Shown here one piece after another: positions 1-64,000 of a DNA stretch of 64,000 nt (its first letter is position 1; each line of letters opens with the position of its first letter). Source of the stretch: an uncultured Prevotellaceae bacterium. Lineage in GTDB: Bacteria; Bacteroidota; Bacteroidia; Bacteroidales; Muribaculaceae. The stretch is taken from the NCBI GenBank assembly GCA_946406035.1, contig CAMJJG010000002.1:1-64000 (forward strand), in the 5' to 3' direction. The notes beneath the pieces are model-generated. The model had not been told where the DNA came from. It worked only from the letters and a program-made list of their open reading frames with translations, and did no database searches. Both the position numbers and the translations under genes were made by a program.

Positions 1-116
1 AGCATGAAAACGTTGTTGTGGGCTTCTTTGAGCCATTGTTCACGCTCGGCGCGAGTGCTCTTGCGCAGGGGCTCAATCATCTTGATTTTCCAAGATTCAG
101 CAAATGGTAATTCCAT
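1..116 (-). CDS. tnaA: Tryptophanase, N-terminal fragment (runs off window start)
   Basis: Only the first 38 codons are present; the gene continues beyond position 1. The reverse-strand translation begins MELPFAESWKIKMIEPLRKS, which I recognise as the start of Bacteroidales tryptophanase, the PLP enzyme that splits tryptophan to indole, pyruvate and ammonia in the cytoplasm. This is too short for the ORF track. The start is the only ATG downstream of a full -33/-7 promoter at 205-235, giving a leader of about 80 nt. No catalytic residue can be checked in this fragment, so the call rests on N-terminal similarity alone. Confidence 0.8.
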   Translation of the reverse strand, partial: MELPFAESWKIKMIEPLRKSTRAEREQWLKEAHNNVFM

Positions 117-204
117 TGATAATTAATTATTTATGTTAAACTTTATTGACTTTTTACAGTAAAAATTGAAGGGTCTAAAAGATTATTTATATTCAATTTT
201 TATG

Positions 205-235
205 CAAAGTTACGGCAAGTTGTCGAACTGGCAAA
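205..235 (-). promoter_or_regulatory. Bacteroidales-type promoter of tnaA
   Basis: On the minus strand TTTG (positions 232-235) is followed after exactly 19 bp by TAACTTTG (205-212). This matches the Bacteroidetes primary sigma consensus TTTG-N19-TAnnTTTG. It sits about 90 bp upstream of the tnaA start. Confidence 0.75.
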
Positions 236-332
236 ATCTCAGACCTTTTTTTTGCCCCTTTGTTTTTTTTTAACAGTTATCTTTAGCCCTGTAATCATTG
301 ACTCGTAATGTCTATCACTAGTGAACCCATAA

Positions 333-374
333 AAAGAATCCGAAAAGCCTTTTCAGTTTTCCGGATTCTTTGTA
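333..374 (-). terminator. Hairpin terminator after rdgB
   Basis: AAAGAATCC plus GAAAA on the left pairs with TTTTC plus GGATTCTTT on the right, with a single bulged base and a short loop. It lies just past the rdgB stop and separates rdgB from the tnaA promoter. T-runs on both sides make it usable in either direction. Confidence 0.65.
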
Positions 375-386
375 TGGAAAATTCAA

Positions 387-968
387 CTACTTGCTGGTAA
401 GAAATTTAACCAATTTTTCAACAGCGCGTCCGCGATGACTGATGCGGTTCTTGTCCTGGGGCGACATTTGGGCAAATGTACTTCCATCACCCTCAACGGG
501 CTGGAAGATGCTGTCATAGCCAAATCCGCCCGTGCCATGCCGCTCGGTGAGGATAACTCCCTCGACCTGGCCCTCAAACAGATGCATCTCATCGCCCTGG
601 AGCAGGACAATGGCCGTGCGGAATCGGGCCGTGCGGCAATCGACGCCATCTAGTTTGTTAAGCACTTTGTCGATATTGGCCTCGCTGTCGTGGCCTGGAC
701 CCGCATAGCGCGCCGAGTGAACGCCCGGCTCGCCATTTAGGGCATCTATTTCCAGACCCGTGTCGTCGCTGAAACAGTCATATCCGTAGTGCTGCTTGAC
801 ATACTCGGCCTTGATCCGGGCATTGCCCTCGATGTTGGAGGCCGTCTCGGGGATATCCTCGTGGCAGCCGATGTCGGCAAGACCCATTATCTCATAACGG
901 TCTCCCAGCATCTGGCGCAGCTCTTGCAGCTTGTGAGCGTTATTGGTAGCAAAAACAATCTTCTTCAT
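387..968 (-). CDS. rdgB: Non-canonical purine NTP pyrophosphatase (RdgB/HAM1 family)
   Basis: The product (193 aa) hydrolyses ITP, dITP and XTP to the monophosphates, keeping deaminated purines out of nucleic acids. The N-terminal KIVFATNNAHKLQEL is the family nucleotide-binding signature (TxNxxK). Later motifs SDDTGLEIDALNGEPGVHSARYAG, FGYDSIF and SHRGRA are the usual substrate pocket elements. The ORF track starts 11 codons earlier; I chose the ATG at 968 because the family begins with MKKIVFATNN. It is the last gene of a likely nadA-gpx-leuS-rdgB run, 83 bp after leuS, and is followed by a terminator. Confidence 0.93.
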   Translation of the reverse strand: MKKIVFATNNAHKLQELRQMLGDRYEIMGLADIGCHEDIPETASNIEGNARIKAEYVKQHYGYDCFSDDTGLEIDALNGEPGVHSARYAGPGHDSEANIDKVLNKLDGVDCRTARFRTAIVLLQGDEMHLFEGQVEGVILTERHGTGGFGYDSIFQPVEGDGSTFAQMSPQDKNRISHRGRAVEKLVKFLTSK

Positions 969-1051
969 TACTCTATCAAATAAAAACAACTCAAACAACA
1001 ATCGTTCAAAGAAAAATTGTTCGAGTTGTTTAATTTGTCTTATAATTTACA

Positions 1052-3823
1052 TTACACGACGACGTTGACAATCTTGTTGGGAACGACAATCACCTTCTTG
1101 GGCTGCTTGCCGTCAAGCCAGCGCTCGGCACCGGCGTCGCTCAAGGCGATGCGCTGCACCTCGTCCTGGGCCGTTCCGGCGGCTACCTCGATGTTGTAAC
1201 GGGGCTTGCCGTTGAACAGCACGGTATACTTCACCGTCGACTCCTTCAGGTAGTCCTCGTTCCACGTGGGCCACTGCGCGTCACACACGGTGCTGTCGTG
1301 ACCAAGCACGTGCCACAGTTCCTCGGCAATGTGCGGGGCAAACGGTGCCAGCAGCACAACCAGCGGCTCATAAATCTCGCGTGAGCGGCACTTCATGCTG
1401 GTCAACTCGTTGACGCAGATCATGAAGGCGGCCACCGACGTGTTGTAGCTGAAGGTCTCGATATCACCGCTCACCTTCTTGATGAGCTTGTGAAGCGATT
1501 TAAGGGCCTCGGCACTAGGCTTCTCGTCGGTGAGCTGCATGGTGTCACCCTTGTAGAACAGGGCCCACAGGCGCTTGAGAAAACGGTTCACGCCGTCGAT
1601 GCCGTTGGTGTCCCAGGGCTTGCTGGCCTCGACGGGACCCAGGAACATCTCATACAGGCGCAATGTGTCGGCACCATAACGATCCACGATGTCGTCGGGA
1701 TTGACCACGTTGAACATCGACTTGGACATCTTCTCTATCGCCCAGCCACAGATGTACTTACCGTTCTCGAGAATGAACTCGGCATCCTTGAATTCAGGGC
1801 GCCACTGGCGGAATTTCTCAATATCCAGAGCATCGGCATGCACAATGTTCACATCCACATGAATGGGTGTAACGTCATACTGGTCCTTGAGGTTCAAGGA
1901 AACAAACTTGTTGGTGTCCTTGATGCGATAAACAAAGTTGCTGCGGCCCTGAATCATGCCCTGATTGACCAGCTTGCGGAAGGGCTCGGCTTCACAAACA
2001 TAACCATAGTCATACAGGAACTTGTTCCAGAAACGGCTGTAGATCAAGTGACCCGTGGCATGCTCGGTGCCACCCACGTACAGGTCAACCTGACGCCAGT
2101 ATTCATCGGCTTCGCGCGAGACAAGCGCCTCGTCGTTGTGCGGATCCATGTAGCGCAGGTAGTAGGCCGAAGAACCGGCAAAGCCCGGCATGGTGTTCAA
2201 CTCCAGCGGATGACCGTCGGTGGTGACCCAGCCTTTGGCGCGGCCCAGAGGGGGCTCACCGGTCTCGGTGGGCAGAAACTTGTCCACCTCGGGCAACTGC
2301 AGCGGCAACAAGCTCTCGTCCAGTGCCTGAGGCTGGTTATTGTCGTCATAATAGATGGGGAACGGCTCGCCCCAGTAGCGCTGGCGGCTGAAGATGGCGT
2401 CCCTCAAGCGGTAGTTCACCTTGACGTGGCCGATGCCCGTCTGCTCAATAAACTGCTTGGTCTTGGCAATAGCTTCCTTGACCTGCAGGCCGTTGAGCTG
2501 CAGGCGTTCATTGGACGAGTTGGCCATGATACCTTCCTTGGCATCAAAGCTCTCCTCGCTCACGTCGGCTCCCTCGATGAGCGGGATGATGGGCAGGTCA
2601 AAGTGGCGTGCAAACGCATAGTCGCGGCTGTCATGGGCAGGAACAGCCATGATGGCGCCAGTGCCATAACCAGCCAGCACATAGTCACTTATATATATAG
2701 GTATATTCTTGCCAGTGATGGGATTGACGGCATAGCTGCCAGTGAACACGCCGCTCACCTTTTTCTCGATCATGCGCTCGCGCTCGGTCTTGTGCTTCAC
2801 CTCGTCGAGATAGGCATCGACAGCGGCGCGCTGACCCTCGGTCACCACGTCGTCCACATAGATGCTCTCGGGCGCCAGTACCATGAAGGTGACACCAAAG
2901 ATGGTATCGGCCCTGGTCGTGAAAATCAACAGACTCTTGTCGCTGTCGGCGATGGGGAAGGTCATCTCGGCACCCTCACTGTAGCCGATCCAGTTGCGCT
3001 GGGTCTCCTTGATGGACTCGGTCCACTCGATGGTGTCCAGATCGCGCAGCAGGCGACCGGCATAGGCCGACACGCGCAGGCACCACTGGCTCATCATTTT
3101 CTGCTCAACGGGATAGCCGCCGCGCACCGACACACCCTCGCTCACCTCATCGTTGGCAAGCACAGTGCCCAACTTGGGACACCAGTTGACCATCGTGTTG
3201 CCCAGATAGGCGATGCGGTAGTTCATCAGCACGTCGTTTTTCTCGACTTGACTCATGGAGTTCCACTGGTCGGCAGTGAACTCGTCAGTACTACCCGTGT
3301 GGGCATTGCAGCATTCAGTTCCGTGTTTCTCGAAATGTGCCACCAGTTCCTCGATGGGACGTGCCTTGTCGAGCTCGGTGTTGTAATAGCTCTTGAACAT
3401 CTTCAGGAAGGCCCACTGCGTCCACTTGTAATATTTTGGGTCACAGGTGCGCACCTCGCGGTCCCAGTCATAGCAGAAGCCTATCTTGTCCAACTGTTCA
3501 CGATAACGTGCGATGTTCTCATTGGTCGTTATTTCTGGATGTTGGCCTGTCTGAATGGCATACTGCTCGGCAGGCAGTCCATAGGCGTCATAACCCATGG
3601 GATGCAGCACGTTGAAGCCTTTCAAGCGCTTGTACCGGGCATAGATGTCGCTGGCGATGTAGCCCAGCGGATGACCCACGTGCAATCCAGCTCCTGATGG
3701 ATAGGGGAACATGTCAAGCACATAGAACTTGGGCCTGCCGTTGTCGATCTCACACTTGTAGGTGTGATGCTCACGCCAGTACTGTTGCCACTTTTTCTCT
3801 ATTTCCTTATAATTATAGTCCAT
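1052..3823 (-). CDS. leuS: Leucyl-tRNA synthetase
   Basis: A class I aminoacyl-tRNA synthetase (923 aa) charging tRNA-Leu. The HIGH motif appears as HVGHPLGY near residue 50 and the KMSKS loop as EKMSKSMFN in the last third. The editing (CP1) domain lies between them, with the [18 protein letters not shown] signature near residue 305 and the [19 protein letters not shown] motif further on. The length is typical of the Bacteroidetes enzyme, which has an insertion before the KMSKS loop. It lies 29 bp after the glutathione peroxidase-like gene on the same strand, which suggests co-transcription. Confidence 0.98.
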
Positions 3824-3852
3824 TAAGAAGTTTATAGTTTAATAATTAGTGT

Positions 3853-4458
3853 TTAGAGTAATTTTTTGATGGCTTCCTCAATAACCTTGCAATCGGTGGT
3901 GGGTTCGTAGCGATCTACCACGTTGCCCTGGCGATCAACAAGAAATTTGGTGAAGTTCCACTTGATGTCGGGCTTGCTGGCATAGTCGGGATCGGCTTGG
4001 GAGAGCATCTGGTCGAGCAGCGCACCTATCTTGTGATTCTTGTCAAAGCCTTTGAATCCCTGCTGAGCCTTCAGGAAGGTAAACAGCGGCGACTCGTTCG
4101 CACCGTTGACCTCAATCTTCTTGAACTGCGGGAACTCCGTGCCATAGTTCAGGGTGCAGAACTGATGGATTTCCTCCTCGGTGCCAGGAGCCTGTTCGCC
4201 AAACTGGTTGCACGGGAAGTCCAGAATCTCCAGACCCTGCTCCCTGTAAACCTTGTAGAGCGCCTCCAGCTCCTCATACTGCGGGGTGAAACCACAGCGG
4301 GTGGCCGTGTTGACGATGAGCAGCACTTTGCCCTTATACTCGGTTAAAGACACGTCGTTGCCACGACGATCCTGCACGGTGAAATCATATACGTTCTGTG
4401 CCATGATGTTCAATACATTTAATATAATTAATAATGATAACAGACTGATTTTTTTCAT
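3853..4458 (-). CDS. Exported glutathione peroxidase-like (thiol peroxidase) protein
   Basis: The protein (201 aa) has a cleavable signal peptide (residues 1-20, ending NIMAQ) and one glutathione peroxidase domain. The peroxidatic residue is Cys, in NTATRCGFTPQY (Cys55), rather than selenocysteine. The FPCNQFG motif follows near residue 81 and the catalytic Trp-Asn as KWNFTKF near residue 165. Family knowledge says such enzymes reduce hydroperoxides, in bacteria often with thioredoxin rather than glutathione; the signal peptide places this one in the periplasm. It sits between nadA (36 bp upstream) and leuS (29 bp downstream), on the same strand. Confidence 0.9.
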   Translation of the reverse strand: MKKISLLSLLIILNVLNIMAQNVYDFTVQDRRGNDVSLTEYKGKVLLIVNTATRCGFTPQYEELEALYKVYREQGLEILDFPCNQFGEQAPGTEEEIHQFCTLNYGTEFPQFKKIEVNGANESPLFTFLKAQQGFKGFDKNHKIGALLDQMLSQADPDYASKPDIKWNFTKFLVDRQGNVVDRYEPTTDCKVIEEAIKKLL

Positions 4459-4494
4459 ATATACGTTGATCTGTTATTTGGTTTATCTTGTCAA

Positions 4495-5481
4495 TTACTT
4501 GATGATGCCCAACTCGCGCGAGATGTCGAGCATGCGCTGGATGGGGCGCACGGCACGTTCGGCAATTTCGGGAGCCACCTCGATGGTGGGCGCCATGTAC
4601 TTGAGCGAGTTGTACAGCTTCTCGAGCGTGATGAGCTTCATGTACTCACACTCGTTGCAGGCACAGGTGCCGTCCTCGGGCGGAGCTGGAATGAAGGTCT
4701 TCTCGGGACAGCGGCGCTGCATCTCAAACAGGATGCCGCTCTCGGTGCACACGATGAACTCCTGGCTGTCGTTATCCACGGCATAGTTGAGCAGGGCCTG
4801 GGTAGAGCCCACCTTGTCGGCCAGAATGCGCACGGGCTTGGGGCACTCGGGGTGAACCAGCACGCGTGCATCGGGATGCTCTTGCTTGAGGGCCAGCAGC
4901 TTCTCGACGCTGAATTTCTCATGAACGTGGCAGGCTCCATCCCACAGGAGCATATTGCGCCCGGTGATGCTGTTGATGTAGTTGCCCAGGTTGCGGTCGG
5001 GGCCAAAAATGATCTTCTCGTCCTGGGGCAGGCTGCCCACAATCTCCTTGGCATTGGACGAGGTCACCACCACGTCGGTAACCGCCTTGACGGCAGCACT
5101 GGTGTTGACATAGCTGATGACCGTGTGGTCCGGGTGCTCGCCCACAAAGCGCTCAAACTCGTCGGCAGGACAGCTGTCGGCCAGCGAGCAGCCGGCGCTC
5201 AGGTCGGGCACGATGACCGTCTTGTCGGGACACAGGATCTTGGCCGTCTCGCCCATGAAGTGCACGCCACACAGCACGATGACCGGCGCGTCGGTCCGGG
5301 CAGCCAGCTGTGCCAGGGCCAAGCTGTCACCGATGTGGTCGGCCAGTTGCTGTATCTCCTCGCGCTGGTAGTAGTGGGCCATAATCACGGCATTGCGCTC
5401 GCGCTTCAAGCGCAGGATTTCTTCTCTCAGGTCGATGCCGGCCTCGATGGGCTCATCGACATAGCCTTTTTCAACATTCAT
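4495..5481 (-). CDS. nadA: Quinolinate synthase A
   Basis: The product (328 aa) condenses iminoaspartate with dihydroxyacetone phosphate to quinolinate in de novo NAD synthesis, using a [4Fe-4S] cluster. The visible family features are MAHYYQREEIQQLADHIGDS near residue 35, CGVHFMGETAKIL near residue 71, VHPECP and the C-terminal CACNECEYM cysteine cluster. NadB and nadC are not in the window, but nadK is (35340-36203). It is the first gene of the leftmost minus-strand run and is preceded by a long AT-rich spacer. Confidence 0.97.
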   Translation of the reverse strand: MNVEKGYVDEPIEAGIDLREEILRLKRERNAVIMAHYYQREEIQQLADHIGDSLALAQLAARTDAPVIVLCGVHFMGETAKILCPDKTVIVPDLSAGCSLADSCPADEFERFVGEHPDHTVISYVNTSAAVKAVTDVVVTSSNAKEIVGSLPQDEKIIFGPDRNLGNYINSITGRNMLLWDGACHVHEKFSVEKLLALKQEHPDARVLVHPECPKPVRILADKVGSTQALLNYAVDNDSQEFIVCTESGILFEMQRRCPEKTFIPAPPEDGTCACNECEYMKLITLEKLYNSLKYMAPTIEVAPEIAERAVRPIQRMLDISRELGIIK

Positions 5482-5689
5482 TTTATATATTATTTAGTTT
5501 TTTAATTTTTTAAAAATATAATTTTAACTACAACAATAATGCCTGTTAATTGTGTTGAAAACTTATTTGGCCACGTTAGTCACAATTGGCTTATCAACCC
5601 GTTTTATGAGTTATTGATAGTTTATTGACAAGCCTAGTGGCTGTGTTGCAGCGCTTTTGACACATTATTGACAGGGTGTTAACAACCTG

Positions 5690-5697
5690 CAAAGTTA
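5690..5697 (-). promoter_or_regulatory. Candidate -7 box for the nadA operon
   Basis: TAACTTTG on the minus strand matches TAnnTTTG exactly. No TTTG lies at the normal 19-20 bp spacing, so this is a half-supported promoter. It would give nadA a leader of about 200 nt. Confidence 0.35.
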
Positions 5698-6057
5698 ATA
5701 AAATATCAATTAATACATCACCAAATTGTGATGAAAACCGTGTTTAAAGAGAAATAAAAATTTTGGGCTAACTTTTTTGGATACGACAAGAATTGGATTA
5801 TGCTCGAACGATTTTGTTTTGTCAAGTGTTTTTTATTGTTTTTTGTTGATGAATTATCAACAGTTATTGACAGGGTTGTTGACACACGATTATCAGCTAT
5901 AAACACTCATGGGCCCACTGCTATATCACAGTACAATATTAATATGTTGGCTTCTTGGGGAGTGGAGCCCGCATCAGTCGATCAGTTACAATTGGCAAAA
6001 TCAGCTTGAATTAAACTTTCAGGACCCGCTGCTGTATAGTCTCCAAAAAAATAGTTG

Positions 6058-6065
6058 TACTTTTG
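6058..6065 (+). promoter_or_regulatory. -7 box of the TrmH-family gene
   Basis: TACTTTTG fits TAnnTTTG and lies 30 bp before the ATG at 6096. I see no clear -33 element. Confidence 0.5.
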
Positions 6066-6095
6066 TGCAGTTTTAATTTAATTAAGTATTGAGTG

Positions 6096-6632
6096 ATGAG
6101 CCAAAAGAAGTCGATGCTGGAACTGCACCGCATGGGTGTGGAGGAGTATAAAAAAGTCGAGAAACTGCCTGTTGCGGTGGTGCTCGACAACGTGCGCAGC
6201 GAGATGAATGTGGGGTCGGTATTCCGCACGGCCGATGCCTTCCTCATCGAGCGCATCGTCCTGTGTGGCATCACGCCCCAGCCACCCAAGCCCGAGATCC
6301 ACAAGACAGCCCTCGGTGCCGAGGACTCGGTCTCGTGGCAATACTACCCCACTACACTCGAGGCCATCGACCGCCTCAAGGCCGACGGCTACGTCATCTG
6401 CTCGATCGAGCAGGTTCACGACAGCGTCAGTCTGGAGAAATTCAGCGTTGACCGCGGGCGCGGCGTGGCCATCGTTTTTGGCAACGAGGTCAAGGGGGTT
6501 TCTCAACAGGTAGTAGATGCCAGCGACCAGTGCATCGAGGTACCCCAACAGGGCACAAAGCATTCCTTGAACATATCGTGCTGTGCCGCCATAGTGATGT
6601 GGCATGTCTATCAGTCAATGACCCTGAAATGA
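6096..6632 (+). CDS. RNA 2'-O-methyltransferase, SpoU/TrmH family
   Basis: A compact SPOUT enzyme (178 aa) that transfers a methyl group from S-adenosylmethionine to an RNA ribose. The three family motifs are present: NVRSEMNVGSVFRTADAF (motif 1, near residue 34), VFGNEVKGV (motif 2, near residue 130) and IEVPQQGTKHSLNISCCAAI (motif 3, near residue 150). The RNA substrate cannot be told from sequence. The track begins at a GTG one codon earlier; I prefer ATG at 6096. It stands alone, with its own -7 box. Confidence 0.9.
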   Translation: MSQKKSMLELHRMGVEEYKKVEKLPVAVVLDNVRSEMNVGSVFRTADAFLIERIVLCGITPQPPKPEIHKTALGAEDSVSWQYYPTTLEAIDRLKADGYVICSIEQVHDSVSLEKFSVDRGRGVAIVFGNEVKGVSQQVVDASDQCIEVPQQGTKHSLNISCCAAIVMWHVYQSMTLK

Positions 6633-7089
6633 CACACCATTAACCCAAAAAAAGTTATTAACAAGCACCATCAGCATTGATTTTTTCTCTAGAATAGTGA
6701 AAAAATCTAGCAAAATGGCACTATATTTAGTTAAAATTAAAATGTTAAAATGAGTATTTTTTAACAATATTTTTCCAGTTGAATCTTTTACTGCAAAAAC
6801 ACGAAAAAAACGGGGTAATGATAATGAGTATCAGATTTTTAAATTAAATATTCAAGTAAAATTACATATTTTCTTGTATTTTATTTTGAAATGGCTTGAA
6901 AAGATAGAAAAATAGGGCATTTTGTTAAATCAAACTATTTATTTTTAATATTTCACTTTTTTTTGCTAGTTTTGCGTACTTGTAATTATCGATAGCGGCT
7001 AGGTGAAAAGCACGATCGATACCTTACACATACATGTAACTGATAATATGAACTTTTATATATTATTAATTAATAAACATCACTATTTT
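6633..7089. other. AT-rich upstream region and leader of SusCD locus 1
   Basis: No gene is visible. TAGTTTTG at 6967-6974 is a good -7 box with no clear -33 element. Transcription starting near 6981 would give a leader of about 110 nt. In that leader TATCGAT (6987-6993) can pair with ATCGATA (7015-7021) around a 21-nt loop. No regulator gene or operator is recognisable nearby. Confidence 0.5.
6967..6974 (+). promoter_or_regulatory. -7 box of SusCD locus 1
   Basis: TAGTTTTG matches TAnnTTTG. It lies about 115 bp before the chosen susC start and is the only full match in this spacer on the plus strand. Confidence 0.5.
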
Positions 7090-10000
7090 ATGAAGAAGCT
7101 ATTTATGCTGCTGATAGCCATCTGTGCTATCTCTTTGGGCATGAATGCCCAACAAGTAGTGAGGGGACAGGTTGTTGACGCCGCGGGCGAACCGCTCATT
7201 GGCGCAACAATTCAACCCATTGGCGGAGGAAACGGCGCGGCCACCGACGTGAACGGTGAGTTCTCGCTCAATCTTCCTTACAATGTGAAGACCCTCAAGG
7301 TTTCGTATGTGGGTTACAAGACCCAGGAACTTCCCATCCAGCCCAACATGGCCATCACGTTGAGTGACAACGGCACCGCACTGGACGAGGTGATGGTAGT
7401 TGCCTATGGTACTGCCAAGAAGACCTCTTACACCGGTTCGGCCGAGGCTGTGAGCAACAAGAAACTGGAGTTGCGTCCTGTGACTGATGCTACCAAGGCC
7501 CTCGAGGGTAACGTAGCTGGTATCCAGGTAACTACCAGTTCTGGTCAGCCCGGTTCATCGCCCAATATCCACATCCGTGGTTATGGCTCTATCAACGCTT
7601 ACAGCACCCCGTTGTATGTTGTTGATGGTGCTCCCTTTGATGGTGACTTGAACTCCATCAGCCCATCGGATATCGAGTCGATGACTGTCTTGAAGGACGC
7701 AAGTGCTGCTGCTCTGTATGGTGCCCGTGGTGCTAATGGTGTCATCATGATCACCACCAAGAAGGGTGTTGAAGGCCGCAGCAACGTGATGTGGCGTTCT
7801 ACCTTCGGTTGGACTTCACCTGCAAATAGGCGTTATCAGAACGTGAATCAAACTGAGTATGTACAGCTCGTGTATGAGGCTCTGCGTAACGCGAATATCG
7901 ATAACGGCATGAGCTGGTCAGACGCTGAGACTGCTGCCCGCAATTCTTTGAGCGGCACCCTTGGTGGTGAGCAGTACAACCCGTTCAAGAACTACAGCTG
8001 GGACCAGGTAATTGATCCTGCTACCGGTTATGTTCGTAACGACCTCCAGAGTGCTTGGGACGAGAACTGGTATGACAGTGTATTGCGTGACAACGCTTTC
8101 CGTCATGAGCATCAGTTGCAAATCACTGGTGGTAGCGACCATGCCCAGTACCTGATGTCATTGAGCTACCTGAATCAGGATGGTATCTTGAAGACTACGG
8201 GCTTTGAGCGCTATACCGGTCGTGCCAACATCAACAGCCAGATTACTGACTGGTTGGCTGCCAACATCAACGCTTCGTTGGCTCACACGATTTCTAACTT
8301 CAATGACTATGATGGTTCCAGCACCAGTAACGTGTGGTACACTGCACAGTTCATCAACCCGCTGTTCCCTGTTTATCTGAAGGATATCAATGGTAATAAT
8401 GTATATGACAGCGACGGTAACATCCAGTATGACTGGGGTGAGTCAACTGCCTATGGTTCACGTCCCGGTTCATTGAGTGACTTCTCGTCACTGGGTATGT
8501 TGATGCTTGACAAGGCCGATACCAAGCGTGATATCGCTGGTTTGCGTACCGGTATCGTTTTGGGTAGTGACCTGGCCAAGTATGGCTGGCGTCAAGGTAT
8601 CAAGTTGGCTGTTAACTTCAGCACCGACTACCGCAACAGTAACTATATGCGCTACATGAATGCTCAGCATGGTAACCAGGCTAATGCCGGCGGTTTGATG
8701 GAGAAGACCAACAGCCGTACCCAGAGCTACACCTTCAACCAGTTGCTGACTTGGAACCGCACCTTTGGTGATCACACCATCGGCCTGTTGGCTGGTCACG
8801 AGTGGTATGCTTACAAGTACAACTATCTGTTGGCTGGTAAGACCAACCTCGTAGAGGGTATCTATGAGTTGCGTCCCGGTACCACCTTGTATGAGGCTGA
8901 CTCATATAGCCACAATTATCGCATTGAGGGCTGGTTGGGTCGCTTGAACTACAACTATGCTGGCCGCTACTTCTTGGATGCATCAATGCGTCAAGATAAG
9001 TCTTCACGCTTCCACCCCGACCACAACAAGGGTTTCTTCTGGTCAGCTGGTCTCAACTGGCGCATCTCGGGTGAGAAGTTCATGCAGAACGTAGGTTGGG
9101 TCAACAACCTGTCAGCTCATGTCAGCTATGGTGAGATGGGTAACGATATGCTCGACACTTACTATGCTTGGCAGTCGCTCTATGACCTGAGCTACAGCAA
9201 CGCCACCAACATCGGTGCGCTCATCGCTTCGCTCGAGAACCAGAACGTATCTTGGGAGAAGAACCAGAACTTCAACGTTGGTTTGGACGCTATCCTGTTC
9301 GACCACCACTTGCAGTTTGGTATTGAGTTCTACAACAAGTTGACCAAGGACATGTTGCTTAACCGCCCGATGGCACTCTCGACCGGTTTCACCGGCTTCA
9401 TGGATAACATCGGTGACATGCGCAACCGTGGTATTGAGGCTTCGCTCCGCGTGACCCCCATCCGCACTGCCGACTTTGAGTGGAACATCACCGCAATGGC
9501 CACCAAGAACAAGAATAAAGTCATCAAGCTGACCCAGGAGGCTCCTGAGTTGATCAGCGGTGTCCGCATCATCAAGGAAGGTCTTCCCTTGTACACCTAT
9601 TACATGTGCAAGAGCGCAGGTGTAGATCCTTCAAGTGGTTTGCCTCTGTACTGGGCATTTGAGAAGGATGAGAATGGCGACATGGTTCCTGGTAGCGAGT
9701 ATATTACCGACAGCTATTCTGGTGCTGCCAACTGCAAGTACTACCTCGGTAGCCGTGAGCCGGATCTCTATGGTTCACTGGGTACTGACTTAAGCTGGAA
9801 GGGCTTAACCCTGAGCGTATTGACTACCTATTCACTGGGTGGTAAGATTTACGACAGCCTCTATGCTAGTGGCATGGACCTGTGGTACCTGAGCTCAACC
9901 TGGAACAAGAACATGTTGCGTCGTTGGCAGAAGCCCGGTGACGTAACCGATGTTCCCCGCTCGATGATTGCTGCTTCGATGCTGACCACCGACCGCTATC

Positions 10001-10785
10001 TGATTGATGCCAGCTACTTTGCTATCAAGAACATCACCTTGTCATATGCACTGCCCAACTCTTGGATCAGCAAGCTCGGTATGACCGGTGCCCGTATCTT
10101 TGGTTCAGTTGATGATTTGGCTCTCTGGTCACACCTCGATGGTATGAATGTACAGTACAACTTCTCAGGTGGTACCGATTATGCTTATGTTCCCACCAAG
10201 ACCTACACCGTAGGTATTGAGTTGAACTTTGGTAAGACTTATGCCGCTGCTGCTCCCGCCGTTAACGTCAATGCACTGAACGGTCAGATCAACGACCTGC
10301 GCGCTCAGCTCGCTGACGCTCAGGGTGCCGCTGCCGATGCCAACAGCCGTCTGGCTCAGCTCCAGGGTCAGCTCGACGCCGCTAACCGCGCGCTGACTAA
10401 CTGCAAGAATGACCTCAACGATGCCAAGAATCAGGCTGCCAAGGTCATCGACAACAGCAAGCAGTACATGAACATTCTGGTTCACTTCCCCAAGTCGGCT
10501 ACCGCCGTTACCACCGACCAGCGTGCCAACGTTGAGCGCGTGGCTACCTATCTGAAGAGCCACCCCGAGGCCACCTGTGTCATCAAGGGTTATGCTTCGC
10601 CCGAGGGCAAGGAGGATGTGAACATCAAGCTCGCTAACGGCCGTGCCGCAAGCGTCAAGGACATGCTCGTCAAGAAGTACGGTATCGCTGCCAACCGCAT
10701 CAATGCCGCTGGCCAGGGTATCGGCAACATGTTTGACGAATTGAGCTGGAACCGTGTTTCGATTTGCGAAATCATCGTGAAGTAA
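7090..10785 (+). CDS. SusC/RagA TonB-dependent outer membrane importer with C-terminal coiled coil and OmpA-like domain
   Basis: The product (1231 aa) should form the barrel of a SusCD nutrient importer. The order is: signal peptide (1-20, MKKLFMLLIAICAISLGMNA); CarboxypepD_reg-like domain (about 22-90, GEPLIGATI...VSYVGYKTQ); TonB plug (about 100-225, IHIRGYGSI, LYVVDGAPF, LKDASAAALYGARGANGVI); 22-strand-type barrel ending TYTVGIELNF near residue 1050. A normal SusC stops there. This one continues with a coiled coil (about 1061-1118, LNGQINDLRAQLADAQ) and an OmpA_C-like domain (1127-1231, GYASPEG, LANGRAASV). The barrel C-terminus faces the periplasm, so the extension could hold peptidoglycan. 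The start at 7090 was chosen for the signal peptide; the track ORF starts 29 codons earlier. SusD follows 54 bp downstream. The substrate is unknown. Confidence 0.95.
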   Translation: MKKLFMLLIAICAISLGMNAQQVVRGQVVDAAGEPLIGATIQPIGGGNGAATDVNGEFSLNLPYNVKTLKVSYVGYKTQELPIQPNMAITLSDNGTALDEVMVVAYGTAKKTSYTGSAEAVSNKKLELRPVTDATKALEGNVAGIQVTTSSGQPGSSPNIHIRGYGSINAYSTPLYVVDGAPFDGDLNSISPSDIESMTVLKDASAAALYGARGANGVIMITTKKGVEGRSNVMWRSTFGWTSPANRRYQNVNQTEYVQLVYEALRNANIDNGMSWSDAETAARNSLSGTLGGEQYNPFKNYSWDQVIDPATGYVRNDLQSAWDENWYDSVLRDNAFRHEHQLQITGGSDHAQYLMSLSYLNQDGILKTTGFERYTGRANINSQITDWLAANINASLAHTISNFNDYDGSSTSNVWYTAQFINPLFPVYLKDINGNNVYDSDGNIQYDWGESTAYGSRPGSLSDFSSLGMLMLDKADTKRDIAGLRTGIVLGSDLAKYGWRQGIKLAVNFSTDYRNSNYMRYMNAQHGNQANAGGLMEKTNSRTQSYTFNQLLTWNRTFGDHTIGLLAGHEWYAYKYNYLLAGKTNLVEGIYELRPGTTLYEADSYSHNYRIEGWLGRLNYNYAGRYFLDASMRQDKSSRFHPDHNKGFFWSAGLNWRISGEKFMQNVGWVNNLSAHVSYGEMGNDMLDTYYAWQSLYDLSYSNATNIGALIASLENQNVSWEKNQNFNVGLDAILFDHHLQFGIEFYNKLTKDMLLNRPMALSTGFTGFMDNIGDMRNRGIEASLRVTPIRTADFEWNITAMATKNKNKVIKLTQEAPELISGVRIIKEGLPLYTYYMCKSAGVDPSSGLPLYWAFEKDENGDMVPGSEYITDSYSGAANCKYYLGSREPDLYGSLGTDLSWKGLTLSVLTTYSLGGKIYDSLYASGMDLWYLSSTWNKNMLRRWQKPGDVTDVPRSMIAASMLTTDRYLIDASYFAIKNITLSYALPNSWISKLGMTGARIFGSVDDLALWSHLDGMNVQYNFSGGTDYAYVPTKTYTVGIELNFGKTYAAAAPAVNVNALNGQINDLRAQLADAQGAAADANSRLAQLQGQLDAANRALTNCKNDLNDAKNQAAKVIDNSKQYMNILVHFPKSATAVTTDQRANVERVATYLKSHPEATCVIKGYASPEGKEDVNIKLANGRAASVKDMLVKKYGIAANRINAAGQGIGNMFDELSWNRVSICEIIVK

Positions 10786-10839
10786 TCCCGAGACAAGGTA
10801 TTAAGAATTATATTCATCATTATTTAAAAAGGATATAAA

Positions 10840-12399
10840 ATGAAAAAGATATTTAAATATTTGTTCATTGGTATGTTTGGTGTGCTCTGCCTGTCTTCAT
10901 GCTCTAACGACAGTCTGGTGACCGAGCCCACCGACTCCATGTCGGGATCGACCTTCATGAGTGACGCTACCAAGGCCCTCGTGCCCCTGAACGGTATCTA
11001 TCGCTCGATGTACACTGCCGGTTGGTCCACTACCGATAACACCCACCAGTGCTTCGGTATCAGTGCTTATAACCTGATGGCCGAGGTCATGGGTGACGAC
11101 TGCATCATGGGCGCCCAGGGTTCAGGTTGGTTCTGGTTTGACGCTGCCTATAATGTAAAGACCCGCTACACCAGCGGTGCATGGCGCAGCTATGACCTGT
11201 GGATGGCCTATTACACCTGGATTGCTAACGCTAACTATATTCTCGCCGCCGAGGAGACCATGGCTGGCTCCAGCGAGGATGTTGGTTACGTGATGGGTCA
11301 AGCTTATGCTATCCGTGCTTACAGCTACTTCATGCTGTCACAGATTTTTGCCCGTAACTACACTTATCCTAACGATCCTTGTGTGCCCATCTATAATGAG
11401 CCCACGATGACCACCACTACCGGTCAGCCCCGTTCGACCGTTGCTCAGGTTTATGCTCAGATCGACAACGATATCAACAAGGCTGTTGAGTACTTGGCTA
11501 AGTCTCCTGCTCAGCGTCATCCCAGCCACATCAGCTATGCTGTAGCTCTGGGCTTGAAGTCGCGCATCGCTCTCGTTGAGGAGAAGTGGCAGGATGCTTA
11601 TGATGCTGCTGTTGCTGCTATTGCAGCCAGTGGCAAGTCCATCCAGACTATTGATGCTGCTTCATTTGCTCCCAACAAAGCTAACTTTATCAACTCGGTT
11701 GGTCAAGGTAACGTGATGTGGGGTGCCCAGATCGTCAGCGATCAGGCTGGTATGTATGCTTCGTTGATGACCCACATGAGTGGTACAGCACCCTATGGTC
11801 AGCGCGCTCCCAAGCAGATTTCGAGCTGGCTGTATGAAAAGATGGGTGTTAACGACTCACGTCGTGCATGGTGGAATCCCGACGAGGCCTACCTGCAGAA
11901 GAAGTTTGAGTTCTCTAATGTTCAGACTTGGGAAGGTGACTATATTTGGATGCGTGTTGAGGAGATGTACCTCAATGCTGCCGAGGCTGCATGTATGATG
12001 GGCGACGAGGCTAACGCCAAGAAGTACTTGACAGACCTGATGAGCAAGCGCGATCCTAACTACAGCTGCAATAAGAGTGGTACCGCCCTTGGTGCTCTCA
12101 CTACCGATTTGACTGGTTCACTGCGCGAGGAAATCTTGCTGCAACGCCGCATCGAGTTGTGGGGTGAGGATGGCCGTATCTATACCATCCGTCGCTGCCA
12201 CCAGGGTTTCGAGCGTAACGAAGCTTATGGTTGGCCTAGTGGTCTGCTGCTCAAGGGTGCTGCCAACACCAATTTGGCTATTCAGGATCCTAGTAGCTAT
12301 GCATGGGTACTGACAATTCCTCAGGCCGAGTTTGATGGCAATGCGAACTTGGACTTTGACAGAGATCAGAACCCGATTGGCAACTATCCCGGTGAGTAA
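10840..12399 (+). CDS. SusD/RagB-family surface lipoprotein
   Basis: The lipoprotein (519 aa) has lipobox LSSC (Cys21) and is predicted to cap the SusC barrel on the cell surface and bind its ligand. The N-terminal SusD-like region (LVPLNGIYRSMY, WRSYDLWMAYYTWIANANYIL) and the helical repeats (AIRAYSYFMLSQIFAR, YAVALGLKSRIALVEEKW) are typical. The C-terminal RagB part has YIWMRVEEMYLNAAEAACMMG and EILLQRRIELWGEDGR. It follows its SusC partner by 54 bp and is followed by a third lipoprotein. Codons in this locus favour GGT and GCT more than in neighbouring genes, which hints at high expression. Confidence 0.95.
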   Translation: MKKIFKYLFIGMFGVLCLSSCSNDSLVTEPTDSMSGSTFMSDATKALVPLNGIYRSMYTAGWSTTDNTHQCFGISAYNLMAEVMGDDCIMGAQGSGWFWFDAAYNVKTRYTSGAWRSYDLWMAYYTWIANANYILAAEETMAGSSEDVGYVMGQAYAIRAYSYFMLSQIFARNYTYPNDPCVPIYNEPTMTTTTGQPRSTVAQVYAQIDNDINKAVEYLAKSPAQRHPSHISYAVALGLKSRIALVEEKWQDAYDAAVAAIAASGKSIQTIDAASFAPNKANFINSVGQGNVMWGAQIVSDQAGMYASLMTHMSGTAPYGQRAPKQISSWLYEKMGVNDSRRAWWNPDEAYLQKKFEFSNVQTWEGDYIWMRVEEMYLNAAEAACMMGDEANAKKYLTDLMSKRDPNYSCNKSGTALGALTTDLTGSLREEILLQRRIELWGEDGRIYTIRRCHQGFERNEAYGWPSGLLLKGAANTNLAIQDPSSYAWVLTIPQAEFDGNANLDFDRDQNPIGNYPGE

Positions 12400-12432
12400 A
12401 AATGTTTAATCACATTAAACTAATTGAATATT

Positions 12433-13224
12433 ATGAAATTAGGTAAATATATTTTAGGATTGGCACTTATCGCCGCTAGTCTGACCAGCTGCGATCAGGA
12501 CAATATCGGTGCTATCTATGAACCCACGGTAGCCAATGTCTCGTTCATCTCTGCTGAGCAGAGCACTACGACCGAGGCCGAGAGCCTTACTGTTCCTGTG
12601 GCTATTAGCCGCGCTATGACCAATGGTACATACACTGCTAATGTTACTATCAGCGATGCCTCTGAGGGTGTTACCCTTAGGAGCAACCAGGTAACCTTTG
12701 CTGATGGTGAAGGTATGGCCTATGCTATGGTTGAGATGACCAATATGCAGAAGGGTACTAACTACTCTTGCAAGTTGACCCTTTCAGATGCTGATCAGGC
12801 TACTGCCAACACAGAGTTTGGTGCCCAGGTAACCACCACCACTGTTAACGTGATGTGTGACTATAACTGGATTAATATGGGTAATGGTTTCTATAGCTCG
12901 CCTGAATGGTGGGAAGAGGAATTCTATGTGCCCATCATGCATGCTGAAGGTACCAATATTTACCGTATGATTGGTCTGTTCCAGGATGGTTACAACATCC
13001 AGTTTACCATCAATAGTGACAACACTGTTACTGTTCCTGGACAACCCTCGTGGTATCACTCGAGTTACGGTGATGTATGGCTGGTAGGTGATGCCAACGA
13101 TACTGCCGACGGTTATGCAGGTACCTATGATCCTGCTACCAAGAAGGTTACCTTCATCCTGTATCACTATGTACCTGGCGTGGGTGGTTTCGGTACCTTC
13201 GTTGATACCCTGACCATGCCGTAA
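12433..13224 (+). CDS. Lipoprotein of SusCD locus 1 (possible surface glycan-binding or accessory protein)
   Basis: A 263-aa lipoprotein with lipobox LTSC (Cys20). The segment from about residue 30 to 125 (VPVAISRAMTNGTYTANVTI) reads like a Calx-beta or other immunoglobulin-like fold found in Bacteroidetes surface lipoproteins; the rest (FYSSPEWWEEEF, WYHSSYGDVWLVGDAND) is unfamiliar to me. The gene starts 33 bp after susD and ends the locus, where SusE-type or surface glycan-binding proteins usually sit. That role is inferred from position only. The track ORF starts at a TTG; I use the ATG at 12433, which gives a clean signal peptide. Confidence 0.75.
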   Translation: MKLGKYILGLALIAASLTSCDQDNIGAIYEPTVANVSFISAEQSTTTEAESLTVPVAISRAMTNGTYTANVTISDASEGVTLRSNQVTFADGEGMAYAMVEMTNMQKGTNYSCKLTLSDADQATANTEFGAQVTTTTVNVMCDYNWINMGNGFYSSPEWWEEEFYVPIMHAEGTNIYRMIGLFQDGYNIQFTINSDNTVTVPGQPSWYHSSYGDVWLVGDANDTADGYAGTYDPATKKVTFILYHYVPGVGGFGTFVDTLTMP

Positions 13225-13272
13225 TCGCACGACAAGTTCTTTAACTAGAACATAACACCACATTGCACTATT

Positions 13273-13306
13273 AGGGTGGGCGCTCCCGCTAGGGGAAGCC
13301 CACCCT
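13273..13306 (+). terminator. Hairpin after SusCD locus 1
   Basis: AGGGTGGGC (13273-13281) pairs perfectly with GCCCACCCT (13298-13306) around a 16-nt loop. There is no strong T-run after it, so it may be a weaker terminator or a 3'-end stabiliser. Confidence 0.5.
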
Positions 13307-13315
13307 TAGTGTTTG

Positions 13316-13346
13316 TTGCTGGATTTGAAGGAATGTGTTATCTTTG
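13316..13346 (+). promoter_or_regulatory. Promoter of the MscS-like gene
   Basis: TTG at 13316-13318 and TATCTTTG at 13339-13346 are separated by 20 bp, fitting the Bacteroidetes -33/-7 pattern. The start codon follows about 26 bp later. Confidence 0.5.
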
Positions 13347-13372
13347 CGGGCACATTTTTTAATGAATACGCA

Positions 13373-15835
13373 ATGATGAAGAAGTATATATTGATGGCGC
13401 TGATGGCGCTGGCCGTAGCCCTGCAGGCCAGTGCCGTGCTCAAGGAGAGCACCATGGCACAGACGCTGGGCGTGCTGTGTGAGGAACTGAGTGAAACCCA
13501 CAAGGAGCAGAAGGCCCGTGCCGAGCGTTTCGAGCAGCGCAACAAGCAGTTCAAGCGCAGCATCGGGCGTGACCTGGAGCTGTGCAACAACATCGAGCTC
13601 ATGCTCTATAGCCAGAAGGAGCAGAACATCTTTGATCTTGCCTATGCCTGCGGCCAGGCCACAAGCCTCTACCAGCGCGTGTCGCGCACGCGCTCGTTCA
13701 AGCAGTTTGAACAGCAGCAGGACGAGCAGATTGCCCAGTATGAGCACCTGGTGCAGGCGTTGAACAACATCCCCGACTATCAGCTCAAGACCCCCGAGAT
13801 GCGTGTCTCGCGCGACAGTTGCATCTACCTGGCCCGCGTCATCGAGAACGACATCCGCACCGCCCGCGAGACCATGAAGGACAACCACGAGAAGCGGCAG
13901 TGGGTGGCCAGCAAGGCCAAGAAGCTCAATGACTATGCCCTGGACATGTATGAACGCATTCGCCAGAGCGTGTTTGTCAACGGTGGACAGAATTACTTCC
14001 AGATCCTGAACCGATTCAGTTATAACTGGAAAAACAGCACCGAGGACATCAGCGAGAAGTACTCCCGTTCCCGCAAGACCCGCAGCGAGTGGCGAGGACC
14101 GCTCATCGGTTTCCTATTCATCTTTCTGGCGGTCTATATCGTGGGGGCACTTGTGCTCAGCTGGCTCATCATCAAGTTGATACCCAGGCGTTTCCTCTCA
14201 AGTAGCACTTACAGGAAATTCCTGCCCAAGCGCGGCTGCATCATCATCTGTGGAGCCGCGGCGGTGTTTGGCATCGCCACGTTCATCATCAGTAATGTCA
14301 CCGACCAGAACTTCATGGTCATGGCCACCAGGCTCTTGAGCGAGTATGCCTGGCTCATCGCTGCCATCATGCTGTCCATCATCATCCGCATGGAAGGGGC
14401 CACCGTGGGCAACGGCATCAAGCTCTATGTGCCGGTGCTGATGGTGGGATTTGTGGTGTTCTTCTTCCGCATCGTCTTCCTGCCCAGCACCATGGTCAAC
14501 CTGGTGTTCCCTCCCCTGCTGCTCGTGTTCACCATCTGGCAGCTCGTCATCAACCGCCGCCACAGTTCTGCGGTGCCACGCAGCGACGTCTTCTACTCGT
14601 GGATCTCGCTCATCGTCATGACCGTCTCGACAATCATGGCTTGGATGGGCTACACGTTGATGAGTGTGCAGGTGCTCATCTGGTGGATCATGCAGCTGAC
14701 GCTCATCCAGACCATCACCGTCATCTATGACCTGATGCACAGCTATGAGCGCAAGCACATCTCCGAGGATGCCGACGTGAGGAGGACGTGGCTCTATGAC
14801 GCCGTTTACAAGATGGTTGTGCCCATCGCTGCCACCCTCAGCGTGGCGCTGTCGATCTACTGGGCAGCACGCGTGTTTGACCTCACGCAGTGGTGCGAGC
14901 GCATCTTCCGTTACCGCTTTGTCGACCAGCCGGGCCTCATCGTCCTCTCGCTCGACAGGATACTGGCCTGTGTGGCATTTGCCTTTGTGTTCAACTATGT
15001 CATCTACCTCTTCATCCAGGGCTACCAGCTGTGGAAGCAGAACCGGGCCGAGTCACGGGCCATTTCAATGTATGAGCAGGAGAATGACGTAGCGGCCGAC
15101 GAGCAGATCGATATCCAGACCGTCATCGAGGACGATCCCGATGCCAAGGCTAAGGTCAAGGCCGCCTCCAAGGCGGTCACCCTCTCGATGAACATCATTA
15201 AGTACATCGGCTGGGGCATCTACATCTACATCGTGCTCGTCACCCTGCACGTCAACCGCACGGGCATCACCTTCATCCTCACGGGCCTCTCTACGGGCGT
15301 CGGCTTTGCCATGAAGGATACCCTCGAGAACCTGTTCTACGGCCTCTCGCTCATGAACGGTCGCGTCAAGATAGGGGACGTCATCGAGTGTGACGGCGTG
15401 CGTGGCAAGGTCAAGAACATCAACTACCAGAGCACTCTGGTCGAAACCCTTGATGGATCGGTCATCGCATTCCTCAACAGCCAGCTGTTTACCAAGAATT
15501 TCAAGAACATGACCCGCAACCACGGCTATGAGCAGGCCAAGATCACCGTCGGCGTGGCCTATGGCAGCAAGATCGACCAGGTGCGCCAGATGATCATCGA
15601 CCGCATCAGCCAGCTCGACTGCTACGACCCCAAGAAGGGAGTGCAGGTGCTGTTCCAGAACTTCGGCGAGAGCAGTGTGGACCTGCTGGTGGTCGTGTGG
15701 GTGCGCGTGGCCTCGCAGGTGGCCGACATTGCCCGCATCAAGGAGAACATCTACACCGTGCTGGGCGAGAACGGCATCGAGATTCCCTTCCCGCAGGCCG
15801 ACCTCCACATCCGCACCACCCTACCCACGACCTAA
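13373..15835 (+). CDS. Large MscS-family mechanosensitive channel
   Basis: An 820-aa inner membrane protein. It has a signal peptide (KKYILMALMALAVALQASA), then a periplasmic, coiled-coil-rich region of about 230 residues (SETHKEQKARAERFEQRNKQ). Many membrane segments follow (from GFLFIFLAVYIVGALVLSW onward), and the C-terminal third is the MscS core. The core pore helix and beta domain are visible in TGLSTGVGFAMKDTLENLFYG, GRVKIGDVIECDGVRGKVKNI and NSQLFTKNFKNMTR. Its length resembles the MscK/MscM class of large MscS proteins. It is expected to release solutes on hypo-osmotic shock. ATG at 13376 is an equally good start. Strong terminator downstream. Confidence 0.92.
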   Translation: MMKKYILMALMALAVALQASAVLKESTMAQTLGVLCEELSETHKEQKARAERFEQRNKQFKRSIGRDLELCNNIELMLYSQKEQNIFDLAYACGQATSLYQRVSRTRSFKQFEQQQDEQIAQYEHLVQALNNIPDYQLKTPEMRVSRDSCIYLARVIENDIRTARETMKDNHEKRQWVASKAKKLNDYALDMYERIRQSVFVNGGQNYFQILNRFSYNWKNSTEDISEKYSRSRKTRSEWRGPLIGFLFIFLAVYIVGALVLSWLIIKLIPRRFLSSSTYRKFLPKRGCIIICGAAAVFGIATFIISNVTDQNFMVMATRLLSEYAWLIAAIMLSIIIRMEGATVGNGIKLYVPVLMVGFVVFFFRIVFLPSTMVNLVFPPLLLVFTIWQLVINRRHSSAVPRSDVFYSWISLIVMTVSTIMAWMGYTLMSVQVLIWWIMQLTLIQTITVIYDLMHSYERKHISEDADVRRTWLYDAVYKMVVPIAATLSVALSIYWAARVFDLTQWCERIFRYRFVDQPGLIVLSLDRILACVAFAFVFNYVIYLFIQGYQLWKQNRAESRAISMYEQENDVAADEQIDIQTVIEDDPDAKAKVKAASKAVTLSMNIIKYIGWGIYIYIVLVTLHVNRTGITFILTGLSTGVGFAMKDTLENLFYGLSLMNGRVKIGDVIECDGVRGKVKNINYQSTLVETLDGSVIAFLNSQLFTKNFKNMTRNHGYEQAKITVGVAYGSKIDQVRQMIIDRISQLDCYDPKKGVQVLFQNFGESSVDLLVVVWVRVASQVADIARIKENIYTVLGENGIEIPFPQADLHIRTTLPTT

Positions 15836-15852
15836 AAGGAAGACAAGAAGGG

Positions 15853-15894
15853 CAAGCCCTATGTTTGCACTGTCAAAGTCAAACATAGGGCTTG
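15853..15894. terminator. Bidirectional terminator between convergent genes
   Basis: CAAGCCCTATGTTTG (15853-15867) and CAAACATAGGGCTTG (15880-15894) form a perfect 15-bp stem with a 12-nt loop, followed by TCTTTT on the plus strand. It separates the channel gene from the convergent lipoprotein gene. Confidence 0.85.
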
Positions 15895-15918
15895 TCTTTT
15901 AACCTTAATGGAGAGGAT

Positions 15919-16689
15919 TTACTTGTAGAAGGTGATCCAGTTGGTGCAGTAGCGCGACTTGTCGGCGGCGGGGTGTATCTCGTGGACCTTACCCTGGCCG
16001 TCGCGCCACCAGGAGTGGTTCCAGCCGGCTCCCATGTCGAGGTAGAGGGCATGGGTGGGGGCCAATCGCTCCAGCAGGGCCACAAACGTGCTGTACTCCA
16101 CCTGGTCGCGGCTATCGACAATGCACAGGCGCCCGTCTTTCTCACACAGCGCGCGGTACTGGTTGACCGCCGAGCCGTCCGTGTCATACTTCTCGCGCCA
16201 CAGCGGGCGGATGCTCTCGCCGCCGTGGATGATTACTGCCTGCCCGAAGCCCATGCCGCCAGCCGCAGCCACGCTATCGAGCAGCTCGCCATACTCGCCG
16301 TGGACAAACTCCCACGTCGTGTCGCCAAACCAGGCGAACGCGCCGCTGTTGTCCTCGCACCTTGCTCCCTGGTAGCGCTTGCCGCCGCTCACGTGGTCGC
16401 CGTCGATGTTGCTGTGGGCAAACGTGTCGAGCAGCTCGTGGGTGAAGGCTGCCTCGGCACAGAAGATGACGCTCGTGTCCTGCTTGTCGGGCATCGTGCC
16501 GCACACGAGGTCCAGACGGCCAAATTGCGGATAATAAACGATGAGGCCATCGACCGTAGTGTCGTCAATAGCCACGGCCGAACCGGATAACGGGGTGATT
16601 TCTTTGTCCATATTACTTGATGATGGGTTGGTGCAGCAGTACAGCAGCAAGGCCGCCATCATTGCCAGTGTAAAGAGAGAATACTTCAT
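15919..16689 (-). CDS. Lipoprotein, weakly similar to phosphodiester glycosidase (NAGPA/DUF2233) fold
   Basis: A 256-aa protein with a lipoprotein signal (ALLLYCC, Cys18/19). The second half has RLCIVDSRDQVEYSTFVALL followed by HALYLDMGAGWNHSWWRD. This resembles the family pattern in which a reported value precedes an LDGG-type motif, and the earlier VIFCAEAAFTHE could match the NGGFF region. The match is by eye and the usual LDGGGS motif is altered to LDMGAGW, so enzymatic activity is doubtful. It lies 42 bp downstream of lgt on the same strand, which may mean co-transcription. Confidence 0.5.
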   Translation of the reverse strand: MKYSLFTLAMMAALLLYCCTNPSSSNMDKEITPLSGSAVAIDDTTVDGLIVYYPQFGRLDLVCGTMPDKQDTSVIFCAEAAFTHELLDTFAHSNIDGDHVSGGKRYQGARCEDNSGAFAWFGDTTWEFVHGEYGELLDSVAAAGGMGFGQAVIIHGGESIRPLWREKYDTDGSAVNQYRALCEKDGRLCIVDSRDQVEYSTFVALLERLAPTHALYLDMGAGWNHSWWRDGQGKVHEIHPAADKSRYCTNWITFYK

Positions 16690-16731
16690 TAGAAAATCGA
16701 TTATTTTAAATAAATAAGCACATGGAGCGGC

Positions 16732-17613
16732 TCATTGCGAGTCTTTCTCGTCGGCAAAGCGGCCAGGGTACTCCAGCGGCACGCGCGGCCGGCGCAGGGC
16801 CCTGACGATGAGCCAGATGCCCAGCACGATGAACGGGATGCTCAACAGCTGGCCCTGGTCGATGCCCCAGTTCTGGCGCATGGCAATTTCCCACGGCTCC
16901 TGCACGTTCTTGATATACTCGATGAAGAAACGCGGCACAAAGATGCCCAGCATGAACACGCCGAAGATCAATCCCTCGCGCTCCTGGCAGCGCCAGCGCC
17001 AGTACATGAGCAGGCACACGGCAAAGGTCAACAGGTAGAACAGCGCCTCATAGATCTGCGTGGGGTGGCACGGTGCGGTGAACACGGGCGCCGCGCCCTG
17101 CATCCACTGGCCGATGTTCTCGATAAAGCGGAATCCCCAGGGCAGCGATGTCTCGCCGCCGTAGATCTCATGGTTCATCAGGTTGCCGATGCGGATGAGG
17201 GCAGCAACAAAGCCTACGGGCACTACGAGGCGATCCAGCGTCCATAGTATGGGCTTGTGCGTCACCTGGCGGCTGTAGAGCCAGATGGCCAGCATGATAC
17301 CCAACGTGCCGCCGTGGCTGGCTAGGCCACCATTCCATATCTTGGGAATCTCGCCCAGGTGCTGGCTGTAGTAGCCCCAGTCATAGAAGAAGACGTGTCC
17401 CAACCTGGCTCCCAGGATGGTGGCTACCACCACATAGATGAACAGGCTGCCCACCCAGCTCTCGCGGGCCCCCTCGTGGCGAAAGATGCGGTAAACGATC
17501 TCATAGCCCACCAGGAAGCCGATGGCAAACATCAGGCCGTACCACCTGACGGTAATCGAGCCTATCGAGAACAGATTAGGACTAGCAGTCCATGTAATAG
17601 AATCTAGTATCAT
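16732..17613 (-). CDS. lgt: Prolipoprotein diacylglyceryl transferase
   Basis: An inner membrane enzyme (293 aa) that transfers diacylglycerol from phosphatidylglycerol to the lipobox cysteine of prolipoproteins. The family signatures are present: RWYGLMFAIGFLVGYE in the first membrane segment, ASHGGTLGI near residue 97, RIGNLMNHEIYGGET near residue 140 (the Lgt signature), and HPTQIYEAL near residue 188. Seven hydrophobic segments fit the known topology. It is divergent from obgE, across a 93-bp spacer. Its job suits a window rich in lipoproteins. Confidence 0.97.
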   Translation of the reverse strand: MILDSITWTASPNLFSIGSITVRWYGLMFAIGFLVGYEIVYRIFRHEGARESWVGSLFIYVVVATILGARLGHVFFYDWGYYSQHLGEIPKIWNGGLASHGGTLGIMLAIWLYSRQVTHKPILWTLDRLVVPVGFVAALIRIGNLMNHEIYGGETSLPWGFRFIENIGQWMQGAAPVFTAPCHPTQIYEALFYLLTFAVCLLMYWRWRCQEREGLIFGVFMLGIFVPRFFIEYIKNVQEPWEIAMRQNWGIDQGQLLSIPFIVLGIWLIVRALRRPRVPLEYPGRFADEKDSQ

Positions 17614-17649
17614 GTTGTGTTGTGTTAGTAATTATCGTTATTGTGACCG

Positions 17650-17657
17650 CAAATTTA
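17650..17657 (-). promoter_or_regulatory. -7 box of lgt
   Basis: TAAATTTG on the minus strand fits TAnnTTTG and lies 36 bp before the lgt start. No -33 match is seen. Confidence 0.4.
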
Positions 17658-17680
17658 CTGAGAATTTCGAGAATTATCTG

Positions 17681-17688
17681 TAATTTTG
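17681..17688 (+). promoter_or_regulatory. -7 box of obgE
   Basis: TAATTTTG lies 18 bp before the ATG at 17707, so the leader would be only about 10-12 nt. It also excludes the upstream TTG start in the ORF track, which overlaps the box. Confidence 0.5.
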
Positions 17689-17706
17689 CAGCAAAATCAA
17701 CGAGTT

Positions 17707-18930
17707 ATGGCAGAGAGCAATTTTATCGACTATGTGAAGATACTGTGCCGCAGTGGCAAGGGAGGAGCTGGTTCGGCCCACCTGCACCGCGCCAAGTATG
17801 TCCCCAAGGGCGGGCCAGACGGCGGTGACGGTGGCCGTGGCGGCCACATCTACCTCAAGGGTAACCGCAACCTGTGGACGCTCATCCACCTCAAGTACCA
17901 GCGCCACGTGCTGGCCACCGACGGACAATCGGGCGGCGAGAACCAGATGACCGGCAAGGACGGCGAGGACCGAACCATCGAGGTGCCCTGTGGAACGGCG
18001 GTCTATGATGCCGAGACGGGCCAGTTCCTGTGTGACGTGACCGGCGACGGACAGGTCGTGCGCTTGCTGCGCGGCGGCCGCGGCGGCCTGGGCAACCAGC
18101 ACTTCAAGACCGCGACGCGCCAGACGCCGCGCTTTGCCCAGCCGGGCGAGAAGGGCGTCGAGAAGACCGTCATCCTGGAGCTCAAGCTACTGGCCGACGT
18201 GGGCCTTGTGGGCTTCCCCAATGCGGGCAAATCTACCCTGCTGAGCGTCATCAGCGCCGCCAAGCCCAAGATTGCCAACTATCCCTTTACCACGCTGGAG
18301 CCCAACCTGGGCATCGTCTCCTATCGCGGCCAGCAGTCGTTTGTCATGGCCGACATCCCCGGCATCATCGAGGGTGCCAGCGAGGGACGCGGACTGGGAC
18401 TGCGCTTCCTGCGCCACATCGAGCGCAACGCCGTGCTGCTGTTTATGGTTCCGGCCGACAGCGACGACATCCGCCGCGAGTATGGCATCCTGTGCCACGA
18501 GCTGGAGACATTCAATCCCGATCTGGTCGAGAAACCCCGTGTGCTGGCCATCACCAAGTGTGACATGCTGGACGAGGAACTCATAGAGCAGATGCGTCCC
18601 GAGCTGCCCGACGGCGTTCCTGCCGTCTTTATCTCGAGCGTAGCCCAGATGGGCCTTACCGAGCTCAAGGATCTGCTGTGGCGCACCATCAACGATGAGC
18701 GCAACCGCATCCCCGAAACGCTCACCCATCGTGACCTGGACGAGCGGCATCGCGAGCAGGCCGAGGATAACTTCATCTTTGGCGCCGACGACCTCGAGGA
18801 CGAGGCTCCCGATGCCGGTGGCCGAATGGTTGACTCGGGTTCCAAGCAGTGGAGCGAGGAGTACTGGGAGAGCGACTACGAGGACGAGAACAAGGACTTC
18901 CAGGTCGTCAGCGACCCCGACGACAAGTAA
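17707..18930 (+). CDS. obgE: Obg family GTPase
   Basis: A 407-aa ribosome-associated GTPase used in late 50S assembly and stress control. It has the glycine-rich Obg domain (about 1-160, [26 protein letters not shown]), then the G domain with G1 [12 protein letters not shown]3 [16 protein letters not shown] and G4 ITKCD. It ends in a highly acidic tail ([16 protein letters not shown]). The ATG at 17707 is used because the upstream TTG overlaps the -7 box. It is monocistronic, with a strong terminator. Confidence 0.97.
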
Positions 18931-18952
18931 TCAACACATTAACCGCTCAAAA

Positions 18953-18993
18953 ACAGCCGATGCAACTTGATAACATATTGTTGCATCGGCTGT
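18953..18993 (+). terminator. Terminator after obgE
   Basis: ACAGCCGATGCAAC (18953-18966) and GTTGCATCGGCTGT (18980-18993) form a perfect 14-bp stem, followed by CTTTAGG and TTGTTTTG. It lies between convergent genes. Confidence 0.85.
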
Positions 18994-19049
18994 CTTTAGG
19001 TTGTTTTGTCCTAGAGGACTAACTGGCATTGTCCTCGCGGGGGCAACCG

Positions 19050-20099
19050 CTAAATCTTGCTGTCGTTGCTCAGCAGGAACTTGCGTTTGGGCGCAATGGC
19101 ATCAAAATCCTCCTTTGTGAGCGGGGCAATGCGGTCCAGGATTGCCGACAAGCGGCCCGCTATCCTGTATTCAACCGGAGAACTGGTCGGCACCTGGTGC
19201 AGCAGCGTGGTTACCCTCTCCTTGATGGCCGAGAACTCAAACACCATCGACGTGTTGAACCAGGCATCGGCATGACTGGCAAACGGCAGAATCCACAGGT
19301 TCTCGCCGCGCAACACGCCGGGCCACCACTGCAGCGTCTGCAATGCGCTGGCACCACGGCTGTTATAGTCTCGGTAGATGCGGCGCAGCAGGCGGTTGTC
19401 GTGCTCGTCAAGTCCTAGCTTCTCACCATAGTAGATGGTCGCTTGGGCGGTCACAAACAAGCGGAATTTCTTGTCCTCCTCAACAGCGGGAACCAGCAGT
19501 GGGTTGAGCGCGTGCAACCCCTCGAGAAACAGCAGGCTGTTGCTCTCAAGCTTCATCGTATTGCCCTGATAGGTGCGCTCTCCCTTGACGTAGTCATAGG
19601 TCGGAATAGATACTTGATCGCCTGCCAGCAGGCTTGCCACATCGTTTCCCAACTGTTTCAGGTCCAAGCCATAGAATGATTCATAATCGATTGCTCCATA
19701 GGGGTCGAGCGGGCGTTGGTCCACATTGAGGAAATAGTTGTCGAGCGAGACAACACAGGGCTGGATGCCGTTGTCGCGCAGCATGTGGTTCAAGAAGCGC
19801 GACGTGGTGGTCTTTCCCGAGCAGGACGGTCCGGCGACAAGCACTATGCGCAGTCCCTCCTGGCGAAAGCGGCGCGTGATTTCGGTCGTGATGCGCTCCA
19901 GCCGCCGGCTGTGCTGCACCTCATCCTCGGCCATGAGCTCGGGTGCCAGTCCACGGGAAATCACCTCGTTGAACAACGAGATGCCATTCTTGCCCTGGGC
20001 TTCAAGGTGCCTGATGGCTCCACAAAATTCCTCTAGCGACATGTGCTTGACGCTATCTTGCCGCTGTTGTTGATTGACGCTTGCTGTTAATTCAATCAT
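19050..20099 (-). CDS. Uridine kinase-like nucleoside kinase, short paralogue
   Basis: A cytoplasmic P-loop kinase (349 aa) of the PRK/Udk family, which phosphorylates nucleosides such as uridine. The Walker A motif is AGPSCSGKTTTS near residue 92, and the catalytic or substrate Asp region is SLDNYFLN. EGLHALNP, DNRLLRRIYRDY and PFASHADAWFN match the neighbouring 561-aa kinase. It lacks that protein's N-terminal TGS and ThrRS-like region and keeps only about 80 unrelated residues before the kinase. It is 103 bp downstream of the paralogue on the same strand, with no intact transcription signal of its own seen. Substrate specificity is not deducible. Confidence 0.85.
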   Translation of the reverse strand: MIELTASVNQQQRQDSVKHMSLEEFCGAIRHLEAQGKNGISLFNEVISRGLAPELMAEDEVQHSRRLERITTEITRRFRQEGLRIVLVAGPSCSGKTTTSRFLNHMLRDNGIQPCVVSLDNYFLNVDQRPLDPYGAIDYESFYGLDLKQLGNDVASLLAGDQVSIPTYDYVKGERTYQGNTMKLESNSLLFLEGLHALNPLLVPAVEEDKKFRLFVTAQATIYYGEKLGLDEHDNRLLRRIYRDYNSRGASALQTLQWWPGVLRGENLWILPFASHADAWFNTSMVFEFSAIKERVTTLLHQVPTSSPVEYRIAGRLSAILDRIAPLTKEDFDAIAPKRKFLLSNDSKI

Positions 20100-20159
20100 T
20101 GGTTGATATAGTTTGATATGATTTTTATTAGTTTTCTAAGTGGTTAGTTACTAATGAGA

Positions 20160-20193
20160 AGTGGGTCCTATTGTACTCACAATAGGACCCACT
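20160..20193. terminator. Hairpin between the two kinase genes
   Basis: AGTGGGTCCTATTGT (20160-20174) and ACAATAGGACCCACT (20179-20193) form a perfect 15-bp stem with a 4-nt loop. No strong T-run follows on the minus strand, so it may attenuate rather than stop transcription from the upstream kinase gene into the short paralogue. Confidence 0.65.
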
Positions 20194-20202
20194 CGTTTGG
20201 CA

Positions 20203-21888
20203 TTAATAGTGGAAGCTGCTTCCGCCCAGGAATTCGCGCAGCAAGCTCGTGCTGGGAATGTCTTTCTCGTCCAGTGGCTCAAAGTAGTTCAAGAACTTGA
20301 TTAGTCTCGAGGCTTCGGCATACTCGGGCGTGTTGCTGGGCACCTGTTGCAAGATGGGGAGCGCATAGTTCCTCATCACCGATAGCTCGAACAGCAGCGA
20401 GGAGTTGAACATCGCGTCGGCATTCTCATGGAACGGCATGATCCACTTGTCCTCGCCCCGGCGCACGCTCGCCCAGCGCTGGATCGTCTGCTGGGCGCTG
20501 CTATTGCGGTACTTGTGGTCGCGTATGATGCGGCGCAGCAGGCGGTTGTCATAGGTGCCTATCCAGTTATGGTCGTCAATGTTCAGCGTGGTCAGCGCCG
20601 ACACAAACAGCCTGAACTTCTGCTCATCGGGGATGAGGCGGGTGAGTTCGGGATTCAAGCCATGGATGCCTTCCATCAGCAGGATATCTCCCTGTTCCAG
20701 TTTCAGGGTCTTGCCGGTATATTCCCGCTCGCCAGTCTTGAAATTATAGGTGGGCATGGCCACTTCCTTGCCGGCAAGCAGGTCGGTCACGTCCTTGTTG
20801 AACTGCTCCAGGTCGAGCGCATAGAGCGACTCATAGTCATAGTCTCCGTTGGCGTCGCGCGGCGTGCGGTCGCGGTTCACGAAGTAGTTATCTAGCTCTA
20901 TAACCTTGGGCACGATATAGTTGGTCATCAGTTGGATGGCCAGGCGCTTGGAAGACGTTGTCTTGCCGCTAGACGAGGGGCCGGCAATGAGCACCACGCG
21001 AGCGCCTCCCTCGTGGTAACGGCGGGTAATCTCGTCCGCTATCTGAATAAAGTACTTGTTGTGGAGTGCCTCTACCACGTTGATGAGCAGGGGGGCATAA
21101 CCGGCCTTGATGGCATGGTTGAGCTCGCCCACGTCGCCCAGGCGGATAACCTTGTTGAAGTTGATATAGTCGGTAAAGGCTTTGAACAGTTTGGGCTGAG
21201 GCTCCCATTGCGCCACGCGGGTAAAGTCATGGCGGTCGGGACCCAGCAACAGCATTCCGCTCTCATAGGGCACCAGGTCAAACACCTTCAACATACCTGT
21301 CGAGGGTACCAGGGGGCCATAGAAGCTGTCGATGATGTCATCGAGCTTGTAATAGACAGTGTAGAGCTGGTTGATGCTCTCCAGCAGCCGCACCTTGTCC
21401 TTGAGGCCTTGTTTGCTGAACATCTCGATGACGTCGGCCGTCAGGCGCTCGCGACGCAGGAAGGGCATGTCGGCATCAACGATCTGGACCATGCGTTCCT
21501 TGAGCCGATCGATGACCTCGGGCGTGAGGAAGGACTCTGCATGCTTGATCTGGCAGTAATGACCGTTGCTGATGCTGTGCTGGATGCACAATCGCTTGCC
21601 GGGATACAGGTCGTTCAGGGCCTTGTAGAGCACCATGCACAGCGAGCGCGTGAACACGCGGTAACCCGCATTGGAACTGATGTCGATGAACTCGACATGC
21701 TTGGGTGCATAGACGGGATAGTGCATGTCCTCGACCTTGTTGTTTACCAGCACACACACGGCATCGCCCTTGAGGTCAAGCCGACCCTTGATGGTATCAT
21801 ACAGGTCGATGAGTGATTCACCGCCGTCGATGTTGATATACTCGTTGGTGTTCTTGCAGAACACTTTGAGTTCATCATACTTTTTCAT
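20203..21888 (-). CDS. Nucleoside kinase with N-terminal TGS/ThrRS-like region
   Basis: A 561-aa protein found widely in Bacteroidetes and annotated as uridine or nucleoside kinase. Residues 1-65 resemble a TGS domain (KNTNEYINIDGGESLIDLYD). Residues 70-220 resemble the threonyl-tRNA synthetase second additional domain (HSISNGHYCQIK, FLTPEVIDRLKERM). The kinase domain starts near residue 290 with AGPSSSGKTTSSKRL, then ELDNYFVNRD, MEGIHGLNPELT and DNRLLRRIIRDHKYR. The N-terminal region probably has no synthetase activity because the catalytic core is absent. A -7 box lies 30 bp upstream at 21919. Confidence 0.9.
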   Translation of the reverse strand: MKKYDELKVFCKNTNEYINIDGGESLIDLYDTIKGRLDLKGDAVCVLVNNKVEDMHYPVYAPKHVEFIDISSNAGYRVFTRSLCMVLYKALNDLYPGKRLCIQHSISNGHYCQIKHAESFLTPEVIDRLKERMVQIVDADMPFLRRERLTADVIEMFSKQGLKDKVRLLESINQLYTVYYKLDDIIDSFYGPLVPSTGMLKVFDLVPYESGMLLLGPDRHDFTRVAQWEPQPKLFKAFTDYINFNKVIRLGDVGELNHAIKAGYAPLLINVVEALHNKYFIQIADEITRRYHEGGARVVLIAGPSSSGKTTSSKRLAIQLMTNYIVPKVIELDNYFVNRDRTPRDANGDYDYESLYALDLEQFNKDVTDLLAGKEVAMPTYNFKTGEREYTGKTLKLEQGDILLMEGIHGLNPELTRLIPDEQKFRLFVSALTTLNIDDHNWIGTYDNRLLRRIIRDHKYRNSSAQQTIQRWASVRRGEDKWIMPFHENADAMFNSSLLFELSVMRNYALPILQQVPSNTPEYAEASRLIKFLNYFEPLDEKDIPSTSLLREFLGGSSFHY

Positions 21889-21918
21889 AAAATCCAGTGC
21901 TTACGGGTTTATAAGCCG

Positions 21919-21926
21919 CAAAGTTA
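21919..21926 (-). promoter_or_regulatory. -7 box of the nucleoside kinase gene
   Basis: TAACTTTG on the minus strand, 30 bp before the ATG. No -33 match is visible. Confidence 0.45.
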
Positions 21927-22031
21927 GAAAAAATTCCCGAAAAACCGTAAGATTTGTCTAATAAAATGAAACAAAATTGTAAAAAATGTATTTTTTCGGA
22001 TGTTTTCGGTATGGATATTACAAAAATGATA

Positions 22032-22039
22032 TACCTTTG
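22032..22039 (+). promoter_or_regulatory. -7 box of the MBL-fold gene
   Basis: TACCTTTG fits TAnnTTTG and lies 27 bp before the ATG at 22067. Confidence 0.45.
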
Positions 22040-22066
22040 AACATTTATGATTAAAATGACCCAAAG

Positions 22067-22822
22067 ATGAAAGTAAAAACGTTATTGATTATGGCTATGA
22101 TGATCATTGGTGCCATGTGCGGTTGCACGGCACAAGAGAGCGTGGAAGACGGTTGTGACGTGTTCAAGACCACAGCCGGGACGACTGTAAAGATGTATTG
22201 CATCAAGCACGGCAGCGTGCGCATGCAGGTGGGCGACAAGTGGATCTATGTCGATCCGGTGACGACGGCCGTCAAGCCCGAGACCGACTACTCTACCCTG
22301 CCCCAGGCCGACTACATCCTGGTCACCCACGAGCACTTTGACCACCTGGACTCGGTGGCCATCAACCAGCTGAGCAAGCCCGGAACCGTGCTCATCACCA
22401 ATGCCCGCTGCTGCGAGATGCTGGGTGGCCGTGGCGATGTCATGGCTAACGGCGACTCACGCACCCTGGCCGAGGGCTGGACCGTGGACGCCGTGCCGGC
22501 CTACAACAACTCGCCCGACAAGCTGCAATTCCACCCCCGGGGCCGCGACAACGGCTTTGTATTGACGATCGAGGGCAAGCGCATCTACATCGCCGGCGAC
22601 ACCGAGGACATCCCCGAGATGGCCGCCATCAAGGACATCGACGTGGCCTTCCTGCCCTGCATCCTGCCCTTCACGATGACGCCCGAGCAGTGTGCCCATG
22701 CCGCCACGATGGTTGGGCCCGCCGTGCTGTTCCCCTACCACTACGGCCAGACCGACATCCAGCAGGTCGTCAAGCTCCTCGACGGCAGCGGCATCGACGT
22801 GCGCATCCGCAACTACCAGTGA
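22067..22822 (+). CDS. Exported metallo-beta-lactamase-fold hydrolase (UlaG-like)
   Basis: A 251-aa protein with an N-terminal export signal that may be a lipoprotein signal (Cys18/Cys20 in GAMCGCTAQ). The domain shows the HxHxDH zinc motif as THEHFDHLD near residue 88, the second-site Asp in YIAGDTEDIPEM, and a late His in FPYHYGQTD. This arrangement resembles the UlaG/YtnP-type L-ascorbate-6-phosphate lactonase-like subfamily, whose members act on varied substrates. The export signal means the substrate would be extracytoplasmic. It is monocistronic, with a strong terminator. Confidence 0.85.
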   Translation: MKVKTLLIMAMMIIGAMCGCTAQESVEDGCDVFKTTAGTTVKMYCIKHGSVRMQVGDKWIYVDPVTTAVKPETDYSTLPQADYILVTHEHFDHLDSVAINQLSKPGTVLITNARCCEMLGGRGDVMANGDSRTLAEGWTVDAVPAYNNSPDKLQFHPRGRDNGFVLTIEGKRIYIAGDTEDIPEMAAIKDIDVAFLPCILPFTMTPEQCAHAATMVGPAVLFPYHYGQTDIQQVVKLLDGSGIDVRIRNYQ

Positions 22823-22859
22823 ACACTGGCTATAGTCACAATAGATGATAGATAAAACA

Positions 22860-22893
22860 CTGCCGCCGCGACACTCAACAGTCGCGGCGGCAG
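22860..22893. terminator. Strong bidirectional terminator between MBL gene and SusCD locus 2
   Basis: CTGCCGCCGCGAC (22860-22872) and GTCGCGGCGGCAG (22881-22893) form a perfect GC-rich 13-bp stem with an 8-nt loop. CCGTTTTTTATT follows on the plus strand and TGTTTTATC on the minus strand. Confidence 0.9.
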
Positions 22894-22936
22894 CCGTTTT
22901 TTATTGGTCAGCCCTTAGGGGGCCTTGACTTGCAGA

Positions 22937-24658
22937 TTACCAACCGGGGTTCTGGCCAATCTCGGGATTCAGGTTGCGCTGATCGTCGGGAATGGGCAGC
23001 AGGTTGTACTTGGGATCCCACTGGCGGGGAGCACCATTGTTCGAGCAGTTGATGTAACCGTCGGCATCAACGTTCACCTCGCCCAGGCTGATGCCCTGAG
23101 CCTCATAACCGGCAACATAAGCACCACGGCTCAGGTTGGGGTTCTTGTCGGTGTCGAGCAGCGACAGCTGGTTCCAGCGCAGCAGCGACCAGTAGCGGTC
23201 GTTCATGCAGTACATCATCTCGACGCGGCGCTCGCGGCGAACCTCCCAGATGATGTTGCTCACGCCCATGTTGTTGGCGGGATCGGCCTCAACGCTGGTG
23301 GTCAGGTGGGGCATGCCCACGCGGTCACGCAGCAGGTTGATGGACTTGTTGAGGTCATCGTTGGTGATGGTACCCAGCTCGGCGCAAGCCTCGGCATAGT
23401 TCAGCAGGATCTCGGCATACCAGAAGATGGGAGCATCGGTCCAGTTACCATAGGTGCTCTGGCGGTTCGTGTTGTCGATCAGGTTGGTGTCAAACAGGAA
23501 CACGCCATAGCCCGTCGATGCGGTGGACTGGGCGCCGCCAAAGCGGGCATAACCACTGCCGGGGAATTGCAGGATCTTGTCAACCTGTGCGCTCAAGCGC
23601 GGGTCGCGGTTGGCCAGCACGTTGCTGATGTCGATGTGGGGAGCCTCGCCCAGGCCCGAGTTGTCGTCCAGGACAACCACGATACCGCGGTCGCTCTTGT
23701 CCTTGCTGGTGGTAGCCAGGGGCTTACCATCCCTGAACAGGTAGCTGTCAAAGGCATCCTTGGTCATACCGTTAACCTGGGTCGAACCGCAGGTGTAGTC
23801 GATAGTACCGTGAGCAAAGGTGCTCTGGATGTACTTCTTGTACATGATCATCTCGGGGTTACCGGCCAGGTCAAGCGAGTTGAAGTTGGCCTGGTAGTTG
23901 CTGTTGAGGCTGAAGTTGCCCGAGTTCATGATCTCCTCACAGGCCTTCTTGGCCTCGGTCAGGTAGGTGTTGGCGCGGGTATTGTCGTTCTTGACATACT
24001 TGCTGTAGTCACCCTCATACAGGCACACCTCGGCCTTCATGGCCAGTGCCACCCACTTGTTGAAAGCGGTGCGAGAGCCCGAGTTTTCGTTGATGTTGGC
24101 GCAAGCAAAGTTGAGGTCCTCAAGCACCTTGTCCATAACGGTGTTGCGGGGCTGACGGGGACCGTACAGCACCTCGGTGTCGTTAGGATCAAGCACCTTG
24201 TCTACCCAGTAGCAGTCGCCATAGTTGCGAACGAGCTTGTAGTGCTGCCAAGCACGGTACAGGCGGCCAATGCCCAGCCAGTTGTTCTTCTTGGCATCGC
24301 TCATCGAGGTAACGCCAGGAACAGCGGCGATGAGGGTGTTGGCACGACGGATTTCCACATAGGGGGTGTTCCAAGCGCCAGCGCTACCAGGAACATTCAT
24401 GTAGGTCCACTTGGTGATACCAGTCGAGGCCTGGTCATCGTTCAGGGTGTTGAAATAGTAGTCACCACTACCGCTGCCATAACCCGTGAAGGTGTTGTAG
24501 AAGTAGTTGGCAAACAGCTGGACATTGGTCTCGCTGGTGAAATAGTTGTCCCTGGTGAACTGATCATAGGGCTCGGTATCGAGGATATCATTACACGATG
24601 CGAGCGAGAGCAGGACAACACCCATACCAGCCAGTATAATTGATTTGAAAAGTTTCAT
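22937..24658 (-). CDS. SusD/RagB-family surface lipoprotein
   Basis: A 573-aa lipoprotein with lipobox SLASC (Cys22), the ligand-binding lid of SusCD locus 2. Typical features are FANYFYNTFTGYGSGSGDYYF, the helical segment IGRLYRAWQHYKLVRNYGDCYWVD, and the C-terminal FWYAEILLNYAEACAELG and NIIWEVRRERRVEMMY. It lies 33 bp after its SusC partner and is the last gene of the locus, so this locus lacks the third lipoprotein seen in locus 1. No glycoside hydrolase or regulator flanks it. Confidence 0.95.
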   Translation of the reverse strand: MKLFKSIILAGMGVVLLSLASCNDILDTEPYDQFTRDNYFTSETNVQLFANYFYNTFTGYGSGSGDYYFNTLNDDQASTGITKWTYMNVPGSAGAWNTPYVEIRRANTLIAAVPGVTSMSDAKKNNWLGIGRLYRAWQHYKLVRNYGDCYWVDKVLDPNDTEVLYGPRQPRNTVMDKVLEDLNFACANINENSGSRTAFNKWVALAMKAEVCLYEGDYSKYVKNDNTRANTYLTEAKKACEEIMNSGNFSLNSNYQANFNSLDLAGNPEMIMYKKYIQSTFAHGTIDYTCGSTQVNGMTKDAFDSYLFRDGKPLATTSKDKSDRGIVVVLDDNSGLGEAPHIDISNVLANRDPRLSAQVDKILQFPGSGYARFGGAQSTASTGYGVFLFDTNLIDNTNRQSTYGNWTDAPIFWYAEILLNYAEACAELGTITNDDLNKSINLLRDRVGMPHLTTSVEADPANNMGVSNIIWEVRRERRVEMMYCMNDRYWSLLRWNQLSLLDTDKNPNLSRGAYVAGYEAQGISLGEVNVDADGYINCSNNGAPRQWDPKYNLLPIPDDQRNLNPEIGQNPGW

Positions 24659-24691
24659 AATTATATCTGTTTAGTTTGAGTCAGTTAATAA

Positions 24692-27600
24692 TTACTTCAC
24701 GATAATCTCACAGATAGAAACACGGTTCCAGCTCAGTTCATCAAACATGTTGCTGATGCCCTGGCCCTGGGCGTTGATGCGCTTGGCATCGATACCATAC
24801 TTCTTCACGAGCATATCCTTCACGCTGGCGGCGCGGCCGTTGGCGAGCTGGATGTTGTGGTCGGCGGGACCGTCCTTGGAGGCATAACCGTTGATGGTGC
24901 AAGTGGCCTCGGGATGGCTCTTCAGGTAAGCGGCAACGCGCTCAACATTGGGCTGCTGGTCGGCGCTCACGGCGGTCTTGTTCACGGGGAAGTGAACGAG
25001 AACGTTCATGAACTGCTGGCCCTTCTCAATCATGCCGCTCTTGCTCTTCTGGCAGTCGTTCAGGTCCTTCTGGAGCTGGTTGTTGCGGTTGTTGGCAGCC
25101 TTGAGCTGGTTCTGCAGGTCGGCGATGCGTGCATTGGCAGCATTCTGGGCATCGGCGAGCTGAGCGCGCAGGTCATTGATCTGTGCATTCAGGGCGCTGT
25201 TGTCAACGGGAGCGGCAATGGTGCTGTGACCGCTGGCGCCGAAGGTCAACTGAACACCTACCGAGTAGGTGCGCATGATGGGATCGGTACGGCCCCAAAC
25301 GGCGTTGCCATAGCTACCCACACCGGTGTTGATCTCGGGATCGAGACCAGTGCCGTTGCTGTGGTTGATGATGTCGAACAGGTTGTCGGTCGAAGCATAG
25401 ATGCGCAGCTTCTCGATCAGCGCCTTGCGGGTGATGTGCTGCGGCAGCGTGTAACCCAAGATGATGTTCTTCATGCGCAGGTAGGACATGTTCACCAGGT
25501 ACTTGGTCTGGGGATAGAAGTTGAACTTACCCAGGTCAAGGATGTCGCTCGAGGCGGTACCGCGGCCGGCACCACCACCCCACATGCGGGGGAAGTCGGC
25601 GTTCTGGTCGATCTTGCCAGCGGCATAGTCGGCCTCGGTGATATAGCTGGTCTGGTTGTCATAGATAGCGTCGGCACCACGCATGAACGGCATTACGAAT
25701 GCCGACTGCGTCCACATGTTGCGCTTGCCCACACCCTGCAGGAAGAAGTCAATGTCAAAGCCCTTCCAGGCAGCGCCCAGGCGCAGCGAGTACTGGTAGC
25801 GCGGGGTGAAGTTACCGATGCGCTTCAGGTCTCCATGATCCTCGGGAGTACCCTTGCCCCAGTCGATAACGCCGTTACCGTCCAGGTCCTTGAACTTGAT
25901 GTCACCAGGGCCATAGACGAAGCCGTTGGACTGCAGCTTGGTCTGGTCGGCAACGCCAGCGGCATAGGTGCCGTCGGCATTGAAGTCGTTGAAGTCGAAG
26001 TAGCGGTCGGTCTCAAAGCCCCAGATCTCGCCATACTCCTTGCCAGAGTAGTTGGTGTTGATCATGTTGTTGCTGTCCCACTTGGTGATCTTGGTCTTGT
26101 AGTCGCTCACGATAGCGGTAGCATAGAAATCAACATTGCCAAAGCGGTTGTGGTAGTCAAGCTGAACTTCCCAACCACGGGTGCGCATCGAACCAGCGTT
26201 CTCATAGGCGGCGCCTGCACCGATGACTGAGGGCAGAGCCCTGCCAGGTGCCAGCATGTCCTTGTTGGTGCGCTGGAACCAGTCGGCGGTCACGTTCAGG
26301 TGGCCGTTGAAGAAGGCCAGGTCAAGACCCAAGTTGAGGGTCTGGATCGTCTCCCAGGTCAAGGATTCCGAAACCATCTTGGGCAGGCCGAAGTAGTCAT
26401 ACTTGGAGTTGCCGGTACCAATCCAGTTCACACCGTTGGTCACCTTGCCCATGGTCTCGAGGAACATGTAGTTACCAACCCTGTCATTACCGATTTCACC
26501 ATAAGATGCACGGAACTTGGCATTGCTGACGGCGCTCTTGATGGGCGTCCAGAAGGGCATCTCACTGATGCGCCAGCCCAGCGATGCCGAGGGGAAGAAG
26601 GCCCACTGGTCCTTCTTGGGGAACTTGCTCGAGCCGTCGTAGCGGCCGTTCAATTCAACCAGGACGATGCCCTTGTAGTCATAGTTGATGCGGCCGAAGA
26701 AGCCTGCCGAGCCCCAATGGTCATGGCGGTGGGTGTAGCTGTAGTCCTCGTTGGTGAGAGCCAATTCAGGCAAGTTGAGGTCCTGAAGGCCGTGGCGCTC
26801 GTAGTAGAGGTACTCATACTCGGTCTTGTCCATGTTGGCACCCAACTTGATGTTGAAGTTGTGGGCGTCCCTGATCGACTTGGCGAAGTCGAAGTAGCCG
26901 TTGGCCACATGCTCGTGCTGGAAGCTGCGGTCGGTCTCGATAAAGGTCGAACCCGTGATATCGACGGGACGCTGGGGATTCAGACCCCAAGTGTTATAGA
27001 CAACCGAGGGGAGACCGATGCCCTTATAGCGTCCTTCAGTCTTGATGAAGGTGTAGTCGGCATTGAAGGTCAGACCGTGACTGAAGTCAATCTTACCAAA
27101 CGCACCCAGGCGCATGTTGTGCCTCTTGTAGTAGCAATCACCACCGGTGTTGCGGCCACCGATCATCGTGCGTGCGTCATACTTCTCGCCGTCCTCGGGG
27201 TTAACAAAGTAGCCGTAGGGGCCGAAGAACGAACCCCAGCGCCACAGGTACTGATAGGTACCGGCACCGCGCTTGTAGGGGGTGTTATAGGTACGGTCCA
27301 CATAGCTGATGCGGGTGCCGAGTTCCAACCAGTCGGTAGCCTTTACCGAGAGGTTAGCGTTGACGTTGTAGCGGCGCAGCTTGTCGGGGTTGAAGTTCAT
27401 CAACGACTGCTTCTGGTTGTAACCTACCGAGGTGTAGAAGTTGATGCGGCCCGTGTTGCCGGTTACACTCAGGGTGTGGCTCTGGCTGGGAGCATGGTTG
27501 TTGAACATGATGCCGGGCACATCCCAGTTGGCATAGTAACCGTTCTCATCATAGTCGTCACCATAGACCATCTCGCGATACTTGTCCTTGATGTCGCCAT

Positions 27601-28531
27601 GCTTCTTGATCCAGTTGTTCATGCCGTTCTGGAATGCCTCGCTGTCCAGGTACATGCCGAAGAGCTCTGACGCAACGCCCATGCGGTGGTTCACGTCGTT
27701 AAGGGCGGATACCTGGGTGGGCACGTTGGGATAGTCGGGCAGGGTGGTTGCCTGGCTCCAAGCGAAGTTGTTGTTGTACTGCACCTTCACGTTGTCCTTG
27801 ACGTGGGCGGTCTTGGTGGTTACCATGATCACACCGAAGGCAGCATTGGTACCGTAGATCGAGCTCGAGGCAGCATCCTTCAGGATACTGATGTTCTCGA
27901 TATCGGCGCTATTCAATTCGCTCAAGCTACCGGGCACACCATCGATGATAACCAGCGGGCCGACTTCGCCACCGCCCGACAGGGTACCGATGCCACGGAT
28001 TACTACAGAGGGATCAGCACTGATGTCACCGTTAGCGTTCAAGATGGTCAAGCCGGGGACGGTTCCCTGCAGGTTCTTGGCCACGTCGGTCTCGGACTTG
28101 GAGCCGAGCACCTTGTCCACATCCACGGTGCTCACGGCACCGGTCAGGTTGGCCTTGCGCTGCGTACCGTAGCCCACAACAACCACCTCATCAAGTTTTG
28201 CGTTATCCTCGGCCAGGACGACGCGCATGCCATTGCTGGCGTTGAGCGTCTGGGTCTTGTAACCGAGGAACGAAATCTGTAGCTTAGCCCTGGGGCTAGC
28301 CTTAAACGAGAAGTTACCGTCCACATCGGTCGATGTGCCACGGGTCGTTCCTACCTCGACAATGCTGGCGCCGATGACGGGTTCTCCCTGCTCATCGACA
28401 ACGCGGCCTGTCACAATGCCGGTGGCGGCATTGGCCGTCACCTGGGGCGCAGGTGTAGCTTGTGCCTGGTAACCAGTACCGCACAATAGAGCCATTGCGC
28501 CCAAAAGAGCTAAATGTCTTTTCATAAGCAT
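24692..28531 (-). CDS. SusC/RagA TonB-dependent importer with C-terminal coiled coil and OmpA-like domain
   Basis: The product (1279 aa) follows the same architecture as the protein at 7090. It has a signal peptide (1-25, MKRHLALLGAMALLCGTGYQAQA); a CarboxypepD_reg-like domain (about 38-110, GEPVIGASIVEVG, FLGYKTQTLN); a TonB plug (about 115-245, VVVGYGTQRK, VVIRGIGTLS, LKDAASSSIYG); and a barrel ending TYSVGVQLTF near residue 1093. The extension has a coiled coil (1112-1165, LNAQINDLRAQLADAQNAAN) and an OmpA_C-like domain (1175-1279, GYASKDG, LANGRAASV). That final domain is 84/105 identical to the one in locus 1. ATG at 28525 is an alternative start. The partner SusD follows by 33 bp. Confidence 0.95.
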   Translation of the reverse strand: MLMKRHLALLGAMALLCGTGYQAQATPAPQVTANAATGIVTGRVVDEQGEPVIGASIVEVGTTRGTSTDVDGNFSFKASPRAKLQISFLGYKTQTLNASNGMRVVLAEDNAKLDEVVVVGYGTQRKANLTGAVSTVDVDKVLGSKSETDVAKNLQGTVPGLTILNANGDISADPSVVIRGIGTLSGGGEVGPLVIIDGVPGSLSELNSADIENISILKDAASSSIYGTNAAFGVIMVTTKTAHVKDNVKVQYNNNFAWSQATTLPDYPNVPTQVSALNDVNHRMGVASELFGMYLDSEAFQNGMNNWIKKHGDIKDKYREMVYGDDYDENGYYANWDVPGIMFNNHAPSQSHTLSVTGNTGRINFYTSVGYNQKQSLMNFNPDKLRRYNVNANLSVKATDWLELGTRISYVDRTYNTPYKRGAGTYQYLWRWGSFFGPYGYFVNPEDGEKYDARTMIGGRNTGGDCYYKRHNMRLGAFGKIDFSHGLTFNADYTFIKTEGRYKGIGLPSVVYNTWGLNPQRPVDITGSTFIETDRSFQHEHVANGYFDFAKSIRDAHNFNIKLGANMDKTEYEYLYYERHGLQDLNLPELALTNEDYSYTHRHDHWGSAGFFGRINYDYKGIVLVELNGRYDGSSKFPKKDQWAFFPSASLGWRISEMPFWTPIKSAVSNAKFRASYGEIGNDRVGNYMFLETMGKVTNGVNWIGTGNSKYDYFGLPKMVSESLTWETIQTLNLGLDLAFFNGHLNVTADWFQRTNKDMLAPGRALPSVIGAGAAYENAGSMRTRGWEVQLDYHNRFGNVDFYATAIVSDYKTKITKWDSNNMINTNYSGKEYGEIWGFETDRYFDFNDFNADGTYAAGVADQTKLQSNGFVYGPGDIKFKDLDGNGVIDWGKGTPEDHGDLKRIGNFTPRYQYSLRLGAAWKGFDIDFFLQGVGKRNMWTQSAFVMPFMRGADAIYDNQTSYITEADYAAGKIDQNADFPRMWGGGAGRGTASSDILDLGKFNFYPQTKYLVNMSYLRMKNIILGYTLPQHITRKALIEKLRIYASTDNLFDIINHSNGTGLDPEINTGVGSYGNAVWGRTDPIMRTYSVGVQLTFGASGHSTIAAPVDNSALNAQINDLRAQLADAQNAANARIADLQNQLKAANNRNNQLQKDLNDCQKSKSGMIEKGQQFMNVLVHFPVNKTAVSADQQPNVERVAAYLKSHPEATCTINGYASKDGPADHNIQLANGRAASVKDMLVKKYGIDAKRINAQGQGISNMFDELSWNRVSICEIIVK

Positions 28532-28628
28532 GTTGTAGTTAATTATTGTGTTTATAAAAAATTGTTTTAAGTCTTTATATAAGTACCAAACTTTAGACTA
28601 ATTGCCACTTCTTTTTTTATTTAAGGTG

Positions 28629-28660
28629 CAAAATTGAGCAAATTTTTTGAATTTTACAAA
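28629..28660 (-). promoter_or_regulatory. Candidate promoter of SusCD locus 2
   Basis: On the minus strand TTTG (28657-28660) is followed after 20 bp by CAATTTTG (28629-28636), one base from TAnnTTTG. The leader would be about 90 nt. No exact -7 match occurs in this spacer. Confidence 0.45.
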
Positions 28661-28750
28661 AATCTAACAAAAAATCATCGCTTGATGGACAAAATTGGTT
28701 AAAAAAAACGAAAAAATGTACCAAAAACAAAAACATCAACTCGCTCCACA

Positions 28751-30706
28751 CTATGGCTTTGGGAGCAGCCGGTTTTCATTCATGCGCGACATGTATTGCT
28801 GTATCATGGCCTTGAGGAACAGTTCCATTTCTTGCTGTTCGGGCAGTTGGTTGACCAGGTTGTGTTTGAGCAATTTATCGCTCTTGTAGCGATAGACGGC
28901 GGTCGTCTTCTGGCCGTCAAACTGTATCATCAGGTCGCCCCGAACGAGTTGATAAACGCCAGCGTTGTAGCTAAATGCCCACGTGGGTCGATTGTTCGTG
29001 TCGAGCAAGTCGTTGCCAAAGGCTAGATAGGGCTTGCCGTAGCCCAGCAGGTGCAGCAGCGTGGGTGTGATGTCGGTCTGTTGGGCAATGGTCTCCTTGT
29101 CAATCGACGGCGAGAGCTGGCCGTCGGGGGTGTAAAAGATGATGGGGATGCTATATAGCCCCAGGTCGGTCTTATACACAGCGTGGCTGTTCTGGTTGGT
29201 ATGGTCGGCCACAAGGACAAAAATCGTGTTCCGGAACCAGGGCTCGCGGCTGGCACGCTCAAAGAAGCGCCGCAGCGCCAGGTCGGTGTAGCGCACACAC
29301 TTGTGGATGGGCTGTCCGCCCTCGTCCTTGAGCGAGTCACGGTACTGCTCGGGCACGTCATAGGGGTGATGGGACGAGGCAGTGAACACTGTGGCCAGGA
29401 AGGGTTGCTCCATCTGCTCGATATTGTCGAGCGTGAACTGCAGGAACGGCTCGTCCCAGATGGCCCACTTGCCGTCAAAGTCATCCATCCCGCCATACTT
29501 GGGCGACTGGCAGTACTCGTCCAGGCCATAGTAGCGCTGGTAGCCGATGCTGTGGGCATAGGCGCTGAAACCCATCGAGATGTTGTGACCCCCGTGGAAG
29601 AAGGCGCTGCTGTAGCCCTCACGGCCCAGTATCGACGAGATGCCGTCCACGTCGTTGAGCGACGCTGGGGTGAGAAAGAACGGCTCGACCATCATGGGCA
29701 GGCCCGACAGGATAGACGGCATGGCATCCATGCTGATGCGCCCGTTGGCATAGCTGTACTTGAACGTGAACGACCGGGTCAGCAGGGTGTCGATAAAGGG
29801 CATGAATCCCTTGTAGTGGCCGCCGTCCAGGTCGGCATTGAACGAGCCGATGTATTCCTTGCCCATGCTCTCGACAATCAGGATGATGACGTTCTTGCCC
29901 TTGCGGCCCCCGTCGGTCAAGGGATGCTGATGCACCGGGCTGTAGATAGCCTCCAGCTGCTCGGGCGGCACATAGGCGGGCGTGACAAAGGGTTTCTTGC
30001 CGATGCTGCGTATCATCGAGAAGGGCGTGTTCAGCACCACCGACGACTCGACAGGGCGGTTAACAAACTGGTTGGCGTTGCTGATGGTCATGGGACGAGT
30101 GCCGGCAGTGACACTGCCACGCATGCCCACAATGGCCAGTGGTATCATTACCAGCAGGGCAATACACTGTGAGATATAGTACTGGAAACCAAATCGATAC
30201 ACATCAAGCCGTGGACGCATGTAGCATCGCCACAGGATGAGCGCCAGCGCGATGAACAGCACCACGAGATACCAGTGGCGCAGGAATTCGGTCATGATGA
30301 TAGAGGTGATGTTGCCCTCGTTGGCAAACTCGGTAAACACCGACACCGTCGAGCGCCTGCCCGTGTACTGGAAATAGACGGCATCCATCAGGTTGCTGCC
30401 GATAGCCACGGCATTGGTGATGACAAACAACCACTTGAGGCCACGATGGAACCCTGTACGCTCCTTGAGGTGTAGCGGCAGCAGCATGAGCACCAGGTAC
30501 AGGCTGTTGACATATAGCAGCGCCGACGTGTCAAACACCAGCGCGCCGCGCAGCATGCTCCAGAACAGCGGCCATGACATGTAGGGGGCAAACGTGGACC
30601 AGTTCTCGACAAAGAATCCCACACGCGACAACATCCACACTAGGTAGGCTACTGCCATATTCAGTGCGGCAGCACCGATATTGCTATGAATCAACCTCTT
30701 CCACAT
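28751..30706 (-). CDS. LTA synthase-family sulfatase-fold membrane phosphotransferase
   Basis: A 651-aa inner membrane enzyme. It has five hydrophobic segments in the first 200 residues, then a periplasmic alkaline-phosphatase/sulfatase-fold domain. The metal-site start is NVIILIVESMGKEYIGSF near residue 276. The expected nucleophile loop is YANGRISMDAMPSILSGLP near residue 320. The later metal ligands are FVLVADHTNQN near residue 500 and the HHPYD region. Relatives transfer phosphoglycerol or phosphoethanolamine to envelope glycans or lipids; which one is unknown here. It lies downstream of the GH3 gene with a 161-bp spacer. Confidence 0.88.
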   Translation of the reverse strand: MWKRLIHSNIGAAALNMAVAYLVWMLSRVGFFVENWSTFAPYMSWPLFWSMLRGALVFDTSALLYVNSLYLVLMLLPLHLKERTGFHRGLKWLFVITNAVAIGSNLMDAVYFQYTGRRSTVSVFTEFANEGNITSIIMTEFLRHWYLVVLFIALALILWRCYMRPRLDVYRFGFQYYISQCIALLVMIPLAIVGMRGSVTAGTRPMTISNANQFVNRPVESSVVLNTPFSMIRSIGKKPFVTPAYVPPEQLEAIYSPVHQHPLTDGGRKGKNVIILIVESMGKEYIGSFNADLDGGHYKGFMPFIDTLLTRSFTFKYSYANGRISMDAMPSILSGLPMMVEPFFLTPASLNDVDGISSILGREGYSSAFFHGGHNISMGFSAYAHSIGYQRYYGLDEYCQSPKYGGMDDFDGKWAIWDEPFLQFTLDNIEQMEQPFLATVFTASSHHPYDVPEQYRDSLKDEGGQPIHKCVRYTDLALRRFFERASREPWFRNTIFVLVADHTNQNSHAVYKTDLGLYSIPIIFYTPDGQLSPSIDKETIAQQTDITPTLLHLLGYGKPYLAFGNDLLDTNNRPTWAFSYNAGVYQLVRGDLMIQFDGQKTTAVYRYKSDKLLKHNLVNQLPEQQEMELFLKAMIQQYMSRMNENRLLPKP

Positions 30707-30721
30707 AACGGTTCTCTATCA

Positions 30722-30813
30722 AATCCAGTCAACCCACACTATTTTCCAATAAATAATGCCTGCCACTATTATCTTGCAAGAAGATGTGCATTCGATGGAT
30801 AGTGTTCTGGATT
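30722..30813. repeat. Long-range inverted repeat in the GH3/LTA-synthase spacer
   Basis: AATCCAG (30722-30728) and ACACTAT (30736-30742) pair in order with ATAGTGT (30799-30805) and CTGGATT (30807-30813), leaving a 56-nt loop. It could be a transcript-end structure for GH3 or a leader structure for the downstream gene. No T-run is seen. Confidence 0.35.
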
Positions 30814-30867
30814 GACTTTTATCATTTCTTCTGTTTCGGCTCTGTTTTTATTGACTGTTAATGATGA

Positions 30868-32385
30868 TTATTGATCGATCATGGCAAGCATCTGCTCGAT
30901 CAGGTCACGGTTGTTGCTCAGGCGTGGCACCTTGCGCTGGCCGCCCAGCTTGCCCGTCGAGGCCAGCCAGCGGTCAAACAGGCCTGACGGAGCGATAACC
31001 AGCGACGGCTGTGCCAGGAAGATGTCGCCCGTGCGCTTGGCGTCATAGTCGCTATTGCTCTCGCGCAGGTGCTGGTCGAGTAACCGCATGAAGCGATCAA
31101 CGTCGGCTGGCTCGCCATCAAACTCGATCAGCCACTGGTGGTGGCCACGATCCCCTCCGTGGGCATAGACCGGTGCTGCGGTGTAGTTGAGCACCTTGTC
31201 GCCTGTCTCTTGTTCGGCCCGTGCGATGGCATGGTCGGCATTATGGACCATCAGTTCCTCGCCAAAGGCGTTGATGAAACTGCGCGTGCGTCCGGCTATC
31301 TTGATTTTCACGGGGTTGACTTGCTCGATGGTCACCGTGTCGCCCAGGCGGTAGCGCCACAGGCCATTGGCAGCGGTGATGACGAGCTCATAGGTGCGAC
31401 CCTTCTCGATTTCCCAGAGCGGGTAAACCTCGGGTGTCTCGCTGTCACTCTCCTCGATGGGAATGAATTCATAAAACACTCCCACGTCGAGCAGCAACAG
31501 CATGGCCTCGCTGCCCCAGTCGCTCTGGACGGCAAAGAAACCCTCGCTGGCATTATAGGTTTCCAGGAAATGCATCCGGCTCATGTCGCATATTTCCTCA
31601 TACTGCTGGCGATAGGGACCAAAGGCTATGCCACCGTGAAAGAACACTTCCAGATTGGGCCACACCTCGTGGATGCTGTCTTTGCCCGATTTCTTGAGAA
31701 CTTCTTTCAGGACAGTCAAGAACCACGACGGAACGCCGCTCAGGTTGGTCACGTTGGCATGCAGGCTGGCATCGACCAGACACGGCAGTTTCTTGGTCCA
31801 GTCTTCCATGAGTGCCACGCGCTTTGACGGGATGCGCATCAGGTTAGCCAGCGGATTCATGTTATCGATCAGGTTGGCGCTCAAGTCCCCCACCCTAACG
31901 CCGCTTTTCAGCTTCAGGTTGTTGGCAAAACTACCGCCCAGGATAAACGCTTTCCCCGAGAATATGCGACTCTCGGGATTCAGGTTCAAGTAGTGGGACA
32001 CCACATCGCTGGCACCCAGGTAGTGGTTCCACTGGAACGATTCTCGCGTGATGGGAATGTACTTGCTGCGGCCATCGCTCGTGCCCGACGATTGGGCAAA
32101 ATGATAACATCCTCCTGGCCACAACTCATCCTTGGAGCCATTGACCATTCGCATGATTTGAGGACGCAGGTCCTCATAGCGATACAGCGGGAGCGTCGAG
32201 GCAAATTGCCTGTAGGTGCGCAGCGACGAGAAGTCATACTTGCGGCCGATGCGCGTCAACGCGGCCTTCTCGATCAGGCGAACCAGCTCGCCCTGCTGCA
32301 CGGCATCGGCATGGTCGATATAGCGCGCGTGCTGCTGCAGGCGCCCCAGGAAACGGTTTCGGACTAATGGCGTGAAATCAATCAT
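30868..32385 (-). CDS. GH3 auxin-responsive-promoter family acyl-adenylate enzyme
   Basis: A 505-aa member of the GH3 branch of the adenylate-forming (ANL) superfamily. In plants GH3 joins amino acids to acyl acids; the bacterial substrate is unknown. The three nucleotide-binding motifs are visible: SSGTSDGRSKYIPIT near residue 103, YNASEGFFAVQ near residue 292, and LWRYRLGDTV near residue 350. Its length fits the bacterial family. The track uses a TTG start that overlaps the -7 box; I use ATG at 32385. That places only 6 nt between the -7 box and the start codon, suggesting a leaderless message. Confidence 0.9.
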   Translation of the reverse strand: MIDFTPLVRNRFLGRLQQHARYIDHADAVQQGELVRLIEKAALTRIGRKYDFSSLRTYRQFASTLPLYRYEDLRPQIMRMVNGSKDELWPGGCYHFAQSSGTSDGRSKYIPITRESFQWNHYLGASDVVSHYLNLNPESRIFSGKAFILGGSFANNLKLKSGVRVGDLSANLIDNMNPLANLMRIPSKRVALMEDWTKKLPCLVDASLHANVTNLSGVPSWFLTVLKEVLKKSGKDSIHEVWPNLEVFFHGGIAFGPYRQQYEEICDMSRMHFLETYNASEGFFAVQSDWGSEAMLLLLDVGVFYEFIPIEESDSETPEVYPLWEIEKGRTYELVITAANGLWRYRLGDTVTIEQVNPVKIKIAGRTRSFINAFGEELMVHNADHAIARAEQETGDKVLNYTAAPVYAHGGDRGHHQWLIEFDGEPADVDRFMRLLDQHLRESNSDYDAKRTGDIFLAQPSLVIAPSGLFDRWLASTGKLGGQRKVPRLSNNRDLIEQMLAMIDQ

Positions 32386-32391
32386 AATGCG

Positions 32392-32399
32392 CAAAATTA
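32392..32399 (-). promoter_or_regulatory. -7 box immediately before the GH3 start
   Basis: TAATTTTG on the minus strand ends 6 nt before the ATG, so initiation at the usual distance would put the transcript start at or next to the start codon. Confidence 0.5.
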
Positions 32400-32623
32400 C
32401 TAATAAACCCTGAATCAGGCGGCGCTATAATCAAAAAAATCGGTCTCGTGGACACAAGCAACCAGCATTCCTGTATTTTATACAAATCCTCCTTGTTCGT
32501 CGAGACAATCGCCTGTTTTGTTCCCTTTTTTCTCGATAGCGGGCCTAATGATACCGCTAGTGGCATGAATTATGCAGATTGAAGGGTAATTTGTCGATTA
32601 TTTATGAAAATTTGTCTAAATTA

Positions 32624-32655
32624 TTTGCAGCAAATTCTCAAATAATCTAATTTTG
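32624..32655 (+). promoter_or_regulatory. Promoter of the 32697 gene
   Basis: TTTG and TAATTTTG are spaced by 20 bp, about 40 bp before the ATG. Confidence 0.6.
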
Positions 32656-32696
32656 AGGCAACAAACATTTACAAACGGTTTAAAGACATACGCACT

Positions 32697-33320
32697 ATGA
32701 AACGCTTTATTCTAATAATGGTGGCAGTGCTGACCCTCGGGACGGCAGCCCAGGCGATGAGTTACAAGTCGGCACGCGATCAGGCGTTCTTCCTGACCGA
32801 CAAGATGGCCTATGAGCTGGCACTGAGCGATGACCAGTATAATGCCGTGTTTGAGATCAACATGGACTACATCATGTGTATTGACGTGTATGACGACATC
32901 TTCGGCACCTTCTGGACCCGTCGCAACAACGAGTTGAGGTATGTGCTCTCGCCCGCTCAATACAACATGTACATCACGATGGAGTATTTCTATCGTCCCA
33001 TTTCGTGGCAGGACAAGAAATTTGTCTTCACCATCTACAACCGCTATCCCAAGGACCGCTTCTATCGTGCCGCTCCTCCCGGATACCAGGTTTATAAGGG
33101 ATCTAACCGCTACTTTGACCACAGCGCCTACAGCGGCCGCACCTTTGGCGCCCCCTCGAGTAAATCTCAGCCCAAGCCCAGTGGCGCCGCCATGCAGCCT
33201 GGCATGAACGGCACGTCCAAGAGCCAGCCCGGCGGCAGCAAGAGCCAGCCCGGCATGATGACCAAGAAACAGGCCGTCAACCAGGGCAAGCAGTTGATGA
33301 ACAGGCCTCCTCGCCGTTGA
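32697..33320 (+). CDS. Exported protein with low-complexity Ser/Gln/Pro/Gly tail, function unknown
   Basis: A 207-aa protein with a signal peptide (1-20, ending AAQAM). Its body (about 22-125) contains ARDQAFFLTDKMAYELALSD and QYNAVFEINMDYI, then aromatic-rich stretches (MEYFYRPISWQDKKFVF). I recognise this as a type of conserved exported protein in Bacteroidales without known function. The C-terminal 75 residues repeat SKSQP/GGSKSQPG-like units and are probably disordered. It has its own promoter and terminator, so it is monocistronic. Confidence 0.7.
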   Translation: MKRFILIMVAVLTLGTAAQAMSYKSARDQAFFLTDKMAYELALSDDQYNAVFEINMDYIMCIDVYDDIFGTFWTRRNNELRYVLSPAQYNMYITMEYFYRPISWQDKKFVFTIYNRYPKDRFYRAAPPGYQVYKGSNRYFDHSAYSGRTFGAPSSKSQPKPSGAAMQPGMNGTSKSQPGGSKSQPGMMTKKQAVNQGKQLMNRPPRR

Positions 33321-33346
33321 TAGGCGTGGGTGGTGACAGCTAATGG

Positions 33347-33385
33347 TTCAGGAGAGGATTCCAGCGCTTGGAGTTCTCTCCTGAA
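33347..33385. terminator. Terminator between convergent genes
   Basis: TTCAGGAGAG (33347-33356) pairs with CTCTCCTGAA (33376-33385), with an inner CCA/TGG pairing. It lies between the 32697 gene and the minus-strand lipoprotein gene. Confidence 0.75.
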
Positions 33386-33401
33386 TCGTTATTATCAACC
33401 C

Positions 33402-34013
33402 TTATTTCTTGAGCTCAAAGCCCACCATCACGTCGTCATAGTGGTCCATCAAGAAGGAGAGGGCCTTGATCGCCGAGCTGTCGCTCACCTTGCTGGCCAG
33501 TGACACCAGCTTCAACAGCTTGTCGGCGTCAAAGGTGATGTGCACCTTCTTCTTGCCGTCGCGCTTGAGGCGAGCGGTAAGCGGGATACCGTGCCATTTC
33601 ATCGTGATCTTCTCTTGGCTGGGATTGTAGTTATAGCTCCCCTTCAGGCTCGCTCCCAGCAGTTCGATGGCACATGTGCCGTCCTCGTTAAAGGTGAACT
33701 GCGGGCGGGCCTTGTTCAGCCCTATCTTGTTATAGGCATTCTTGAGCTTCTTCTTGAGCTTGCTCTTGGCTATGGGTTTGCCCAGGCTGTAAAGCACATC
33801 CTTGCCGCTCACGTCAACACTGGGACCATGATAGGTCCACACGCCCTTGATCATCGAGTTGATCTGGCGCGTCTCGCGGGCGATATCGGCTTCGGTGATG
33901 GTAAATACCTCATCGGGGTGCAACCCCTGGTTAGTGGACGTGTTCCTGTTTGCGGCGCAGGACGACAGCAGCAACAGCGTACACAGAATGGCTAGAATTG
34001 GTCTCATAATCAT
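33402..34013 (-). CDS. DUF4923-like lipoprotein
   Basis: A 203-aa lipoprotein (lipobox LLSSC) resembling the Bacteroidales DUF4923 family of lipocalin-like proteins. The features are a helical stretch (ADIARETRQINSMIKGVWTYHGPSV), a basic amphipathic segment (KSKLKKKLKNAYNKIGL), and beta-rich repeats such as PQFTFNEDGTCAIELLG and GSYNYNPSQEKITMKW. The function is unknown. Two starts are possible (34013 or 34007). A -7 box, TAACTTTG, lies at 34025-34032. Confidence 0.7.
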   Translation of the reverse strand: MIMRPILAILCTLLLLSSCAANRNTSTNQGLHPDEVFTITEADIARETRQINSMIKGVWTYHGPSVDVSGKDVLYSLGKPIAKSKLKKKLKNAYNKIGLNKARPQFTFNEDGTCAIELLGASLKGSYNYNPSQEKITMKWHGIPLTARLKRDGKKKVHITFDADKLLKLVSLASKVSDSSAIKALSFLMDHYDDVMVGFELKK

Positions 34014-34024
34014 CTTTTTTTCAG

Positions 34025-34032
34025 CAAAGTTA
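34025..34032 (-). promoter_or_regulatory. -7 box of the DUF4923-like gene
   Basis: TAACTTTG on the minus strand, 11 bp before the ATG at 34013 and 17 bp before the ATG at 34007. Confidence 0.4.
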
Positions 34033-34085
34033 GCTCAAATTGAGAAAAATGAAGGGTAAAAACACATAGAAAAGAAAAAAAATTG

Positions 34086-34093
34086 TAATTTTG
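34086..34093 (+). promoter_or_regulatory. -7 box of the 34159 glycosyltransferase gene
   Basis: TAATTTTG lies 65 bp before the start. No clear -33 element is seen. Confidence 0.45.
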
Positions 34094-34158
34094 CATGTTT
34101 GATTGACCGCAATCAGTGACAAGAGATTAAAACCAACAACAAATTATAGTAATACATT

Positions 34159-35301
34159 ATGGTAGTAGGTTACGGTGGACGTAAAGTCATCATGGATAAT
34201 AATGATACTTCCTATTATGGTCGTATCCTTATCAAGGCCCTTGCTACATATTATCCCGACAACTATTATATCCTGTATTCTCCCAAGCGAGAGAGCAACA
34301 AGCGCTTGACGTCGTTGTATAACGAGGATAGCGTGCGCGTGAAGTTCCCGCGCTCCTATGTCCACAACAAGCACCTGTGGTACACGCGTACCGGTATTGT
34401 CAAGTCGGCCAAGGCACATGGTGTGAACACCTTCCATGGCATTGACGATGGCATCCCCTCGGGATTTGAGGGCAGCAACTTCCCCACGGTCTTCACCATG
34501 ACCGACCCCCTGTATTACAGCGCCGGCAACTGGGTGAAACGCATGTTCATGCAGCGCCGTGCCCGCAAGGCATGCCGGATCGCCAAGCGCGTCATTGCCC
34601 TCAACGAGGTGGACAGGCAGCTCATTATCGATCACTATCATGTCAACCCCGACAATGTTGAAGTGGTGCACCCCTGTTTCTTTGCTGGCTGTGATGAATC
34701 GGTGCCTGATAACATGCACGAGATTTTGCGTGAAAAGTACCACCTGCCCGAGAAATTCATCCTCTACAAGGGCAGGATGGAGAAAGACGATAATATCAAG
34801 GAGGCCATGCAGCTGCTCCACGAGTTGCGCAACCGCAAGATATCGATTGTCCTGCTCGGTTACCGCACCGACTTCTTTGATAACATCATCAAGAACGATG
34901 CCCATGACCTGCACATCTTCCACCGCTTCAAGCAGCTGGATAAGGTGCATCATGCCGACCTCACCGCCGTCTGCAAGATGGCCCAGGCCGTGATTATACC
35001 CAACACCGACCGCATGCGTGATAACTACAAGATCATCAATGCGCAGCGCAGTGGTGCTCTCGTCATCTGCAAGGATTCGGCCAAGGCCCGTGAGTATGGC
35101 GGCGATGGTGTTATCTACTACGACTCCTTTGCCGACGGTGCCGAGAAATTAAGCGATGTTCTGGAGGACGAGAATAAGCGCGCTGCCATGATCAAGGCTG
35201 CTCGTGCCAATACCGAGAGGTTCACCAGCAAGATGCTTGCCGACGAGATGATTCACATCTATCGCTCGGTACTGATGCACCGACGTCTCTTTATCGAGTA
35301 A
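34159..35301 (+). CDS. Glycosyltransferase, GT-B fold (GT4-like)
   Basis: A 380-aa cytoplasmic enzyme expected to move a sugar from a nucleotide donor to an envelope acceptor. There is no signal or membrane segment. The linker region CRIAKRVIALNEVDRQLIIDHY and VEVVHPCFF, followed by EKFILYKGRMEKDDNIKEAMQLL, are typical GT4 elements at the start of the second Rossmann domain. The donor-site motif near residue 290 is divergent (AVIIPNTDRMRDNYKIINAQRSGAL) and lacks a clear EX7E. It is not in a polysaccharide cluster. It converges on nadK with a 38-bp spacer. Confidence 0.85.
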   Translation: MVVGYGGRKVIMDNNDTSYYGRILIKALATYYPDNYYILYSPKRESNKRLTSLYNEDSVRVKFPRSYVHNKHLWYTRTGIVKSAKAHGVNTFHGIDDGIPSGFEGSNFPTVFTMTDPLYYSAGNWVKRMFMQRRARKACRIAKRVIALNEVDRQLIIDHYHVNPDNVEVVHPCFFAGCDESVPDNMHEILREKYHLPEKFILYKGRMEKDDNIKEAMQLLHELRNRKISIVLLGYRTDFFDNIIKNDAHDLHIFHRFKQLDKVHHADLTAVCKMAQAVIIPNTDRMRDNYKIINAQRSGALVICKDSAKAREYGGDGVIYYDSFADGAEKLSDVLEDENKRAAMIKAARANTERFTSKMLADEMIHIYRSVLMHRRLFIE

Positions 35302-35339
35302 TAAGAGAGAAACTAACCGTACTTTTTAGTCCCACTTTT

Positions 35340-36203
35340 TTACCGCTGGTCTGTGCCCCAGAGGAGTTTTTGTCGCAGCGTGCGGGCAAAATCATTGCCC
35401 TTGCACTGAACCACGCGTGCGCAGTAGGGGGCCCGCTGGATGCTCAATGATGAACCCGTGGGACACAGCGTCACCTCGCCATCAATACTCACTTCATAGT
35501 GCGTTGCCCGGGAGTGGGTGCGCACGACAATGTCACTGTCGTCACGCACGACGAGGGGGCGCATGGTCAACGAGTGGGGTGATATCGGCGATAGCACCAG
35601 GCATGATGTGGTTGGCTCCATAATGGGGCCGCCAACGCTCATGTTATAGGCCGTGGAGCCCGTGGGCGTGCTCACGATGAGGCCGTCTCCACGGTAGGTG
35701 GTGAGTTCATGGCCGCACAGGCGTGTCTCCATGTCGAGCATCGATGAGGTATCGTGGCGCAGGATGGCCACTTCGTTCAGCGCCCATGGGTGAGAAATCT
35801 CTGTCATGTCGCTCTCGACCTGGAGCATCGTGCGTTCCTCGATGCGGTAATTGCCTGCCAGCACGTCGTCAATTATGCCGCTTTTCTCGTCCAGGTTTCC
35901 TGCCGTGAGGTAGCCCAGGTGGCCCAGGTTCAGCCCCAGTATGGGCATCCCTTGGGGCGATACCCACATCGCTGTGGTGAGGAACGTGCCGTCGCCTCCC
36001 AGCGACAGGGCCATGTCGGCAGCGGGAACGTCGTTAGCGTCAAATGTGGGCTCGCCATTTATCCCCCTCGAGGACAGATGCCGGCTGTACTCACGCTCGA
36101 TGGCTACTTCGATATCACGCTGGCGCAGGTATTGGAGCAGTCCCGCCACGTCGTCGAGATCGCCGCGATGATAGGTGTTACCGAATATCACAAGTCGTTT
36201 CAT
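35340..36203 (-). CDS. nadK: NAD kinase
   Basis: A 287-aa cytoplasmic enzyme making NADP from NAD and ATP. The GGDGT motif occurs as SLGGDGTFL near residue 70. ALNEVAILR and YRGDGLIVSTPTGSTAYNMSVGGPI are the other conserved segments, and SIDGEV lies in the C-terminal part. It is the last gene of the ybeY-mnmG-apt-uvrC-nadK run, 81 bp after uvrC. Confidence 0.96.
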   Translation of the reverse strand: MKRLVIFGNTYHRGDLDDVAGLLQYLRQRDIEVAIEREYSRHLSSRGINGEPTFDANDVPAADMALSLGGDGTFLTTAMWVSPQGMPILGLNLGHLGYLTAGNLDEKSGIIDDVLAGNYRIEERTMLQVESDMTEISHPWALNEVAILRHDTSSMLDMETRLCGHELTTYRGDGLIVSTPTGSTAYNMSVGGPIMEPTTSCLVLSPISPHSLTMRPLVVRDDSDIVVRTHSRATHYEVSIDGEVTLCPTGSSLSIQRAPYCARVVQCKGNDFARTLRQKLLWGTDQR

Positions 36204-36284
36204 GACGGCAAATTTAGGACTTTTTGTTTGGATTCCAAGTTTTTATAGTCGGTTTTTGCATTGTGGCACTGAATTGTGCGGGCG

Positions 36285-38117
36285 TCATTGTGCCCAATCG
36301 GTGCTTTTCTCGCCGTTGAGCGTGTCGAGCAACTTGCGGGCCTTGGAGGGTCCGATGAGCGCGGCAACCTCTTGTTCGCTGGCCTCGCGGATGCGTTTCA
36401 GCGACTTGAAGTGCTTGAGCAGCTGTGTGCGGGTCTTGGGGCCGATGCCGGGCACTTCGTCAAGTGCGCTGTGCACTTGGCTCTTGCTGCGCTGCTTGCG
36501 GTGGAAGGTGATAGCAAACCGGTGAGCCTCATCGCGCAGGCGCTGAATCACGTGCAGCGTCTCGCTGTTCTTGTCGATGTACAGTGGCACACTGTCGCCT
36601 GGGAAATAAACCTCGTTCAAGCGCTTGGCAATGCCCACAACGCTGATCTGGTCATGCAGGCCGATGCTGTTAAGCGCTTCGATAGCCGATGTCACCTGAC
36701 CCTTGCCGCCATCAACGATGAGTAGCTGAGGTAGCTCTTGCCCCTCCTGCACCAGGCGGCTATAGCGGCGAGTGATGACCTCGCGCATCGAGGCAAAATC
36801 ATCGGCGCCATCTACGGTCTTGATGTTAAAGTGGCGGTATTCTTTCTTGGCTGGCTTGGCGTTGCGGAACACGACACACGACGCCACGGGGCTTGAACCG
36901 CTGATGTTACTGTTGTCAAAACACTCGATGTGCCGCGGCAGCGCCGGCAGCCGCATGTCGCGCTGAATGGTTGTCAGCGTGCGTGTGGTGCGTTGCTCGG
37001 GATTGAGCTTCTCCATCATGCGCAGGCGGTCGGTGCGCTTCTGGGTGGCATTCTTGACGGCTATATCCAGCAGTTTTTTCTTGTCGCCTCGCTGGGGAAT
37101 GATAAAGGTCAGTCCCGTGAACTCTACATCGGGCGTGACGTTGACCATGACTTCGGTGACGTGGTCTCGGCGGTAGGTCTCGGCGAAGCGTTGATGCACC
37201 TCGGCAATGGCCATCGACATGATCTCGGCATCGCTCTCGTCTCGCGTTGACAGGCGGTATTCCAGTGTCAGGGACTGGACCACAGCCCCACCCCTCACGT
37301 GCATGAAGTTGACCCACGCGGCATCATCGTCGCGCAGCAGCCCGAACACGTCGATGTTGTGTATCGTCGGGCTGACGATTACCGAGCGCCGCCGCACGTG
37401 CTCTAGCAGCTTGTAGCGGCGCTTGACGGCCTCGGCCTCTTCAAACCGCAGCTCGCCTGCCAGTTGCTGCATCTGCTGCATGAGCAGGTCCATGAGCTGG
37501 TGGGTGTCGCCGTTGAGAATCTGGCGTATTTCGCCGATGTATTGACCGTATTGCTCTGGCGTCACCAGACCCTTGCAGCACCCTTCACAACGGTGGATGT
37601 GGTATTGCAGGCACAGGCGGTGCTTGTCGGCTTCGATTGTTTCACGTGAAACATTGAGCCGGCAGGTCCTTAACGGGTAAATCTGGCGTATGGTGTCGAT
37701 GAGCACTTTGGCGACCTCCGAGCGCGGGTATGGGCCGTAATACTTGTCGCCCTTGGCTCGTGCGTCTCGGGTAATGTACACGCGCGGGTACAGCTCGCCC
37801 GAGACGCATATCCAGGGATAGCTCTTGTCGTCCTTGAGCAGCACGTTGTAGCGGGGCTGGTACTCCTTGATGAGGGCGTTCTCGAGGTCGAGGGCTTCTT
37901 CCTCGGTATTGACCACGGTGTACTCGAGGTCATGGATGTTGCGCACCAGCAGGGTGGTCCTCACCGACGTGTGCTCGCGGTTGAAATAGGAATGGACGCG
38001 GCGCTTCAGGTTCTTGGCCTTACCGACGTAGATGATGGTCCCCTCCCGATTGCGGTAGCGGTACACGCCAGGCTCATCGGGGAGCAACGATAATTTGAGT
38101 TTCAGGTTGTCGTTCAT
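36285..38117 (-). CDS. uvrC: UvrABC system protein C
   Basis: A 610-aa excision nuclease subunit that cuts both sides of a DNA lesion. It has an N-terminal GIY-YIG domain (about 10-95: PGVYRYRNREGTIIYVGKAK, RRVHSYF), a UvrB-interacting UVR segment (near 205-240), an RNase H-like C-terminal nuclease (IECFDNSNISGSSPVASCVVF, LLIVDGGKGQVTSA) and terminal helix-hairpin-helix motifs (VPGIGPKTRTQLLKHF). I moved the start from the TTG in the track to ATG at 38117. Its coding sequence carries a perfect parS-like palindrome at 37638-37653 (codons for NVSRET). Confidence 0.97.
   Translation of the reverse strand: MNDNLKLKLSLLPDEPGVYRYRNREGTIIYVGKAKNLKRRVHSYFNREHTSVRTTLLVRNIHDLEYTVVNTEEEALDLENALIKEYQPRYNVLLKDDKSYPWICVSGELYPRVYITRDARAKGDKYYGPYPRSEVAKVLIDTIRQIYPLRTCRLNVSRETIEADKHRLCLQYHIHRCEGCCKGLVTPEQYGQYIGEIRQILNGDTHQLMDLLMQQMQQLAGELRFEEAEAVKRRYKLLEHVRRRSVIVSPTIHNIDVFGLLRDDDAAWVNFMHVRGGAVVQSLTLEYRLSTRDESDAEIMSMAIAEVHQRFAETYRRDHVTEVMVNVTPDVEFTGLTFIIPQRGDKKKLLDIAVKNATQKRTDRLRMMEKLNPEQRTTRTLTTIQRDMRLPALPRHIECFDNSNISGSSPVASCVVFRNAKPAKKEYRHFNIKTVDGADDFASMREVITRRYSRLVQEGQELPQLLIVDGGKGQVTSAIEALNSIGLHDQISVVGIAKRLNEVYFPGDSVPLYIDKNSETLHVIQRLRDEAHRFAITFHRKQRSKSQVHSALDEVPGIGPKTRTQLLKHFKSLKRIREASEQEVAALIGPSKARKLLDTLNGEKSTDWAQ
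37638..37653. promoter_or_regulatory. parS-like ParB binding site inside uvrC
   Basis: TGTTTCACGTGAAACA is a perfect 16-bp palindrome identical to the classical parS consensus TGTTNCACGTGAAACA, bound by the chromosome-partitioning protein ParB/Spo0J. A second site lies 1.07 kb away. Confidence 0.85.
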
Positions 38118-38146
38118 CACGTCGGGCTGCAATGGGGGTGGCTGAT

Positions 38147-38680
38147 TCAGAATGTGAACAGCGAGGTCACTTCAACGTCGGGCGGGAACACGTCGCGACC
38201 GTGCAGGTCGGCCAGGTCACAGATGAAGTTGATGTAAACCTTCTTGGGATTCATCGACTTCACCAGCTCATATGCCGCCAGCATCGTACCGCCAGTGGCG
38301 AGCAGGTCGTCATGGATGACAACGATGTCGTCGGGCGTGATGGCGTCCTTGTGGATCTCGATGGTGTCGGTGCCATATTCCTTGGTGTATGACTTCTGGA
38401 TGACTTCGGCTGGCAGCTTGCCAGGCTTGCGCAGGGGGACAAATCCTGCACCCAAGCGGGTGGCGAGGATGGCGCCGCCTATAAAGCCGCGTGCCTCGAT
38501 ACCCACAACGCGGGTAACGCCCTTGTCGCGGTACAGGTCGGCCATGGCGTCGGTCATGATCTGCAGGGCCTCGGGGTCCTTAAAAGCGGTGGTCAAATCC
38601 TTGAATTGAATGCCTGGAACAGGAAAATCAGGAATGTTACGCACCACGCTTTTTACTTTCTCTAATTGTTGCTTATTCAT
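38147..38680 (-). CDS. apt: Adenine phosphoribosyltransferase
   Basis: A 177-aa purine salvage enzyme converting adenine and PRPP to AMP. The PRPP-binding motif is DIVVIHDDLLATGGTM near residue 119. The N-terminal NIPDFPVPGIQFKDLTTAF and GIEARGFIGGAILATRLGAGFVPLRKPGKLP are standard Apt features. It lies between mnmG and uvrC in the same-strand run, 29 bp before uvrC. Confidence 0.97.
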   Translation of the reverse strand: MNKQQLEKVKSVVRNIPDFPVPGIQFKDLTTAFKDPEALQIMTDAMADLYRDKGVTRVVGIEARGFIGGAILATRLGAGFVPLRKPGKLPAEVIQKSYTKEYGTDTIEIHKDAITPDDIVVIHDDLLATGGTMLAAYELVKSMNPKKVYINFICDLADLHGRDVFPPDVEVTSLFTF

Positions 38681-38706
38681 TGTAAATCAATATATTATGT
38701 TGTATT

Positions 38707-38722
38707 TGTTCCACGTGAAACA
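38707..38722. promoter_or_regulatory. parS-like site between mnmG and apt
   Basis: TGTTCCACGTGAAACA matches TGTTNCACGTGAAACA at every defined position. It sits directly after the mnmG stop codon. Confidence 0.85.
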
Positions 38723-38723
38723 A

Positions 38724-40597
<1,874 letters not shown>

Positions 40598-40601
<4 letters not shown>

Positions 40602-41041
40602 GATTCCTGGAAAACGTCGGCCGGAAGCACGGCCAGGGCTTCGTTCTCGTGCTGCTCCATGATTTCCCGCTCGCCGGGGCCCTTGTCGTTGATGCCGCAC
40701 AGGTGTAGCACGCCGTGAATGATGACACGCATGAGCTCGGTCCGGTATGGAGTGCCGAGCATCTCAGCATTGCTGCGCACGGTATCCAGCGAGATGACCA
40801 TGTCGCCGGCAATGTGCCGCGAGTTGGTGTAATCAAACGTGATGATGTCGGTGTAATAGTCATGACCCAAAAATTCGCGGTTTGTCTTCAGGATGTACTC
40901 GTCGTCACAGAAGACGTAGGTCAAGCATCCCACCCTCTGGTCATGTTGGCGGGCAACCTCGACAATCCAGTCCTGCACCGCCTTCTCGTTCAGGAGGGGC
41001 ATCTCGGCTTGGCCTTGGGTCATGTAGTTGATTTCGGTCAT
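40598..41041 (-). CDS. ybeY: Endoribonuclease YbeY
   Basis: A 147-aa zinc-dependent RNase used in rRNA maturation. The core motif is HGVLHLCGINDKG near residue 112. The first two zinc-ligand histidines are present but the usual third (HxxxHxxGxDH) is replaced by Lys, a variant I associate with Bacteroidetes homologues. SLDTVRSNA and DYYTDIITFDY are also conserved. The start at 41041 (MTEINYMTQ) was chosen over the track start, which lies upstream of the -7 box. It is the first gene of the run to nadK. Confidence 0.9.
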
Positions 41042-41068
41042 TTCTATGTTGCTTTGAAAAACGGGAGA

Positions 41069-41097
41069 CAAAGATAACACATATTTTTTATAAACAA
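41069..41097 (-). promoter_or_regulatory. Promoter of the ybeY-mnmG-apt-uvrC-nadK run
   Basis: On the minus strand TTG (41095-41097) and TATCTTTG (41069-41076) are 18 bp apart. The leader to ybeY would be about 20 nt. Confidence 0.55.
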
Positions 41098-41326
41098 GCA
41101 TAAAATATCAAGATTTGACTGCCGCCTGGCCCCTCGATAGCTCTCGAGGCGCCCTGGTGATGTTTTTTCCCTGAAAACTCCCCCACCCGATTTTTCTGGA
41201 GATTTCTCTAGAATGCAAGAATGCGCTGTAAAACAGCCCAAAACGCAATTTTAACCCCGCGAGAATTCAATATTTCCCATCTTCCCGCCAATCGGCTTGG
41301 TTTTTTTGAAGAATTTTGGCATAATT

Positions 41327-41358
41327 TTTGCAGATTCTATGATAAAGTCTTACCTTTG
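41327..41358 (+). promoter_or_regulatory. Promoter of the NfeD/SPFH pair
   Basis: TTTG (41327-41330) and TACCTTTG (41351-41358) are 20 bp apart. The leader to the ATG at 41437 would be about 70 nt. Confidence 0.65.
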
Positions 41359-41436
41359 GGGTTATCATATCTGATCTGTCCTCTTCGAGTGTCTTGACCG
41401 GCAATTAACATAACTAACTATAATAAATGACCTATT

Positions 41437-41889
41437 ATGATCGAGTACTTCACATCCAACCTTTGGCTCATTTGGGTAATCATCTCTATTGTGTGCCTCA
41501 TCCTGGAATTGTCTTCGGGCGATTTCTTCATCCTGTGCTTTGCTATTGGAGCCGCTATCGCTGCCGTCATTGCCGGCTGCGGACTGTCATTGACGTGGCA
41601 GATCGTGCTCTTTGCTCTTGTGTCTGCACTTAGCCTGTTGCTTGTGCGACCGACCCTCATCAAGAAACTTCACAAACCCCAGCGAGAGCGCCTCAGCAAC
41701 GCCGAAGCCGTCATTGGTCAGATTGGCCGTGTGAGCGAGACTATCGAGGCTGGCGGCTATGGACGTGTTGCCATCGATGGCGACGACTGGAAGGCGCTCA
41801 GTGCCGATGGCGCTCTTATCGAGAAAGGCACCAGGGTGCGCGTCGTCATGATGGATAGCATCATTCTCACAGTCGAGCCTATCAACTAA
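41437..41889 (+). CDS. NfeD-like membrane protein
   Basis: A 150-aa protein with three or four hydrophobic segments (LWLIWVIISIVCLILELSS, ILCFAIGAAIAAVIAG, WQIVLFALVSALSLLLV) and a C-terminal OB-fold domain (IGQIGRVSETIEAGGYGRVAIDGDDWKA). This is the short NfeD form, which usually pairs with a stomatin or flotillin-type SPFH protein; one follows 30 bp downstream. The pair is thought to organise membrane microdomains. It belongs to a two-gene operon with its own promoter. Confidence 0.9.
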   Translation: MIEYFTSNLWLIWVIISIVCLILELSSGDFFILCFAIGAAIAAVIAGCGLSLTWQIVLFALVSALSLLLVRPTLIKKLHKPQRERLSNAEAVIGQIGRVSETIEAGGYGRVAIDGDDWKALSADGALIEKGTRVRVVMMDSIILTVEPIN

Positions 41890-41919
41890 GATCAATCAAT
41901 TTAAAGCTTTTATATTATT

Positions 41920-42882
41920 ATGTCACCGATTTCTATTTTTCTTATTGTCATCATTTTGCTGGCTCTGATTCTGGTCAAGAGTGCACTGGTCATTATTCCG
42001 CAGAGCGAGACCAAGATCATTGAGCGACTGGGCAAATACTACGCTACGCTCAAGCCCGGTATCAATCTCATCATACCGTTTATCGACAGACCCAAGACCA
42101 TTATCGCCTATGAGCACGGTCGCTATCGCACGACCAATGCGATCGACCTGCGCGAGCAAGTCTATGACTTCGACAAGCAGAACGTGATTACCAAGGATAA
42201 CGTCCTCACACAGATCAATGCCTTGCTCTATTTCCAGATTGTCGATCCCTTTAAGGCTGTTTACGAGATCAACAACCTGCCCAACGCTATCGAGAAGCTC
42301 ACTCAGACAACGCTGCGTAACATCATCGGTGAACTCGAGCTCGACCAGACCCTCACCTCGCGAGACACCATCAATTCCAAGCTGCGCGCTGTGCTCGATG
42401 ATGCGACCAACAAGTGGGGTATCAAGGTCAATCGTGTCGAGTTACAGGACATCCAGCCCCCTCAAACGGTGCTCCAGGCCATGGAGAAGCAGATGCAGGC
42501 CGAGCGCAACAAGCGCGCTACCATCTTGACCAGCGAAGGACAAAAACAGGCTGCCATACTCCAGTCCGAGGGTCAGAAGACGGCTCGCATCAATCAGGCC
42601 GAGGCCGACAAGCAGACCGAAATCCTGCGCGCCGAGGGCGAGGCTCAGGCACGCATCCGCAAAGCCGAGGCCGAGGCTATCGCCATCGACAAGATTACCC
42701 AGGCCGTGGGTCAAAGCACCAATCCCGCTAACTATCTGCTGGCTCAGAAGTATATCCAGATGCTCGACACTGTAGCCAGTGGAGACAAGACCAAGACGGT
42801 TTACCTGCCATATGAGGCCACTAACTTGCTTGGCTCCATTGGTGGCATCAAGGAACTGTTTGGCGGCGAGAATAAGGAGTAG
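41920..42882 (+). CDS. SPFH/Band 7 (stomatin-like, QmcA-type) membrane protein
   Basis: A 320-aa protein with one N-terminal membrane anchor (IFLIVIILLALILVKSALVII). The SPFH domain spans about residues 24-190 (ERLGKYYATLKPGINLIIPFID, NVLTQINALLYFQIVDP). A coiled-coil region follows (EKQMQAERNKRATILTSEGQKQAAI, EAQARIRKAEAEAIA), which drives oligomer formation in relatives. It follows nfeD by 30 bp. The family forms large membrane cages and associates with protease or microdomain functions; the specific role here is unknown. Confidence 0.93.
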   Translation: MSPISIFLIVIILLALILVKSALVIIPQSETKIIERLGKYYATLKPGINLIIPFIDRPKTIIAYEHGRYRTTNAIDLREQVYDFDKQNVITKDNVLTQINALLYFQIVDPFKAVYEINNLPNAIEKLTQTTLRNIIGELELDQTLTSRDTINSKLRAVLDDATNKWGIKVNRVELQDIQPPQTVLQAMEKQMQAERNKRATILTSEGQKQAAILQSEGQKTARINQAEADKQTEILRAEGEAQARIRKAEAEAIAIDKITQAVGQSTNPANYLLAQKYIQMLDTVASGDKTKTVYLPYEATNLLGSIGGIKELFGGENKE

Positions 42883-42943
42883 GGTAGAGTGGGGGATTCT
42901 CCCACCGTTCAACCACATCTGTAGCGGATACACCATCATGCAA

Positions 42944-42981
42944 TACCCCCCAATGAGTTGGATAAAACTCATTGGGGGGTA
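42944..42981. terminator. Bidirectional terminator between the SPFH gene and the AraC-type gene
   Basis: TACCCCCCAATGAGTT (42944-42959) and AACTCATTGGGGGGTA (42966-42981) form a perfect 16-bp stem with a 6-nt loop. Confidence 0.8.
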
Positions 42982-43036
42982 CGCTGTATGCTAACGGCGC
43001 CTCATCTCATTCATGAAAACCCCTGCATGTCAATGA

Positions 43037-44122
43037 TTAGAAGTGTTCACTCCTCCACTGTCCGGGAGTGATGTGCTCTTGCCCCTTAAAGGCGCTCATG
43101 AAGTGAGACTTGGATGAAAAACCCACCTGGTTAGCAATCTTGTCCAGTGATAGAGTAGGCGAGGACACAAGCAGCCGTTTGGCCTCCTCGATACGCAATC
43201 TGGTCAGCCAGGTGTTGAAGCTGCAACCATAGTGGTTGTTGATGTGCTGTGACAAGTAGGTGCGGTTGGTCGAGAACTGTTCTGCCACCTTGATCATCGT
43301 GACGCCGTGCTGGCAATAGGCCTTGCTGGCAATCCATCGTTTCACTTTTTCGTCCAGGTCGCCGAGCGTCGGCTCTATTGCCGTGGGTGCGGCTTGTGTG
43401 GTTTCCGCTTGGGCTTCTTCGGCGTCTGGTTGGTAGTCTATTATCAGGTTCACCAGTGCCACAAACAGATAGCCCCATGTCGCTAGCATAGCAAAGTTAA
43501 AATATGCCTTGCACTGGTCCAGCCACATCACCACGAGGGCGTAGGCTGTAGCGCATATCATGAGCAGGACAATGCACCTAGTCACGATCTTGATAGTCGA
43601 TGCCCATGTCTCGGCATCGCTCCCGGCGGGTGTGTCCTGCTTCGACAGATTTTGGTAATTATAGATAAAAATAATGCTAACTCTCACTAACTCAAATAGA
43701 TACAGTGACAATGATACAAACCTCACTATCTCGGCTACCTCGTTGTCAAGTGCTGCCGAGATCCACACCAGGGCCATGCACACGACAAATAGCGTGAGGG
43801 TCATCATCGATCTAGCACGACCTGCGCCGCTGTTTGCCGCCAGTGGTAATAAGGCGTTTTCTATAAATAGTGTAGACAGGTACAATGCGCTGATGTTCAG
43901 TGCGGTATCAATCTCAGGGACGGCCTTATTGGTTTGTAGTGCCAGTTGTATAGCTGTGCTCACGCCCACAATCAGCAGGACAATCGCTATCGAGAGTTTG
44001 ACTTTGCGCAGGTGGGAGTGATGTTTCACTTTGGCGTTACCCATCAGCAGCAATGCGATTCCCAGGGTGAGCGTCTCGACAATGCTGAACAATTGTGAGT
44101 ATTGATAAAGGGACAATGCCAT
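43037..44122 (-). CDS. Membrane-anchored AraC-family regulator
   Basis: A 361-aa protein. The first 230 residues contain about seven hydrophobic segments (VETLTLGIALLLMG, LSIAIVLLIVGVST, MMTLTLFVVCMALVWIS, YLFVALVNLIIDY). The C-terminal 100 residues form an AraC double helix-turn-helix: TMIKVAEQFSTNRTYLSQHIN and LSLDKIANQVGFSSKSHFMSAFK, ending in ITPGQWR. The membrane part may sense an envelope or small-molecule signal; no sensor family is recognised. It is divergent from a second protein of the same design across a 134-bp spacer. Confidence 0.88.
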   Translation of the reverse strand: MALSLYQYSQLFSIVETLTLGIALLLMGNAKVKHHSHLRKVKLSIAIVLLIVGVSTAIQLALQTNKAVPEIDTALNISALYLSTLFIENALLPLAANSGAGRARSMMTLTLFVVCMALVWISAALDNEVAEIVRFVSLSLYLFELVRVSIIFIYNYQNLSKQDTPAGSDAETWASTIKIVTRCIVLLMICATAYALVVMWLDQCKAYFNFAMLATWGYLFVALVNLIIDYQPDAEEAQAETTQAAPTAIEPTLGDLDEKVKRWIASKAYCQHGVTMIKVAEQFSTNRTYLSQHINNHYGCSFNTWLTRLRIEEAKRLLVSSPTLSLDKIANQVGFSSKSHFMSAFKGQEHITPGQWRSEHF

Positions 44123-44144
44123 GAATGATTAGATAATGCTGTCG

Positions 44145-44176
44145 CAAAATTAGGTAAAAGTGACATGATTAACAAA
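44145..44176 (-). promoter_or_regulatory. Promoter of the leftward AraC-type gene
   Basis: On the minus strand TTTG (44173-44176) and TAATTTTG (44145-44152) are 20 bp apart. Confidence 0.65.
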
Positions 44177-44225
44177 TTTTATTGAATTTTTACCACCAGG
44201 TAGTCAAAATACTCGCTATTTGTAG

Positions 44226-44233
44226 TAATTTTG
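44226..44233 (+). promoter_or_regulatory. -7 box of the rightward AraC-type gene
   Basis: TAATTTTG lies 23 bp before ATG 44257. This rules out the upstream start of the track ORF at 44182. Confidence 0.5.
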
Positions 44234-44256
44234 AAGCACAATTTTTGTTCAACTTT

Positions 44257-45384
44257 ATGAATACCGATTTTGATATAGAATATGCGTTGGTTCTGACGGG
44301 GTGGGTAGTTGCAATTGTGCTGGGCATTGTGATGCTCGTGATCGACGCTCCCCGCAGTCCCCATCGTTCCTATTATGTCAAGGGCAAGAATACATGTGCA
44401 TTATCCTTCTTGATTTTTGGTGGCGAGATGCTGTTCCAGTGGCTCATTCGATTCTACCTGGATGTTCACGACGCGGTCCTCTCGGTGTCGGTCTATTTGT
44501 TTGCCTTTGCTGCCGCTACGTTGATGTTTGCTACAGGATTCTGCGAGATGCTGGCTCCCAGGGTTATGGATCGCCGCCAGCGACGCATCGCGTTGTTGAC
44601 CCTGGCCGTCTATATGGTTTTTCTGCTGGTTAATTGGCTGTTTGTCAATGGCAAACTTCAAGTCTATGGAGTGCTCTCAGCCAGCGCGATGCTGTTCTTG
44701 CTCTCGTTGATACAGCTATATAAGTGTGTCAAGATTTACCGCATCGCGATCAACAACCTGCGCACCTATTACTCCGATTTTGTCGAGGATCTCATGTACT
44801 GGATGCCTGGCGTTGGTGTTGGCATCACGCTGTTCCTCATTTCAGCGCCCATCACCTGTTTCTGCTCCAAGATTGTTGGCATTTATCAGCTCGCCCTCGG
44901 CATTATCATGTTTATCTACACCTTTGTCAGCATCATGAATTTCTCCTTCCGTTACAGTGCGGTAGCCCCTGCGCTGCATCACGATGTCGAGACCGATGAT
45001 GCTGTCGTGGACTCCCGTGCGGGCAATCACACCACGAGCCTGAGTGCTTCCTTGCAGGAGGTCATGCAGGACAAGGAGCGGCGATGGCGCGAGAATGGCG
45101 GATATCGCGCCTCTGGACTCACTATCGAGCAGGCCGCGCGCGACATGGGCACCAACCGCAGCTATCTCTCCCGTTACCTCAACGAGGTCAAGAACGTTAC
45201 CTTCTATGAGTGGGTATCGCTCATGCGCATCCAGGAGGCTCAGCAGCTCATGGCTGCCAGCGGTACCTCGATGACGATGGAGCAAATCGCAGCGCGGGTC
45301 GGCTTCTCTTCCTACTCGACTTTTTCCAGCACGTTTAAAAAAATAGTCGGCATTTCCCCAAATCGGTGGCGCAATAGCCAGTAA
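44257..45384 (+). CDS. Membrane-anchored AraC-family regulator
   Basis: A 375-aa protein with the same design as its divergent neighbour. Six or seven membrane segments fill the first 240 residues (YALVLTGWVVAIVLGIVMLVI, VSVYLFAFAAATLMFATGF, GVLSASAMLFLLSLIQL, IYQLALGIIMFIYTFVSIM). The C-terminal AraC domain has LTIEQAARDMGTNRSYLSRYLNE and MTMEQIAARVGFSSYSTFSSTF, ending GISPNRWRN. Sequence similarity to the neighbour is low outside the DNA-binding domain. The start was set by the -7 box at 44226. Targets are unknown; the shared spacer is the obvious first place to look. Confidence 0.88.
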   Translation: MNTDFDIEYALVLTGWVVAIVLGIVMLVIDAPRSPHRSYYVKGKNTCALSFLIFGGEMLFQWLIRFYLDVHDAVLSVSVYLFAFAAATLMFATGFCEMLAPRVMDRRQRRIALLTLAVYMVFLLVNWLFVNGKLQVYGVLSASAMLFLLSLIQLYKCVKIYRIAINNLRTYYSDFVEDLMYWMPGVGVGITLFLISAPITCFCSKIVGIYQLALGIIMFIYTFVSIMNFSFRYSAVAPALHHDVETDDAVVDSRAGNHTTSLSASLQEVMQDKERRWRENGGYRASGLTIEQAARDMGTNRSYLSRYLNEVKNVTFYEWVSLMRIQEAQQLMAASGTSMTMEQIAARVGFSSYSTFSSTFKKIVGISPNRWRNSQ

Positions 45385-45510
45385 TCGTTGGTTTTTTGTT
45401 TTATTCTTAAAAATGCGATTTCATCGGCTTATTTTGGTGTTTTTGCGGTGCAAAATCGTCAAAAAATTTAGTACACAACAATAAATAGCCGCCACCAGTT
45501 TGAAAACCTC

Positions 45511-45539
45511 TTGATTTTTTCAGATTATTTGTAACTTTG
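45511..45539 (+). promoter_or_regulatory. Promoter upstream of the possible small RNA
   Basis: TTG (45511-45513) and TAACTTTG (45532-45539) are 18 bp apart. It lies more than 330 bp before the next annotated gene. Confidence 0.55.
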
Positions 45540-45603
45540 CAGTGCAGATAATAACAATTTTGTGTTGTCTGCGCGGCAAAAAAAGTTTGAGACTTTAAGT
45601 TTT

Positions 45604-45669
45604 ATGAATAATTCTTTGGCAAGAAAAGAAGAAATGTGCATTAATAATACGAGGACTAATAAAAAGTGA
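45604..45669 (+). CDS. Possible 21-aa leader peptide
   Basis: ATG to TGA encodes MNNSLARKEEMCINNTRTNKK, a basic hydrophilic peptide inside the candidate RNA. No homologue is known to me and no ribosome-binding site is evident. It may be chance. Confidence 0.25.
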   Translation: MNNSLARKEEMCINNTRTNKK

Positions 45670-45751
45670 AAGTAGTATCCTATAAGAAAAGTGTTATTTG
45701 ACTTACTGAGCGATTAACCATCGCTTATCAGTATTGATTTAAGCAAGGATG

Positions 45752-45786
45752 TTCAGCTGGCCTGTGAAGGTGGGCTGAATTTTTTT
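45752..45786 (+). terminator. Intrinsic terminator before the 45875 glycosyltransferase
   Basis: TTCAGC (45752-45757) and GCTGAA (45774-45779), with inner CCT/AGG pairing, are followed by seven T residues (45780-45786). Confidence 0.7.
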
Positions 45787-45874
45787 GTGCCTTATAGTGG
45801 TTTTTATCCCAAAAAGGTTGTAACTTCGTGCCGTCGCTGGCGATGATCTCCAGTGAGGCTTAACTGTTTAACCG

Positions 45875-47020
45875 ATGATTAACGTTTTTCATATAGTTTC
45901 AAACAAGCACTGGACTGGTGCCGAGCAGTACACCTATGACCTCGTGGCCCTGCTGCGCAATAACCCCGACTTTTATGTCGAGGTGGTGTGCCGCAAGCAT
46001 CCCAATGTCCTCAAGCAATACCGCCGGCTGGAGATTCCTATCTCCATCCTCCCGCTCAAGGGCGTGACCGACATCGACTCGCCCGTGCGTTTTGCGCGAC
46101 TGTTGCGGCACGGCAGCAACATCATCCATGTGCACAGCTTCAGGGACGCCTTCATGGCGGTGATGGCGCGTCGCATCAGTGAAAACCGTGACACGCGGGT
46201 GGTGGTGAGCGTACACGGCGTTTACAAGCCCAAGAGCAACTACATGTACACCAAGCTCTACAAGTCGATCGACCGCTTCATTTTCTCGTCACAGATGGCT
46301 CGTGACGCCTTTGTGGGCAAGGCCAAGAAGCCCTATGCCGACCGCGCAGTGGTCATCCGCGACAGTGTGTGTGACAGCCAGCTCGGCACTCAAGTGCCCG
46401 AATTGCGCCGCGAACTTAACCTCGACAGTCACCAAGCCTTGATTATGTATCACGGCAAGCTCACTGCCGACAAGGGACTCGACGTGCTCCTGAGCGCCTT
46501 GACCCGCATTGACACGTCCAGGTACCACCTGGTCGTCATCGGCGACGGACAAGCCAAGTACAAGGCGCGCATCAAGGGATTTATCGTCTCTAACGGCCTT
46601 GTCAACAACGTCTCGCTGCTCGGTTTCCGCGACAACATCCTCGAGTACTTGCGGCAGGCCGACTTTGGCGTCTTGCCGTCGGTCACTCCCGAGGCGCTCG
46701 GCATTGCCAACCTCGAGTACATGATGGCCGGTAAGGCACACATCTGCACCAACAATGGCGCGCAGCCCGAGTATGTCGTCAATGGCGAGAATGGCCTGCT
46801 TGTGCCTCCGGGCGACGTCGATGCTCTGGCCGATGCCATCAACCTGCTCATCAACGACAGCGCTGCCCGCTCACGCATGGGCACCAAGGCACAGCATGAC
46901 TTTAACACCAATCTCGATTACCCCGGCTTCTACAAGAAGATGACCGACCTCTACCGCCAGCTACTCGAGACCGATCCCGTCGTGGACGTCTCTCGCGACT
47001 CGAGCGGAACCGTTGATTGA
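45875..47020 (+). CDS. Glycosyltransferase family 4
   Basis: A 381-aa GT-B enzyme for envelope glycan synthesis. The N-terminal acceptor domain includes HWTGAEQYTYDLVALLR near residue 14 and HVHSFRDAFMAVMARR near residue 88. The donor domain begins LIMYHGKLTADKGLDVLLSAL near residue 192. The nucleotide-sugar EX7E motif is present as PEALGIANLEYMMAGKA near residue 276, and the PGDVDALADAINLLI tail is typical. There is no membrane segment. It is preceded by a terminator-bearing leader and is not in a polysaccharide cluster. The acceptor is unknown. Confidence 0.92.
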   Translation: MINVFHIVSNKHWTGAEQYTYDLVALLRNNPDFYVEVVCRKHPNVLKQYRRLEIPISILPLKGVTDIDSPVRFARLLRHGSNIIHVHSFRDAFMAVMARRISENRDTRVVVSVHGVYKPKSNYMYTKLYKSIDRFIFSSQMARDAFVGKAKKPYADRAVVIRDSVCDSQLGTQVPELRRELNLDSHQALIMYHGKLTADKGLDVLLSALTRIDTSRYHLVVIGDGQAKYKARIKGFIVSNGLVNNVSLLGFRDNILEYLRQADFGVLPSVTPEALGIANLEYMMAGKAHICTNNGAQPEYVVNGENGLLVPPGDVDALADAINLLINDSAARSRMGTKAQHDFNTNLDYPGFYKKMTDLYRQLLETDPVVDVSRDSSGTVD

Positions 47021-47144
47021 TATACCTTGGATTCTGTCAGTTGGGGTTATCAATTCAGCGACCATAGCGAGCTGTAATGGTCAAAAAAACTCTAGGGTGG
47101 GGCAAAAAATAACGTCACGATGCGCTTTTTTAGCAGAAAATGGC

Positions 47145-47152
47145 TAAATTTG
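47145..47152 (+). promoter_or_regulatory. -7 box of the GYF_2 gene
   Basis: TAAATTTG, 57 bp before ATG 47210. Confidence 0.4.
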
Positions 47153-47209
47153 CCACTGTATAGTTTTTTTATAATCAAAATAGTAAACTTTTAATCGTTG
47201 TTGCAGCCT

Positions 47210-47878
47210 ATGAAATATTATATCGCAGAAAACGGGCAGCAGGCAGGCCCCTTTGAGCCTAGCGAATTGCTTGCCCACGGTTTGACCGTAAATTCGCTCG
47301 TGTGGTGCGAGGGTATGGCCTCTTGGACATCGGCCAGCCAGGTGCCCGAGTTGATGGCATTGCTGTCGGGACAGACATTTAACCCCGGCAATGTGGACAT
47401 GCAGTTACCCCAAGTGCCGCCCATGGGTCAGCCATTGCCCCAGGCGCCGCCCTTCGGCAGCGGACAGCAGCAACCTGCTCCCTATGGCCAACCCTATGGC
47501 CAGGGCACGACCAATCAGCCCTATGCCCAGCCGCAATATGGCCCCAGCAACAATCAGCAGGGCCGTCAAGTGATGCCCAAGACGTGGTTCACCGAGTGTG
47601 TCATCGTCACCATCCTGTCGGCACTGTGCTGCTGCAACCCGTTGGGCCTCCTGTCGGGTATCTACTCGGTCTTCAAGGCCAACAGTTCCAAGAACAAGTA
47701 TGCACGGGGTGATGTCCAGGGCTCGACAGCCGATGGCGCCACAGCCAAGAAGTGGATGATCATCACTATCGTCATTGGCCTCGTGTGGTCCTGCATCCAA
47801 GCCTACCGCATTGTTACCGATCCCGCCTTCTTGCAGCAGATACAGGAAGGAGCCGTCGGGTCGCTGTACGGCTTTTGA
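47210..47878 (+). CDS. GYF_2 (DUF4339) domain protein with CD225-like membrane region
   Basis: A 222-aa protein in three parts. Residues 1-50 form a GYF_2 domain (MKYYIAENGQQAGPFEPSEL, VWCEGMASWTSA). Residues 60-125 are rich in Pro, Gln and Gly (YGQPYGQGTTNQPYAQPQYG) and look disordered. Residues 130-215 have two membrane segments of CD225/dispanin type (VIVTILSALCCCNPLGLLSGIYSVFKAN and WMIITIVIGLVWSCIQAY). Such proteins are common in Bacteroidetes and lack a defined role. I chose the ATG at 47210; the track begins at a TTG. It converges on the DMT transporter gene, 14 bp away. Confidence 0.85.
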   Translation: MKYYIAENGQQAGPFEPSELLAHGLTVNSLVWCEGMASWTSASQVPELMALLSGQTFNPGNVDMQLPQVPPMGQPLPQAPPFGSGQQQPAPYGQPYGQGTTNQPYAQPQYGPSNNQQGRQVMPKTWFTECVIVTILSALCCCNPLGLLSGIYSVFKANSSKNKYARGDVQGSTADGATAKKWMIITIVIGLVWSCIQAYRIVTDPAFLQQIQEGAVGSLYGF

Positions 47879-47892
47879 CCACGGTTGACTGA

Positions 47893-48786
47893 CTAGCTCT
47901 TCCCTCTCACAACCAGCCACACGCCCGTGAAGATGAGTGCCGCGGCAGCGGCATGCATCCATTGTGGCGTCGCTAGACCCATAGCCATGCTGGCCACTAC
48001 GGCGACAAACGGCTGCACATAGTTATACACGCTCACCGTCGTGGGCAACAGCCGCCGCTGGGACCACACCACCAGCAGGAAGGTCAAGAAGGTTGCGCCC
48101 GCCACGATATAGGTGATTTCGCTCGCGGTCTTCAGGCTCATGCCGCTCCAGTCAATCTGCACGATGTGGGGCAGCACCACGGGCAGTATCATCAGGCTGG
48201 CAAACGTGAACGTCCATTTGTTGAACGTGTAGGCGTCATACTTGCGTATCACGCTCGAGTAGTGCGTCAGGTAGAACGCATACCCCACCTGCGAGACCAG
48301 GATGAGCAGGTCGCCCCGGTAGTCGGTAGGCCGTCCGTCACCTGCTGTGGTGCGCAGGATCAGCAGCACCGCTCCCGTGAAGCCCATGATGATGCCCAGC
48401 GCCCGTCGTGGCGTGATGCGCTCGTGCAGCAGTATCGACGACAGGATGAGCGTGAAAATGGGCATCGTCGTCAACTCGATGGTAGCGTTGATGGGCGAGG
48501 TGTAGCTCAGTCCCACGATATAGCCGCCCTGGGCCAGCGCAAAGCCAAAGAACCCCGCGCCCGCCACCTTGACCATGTCGCGGCGCTCGATGTGCTGCTG
48601 CGGCACCACCAGCGACCCGAGCCAGAAGAGTATTGCCGCCCCCATGACACGAAATGCCACCAGTTGCGGGCCCGTGATGCCTCCACGGGTCAGCACGTCC
48701 TTAGAGAACGTCGCCATCAGCCCGAACAGCACCATCGCCAGCAGCATCGCCACGTGCGCCCGCCAGTCCTTATTGAGGTTTTCCAT
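47893..48786 (-). CDS. EamA/DMT-family transporter
   Basis: A 297-aa inner membrane protein with ten hydrophobic segments arranged as two EamA repeats of five (first: HVAMLLAMVLFGLMATFSKDVL; second: LLILVSQVGYAFYLTHYSSVI). The proline-bearing pattern ATIELTTMPIFTLILSSILLHERITPRRALGIIMGFTGAVLLI is the typical end of the first repeat. Relatives export amino acids, nucleosides or other metabolites; the substrate is unknown. Its start overlaps the end of the preceding lipoprotein gene by 17 bp, so the two are probably co-transcribed. Confidence 0.92.
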   Translation of the reverse strand: MENLNKDWRAHVAMLLAMVLFGLMATFSKDVLTRGGITGPQLVAFRVMGAAILFWLGSLVVPQQHIERRDMVKVAGAGFFGFALAQGGYIVGLSYTSPINATIELTTMPIFTLILSSILLHERITPRRALGIIMGFTGAVLLILRTTAGDGRPTDYRGDLLILVSQVGYAFYLTHYSSVIRKYDAYTFNKWTFTFASLMILPVVLPHIVQIDWSGMSLKTASEITYIVAGATFLTFLLVVWSQRRLLPTTVSVYNYVQPFVAVVASMAMGLATPQWMHAAAAALIFTGVWLVVRGKS

Positions 48787-49210
48787 GTTTCATGAGCTGC
48801 ATCTTGCGGTCGCGGTTGACGGCGATGACTCCCTTGACCTGGTTGAAGTGGTCGATGGCTTGGTGGATGTCCTTGCCGCCGGGAAGCCGGATGGCAACCG
48901 CATGGATGTTGTTGTAGCGGTAGATGACCTCGGCACCACATGCCTCAATGGCCTTGTCAAGATGTGCTGTGCCCACCTCGGTATCATAGCTGATGATGAG
49001 CGTGTTGGGCGAGAACATCTCATCCTCGGGGTCAGGCAATGCGGGCAGGCTGTCATCGGTCACGCTGCGCGACTCGATGCTGTCGTTGACGATTTGCGGG
49101 GTCGTGATCATCGATTGGTTAACAGTAACCTGGGAGTCTGGTTGAGAAGAATTGCAACTGCCGGCAAGCATGAGGCTTGCCAGCAGCGCAATCGTTATCA
49201 ATATATTCAT
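48770..49210 (-). CDS. Small lipoprotein with peptidase-inhibitor I9/subtilisin-propeptide-like domain
   Basis: A 146-aa protein with lipobox AGSC (Cys19). A Ser/Thr-rich linker runs to about residue 65. The C-terminal 75 residues (SPNTLIISYDTEVGTAHLDKAI, AEVIYRYNNIHAVAIRLPGG, INRDRKM-like end VIAVNRDRKM) read like the subtilase propeptide fold. No protease follows, so it would be a stand-alone inhibitor or chaperone-like module in the periplasm. This is inference from pattern only. It sits between the CoA-transferase (10 bp) and the DMT gene (overlap), all on one strand. Confidence 0.6.
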   Translation of the reverse strand: MNILITIALLASLMLAGSCNSSQPDSQVTVNQSMITTPQIVNDSIESRSVTDDSLPALPDPEDEMFSPNTLIISYDTEVGTAHLDKAIEACGAEVIYRYNNIHAVAIRLPGGKDIHQAIDHFNQVKGVIAVNRDRKMQLMKHGKPQ

Positions 49211-49220
49211 TGTGAAAGAC

Positions 49221-50720
49221 TTACTTCATGAACTTGGCAAAGTCCACCTTGCGCATGTCGCCGTCGTGCAGCAGCGCGCTGTGCATGGCCAGCGCAATGT
49301 CGGGGTGCATCATCACGTGACCCTTCTTGGCCAGGCTCAGGTACTCGCGCAGTATGGGGCGATAGACGGGATGAGCGGCCTTCTCAATGATCTCGTGGGC
49401 GCTCTGAATGGGATCCTTGCCACGCAGGTCGGCGATACCCTGGTCGGTGATGATGATGTCCACCGAGTGCGGGTTGTGGTCAGGATAGGAAACCATGGGC
49501 ACGATGGTGCTGATGCAGTCGTCCTTCTTGATCGACGGGCACAGGAAGATGCTGGTGTAGGCATTGCGGGTGAAGTCGCCCGAGCCGCCCACGCCGTTCA
49601 TCAGGCGCGTGCCGCTGACGTGGGTCGAGTTGATGTGGCCATAGATGTCGGCCTCGATGGCGGTGTTCATCGTGATGACGCCCAGACGGCGAACCACCTC
49701 GGGGTTGTTGCTGATCTCGCTGGGACGCATGAGCACCTTGCCGTGCAGGGCCTCGCCCTTCTCAAAGAACTCGGTCATCGCACCGCTCGAGAACGTCATC
49801 GAGCACGTGCTGGCAAACTTGCACTTGCCGCTCTCGAGCAGCTCGAGAACGCTGTCCTGGATCACCTCGGTGTACATCTCAAACGGCGGTATCTCGTCGC
49901 TCTTGTCCAGCGCGTCGAGCACGGCGTTGGCGATGTTGCCCACACCACTCTGCAGCGGCAGGAACTCCTTGGGGATGCGGCCTGCCTTGAGCTCTGCTAC
50001 CAGGAAGGCACACACGTTGTGGCCGATGGCGGCCGTCACGTCGTCAACGGGAGTAAAGGCGCCCTCCTTGCTGATGGGCAGCGACGTCTTGACGACGCCC
50101 AGCACCTTCTTGGGGTCAACATGGGCCGTGGGTGTGCCCACGCGGTCATGAGGAGTGTAGATGGGAATCTCGCGGCGGTAGGGCGGGTCATTGGGGGTAT
50201 ACACATCGTGCATGCCGCGGATGCTCTCGGGTATCTGGTCGTTGACCTCGACGATGACCTTGTCGGCCATCTTGAGCCACGTGGCGGTGTTACCCATCGA
50301 CGTGCCCAGCACGAGCTCGCCGTCGTCGGTGATGCTCTGAGCCTCGACAATGGCGATATCCATCTTGCCATAGAAGCCGTAGCGGAACTCCTGCGCCAGC
50401 TCGCTCAGGTGGCGGTCATTGTAGTGGATGGCACCACCGTTGATGGCCTTGCGCATGTCGGGATGAGACTGGTAGGGGGTGCGGAAGTTCAGTGCGTCGG
50501 CGCGGGTCAACTCGCCATCGATGTGGTCGCTCGTCGATGCGCCACTGAACAGGTTGATCTTGAATTCGCGTCCTGCCTCGTGCTCACGCTTGGCGCGCTC
50601 GGCGATAGCCACTGGCACTGCTTGAGGACAACCGGGTGATGTGAAACCCGAAACACCCACTGTGAAGCCATTTTGTACAAATTCGGCGGCTTCCTCGGCC
50701 GAAATAATCGGATAAATCAT
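49221..50720 (-). CDS. Acetyl-CoA hydrolase/transferase family protein (succinate:acetate CoA-transferase type)
   Basis: A 499-aa cytoplasmic enzyme that moves CoA between short-chain acids, probably succinyl-CoA and acetate, in fermentative or TCA-linked metabolism. The N-terminal GFTVGVSGFTSPGCPQAVP and FSGASTSDHIDGELTRADA are family features. The catalytic Glu is expected in MNTAIEADIYGHINSTHVSGTRLMNGVGGSGDF near residue 310. The C-terminal DIIITDQGIADLRGKDP is conserved. Its full length fits the family (about 500 aa). A 149-bp spacer separates it from pgi. Confidence 0.94.
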   Translation of the reverse strand: MIYPIISAEEAAEFVQNGFTVGVSGFTSPGCPQAVPVAIAERAKREHEAGREFKINLFSGASTSDHIDGELTRADALNFRTPYQSHPDMRKAINGGAIHYNDRHLSELAQEFRYGFYGKMDIAIVEAQSITDDGELVLGTSMGNTATWLKMADKVIVEVNDQIPESIRGMHDVYTPNDPPYRREIPIYTPHDRVGTPTAHVDPKKVLGVVKTSLPISKEGAFTPVDDVTAAIGHNVCAFLVAELKAGRIPKEFLPLQSGVGNIANAVLDALDKSDEIPPFEMYTEVIQDSVLELLESGKCKFASTCSMTFSSGAMTEFFEKGEALHGKVLMRPSEISNNPEVVRRLGVITMNTAIEADIYGHINSTHVSGTRLMNGVGGSGDFTRNAYTSIFLCPSIKKDDCISTIVPMVSYPDHNPHSVDIIITDQGIADLRGKDPIQSAHEIIEKAAHPVYRPILREYLSLAKKGHVMMHPDIALAMHSALLHDGDMRKVDFAKFMK

Positions 50721-50775
50721 TCTTTTAGTTTTTGGTCCTTAGTCTTTATGTTAATCAAGCAACTTTAACAACGTT

Positions 50776-50830
50776 GAACAACACAGAACGACACTGTTGT
50801 CATCATAATAGACATTGAACTGTTGTTCTA
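50776..50830. repeat. Inverted repeat in the pgi/CoA-transferase spacer
   Basis: GAACAACA (50776-50783) pairs with TGTTGTTC (50822-50829) around a 38-nt loop. The same arms occur among several GTTGAAC/AACAAC words in this spacer. It might be a regulator site or a transcript structure; no T-run marks it as a terminator. Confidence 0.3.
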
Positions 50831-50869
50831 GTTGTTGTTTTTTGTCGTTACAGTTGGTTGACATGTTAG

Positions 50870-52189
50870 TTAGTTGTTGAGTTTGGCGCGAATTGCGGCT
50901 GTGGCCTCCTCGTGGCCAGGCTTCTCGAGCAGGGCAAACATGTTCTTCTTGTAGGCCTCGACACCCGGCTGGTCAAACGGGTTCACGCCCAGCATGTAGC
51001 CGCTCACGCCGCAAGCCTTCTCAAAGAAGTAGATCAGCTGACCCAGGTAGCGCTCGTTGACCGTCGGCATGGTGATCAGGATGTTGGGCACGCCGCCGTC
51101 AACGTGGGCCAGCCGGGTTCCCAGCTCGGCCATCTTGTTGACGTAGTCCACATTCTTGCCAGCGATGTAGTTCAAGCCGTCCAGGTCCTTCTCGTCGCTG
51201 GGGATGATGACTTCGTGCTGCTGGTCGCCCACGCTGAGCACGGTCTCAAACAGCGTGCGCTCGCCGTCCTGGATCATCTGCCCCATGCTGTGCAGGTCAG
51301 TCGTGAAGTCAACGCTGGCCGGGAAGATGCCCTTGTGGCCCTTGCCCTCGCTCTCGCCGTAGAGCTGTTTCCACCACTCGGCGATGTAGTGCAGGCGGGG
51401 GGTGAAGTTGGCCAGCACCTCAATTTTCTTGCCCTTCTGGTACAGGGCATTGCGCGTGATGGCATACTCCAGCACCTGCTCGTCGTCGCCCTGCTCGATC
51501 TCGACAGCGCCTGCCACCAGGGCACGGATGTCAAATCCTGCCACGGCGATGGGCAGCAGCCCCACTGGCGTGAGCACCGAGAAACGGCCGCCCACGTCAT
51601 CGGGGATGACATAGGTGGCATATCCCTCGTCGCTCGCCAGCTGGCGCAACGCTCCGCGGCGGGCGTCGGTCACGGCGATGATGTTGCGGCGAGCAAATTC
51701 CTTCCCCTCCTGCTTCTCGAGCAGGTCCTTGAAAATGCGGAAGGCGATGCCTGGCTCGGTCGTCGTCCCCGACTTGGAGATAACGATGATGCCAAACTTG
51801 TGACCGCGCACCAGGTCAATCATGTCATACAGGTAATCCTCGCCGATGTTGCTGCCGGCAAACAGCACCTTGGGGCCATTGCTGGCCTTGTAGGCGGCAA
51901 AATGGTCGCTCAATGACTCGATAACGGCCTTGGCACCCAGGTAGCTGCCGCCGATGCCGATGCTGATCACATACTCGCACTCGCTGCGCAGCTGCGCAGC
52001 GCTCTGCTCGATAGCCTCGAACTGTGCCGCGTCGCTGCTGCTGGGCAGGTGTAGCCAACCCAGGAAGTCGTTGCCAGCGCCGCTACCGCTCTCAAGCGTC
52101 TGCTTGGCGGCAAGGGCAAGCTCGCGCAGGGCCTGTGTTTCCACCCCTTGAAGGGCGTATTTGCTGATGACTTGAATTCTCTCGTTCAT
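50870..52189 (-). CDS. pgi: Glucose-6-phosphate isomerase
   Basis: A 439-aa glycolytic enzyme interconverting glucose-6-P and fructose-6-P. The PGI signatures are visible: [40 protein letters not shown] (sugar-phosphate loop), [21 protein letters not shown] and the C-terminal [16 protein letters not shown]. The length fits the shorter family form common in Bacteroidetes and Firmicutes. It lies 63 bp after the GNAT gene on the same strand. Confidence 0.96.
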
Positions 52190-52252
52190 AATCGTAATTC
52201 TATGATGTTTGGTGTATTTGTTGTCTCCTTAACCCGGAAATATGAGTTCATC

Positions 52253-53386
52253 TCAGATTTCCTTGGTGTAGGCCCGGCGGCGCTTGTGCTGCTCGCGCTC
52301 GAAGTATTCCCACTGCTTGAGCACCTTGCTGTTGGCTTCCAGCTCGCGGTTGCTCTCGGCATACTTGTAGCCGTTCTGGTTGAAGTGGGGTATCAGGTCG
52401 GTGAACAGCAGTGAGTTCACACCCTTGTTCTGGTACTCGGGTTTGACGGCAATGAGCATCAGGTCCACCACGTCGTTGTGCTTGAAGGCATGCAGCAGGT
52501 GTTTCCAGCCCATGGGGAAGATGCGTCCGCGGCTCTTGATGAGCGCCCTGGCCATCGAGGGGATCGAGATGCCCACGGCGATGAGCTCGCGGGTGGTCTT
52601 GTCCACAACCATCGACAGGTCATTCAATGGCAGGAAGGGCAGGTACATCTTGATGTAATGGTTGATCTGCTTGTCTGACAATGGTGAGTAGCCAAAGATG
52701 TTGTCATAGGCCACATTGATTAACTTGAAGATGGCATCACCATAGTCTGCCACCAGTTGCTTGCGGCTGGTGTAGTGCAGGTTCTCCAGGTTGTTGCGCT
52801 CGGCCACAATGTTGGAGATGCGCACCATTTTCTCGGGGATGTCCTTGGGGATGGTGATGAGCAGTTCAATCCAGTCGGCATCCTTGACAAAGCCCAGTCG
52901 CTCGATGTGCTTGGGATAGTAGGCATAGTTGTAGATGCCGCCGCTCGTGCCCACGCGGTCAAAGCCCTCGACGAGCATGCCCTCGGGGTCCATGTCGGTA
53001 AAGCTCAACGGGCCGGTCAAGTGCTCCATGCCTTTGCTCTTGCTCCAGCGGGTAACGGCATCGATCAGGGCATCGGCGACCTCGGCGTCGTCAATAAAGT
53101 CGATGTAGCCAAACCGGGCCTCCTTCTTGCCCGAGCGCTCGTTGACCACCCGGTTGATGATCCCGGCGATGCGGCCCACGATCTCGCCGTCGCGATAGGC
53201 CAGGTAATATACCGCCTCACAGAAGTCAAAGGCCGGGTTCTTGTCGGGCCTCAGGCTGTTCACCTCATCGGTAACCAGCGGGGGCACGTAGCACTTGCTG
53301 TCGCGGTACAGCACGTCGATGGGGTAGTGCACAAACTTGAGCAGGTTGCGCTTCGTTGGTTGGATCTCTCTGATTTCTACAGCCAT
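52253..53386 (-). CDS. GNAT-superfamily acyltransferase-like protein
   Basis: A 377-aa cytoplasmic protein of a type common in Bacteroidetes. The N-terminal part (NLLKFVHYPIDVLYRDSKCYVPPL, EAVYYLAYRDGEIVGRIAGIIN) and the C-terminal acetyl-CoA loop VKPEYQNKGVNSLLF near residue 325 suggest one or two GNAT-like domains. The middle segment HLTGPLSFTDMDPEGMLVEGFD is conserved in this group. No substrate is known. A 36-aa membrane protein gene lies 14 bp upstream and pgi lies 63 bp downstream. Confidence 0.8.
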   Translation of the reverse strand: MAVEIREIQPTKRNLLKFVHYPIDVLYRDSKCYVPPLVTDEVNSLRPDKNPAFDFCEAVYYLAYRDGEIVGRIAGIINRVVNERSGKKEARFGYIDFIDDAEVADALIDAVTRWSKSKGMEHLTGPLSFTDMDPEGMLVEGFDRVGTSGGIYNYAYYPKHIERLGFVKDADWIELLITIPKDIPEKMVRISNIVAERNNLENLHYTSRKQLVADYGDAIFKLINVAYDNIFGYSPLSDKQINHYIKMYLPFLPLNDLSMVVDKTTRELIAVGISIPSMARALIKSRGRIFPMGWKHLLHAFKHNDVVDLMLIAVKPEYQNKGVNSLLFTDLIPHFNQNGYKYAESNRELEANSKVLKQWEYFEREQHKRRRAYTKEI

Positions 53387-53400
53387 AATATTGCTTGTTT

Positions 53401-53511
53401 TTAACCCGCATACACGACGTTATTCAGCCACCACAGCAGGGCAAGAAGCCCTACCAGGATCAGGTTCAGTTTAGTAAAGAACCGTGCATAGTACCGTCGC
53501 TCGGGTGTCAT
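53401..53511 (-). CDS. 36-aa single-pass membrane protein, unrecognised
   Basis: An ORF too short for the track: MTPERRYYARFFTKLNLI followed by LVGLLALLWWLNNVVYAG and a TAA stop. The basic N-terminus followed by a hydrophobic helix of about 20 residues predicts a single membrane span with the N-terminus inside. It fits tightly between the zinc-ribbon gene (46 bp upstream) and the GNAT gene (14 bp downstream) on the same strand. That spacing supports a real coding gene, but no homologue comes to mind. Confidence 0.5.
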   Translation of the reverse strand: MTPERRYYARFFTKLNLILVGLLALLWWLNNVVYAG

Positions 53512-53557
53512 GATTATTTTCTTTTCAGTGGGTCGATTGATAGCTATAACCTATTGC

Positions 53558-55033
53558 TTAATTCGCGCTCTTGGCTCGGTCATGCACCAGGTCATAGGTG
53601 ATGGAGCCGTTAGGCGACTTGATGACCACATGGTTGTCGCCGCCAAAGCTGATGCCCGACGCGGCCCCGTTCTTGCCGCCATAGATGGTAAAGTACTTGC
53701 GGGTGCTCTTGTTGAAGCCCACTACCGACCCCTTAGTGTCCAGAAAGACCAGGTAATGGTCATTCTCGAGCTTCTCCTTGATTTCCTTCATGTTGATGAT
53801 GGGCTTGTCATACTGTGTGGGCTTCATCTTCACTTCCTCGCCCTCCTTGAGCTTGTCCATGTTCTCGGCATTGTCGTGAGCCCACTTGGCGTCGGCATTC
53901 TCCTCGCCAGCAAGGGCTTTCTCCTCTTCTTCCCTGGCCTTGGCTTCCTCCTCGGCGTCTATCTCCTCCTGGGTCGCTACCCTGATGGCGCCGATGTTGG
54001 CGGCCTCTTGTTGCAAGAAGCGGCGCTCACTGCTGTTGGTGCTCTCCAGCGGGCCGCGGCTATAGACATACTGGCGACCATCGGTGCGGGAGCGTATCTG
54101 GCCGTCATAGGTCAACGTGTTCAGTTTCTTTCCCTCCACGTCATACAAGCACAGCGTCACGCGACCGTTATTGCCCTCGCCGGCTCCCTTCAGGTGGTTC
54201 AGGAAGGCGAAATACAGGTACTGCTTGCCATCGAGTTTCACGGCACGGGGCACATACATAGCATCGGCGATGAGCGAGCTGTTGTCCATGATGATGCTGC
54301 GGCCGTCATAGTATTTGTTTTGGCCCAACTCGGTCTTCCACCCTCCGCCATCACGCGTCAGGTTATAGACCTTGATGAACGGTCGGTCGGTGTCGTCCTT
54401 GTATGTCACACCCACGATGCGCTCGGGCGTGTCGGGGTCGGTGCTCTCAAAGCGCACGGCGCACCCCGTGTATGCCTTGTCGTCGGTCATGCCGTTGCGG
54501 CTCAACTCGGCGGTGAGCACGGCCATCGGGTCCTGGCTGTCGTCGGCGATGACGGCAACGCTGTCGGCACGGGCGGCATCACGGTCGTTCTCGCGGTTGT
54601 TGCAGTGGCGCATCAGGCTCAGCAGGCCGATGATCACCACGGCAACCACGATGCCAATGATCAAGTTGCGGTCAAAGTGGGAACGCCCGCCTCCATTATC
54701 GTCATCGTCGTCATCGTCATCGTCGTCGATTTCGGGCTCAACGGGTTTGGGCTGCTGCCAGGCGTTGGCCTTGCGCTGGGCGGCGCGTTGCTCGTTATAG
54801 GTCACCCCCTGTTGTTGGGGACGACTAGCGGGACGGGGTGGCTGTTGGGGCTCCTCGCGTGCAAGGCTCATCGCGTTGTCTACCGCCTTGCCGCAATGGG
54901 GGCAGAACACCGACGTCGCTGGCATGGGCTCGTGGCAGTAGCTGCACGTGATTTCTTTACTCATCTGGTGGCCACAATGGTTACAGAAAGCCGATCCCTC
55001 GGGAACTTCATGTCCGCAATGTTGACATTTCAT
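53558..55033 (-). CDS. Double zinc-ribbon membrane protein with poly-Asp tract
   Basis: A 491-aa protein. Two zinc ribbons (CQHCGHEVPEGSAFCNHCG and CSYCHEPMPATSVFCPHCG) occupy residues 1-48. A Pro/Gln-rich linker leads to ten consecutive Asp residues (near 103-112), then one membrane helix (NLIIGIVVAVVIIGLLSLM). The remaining 340 residues would be periplasmic; they include beta-rich segments (RIVGVTYKDDTDRPFIKVYNL) and an acidic coiled stretch (EEIDAEEEAKAREEEEKA). The zinc ribbons would be cytoplasmic. The function is unknown. A -7 box lies at 55082-55089. Confidence 0.8.
   Translation of the reverse strand: MKCQHCGHEVPEGSAFCNHCGHQMSKEITCSYCHEPMPATSVFCPHCGKAVDNAMSLAREEPQQPPRPASRPQQQGVTYNEQRAAQRKANAWQQPKPVEPEIDDDDDDDDDDNGGGRSHFDRNLIIGIVVAVVIIGLLSLMRHCNNRENDRDAARADSVAVIADDSQDPMAVLTAELSRNGMTDDKAYTGCAVRFESTDPDTPERIVGVTYKDDTDRPFIKVYNLTRDGGGWKTELGQNKYYDGRSIIMDNSSLIADAMYVPRAVKLDGKQYLYFAFLNHLKGAGEGNNGRVTLCLYDVEGKKLNTLTYDGQIRSRTDGRQYVYSRGPLESTNSSERRFLQQEAANIGAIRVATQEEIDAEEEAKAREEEEKALAGEENADAKWAHDNAENMDKLKEGEEVKMKPTQYDKPIINMKEIKEKLENDHYLVFLDTKGSVVGFNKSTRKYFTIYGGKNGAASGISFGGDNHVVIKSPNGSITYDLVHDRAKSAN
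54702..54731. repeat. GAT/GAC triplet repeat encoding ten Asp
   Basis: About ten tandem ATC/GTC triplets (minus strand GAT and GAC) form a mixed trinucleotide microsatellite inside the zinc-ribbon gene. Such tracts can change length by slippage in units of one codon, keeping frame. Confidence 0.7.
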
Positions 55034-55056
55034 AGTCGTAGTCTTTTTAGCGTTGA

Positions 55057-55073
55057 TTAAACTTCGTTTAATT
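55057..55073. repeat. Short perfect palindrome upstream of the zinc-ribbon gene
   Basis: ATTAAAC-TTC-GTTTAAT lies between the -7 box and the start codon of the zinc-ribbon gene, in the leader. It could be an operator or an RNA hairpin. Confidence 0.35.
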
Positions 55074-55081
55074 TCAAGCTA

Positions 55082-55089
55082 CAAAAGTA
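55082..55089 (-). promoter_or_regulatory. -7 box of the zinc-ribbon gene
   Basis: TACTTTTG on the minus strand, 48 bp before the ATG at 55033. Confidence 0.45.
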
Positions 55090-55261
55090 CCTATTTTACA
55101 CAAAACAGCGGCCCATTTACCCTAAAAAAATGATTAAAGCCAGCAACTCAATCCCATCAATCGCCCAAATTGGCCAACCAGAATCTGTCTCGCGGCTCTC
55201 CATCGCCCTTTTGGCCGGCCCTCATGCGTGTCCTTCGATTCGCCGACCAGGGGGGCTTTTT

Positions 55262-56179
55262 CTATACTTTGGTTCCGAGCGCTTTGGCTGTGCGTGCAGC
55301 CAGCCGGGCATTATTGAGCACCAGTTGGATGTTACTCTCCAGGCTCTCGCCGCCAGTGAGGTCTTTCACCTTGGCCAGCAGGAAGGGGGTCGTCTCCTTG
55401 CCACGGATTCCCAGACGGTTAGCCTCGTCGATGGCCTCGTCGATGGCCTGGTTGATCACCTCGGCTGGCATCGAGTACTGCTCGGGGATGGGATTGGTAA
55501 CGAGCATGCCGCCCTTGAGGCCCATCTCCAGCTTGGCCCTGAAGGCTGCGGCCAGTTCTTCGGGAGTGTCAATGCGGTAATCCACCTTGTAGCCGCTGTG
55601 GCGGGTGTAGAAGGCCGGCAACTCGTCGGTGCCATACCCTATCACGGGAACACCCTTCGTCTCCAGGTATTCGAGCGTCAGCCCCAGGTCGAGTATCGAC
55701 TTGGCCCCGGCACAGATGACCATAACGGGCGTCATCGACAGTTCCTCGAGGTCGGCACTGATGTCCATTGTCGTTTCGGCACCGCGATGCACGCCGCCGA
55801 TGCCGCCGGTAGCAAACACCTTAATGCCCGCCATCGCTGCGATAATCATGGTTGTTGTCACGGTGGTGGCTCCATCCTGGCCACGGGCGATGAGCACGGG
55901 CAGGTCACGACGCGATGCCTTGGTTACGGCCTGGCCTTTCTTGCCCAGATACTCGATTTCATCGGGTGTACAGCCTGCCTTGAGCTTGCCGCCGATGATG
56001 GCGATGGTGGCGGGAACGGCGCCGCCCTCACGGATGGTTTGCTCGACCTTCAGGGCGGTTTCCACATTCTGGGGGTAGGGCATGCCGTGGGAGATGATGG
56101 TAGACTCGAGGGCGACTACGGGACGTCCCTCGTCGAGTGCTTGCTGCACTTCGGGCGAAATGGATAGGTATTTGTTCAT
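55262..56179 (-). CDS. psuG: Pseudouridine-5'-phosphate glycosidase
   Basis: A 305-aa enzyme that splits pseudouridine 5'-phosphate into uracil and ribose 5-phosphate. The family segments are VALESTIISHGMPYPQN near residue 23, GATTVTTTMIIAAMAGIKVFATGGIGGVHRGAETTMDIS near residue 110, and GYGTDELPAFYTRHSG. The length fits. It follows the PfkB kinase by 7 bp, the usual partner that makes its substrate, so the pair forms a pseudouridine salvage operon. Confidence 0.95.
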   Translation of the reverse strand: MNKYLSISPEVQQALDEGRPVVALESTIISHGMPYPQNVETALKVEQTIREGGAVPATIAIIGGKLKAGCTPDEIEYLGKKGQAVTKASRRDLPVLIARGQDGATTVTTTMIIAAMAGIKVFATGGIGGVHRGAETTMDISADLEELSMTPVMVICAGAKSILDLGLTLEYLETKGVPVIGYGTDELPAFYTRHSGYKVDYRIDTPEELAAAFRAKLEMGLKGGMLVTNPIPEQYSMPAEVINQAIDEAIDEANRLGIRGKETTPFLLAKVKDLTGGESLESNIQLVLNNARLAARTAKALGTKV

Positions 56180-56186
56180 AATTCTT

Positions 56187-57086
56187 TTATTGTAGATATT
56201 GATTGATGTCGGGATTCACGGTCTGCTGCGAGAGCAGGGTGGCATGGGCGGCCTTCAGGCCCGTGGTGGCGCACTCGGGAAATGGCGCCTGACCAAGCCA
56301 GGCATGAACCACGCCGGCAATGAAGGCGTCTCCTGCCCCGGTGGTGTTGATCACACGGGTGGGGATGGCATGATAGTGCTGCTGGCTCCTGCCGTCGCTG
56401 CAATACACGCCGTCGCTGCCCAGCGTGATGTATACCTGCTCGACACCCAGTGCGAGGAGCCGTTCGGCGGCTTCCTGGGCGCTATCGAGATGGGTTACCG
56501 ACTGGGCCTCCATGAGGTTGAGTTTCAGGGCGTGCAGGTGGTGGCTCCAGCTCTGTTGCAGAGCCTTGATGACGCGGGGTGCCTTGGCGGTGCTCACGGT
56601 ATCGACAAACAGTGGAGCCGTGTTACAGTGGTCGATGAGGTAGATCAGCGACTCCATCGGGATGTTGGTGTCGGCTACAACTGCTGCCGAGGCGTTAATT
56701 ACATCGATGCGCGACTCTAGAAAGCTGGGCGTGAGGTGGTTGACGATGTCGGTGTCGGCAACGGCGGCAATCATGTCGCCTGTCTGGTCGTTGACACACA
56801 GGTACAGGCCGTTGCGCAGGCCATCGCGGCGCTCGCTCAGCGACAGGTCCAGACCGATGGTCTCGCACTCACGATGGCACATCTCGCCGAACGAATCGCC
56901 ACCAAACAGGCTCACAAACTTCACCTCGTGATCCATCAACCGCAGGTTGTGGGCTATGTTGCGCGCCACGCCGCCGCACCCTAGGACCACATGCCCTGGT
57001 ACCGAGTCGGCGGGGACAAACGGCGCCGTCAATGCTGCCGAGATGTCCATGTTCACGCCACCGATGACTGTAATGTATTGATTCAT
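56187..57086 (-). CDS. psuK: PfkB-family kinase, probable pseudouridine kinase
   Basis: A 299-aa ribokinase-fold enzyme. The N-terminal ITVIGGVNMDISA, VVLGCGGVARNIAHNLRLMDHEVKFVSLFGGDSFGE and the C-terminal INTTGAGDAFIAGVVHAWLG (anion hole and catalytic Asp) are PfkB signatures. The specific substrate is inferred from the adjacent psuG, 7 bp downstream. The start was moved to ATG 57086 (MNQYITVIGG), since family members begin close to the VIGG strand. Confidence 0.88.
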   Translation of the reverse strand: MNQYITVIGGVNMDISAALTAPFVPADSVPGHVVLGCGGVARNIAHNLRLMDHEVKFVSLFGGDSFGEMCHRECETIGLDLSLSERRDGLRNGLYLCVNDQTGDMIAAVADTDIVNHLTPSFLESRIDVINASAAVVADTNIPMESLIYLIDHCNTAPLFVDTVSTAKAPRVIKALQQSWSHHLHALKLNLMEAQSVTHLDSAQEAAERLLALGVEQVYITLGSDGVYCSDGRSQQHYHAIPTRVINTTGAGDAFIAGVVHAWLGQAPFPECATTGLKAAHATLLSQQTVNPDINQYLQ

Positions 57087-57474
57087 TTCATGAATAGTGG
57101 AATTCAAGGTCATTTAACCCCGATCGTCATGCAAAGGTAACGATTATTTTGTGATTTTGTGGCAATGGAGATACAGGAATTACAATTCTGACACCGCCAG
57201 GTGTGCCTCTACAAGCTGATACAGTGGCCCGTACTGCTGGTATATTCGATTGACTATCACGAGAATGGGCAACCGTTGCTGCTATCGGTATCGCACCATT
57301 AGCCCCACGCGATGTCGCAAGGGGCTATGCTTTCTCGTCATGATGTTGTAAGACAAGATGAATAGAGATAAAAATTGTCTTTCTTGCCTTCCTCAATAAT
57401 AATATTGCCTATTGGTTGCCGACCGAAAAATTCGGTGAAATTAGGCGGTTTGGCCATTTATTTGAGTCTGCTTT
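57087..57474. other. 388-bp spacer containing a decayed esterase fragment
   Basis: Apart from the pseudogene at 57131-57302 it holds a TAGCCCC/GGGGCTA hairpin near 57300-57326 and an ACCGA/TCGGT hairpin near 57422-57436. No intact gene is present. Confidence 0.55.
57131..57302 (+). pseudogene. Decayed N-terminal copy of the 58374 esterase gene with its upstream region
   Basis: Read from ATG 57165 the sequence gives MEIQELQF, stop, HRQVCLYKLIQWPVLL, VYSIDYHENGQPLLL, then another stop. The intact esterase reads MEMHELHF, G, HRRVCLYRL, AYSIDYHENGQLLLE. The DNA matches over about 125 bp, and the upstream words CAAAGGTAACGATTATTT and CAAAGGTACGGATTATTT also correspond, so the copied unit includes the promoter region. 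It lacks the catalytic part entirely. Confidence 0.75.
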
Positions 57475-58311
57475 TTACTTTCTTTTTCTTGTGGAGTGGT
57501 TGCAGTTGGCGAGGAAGACGGCGGTGAGGAGGATGCCATAGAGGACGGCGATGAGAGAGGCCTCGGCACCGAAGGCTCCGCCAGTGATGATGTCGGGGCC
57601 GCTGGTGTGCATCTCGAGCAGGCTACCGCCGGCCGTGGTTCCCGACACGGCCGCGCCATAGACGTTGCCTTGAGTGAAGTTCCAGGCCCAGTGGATGCCG
57701 ATGGGCAGCCACAGCGACCTCGACCACTTGTAGGCCGCGCCTAGCATCAAGCCGGCCTCGATGGCGATGGCCAGCGACGACCACCAGGTAGCGCTGTCGT
57801 TGGTGATATGCACGAGGCCGAACAGCAATGCCGACACAATCAGTGCCGCCCAGGTGTTCCAGCGCTCGTCTATCTGCCTGAAGATGATGCCCCTGAAGAT
57901 CATTTCCTCGCCCACGCCCACGGTGAGGAAAACCAGCAGCCAGTAGGCGATTTCTTCCCATTCGGTGCCCAGCATGTTGACTGTGGCACAGCCCATGGCC
58001 ACGATGGTGCTCACGACAAGCGTCATGTAGACAAAGCCCACAATCAGTCCCAGCATTGTGTGGGGCACCAGTTTGCCCAGGCCCAGGTCACGGGGCCAGT
58101 GCCCCTCCATCAGCTTCACTCCTAGGGCATACAACCCCAGGACGACTGCCACGGCGATGGTGATGGCCACGGGATGCAGGTTATTGTCGGCTAGTGCCAG
58201 CATTTGCAGCAGGCCGTAGCCGATAAACCCCAGGAAGACCGAAGCGATAAGTATCAGTATCCATTTCCACAGCGGGCGTTTCTTGACGGGAGGGGTTATT
58301 GCATTCATCAT
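57475..58311 (-). CDS. CPBP-family intramembrane metalloprotease
   Basis: A 278-aa protein with about seven or eight membrane segments. The CPBP (Abi, CaaX protease-like) motifs are present: EEMIFRGIIFRQ near residue 138 (catalytic Glu pair and Arg) and FGLVHITND near residue 165, with the later His in GIHWAWNFTQG. Members are predicted glutamate-type or metal-dependent membrane proteases; targets are mostly unknown. The gene lies between the esterase fragment and the intact esterase, on the opposite strand. Confidence 0.9.
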   Translation of the reverse strand: MMNAITPPVKKRPLWKWILILIASVFLGFIGYGLLQMLALADNNLHPVAITIAVAVVLGLYALGVKLMEGHWPRDLGLGKLVPHTMLGLIVGFVYMTLVVSTIVAMGCATVNMLGTEWEEIAYWLLVFLTVGVGEEMIFRGIIFRQIDERWNTWAALIVSALLFGLVHITNDSATWWSSLAIAIEAGLMLGAAYKWSRSLWLPIGIHWAWNFTQGNVYGAAVSGTTAGGSLLEMHTSGPDIITGGAFGAEASLIAVLYGILLTAVFLANCNHSTRKRK

Positions 58312-58360
58312 CGCAGTAAAAAAATATCGTGATCTCGGTACAAAGGTACGGATTATTTCC

Positions 58361-58368
58361 TACATTTG
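58361..58368 (+). promoter_or_regulatory. -7 box adjacent to the esterase start
   Basis: TACATTTG ends 5 nt before ATG 58374, so transcription would begin at or next to the start codon. Confidence 0.5.
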
Positions 58369-58373
58369 CACTA

Positions 58374-59054
58374 ATGGAAATGCATGAATTACATTTCGGG
58401 CATCGCCGGGTGTGCCTCTATCGGTTGGTAGATGGAAGTGTACCGTTGGCCTATTCGATTGACTATCACGAGAATGGACAGTTGTTGCTGGAGGCCTGCA
58501 AGCAAGTGGGCATCAGCGGGTTTAACCTGGTGACCATCAGCGGATTGCACTGGAACCAGGAACTGTCGCCGTGGCCCGTCGGGACGGTGGTATCAAAAGA
58601 CGACAACTTTGCGGGCGAGGCGCCGCAGTGGCTACCCATTCTAACCGACGAGGTGGTACCCCAGGTCGAGCGGCTGCTCGACGCACCACCCGCTTGCCGC
58701 GTGTTGGCTGGTTACTCCCTGGCGGGCCTGTTTGCCGTGTGGACGGCCTATCAGACCGACATCTTCACGCGCATCCTCTCGGCATCGGGGTCGATGTGGT
58801 ATCCTGGCTGGCTGGAATATGCCTGCCAGCATGAGCTCGCGGCTCCGCTCCAGGGTGTCTATCTCTCGGTGGGCGACAAGGAGAGCACTTCGCGCAACGC
58901 CGTCCTTCAGACTGTGGGCGACCGCACTTCACAATTGGCCCACATGTTGGCTAGCCGCGGCGTCAACGCCAAGTTTGAGCTCAATCCCGGCAACCACTTC
59001 AAGAATCCTCCCTTGCGCGTCGCCAAGGGCATCAAGTTTCTTTTAACCCTCTAG
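58374..59054 (+). CDS. Alpha/beta-hydrolase esterase
   Basis: A 226-aa cytoplasmic hydrolase. The nucleophile elbow is AGYSLAGLFAVW near residue 119 (GxSxG). The acid is probably the Asp in YLSVGDKEST and the His is in NPGNHFKNP near the end, giving a full triad. It resembles the Fes/IroE/esterase-D-like group, but the substrate cannot be named. The track ORF starts 15 codons earlier; I place the start at ATG 58374, just after the -7 box, because this also matches the start of the decayed copy upstream. Confidence 0.82.
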   Translation: MEMHELHFGHRRVCLYRLVDGSVPLAYSIDYHENGQLLLEACKQVGISGFNLVTISGLHWNQELSPWPVGTVVSKDDNFAGEAPQWLPILTDEVVPQVERLLDAPPACRVLAGYSLAGLFAVWTAYQTDIFTRILSASGSMWYPGWLEYACQHELAAPLQGVYLSVGDKESTSRNAVLQTVGDRTSQLAHMLASRGVNAKFELNPGNHFKNPPLRVAKGIKFLLTL

Positions 59055-59147
59055 CTGACAGGCAATCAGCCCAGGCAATCTGTGCCGTTACGCGAGCAGT
59101 GTCGTTAAAAACTGGATTCTAAGCACCTCAAACTGGAAACTTTTTTG

Positions 59148-59155
59148 TACCTTTG
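59148..59155 (+). promoter_or_regulatory. -7 box of the MATE gene
   Basis: TACCTTTG, 31 bp before the ATG at 59187. Confidence 0.45.
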
Positions 59156-59186
59156 CGCCTCCAAAACTCAAGAGTCCTTCCACTAG

Positions 59187-60527
59187 ATGCGCAAGCAAGA
59201 CAACTACACCTTCCTGACAACGGCGCCAGTGCGACGTGTGATTCCCGCTATGGCGGTACCCACTGTCGTCAGTATGCTTGTCACGAGCATCTACAATCTG
59301 GTTGACACCTACTTTGTGGGACTCATCAACACCCAGGCCACCGCTGCCGTGGGCGTGGCCTTCCCCTTGATGGCGATTATCCAGTCGATTGGCTTCCTTT
59401 TTGGCCAGGGCTCGGGCACCTATATGTCACGGCACCTGGGAGCGCGGCGTTTCGACGAGGCACGCCAGATGGCCGCCACGTCATTCGTGGGCAGTGTCCT
59501 TTGCGGACTGGTCATCATGGTGCTGGGCTTGATATTTCTCGAGCCTTTGTCGATTGCCCTGGGCTCTACACCCACCATCCTGCCCTACACGATGCAGTTC
59601 ATGGGCGTGATTCTGCTGGGTGCTCCGCTTATGGCCGCCTCGATGGTCATCAACAACCAGATGCGCTTTCAAGGCAACGCCACCCAGGCCATGTATGGAA
59701 TGATCTCGGGAGCGGTGCTCAACGTGGTGCTGGTGCCCCTGTTCATGTTCACCTTCGGCTTGGGCATCTTGGGCACCGCCATCGGCACGGTAGTGAGCCA
59801 GTTGTTCGGCTTCATTGTGTTATGGGTGATGTCGCGCCGGGGCGAGAACATCCCCATCAAGTTCTCGTTGGCTTCCAGCAAGTGGCATTACCAGCAGGAA
59901 ATACTCAAGGGGGGCACCCCATCGCTCACGCGACAGGCCTTGGCCAGCATTGCAACCCTGATGCTCAATGTGGCGGCAGGGGCCTATGGCGACGCGGCCA
60001 TCGCGGGCATGTCGATTGTCTCTAGGCTAGCATTCATCATCTTTGCCATCATCATCGGGGTGGGGCAGGGCTATCAGCCATTCTGTGGCTTCAACTATGG
60101 TGCCGGCTTGCACAAGCGTCTGCTACGCGGCTTCTATTTCACCATTCTGCTCGACATGGCCGTCTTGATGCTGTTATGCGGGCCGACCTACGTCTTCGCC
60201 GAGCAGCTGGTCGATATCCTGCGTGACGACCCCGACGTCGTCGCCGTGGGCGCCGTTGCCCTGCGCTGGCAGCTCGTTGCTCTACCCATGGCTGCCGTCG
60301 TCACCGTCTGCAACATGACGTTGCAGACCAGTGGACACAGCCTGTCGGCCAACGTGCTTGCTGCTGCTCGCAATGGCATCTTCTTTATTCCCTTGATTCT
60401 GATTTTGCCTCATTTCCTGGGACTCAAGGGTGTCGAGATATGTCAAGCCGTTTGTGACGTGCTTGCCTTCATCCTCGCTGTCCCCTTGATCATCCACTTC
60501 TTCCGCTCACTGCGTCACCGCCACTAA
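59187..60527 (+). CDS. MATE-family multidrug/toxin exporter
   Basis: A 446-aa inner membrane protein with twelve hydrophobic segments in two similar halves. The first half contains VVSMLVTSIYNLVDTYFVGLI and FGQGSGTYMSRHLGAR, the second GMSIVSRLAFIIFAIIIGVGQGYQPFCGFNYGAG, both typical MATE segments. Relatives expel cationic drugs or metabolites using a Na+ or H+ gradient; the substrate is unknown. It is monocistronic. Confidence 0.95.
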   Translation: MRKQDNYTFLTTAPVRRVIPAMAVPTVVSMLVTSIYNLVDTYFVGLINTQATAAVGVAFPLMAIIQSIGFLFGQGSGTYMSRHLGARRFDEARQMAATSFVGSVLCGLVIMVLGLIFLEPLSIALGSTPTILPYTMQFMGVILLGAPLMAASMVINNQMRFQGNATQAMYGMISGAVLNVVLVPLFMFTFGLGILGTAIGTVVSQLFGFIVLWVMSRRGENIPIKFSLASSKWHYQQEILKGGTPSLTRQALASIATLMLNVAAGAYGDAAIAGMSIVSRLAFIIFAIIIGVGQGYQPFCGFNYGAGLHKRLLRGFYFTILLDMAVLMLLCGPTYVFAEQLVDILRDDPDVVAVGAVALRWQLVALPMAAVVTVCNMTLQTSGHSLSANVLAAARNGIFFIPLILILPHFLGLKGVEICQAVCDVLAFILAVPLIIHFFRSLRHRH

Positions 60528-60743
60528 TGCCGATAAGTTGGACGCATTCATCAACGCCGGTCACCCTAGCGCTTTCCAGTGATATTATTCCACAACCATT
60601 GCTGCAGTAATGATAGCGGGATGATGACGATATAGTATAATCCAAGTAGCACCCACGATTATAACGTGCATGTCGCCATTGCAATAGCCAATATATGATT
60701 CTGTATGTTATCCGAGCAGAAGGGTCTTTAGTGTGGGTGTGGG

Positions 60744-61565
60744 TTAGTACTGCTCATTCTCATTCGGGAAATCCCCGCTCTTGACGTCGCTGATGTAGTT
60801 GCCAACGCTATCGATGATCTGTTCTCCCAGGTTGTTGTAAACGCGCAGGAACTTCGGCTTGAACTCACGGTTCAGCCCCAACATGTCGTGCAACACCAGC
60901 ACCTGGCCGCTGCATGCGCCCCCGCCACCAATGCCGATGGTCGGCACGTTGATCGATTGGGTCACCTTGGCGGCCAGCATGGCGGGTATCTTCTCCAGCA
61001 CGATGGCAAAGCACCCTATCTCGGCAAGCACCTTGGCGTCGGCCAGCAGGCGCGTTGCCTCGGCCTCGTCCTGGGCACGGGTGGAGTAGGTGCCAAACTT
61101 GTTGATAGACTGTGGTGTCAGGCCCAGGTGTCCCATCACGGGGATTCCGGCACGCAGGATCATCTCGATGGCTGCACGCATCTCGCGTCCTCCCTCAAGC
61201 TTCACGCCGTCGGCGCCTGTTTCCTGCATGATTCTCACGGCATTGCGTTGTGCCTCGATCGGGTCGCCCTGATAGGTGCCGAAGGGCATGTCCACAATCA
61301 CCATCGCGCGCTTGACGGCGCGCACAACAGTACGGCCATACACTATCATGTCATCAATGGTGATGGGGATGGTCGTCGCGTTGCCCTGCATGACGTTGCT
61401 GGCGCTATCGCCCACCAGGATGATGTCGATTCCTGCCTGGTCTACTAGGGTAGCCATGGTGTAGTCATAGGCGGTGATCATTGCGATTTTCTCGTCGGCA
61501 AGACGCATATCGGCAATGCGTTTGGTTGTGACCTTGCGTGGGTCTGATACTGTATAGGTTGACAT
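60744..61565 (-). CDS. panB: 3-methyl-2-oxobutanoate hydroxymethyltransferase
   Basis: A 273-aa enzyme that makes ketopantoate from 2-oxoisovalerate and methylene-tetrahydrofolate, the first committed step to pantothenate and CoA. The metal-site signature LVGDSASNVMQGNATTIPITIDDM is near residue 43. VVDMPFG-like VIVDMPFGTYQ, ADGVKLEGG, GHLGLTPQS and PTIGIGGGGACSGQVLVLHDMLG are conserved. I placed the start at 61565, below a perfect promoter, instead of the track start 24 codons upstream, which overlaps that promoter. PanC, panD and panE are not in the window. Confidence 0.96.
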   Translation of the reverse strand: MSTYTVSDPRKVTTKRIADMRLADEKIAMITAYDYTMATLVDQAGIDIILVGDSASNVMQGNATTIPITIDDMIVYGRTVVRAVKRAMVIVDMPFGTYQGDPIEAQRNAVRIMQETGADGVKLEGGREMRAAIEMILRAGIPVMGHLGLTPQSINKFGTYSTRAQDEAEATRLLADAKVLAEIGCFAIVLEKIPAMLAAKVTQSINVPTIGIGGGGACSGQVLVLHDMLGLNREFKPKFLRVYNNLGEQIIDSVGNYISDVKSGDFPNENEQY

Positions 61566-61607
61566 GTCGTTGCTGTAATAATAATTTAATATGGTTTTAA
61601 GTGGCTG

Positions 61608-61638
61608 CAAATGTACACGTTTGACTGCAAAACACAAA
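61608..61638 (-). promoter_or_regulatory. Promoter of panB
   Basis: On the minus strand TTTG (61635-61638) is followed after exactly 19 bp by TACATTTG (61608-61615). Confidence 0.75.
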
Positions 61639-61699
61639 ATTTTATGTTACGATTAAACCAAAAAAACATTAAATCATCTAATATTTCGGTTTTTATTGC

Positions 61700-61707
61700 T
61701 ATTTTTG
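61700..61707 (+). promoter_or_regulatory. -7 box of the Cys/Lys-rich protein gene
   Basis: TATTTTTG, 45 bp before the ATG at 61753. Confidence 0.4.
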
Positions 61708-61752
61708 TCGCAGAAAAATTTTTTATATAAACATATTAATAAATAGATTATT

Positions 61753-62208
61753 ATGAAGAAATTCTTATTATCTCTCGTTCTTATGGCATTTGCTGCTACC
61801 ACAATGACCGCCCAGACTGCTACCCAGCCCGTGGCCCAAGTCAAGAAAGAATGCTGCAAGGACAAGAAAATGGATGGCAAGAAGTGTGACAAACCCGCCG
61901 ACCAGCAGTGCCCCGACTGCAAGCAGGCCAACGCCCAGAAGCAGGAGTGCAAGAAGGCTGCCGGCCAGAAGTGTGACAAGGCCGCTATGAAGCACGAGTG
62001 CAAGAAGGCCGACGGTAAGCATTGTGACAAGGCAGCCGCTATGAAGCAGTGCGACAAGGATGGCCAGAAGTGTGACAAGCCCGAAATGAAGCAGTGCAAT
62101 AAGGCCGCCATGAAGCATGAGTGCAAGGACCACAAGGATGGACAACCCTGCACCAAGCCGGCCGACCAGCAGTGCCCCGACTGCAAGCAGGCTGCCAAGA
62201 AGAATTAA
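61753..62208 (+). CDS. Exported Cys/Lys-rich repeat protein, function unknown
   Basis: A 151-aa protein with a signal peptide (1-20, ending TMTAQ). The mature part is almost entirely degenerate repeats such as KKCDKPAD, QKCDKAAMKHECKK, KHCDKAA and MKQCDKDG. It contains 16 cysteines in about 130 residues, very many Lys, and several His. The unit PADQQCPDCKQA occurs twice, near residues 48 and 138. The even spacing of Cys with acidic and His residues suggests metal binding or a disulfide-rich fold. I know no characterised family that fits. It has its own -7 box and a strong terminator, so it is monocistronic. Confidence 0.75.
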   Translation: MKKFLLSLVLMAFAATTMTAQTATQPVAQVKKECCKDKKMDGKKCDKPADQQCPDCKQANAQKQECKKAAGQKCDKAAMKHECKKADGKHCDKAAAMKQCDKDGQKCDKPEMKQCNKAAMKHECKDHKDGQPCTKPADQQCPDCKQAAKKN

Positions 62209-62256
62209 TCTAGGCCCCCGTCAAGCCTATGGCCAGGAGATGATTCCTGAGCCGTC

Positions 62257-62300
62257 AAATTCCCTGTTTCATCATCGAGATGAGGCCGGGAATTTTTTTT
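62257..62300 (+). terminator. Terminator after the Cys/Lys-rich gene
   Basis: AAATTCCC (62257-62264) pairs with GGGAATTT (62288-62295), with an inner TCATC/GATGA stem, followed by a run of eight T residues. Confidence 0.85.
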
Positions 62301-62450
62301 CAGCATGATTGATTATGATAGCAATCGGGCATGGTTCAAGCTCTTCTCATTTTTAGATTGATTTAGATTTATTGTCCCGTATTGATTGTTCAAGATGTTT
62401 ATTAATAGGCAATTAACGCCACCATCAATCTAGATTTTCATTTAGGGGCA

Positions 62451-62481
62451 TTGCTCATGTCACAGCGTCAGCATAACTTTG
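62451..62481 (+). promoter_or_regulatory. Promoter of the large secreted protein gene
   Basis: TTG (62451-62453) and TAACTTTG (62474-62481) are 20 bp apart. The leader to ATG 62527 is about 40 nt. Confidence 0.6.
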
Positions 62482-62526
62482 TAACATATCAACATAATTA
62501 TTTTTTTGATTAAAAAAACTGTTACA

Positions 62527-64000
62527 ATGAAGAGATTTTCGACTTTTTTACTCAGCTTTGCCGCCATGGTGCTGGTTTCCAGCGCATGGGCAGGCATCGC
62601 TCGGGCCCAGGACGGCCTGCGCTTATCGCTCGATAATCCGCAGGTAACCCAGGATTTTGACGGCATGTGGAATGGCTCTGCGGCCACCCTCGACATGCCT
62701 CAGGACTGGCGCGTCGAGCGACAGATGGGTGCGGCTCGAACGGTTGGTAGCTATGCCGCCGCTTCGACCTCGGTCATGTACACGGGCGGAACAAGCCTGG
62801 CCAGCAATGCCTCCAACGGCACATGGAACTTTGTTTCCAGCAGTGACCCTAGCGATTGCTCGGTGGGCGGACTGTCCACTACCGTGAGCAATGGAACACG
62901 CTGCATCAATGTGATGACGCGCCTCCACAACGATGATGGCGAGGCCATCACCAAGCTCACCCTGAACTATGACATCGAGAAGTACCGCGACGGCGACAAT
63001 GCCGCTGGTTTTGCCGTGCAGCTCTATGTCTCGACCGATGGCGAGACATGGACCAGCGCGGGAACCGATTTCTACAACTTTTTCGCCCCCGATGCCGCTA
63101 CCCAGGGTGCAGCGGTCGTGCCCATCAGCTCGACTGCCGTGGCTGGCAAGCAGCTCAAGGTGGATGTCGCTCCTGGCGACGACTTGTTCCTGGCATGGAA
63201 CATCAGTGTGGCCAGTGGCAGCAGCCCCAACAAGGCGATGGGCCTCTCGATCGACAATGTGACCATCGATGCCACGTTTGCGTCCCAGGACCAGTCGTGC
63301 TACATTTATGTCGAGGACGTGACCAAGTGGAGCGCTCTCTACATGGCCGATGGCGCTGGTCAGGCCACCGCTCCCTCGAGCAGTGCCGTCATCAACGGTG
63401 TGACCTACAAGGTGTGGGCAATCGGCATGGATGGAGCCGACCACACGCTCGCGTTCACCGACAACGGTGGCAACAACCTGACCACTACGGTCAATGCCAA
63501 CAGTGACCATTACCTGTGCCTCACTGCCGACGAGGTTACCGTAATTGCCGATCCCGAGACCTACACGGGCTATGTCGACCCCTCTCGTCCGCCGTTTGTC
63601 GCTTCTGGCATCTACCTGCGTGGCGAGGTGAACAGCTGGGGCGCCACGGCCGACTGGGAGTTCAGCGACGAGGGCAGCGGCAACTATGTGCTCTATGACA
63701 AGACCCTGAGTGGCCAGTTCAAGGTGGCCGACTCGGGTTGGACCAGCGCCTGCAACTACGGCAGCAACGGCTCGAGCATCGTGATGGGCACCCCCTATAG
63801 CCTCGTGTTGGGCACCAACGACAATATCTCCTGCGGTAGCAATAGCTACTACTGCTCGCGCATCATCCTCACCATCGAGGGCGGAACGGCCACGTTGCTG
63901 CTCGAGGCCAACGATGATGACACGGGCCTGACGGCAATCTATGTCATTGGCGACAACAATGGTTGGAACTACATGGACGCCTCGGGCAAGCTCGACCTGG
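62527..64000 (+). CDS. Large secreted protein with SusE/SusF-like module (runs off window end)
   Basis: The frame stays open from ATG 62527 to the end of the window (491 codons), so the C-terminus is missing. The ORF track omits it because it has no stop. The signal peptide is about residues 1-27 (FLLSFAAMVLVSSAWA). Residues 30-260 form a beta-rich domain (DFDGMWNGSAATLDMP, AVQLYVSTDGETWTSAGTDF, LSIDNVTIDATF) of the kind found in secreted Bacteroidetes proteins. Near residue 358 begins a module reading GIYLRGEVNSWGATADWEF and FKVADSGW, much like SusE/SusF-type starch-binding domains. A second copy may start at IYVIGDNNGWNYMD. Its enzyme or anchor part, if any, lies outside. Confidence 0.75.
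   Translation, partial: MKRFSTFLLSFAAMVLVSSAWAGIARAQDGLRLSLDNPQVTQDFDGMWNGSAATLDMPQDWRVERQMGAARTVGSYAAASTSVMYTGGTSLASNASNGTWNFVSSSDPSDCSVGGLSTTVSNGTRCINVMTRLHNDDGEAITKLTLNYDIEKYRDGDNAAGFAVQLYVSTDGETWTSAGTDFYNFFAPDAATQGAAVVPISSTAVAGKQLKVDVAPGDDLFLAWNISVASGSSPNKAMGLSIDNVTIDATFASQDQSCYIYVEDVTKWSALYMADGAGQATAPSSSAVINGVTYKVWAIGMDGADHTLAFTDNGGNNLTTTVNANSDHYLCLTADEVTVIADPETYTGYVDPSRPPFVASGIYLRGEVNSWGATADWEFSDEGSGNYVLYDKTLSGQFKVADSGWTSACNYGSNGSSIVMGTPYSLVLGTNDNISCGSNSYYCSRIILTIEGGTATLLLEANDDDTGLTAIYVIGDNNGWNYMDASGKLDL

Follow-up and report, generated by a model that had tools for sequence, protein, structure and literature searches.

A probable parS cluster at the mnmG-apt-uvrC locus of a Bacteroidales genome, with one site next to mnmG and a second within uvrC

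Two 16-bp palindromes lying 1.07 kb apart on a contig of a Bacteroidales genome very probably constitute its chromosomal centromere, a parS cluster loaded by ParB in which the site beside mnmG is fixed and the site within uvrC has probably been rebuilt. The preliminary description of this DNA had named the pair as chromosome-partitioning sites, and that identity is supported here: the palindromes are unique in the draft genome, a cognate parAB operon encodes a ParB with parS-type residues, and conservation extends across the phylum, all of which points to a parS function.

Results

Two exact palindromes in the mnmG-apt-uvrC segment

The window, meaning the whole stretch of 64,000 nucleotides that was analysed, forms the left-hand portion of a 113,632 bp contig, C2, in genome G000. 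The sites lie among a run of minus-strand genes comprising ybeY, mnmG, apt, uvrC and a NAD kinase-like gene (Table 1). Site 1 lies in the 43 bp that separate the stop of mnmG (38724) from the start of apt (38680). Site 2 occupies the (N)VSRET codons of uvrC, as was originally proposed, with codons numbered from the ATG at 38117; an alternative in-frame TTG start at 38132 is possible.

Table 1. Coordinates of the two putative parS sites and the genes around them (positions in the window).
Feature	Coordinates	Strand	Description	Evidence
parS site 2 (putative)	37638..37653	.	perfect 16-bp palindrome within uvrC, codons 155-160 (xVSRET)	exact match
parS site 1 (putative)	38707..38722	.	16-mer 1 bp past the mnmG stop, in the gap before apt	exact match
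mnmG (gidA)	38724..40601	-	conserved neighbour of site 1	TIGR00136, 787 bits, cut-off 524.85
apt	38147..38680	-	adenine phosphoribosyltransferase, between the two sites	NF002636 and TIGR01090 exceed cut-off
uvrC	36285..38117	-	excinuclease subunit C, host of site 2	TIGR00194, 545.5 bits, cut-off 285.45

A survey of chromosomal parS by Livny et al. in 2007 is said to give the consensus TGTTNCACGTGAAACA in Bacillus, Caulobacter and Pseudomonas. Both 16-mers fit this consensus with 0 mismatches, confirming the earlier reading of all defined positions. Only 8e-5 exact matches are predicted from base composition (64 kb, both strands), and a chance origin, already judged very unlikely, remains so.

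The whole draft of G000 (2,232,915 bp, 69 contigs, 74.7% complete, such that more sites may escape a scan) was searched with the symmetric pattern TGTTNCACGTGNAACA. At 0-1 mismatch the uvrC and mnmG sites were the only two matches, and the even scatter around the genome that would have spoken against parS is not seen. The next-best matches are four in number, carry 2 mismatches each and are all on other contigs. A reversed control pattern was as frequent as the real pattern at ≤1 mismatch (2 vs 2), therefore it is exactness and position that bear weight here and not the number of near matches. One-mismatch counts alone were accordingly dropped as evidence for parS. Across the genus, copies are few and clustered, mostly 2-3 per genome, and 59/61 genomes contain a parS site.

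A cognate parAB operon on the same contig

The location of parAB had been named as a check on the assignment, and parB is not absent. A single match to ParB_N was found in G000 (C2:94780-95058), 56 kb from the parS sites and on the same contig. The ORF is 311 aa long and a ParA-type ATPase gene lies immediately upstream, the operon spanning 94.3-95.9 kb of the contig. The protein passes TIGR00180, contains the GERRYRA motif of the nucleotide-binding domain, and aligns to the ParB structures 1vz0, 7bnk and 6t1f, as well as to Noc structures.

This last likeness bears on another reading, in which the two palindromes serve nucleoid occlusion as Noc-binding (NBS) sites or belong to an unrelated CACGTG-binding regulator. 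The NCBIfam Noc model does give the top score for ParB, at 242 bits, which is below its cut-off of 315, and the residue equivalent to position 184 is K. The residues at 179 and 184, here F and K, are both variable among ParBs. As read from the alignment, the helix-turn-helix carries R at the equivalent of Caulobacter R173 and G at that of G201, residues for which absolute conservation in ParB is reported and which are replaced by Q and R in Noc (PMC7383237). The Noc-type residues were looked for at these two positions in ParB and were not found. Moreover, the sites show parS bases, and the sole ParB_N protein found in G000 is the parS-type one. One to three sites per genome, clustered close to the skew minimum, make a regulon unlikely. 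Taken together, a Noc or regulator site is extremely improbable, and the parS reading is preferred.

The site after mnmG is conserved across Bacteroidota

Eighty Bacteroidota mnmG loci from named genomes were selected by their MnmG protein, ignoring parS. They cover Bacteroidales, Chryseobacterium, another Flavobacteriales genome and Cytophagales; being the MnmG proteins nearest to the query, they sample deeper branches thinly. A site was found no more than 98 bp past the mnmG stop in 74/80 loci at ≤2 mismatches, in 73/80 at ≤1 mismatch and as an exact match in 53/80, with a median distance from the stop of ~9 bp. The 14-base core GTTNCACGTGNAAC has 120 exact matches in the 0.96 Mb of these loci, against 0 for the reversed core, with at least one in 75/80 loci and at least two in 40/80. 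A closer inspection of the six loci that have no site right after mnmG reveals that two have sites solely upstream of the gene (L080, L087) and one has sites 3.5-4.9 kb downstream, while three (L044, L058, L071) have none in the stretch examined around mnmG. Within the genus, site 1 is present in 88/88 loci that reach the end of mnmG. We read the mnmG-adjacent site as an old and fixed feature of the phylum.

In Chryseobacterium (L070, L081, L083, L085, L088), exact parS sequences are found on either side of mnmG, ~1.93 kb apart. Another observation concerns the G045 assembly, in which contigs C57, C66 and C142 (L283, L285, L304) carry three distinct mnmG-apt-uvrC loci, each with a parS pair. 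This suggests that the assembly is a mixed bin.

A palindrome within 98 bp of a stop codon could also terminate transcription or act as an RNA element in an mnmG-apt-uvrC operon. No run of T follows the mnmG-end palindrome in the window, however, and it is the sequence itself that is conserved and not pairing alone. The same sequence recurs elsewhere, both within coding DNA and, in Chryseobacterium and Cytophagales, on the upstream side of mnmG. We therefore give a terminator or RNA element an almost negligible probability and continue to treat site 1 as a putative parS.

The site within uvrC recurs at different codons

Ninety uvrC loci of the genus were chosen by UvrC protein and not by motif. 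A site is present in 82/90 of these genes, at codon 155 in 65, codon 184 in 16 and codon 104 in one. The eight loci without a uvrC site include the closed genome G060, which suggests that a second site is favoured but not essential. The encoded peptides are xVSRET and close variants at codon 155, xVS[H/R]ET at codon 184 and CVSRET at codon 104. Site-less relatives encode NLTPEN, FVTPEH or CVTKEL at the three places (155, 184 and 104), and from such resident [LV]T-x-E peptides each site could arise by few changes.

Codon usage over the site is strongly constrained. In the codon-155 group, the site is written with GTT (65/65), TCA (65/65), CGT (64/64), GAA (63/63) and ACA (63/65), compared to a mean codon identity in the gene of 0.54 over 320 scored columns. 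Codon identity over the site is 0.95-0.99. The site window ranks 1st of 187 in uvrC for the codon-155 group and 1st of 376 for the codon-184 group. Grouping the loci by motif is partly circular, and a tree was therefore built without the site columns. One of its branches comprises 55 rows, and 55/55 have the codon-155 site, thus the codon result holds when loci are grouped by descent. In this quick tree, which has no bootstrap, the codon-184 group forms one clade (SH-aLRT 97) that the codon-104 row adjoins, and the four uvrC site states require four changes.

Outside the genus, the exact core occurs at uvrC codon 326 in another register, encoding PFHVE (L034:6512, L035:4837, L064:9687, L075:9630), and with one mismatch, encoding PFPVE, in L047 and L055. 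In Prevotella-type loci, the second site is often found in the apt-uvrC gap.

These data also bear on the idea that a conserved UvrC peptide, VSRET, yields the uvrC palindrome as a mere by-product that has no function at the DNA level, leaving the mnmG site as the only parS. The palindrome does lie entirely within the coding region, and the surrounding segment of UvrC is fairly conserved. The peptide is nevertheless dispensable, as relatives with NLTPEN-type residues at codon 155 demonstrate, and V, S, R, E and T are each written with practically a single codon in a gene of otherwise much lower codon identity. Furthermore, a VSRET-type peptide appears at codons 184 and 104, and a different one, FHVE, makes the core at 326. 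A peptide by-product is therefore very unlikely, and a second parS within uvrC is favoured. The simplest reading of these alignments is that a second parS ~0.6-1.7 kb from the first is probably kept by selection, with its exact place turning over. From the codon constraint and the distribution of sites, we infer in-frame rebuilding of the second site at uvrC codons that differ from lineage to lineage, or its placement in the apt-uvrC gap.

The sites lie on the origin side, far from dnaA

Neither the window nor contig C2 by itself gives a usable GC skew, the signal being too weak and the stretch too short to place an origin. For two closed relatives, Bacteroides fragilis Q1F2 and the congener G060, skew was sampled in stretches of 20 kb. 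In B. fragilis the skew minimum is at ~4.495 Mb and two parS-like sequences, at 4.587 and 4.597 Mb, lie 92-102 kb away, with parB at 0.179 Mb and dnaA at 3.644 Mb (0.85 Mb off). The skew of G060 (3.34 Mb) is weaker, with a minimum at ~1.65-1.67 Mb, parS at 1.738 Mb (~75 kb away) and parB at 1.373 Mb; a strand-corrected skew at four-fold sites was very noisy in this genome. In both relatives the sites thus fall in the origin-side part of the chromosome, in agreement with the preliminary description, which had called the segment origin-proximal and offered GC skew as a check.

The same description had also offered dnaA as a marker of the origin, and this proved misleading. The G060 dnaA starts at base 427, 1.66 Mb off, and is therefore almost opposite the origin, on the terminus side. 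With distances of this order in B. fragilis as well, dnaA is no origin marker here. In G000, dnaA sits on a different contig from the sites. As deposited, the G060 record begins at dnaA (C1:427-915, L139), with the skew minimum and parS ~1.66-1.74 Mb away (L235, L236, L169). Clusters of DnaA boxes (TTATCCACA, one mismatch) were sought in three genomes, near dnaA, near parS and near the skew minimum; none was convincing, and hence no oriC is named.

ScpA and the Smc hinge are not detected

No match to ScpA was found in seven Bacteroidota genomes (G000, G060, G024, G051, G061, which is B. fragilis, G062, which is Chryseobacterium, and G066), whilst 9/14 controls were positive, Caulobacter included. 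SMC_hinge had no match in six of these genomes. The hinge model misses Caulobacter too, so that the ScpA search is the stronger result and absence of the hinge alone is not relied upon. The usual link between ParB and Smc is therefore not to be assumed. These searches agree with a study reporting that two Bacteroidetes have no known condensin (PMC10197239). A diverged condensin in these Bacteroidota is possible.

Discussion

By analogy with established ParABS biology, ParB from the parAB operon would bind and load at each 16-mer as a CTP-dependent sliding clamp, spreading across the mnmG-apt-uvrC segment, while ParA would move the newly copied origin-side region. The second site may be retained because it gives ParB another place to load, roughly 0.6-1.7 kb from the first. 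A bolder proposal, possible but on balance doubtful, is that Bacteroidales need two close parS sites, a fixed anchor at mnmG and a mobile partner (at uvrC codon 104, 155, 184 or 326, or in the apt-uvrC gap), made anew time and again at the price of altered UvrC residues, the pair organising the origin without canonical Smc-ScpAB.

In practical terms, the mnmG stop provides a sequence address for finding the centromere, and approximately the origin, in draft Bacteroidota genomes, which often take dnaA as position 1. The uvrC sites offer a natural experiment on the gain and loss of centromere sites inside coding sequence. Moreover, the locus is a tractable ParABS case, as the phylum shows no detected match to the condensin that usually partners ParB.

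A search of the open literature returned nothing relevant linking parS with uvrC or mnmG. Within that literature, the phylum-wide mnmG-stop address and the apparent repeated rebuilding of parS in frame within uvrC are undescribed, although priority is uncertain. Separation of the origin from dnaA in Bacteroidetes is already published (PMC4755523), as is the use of parS clusters to mark the origin in two members of the phylum (PMC10197239).

Our verdict is that these sites are a genuine ParABS centromere of a known kind, ordinary and origin-side. They resemble chromosomal ParABS systems in having the same 16-mer, few and clustered copies, an origin-side position, a parAB operon and a ParB with parS-type residues. 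They differ in that parB is not beside the sites, the distance being 56 kb here and hundreds of kb in the closed relatives, that dnaA is up to half a chromosome from the sites in those relatives, and that neither the Smc hinge nor ScpA was detected. A close comparison is with a Hi-C study of Bacteroides caecimuris and Muribaculum intestinale (PMC10197239), which places the origin jointly from parS clusters and GC skew. As here, dnaA is unreliable as an origin marker in that account and no known condensin is present; a conserved mnmG address and uvrC sites are not described in the accessible part. Lastly, two reports give Flavobacteriaceae oriC as predicted beside mnmG by Ori-Finder, in one case away from dnaA (PMC11278836, PMC12843772), and their accessible portions do not raise parS. 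Those predictions fall at mnmG itself, whereas the Bacteroidales skew minima found here are 75-100 kb from mnmG.
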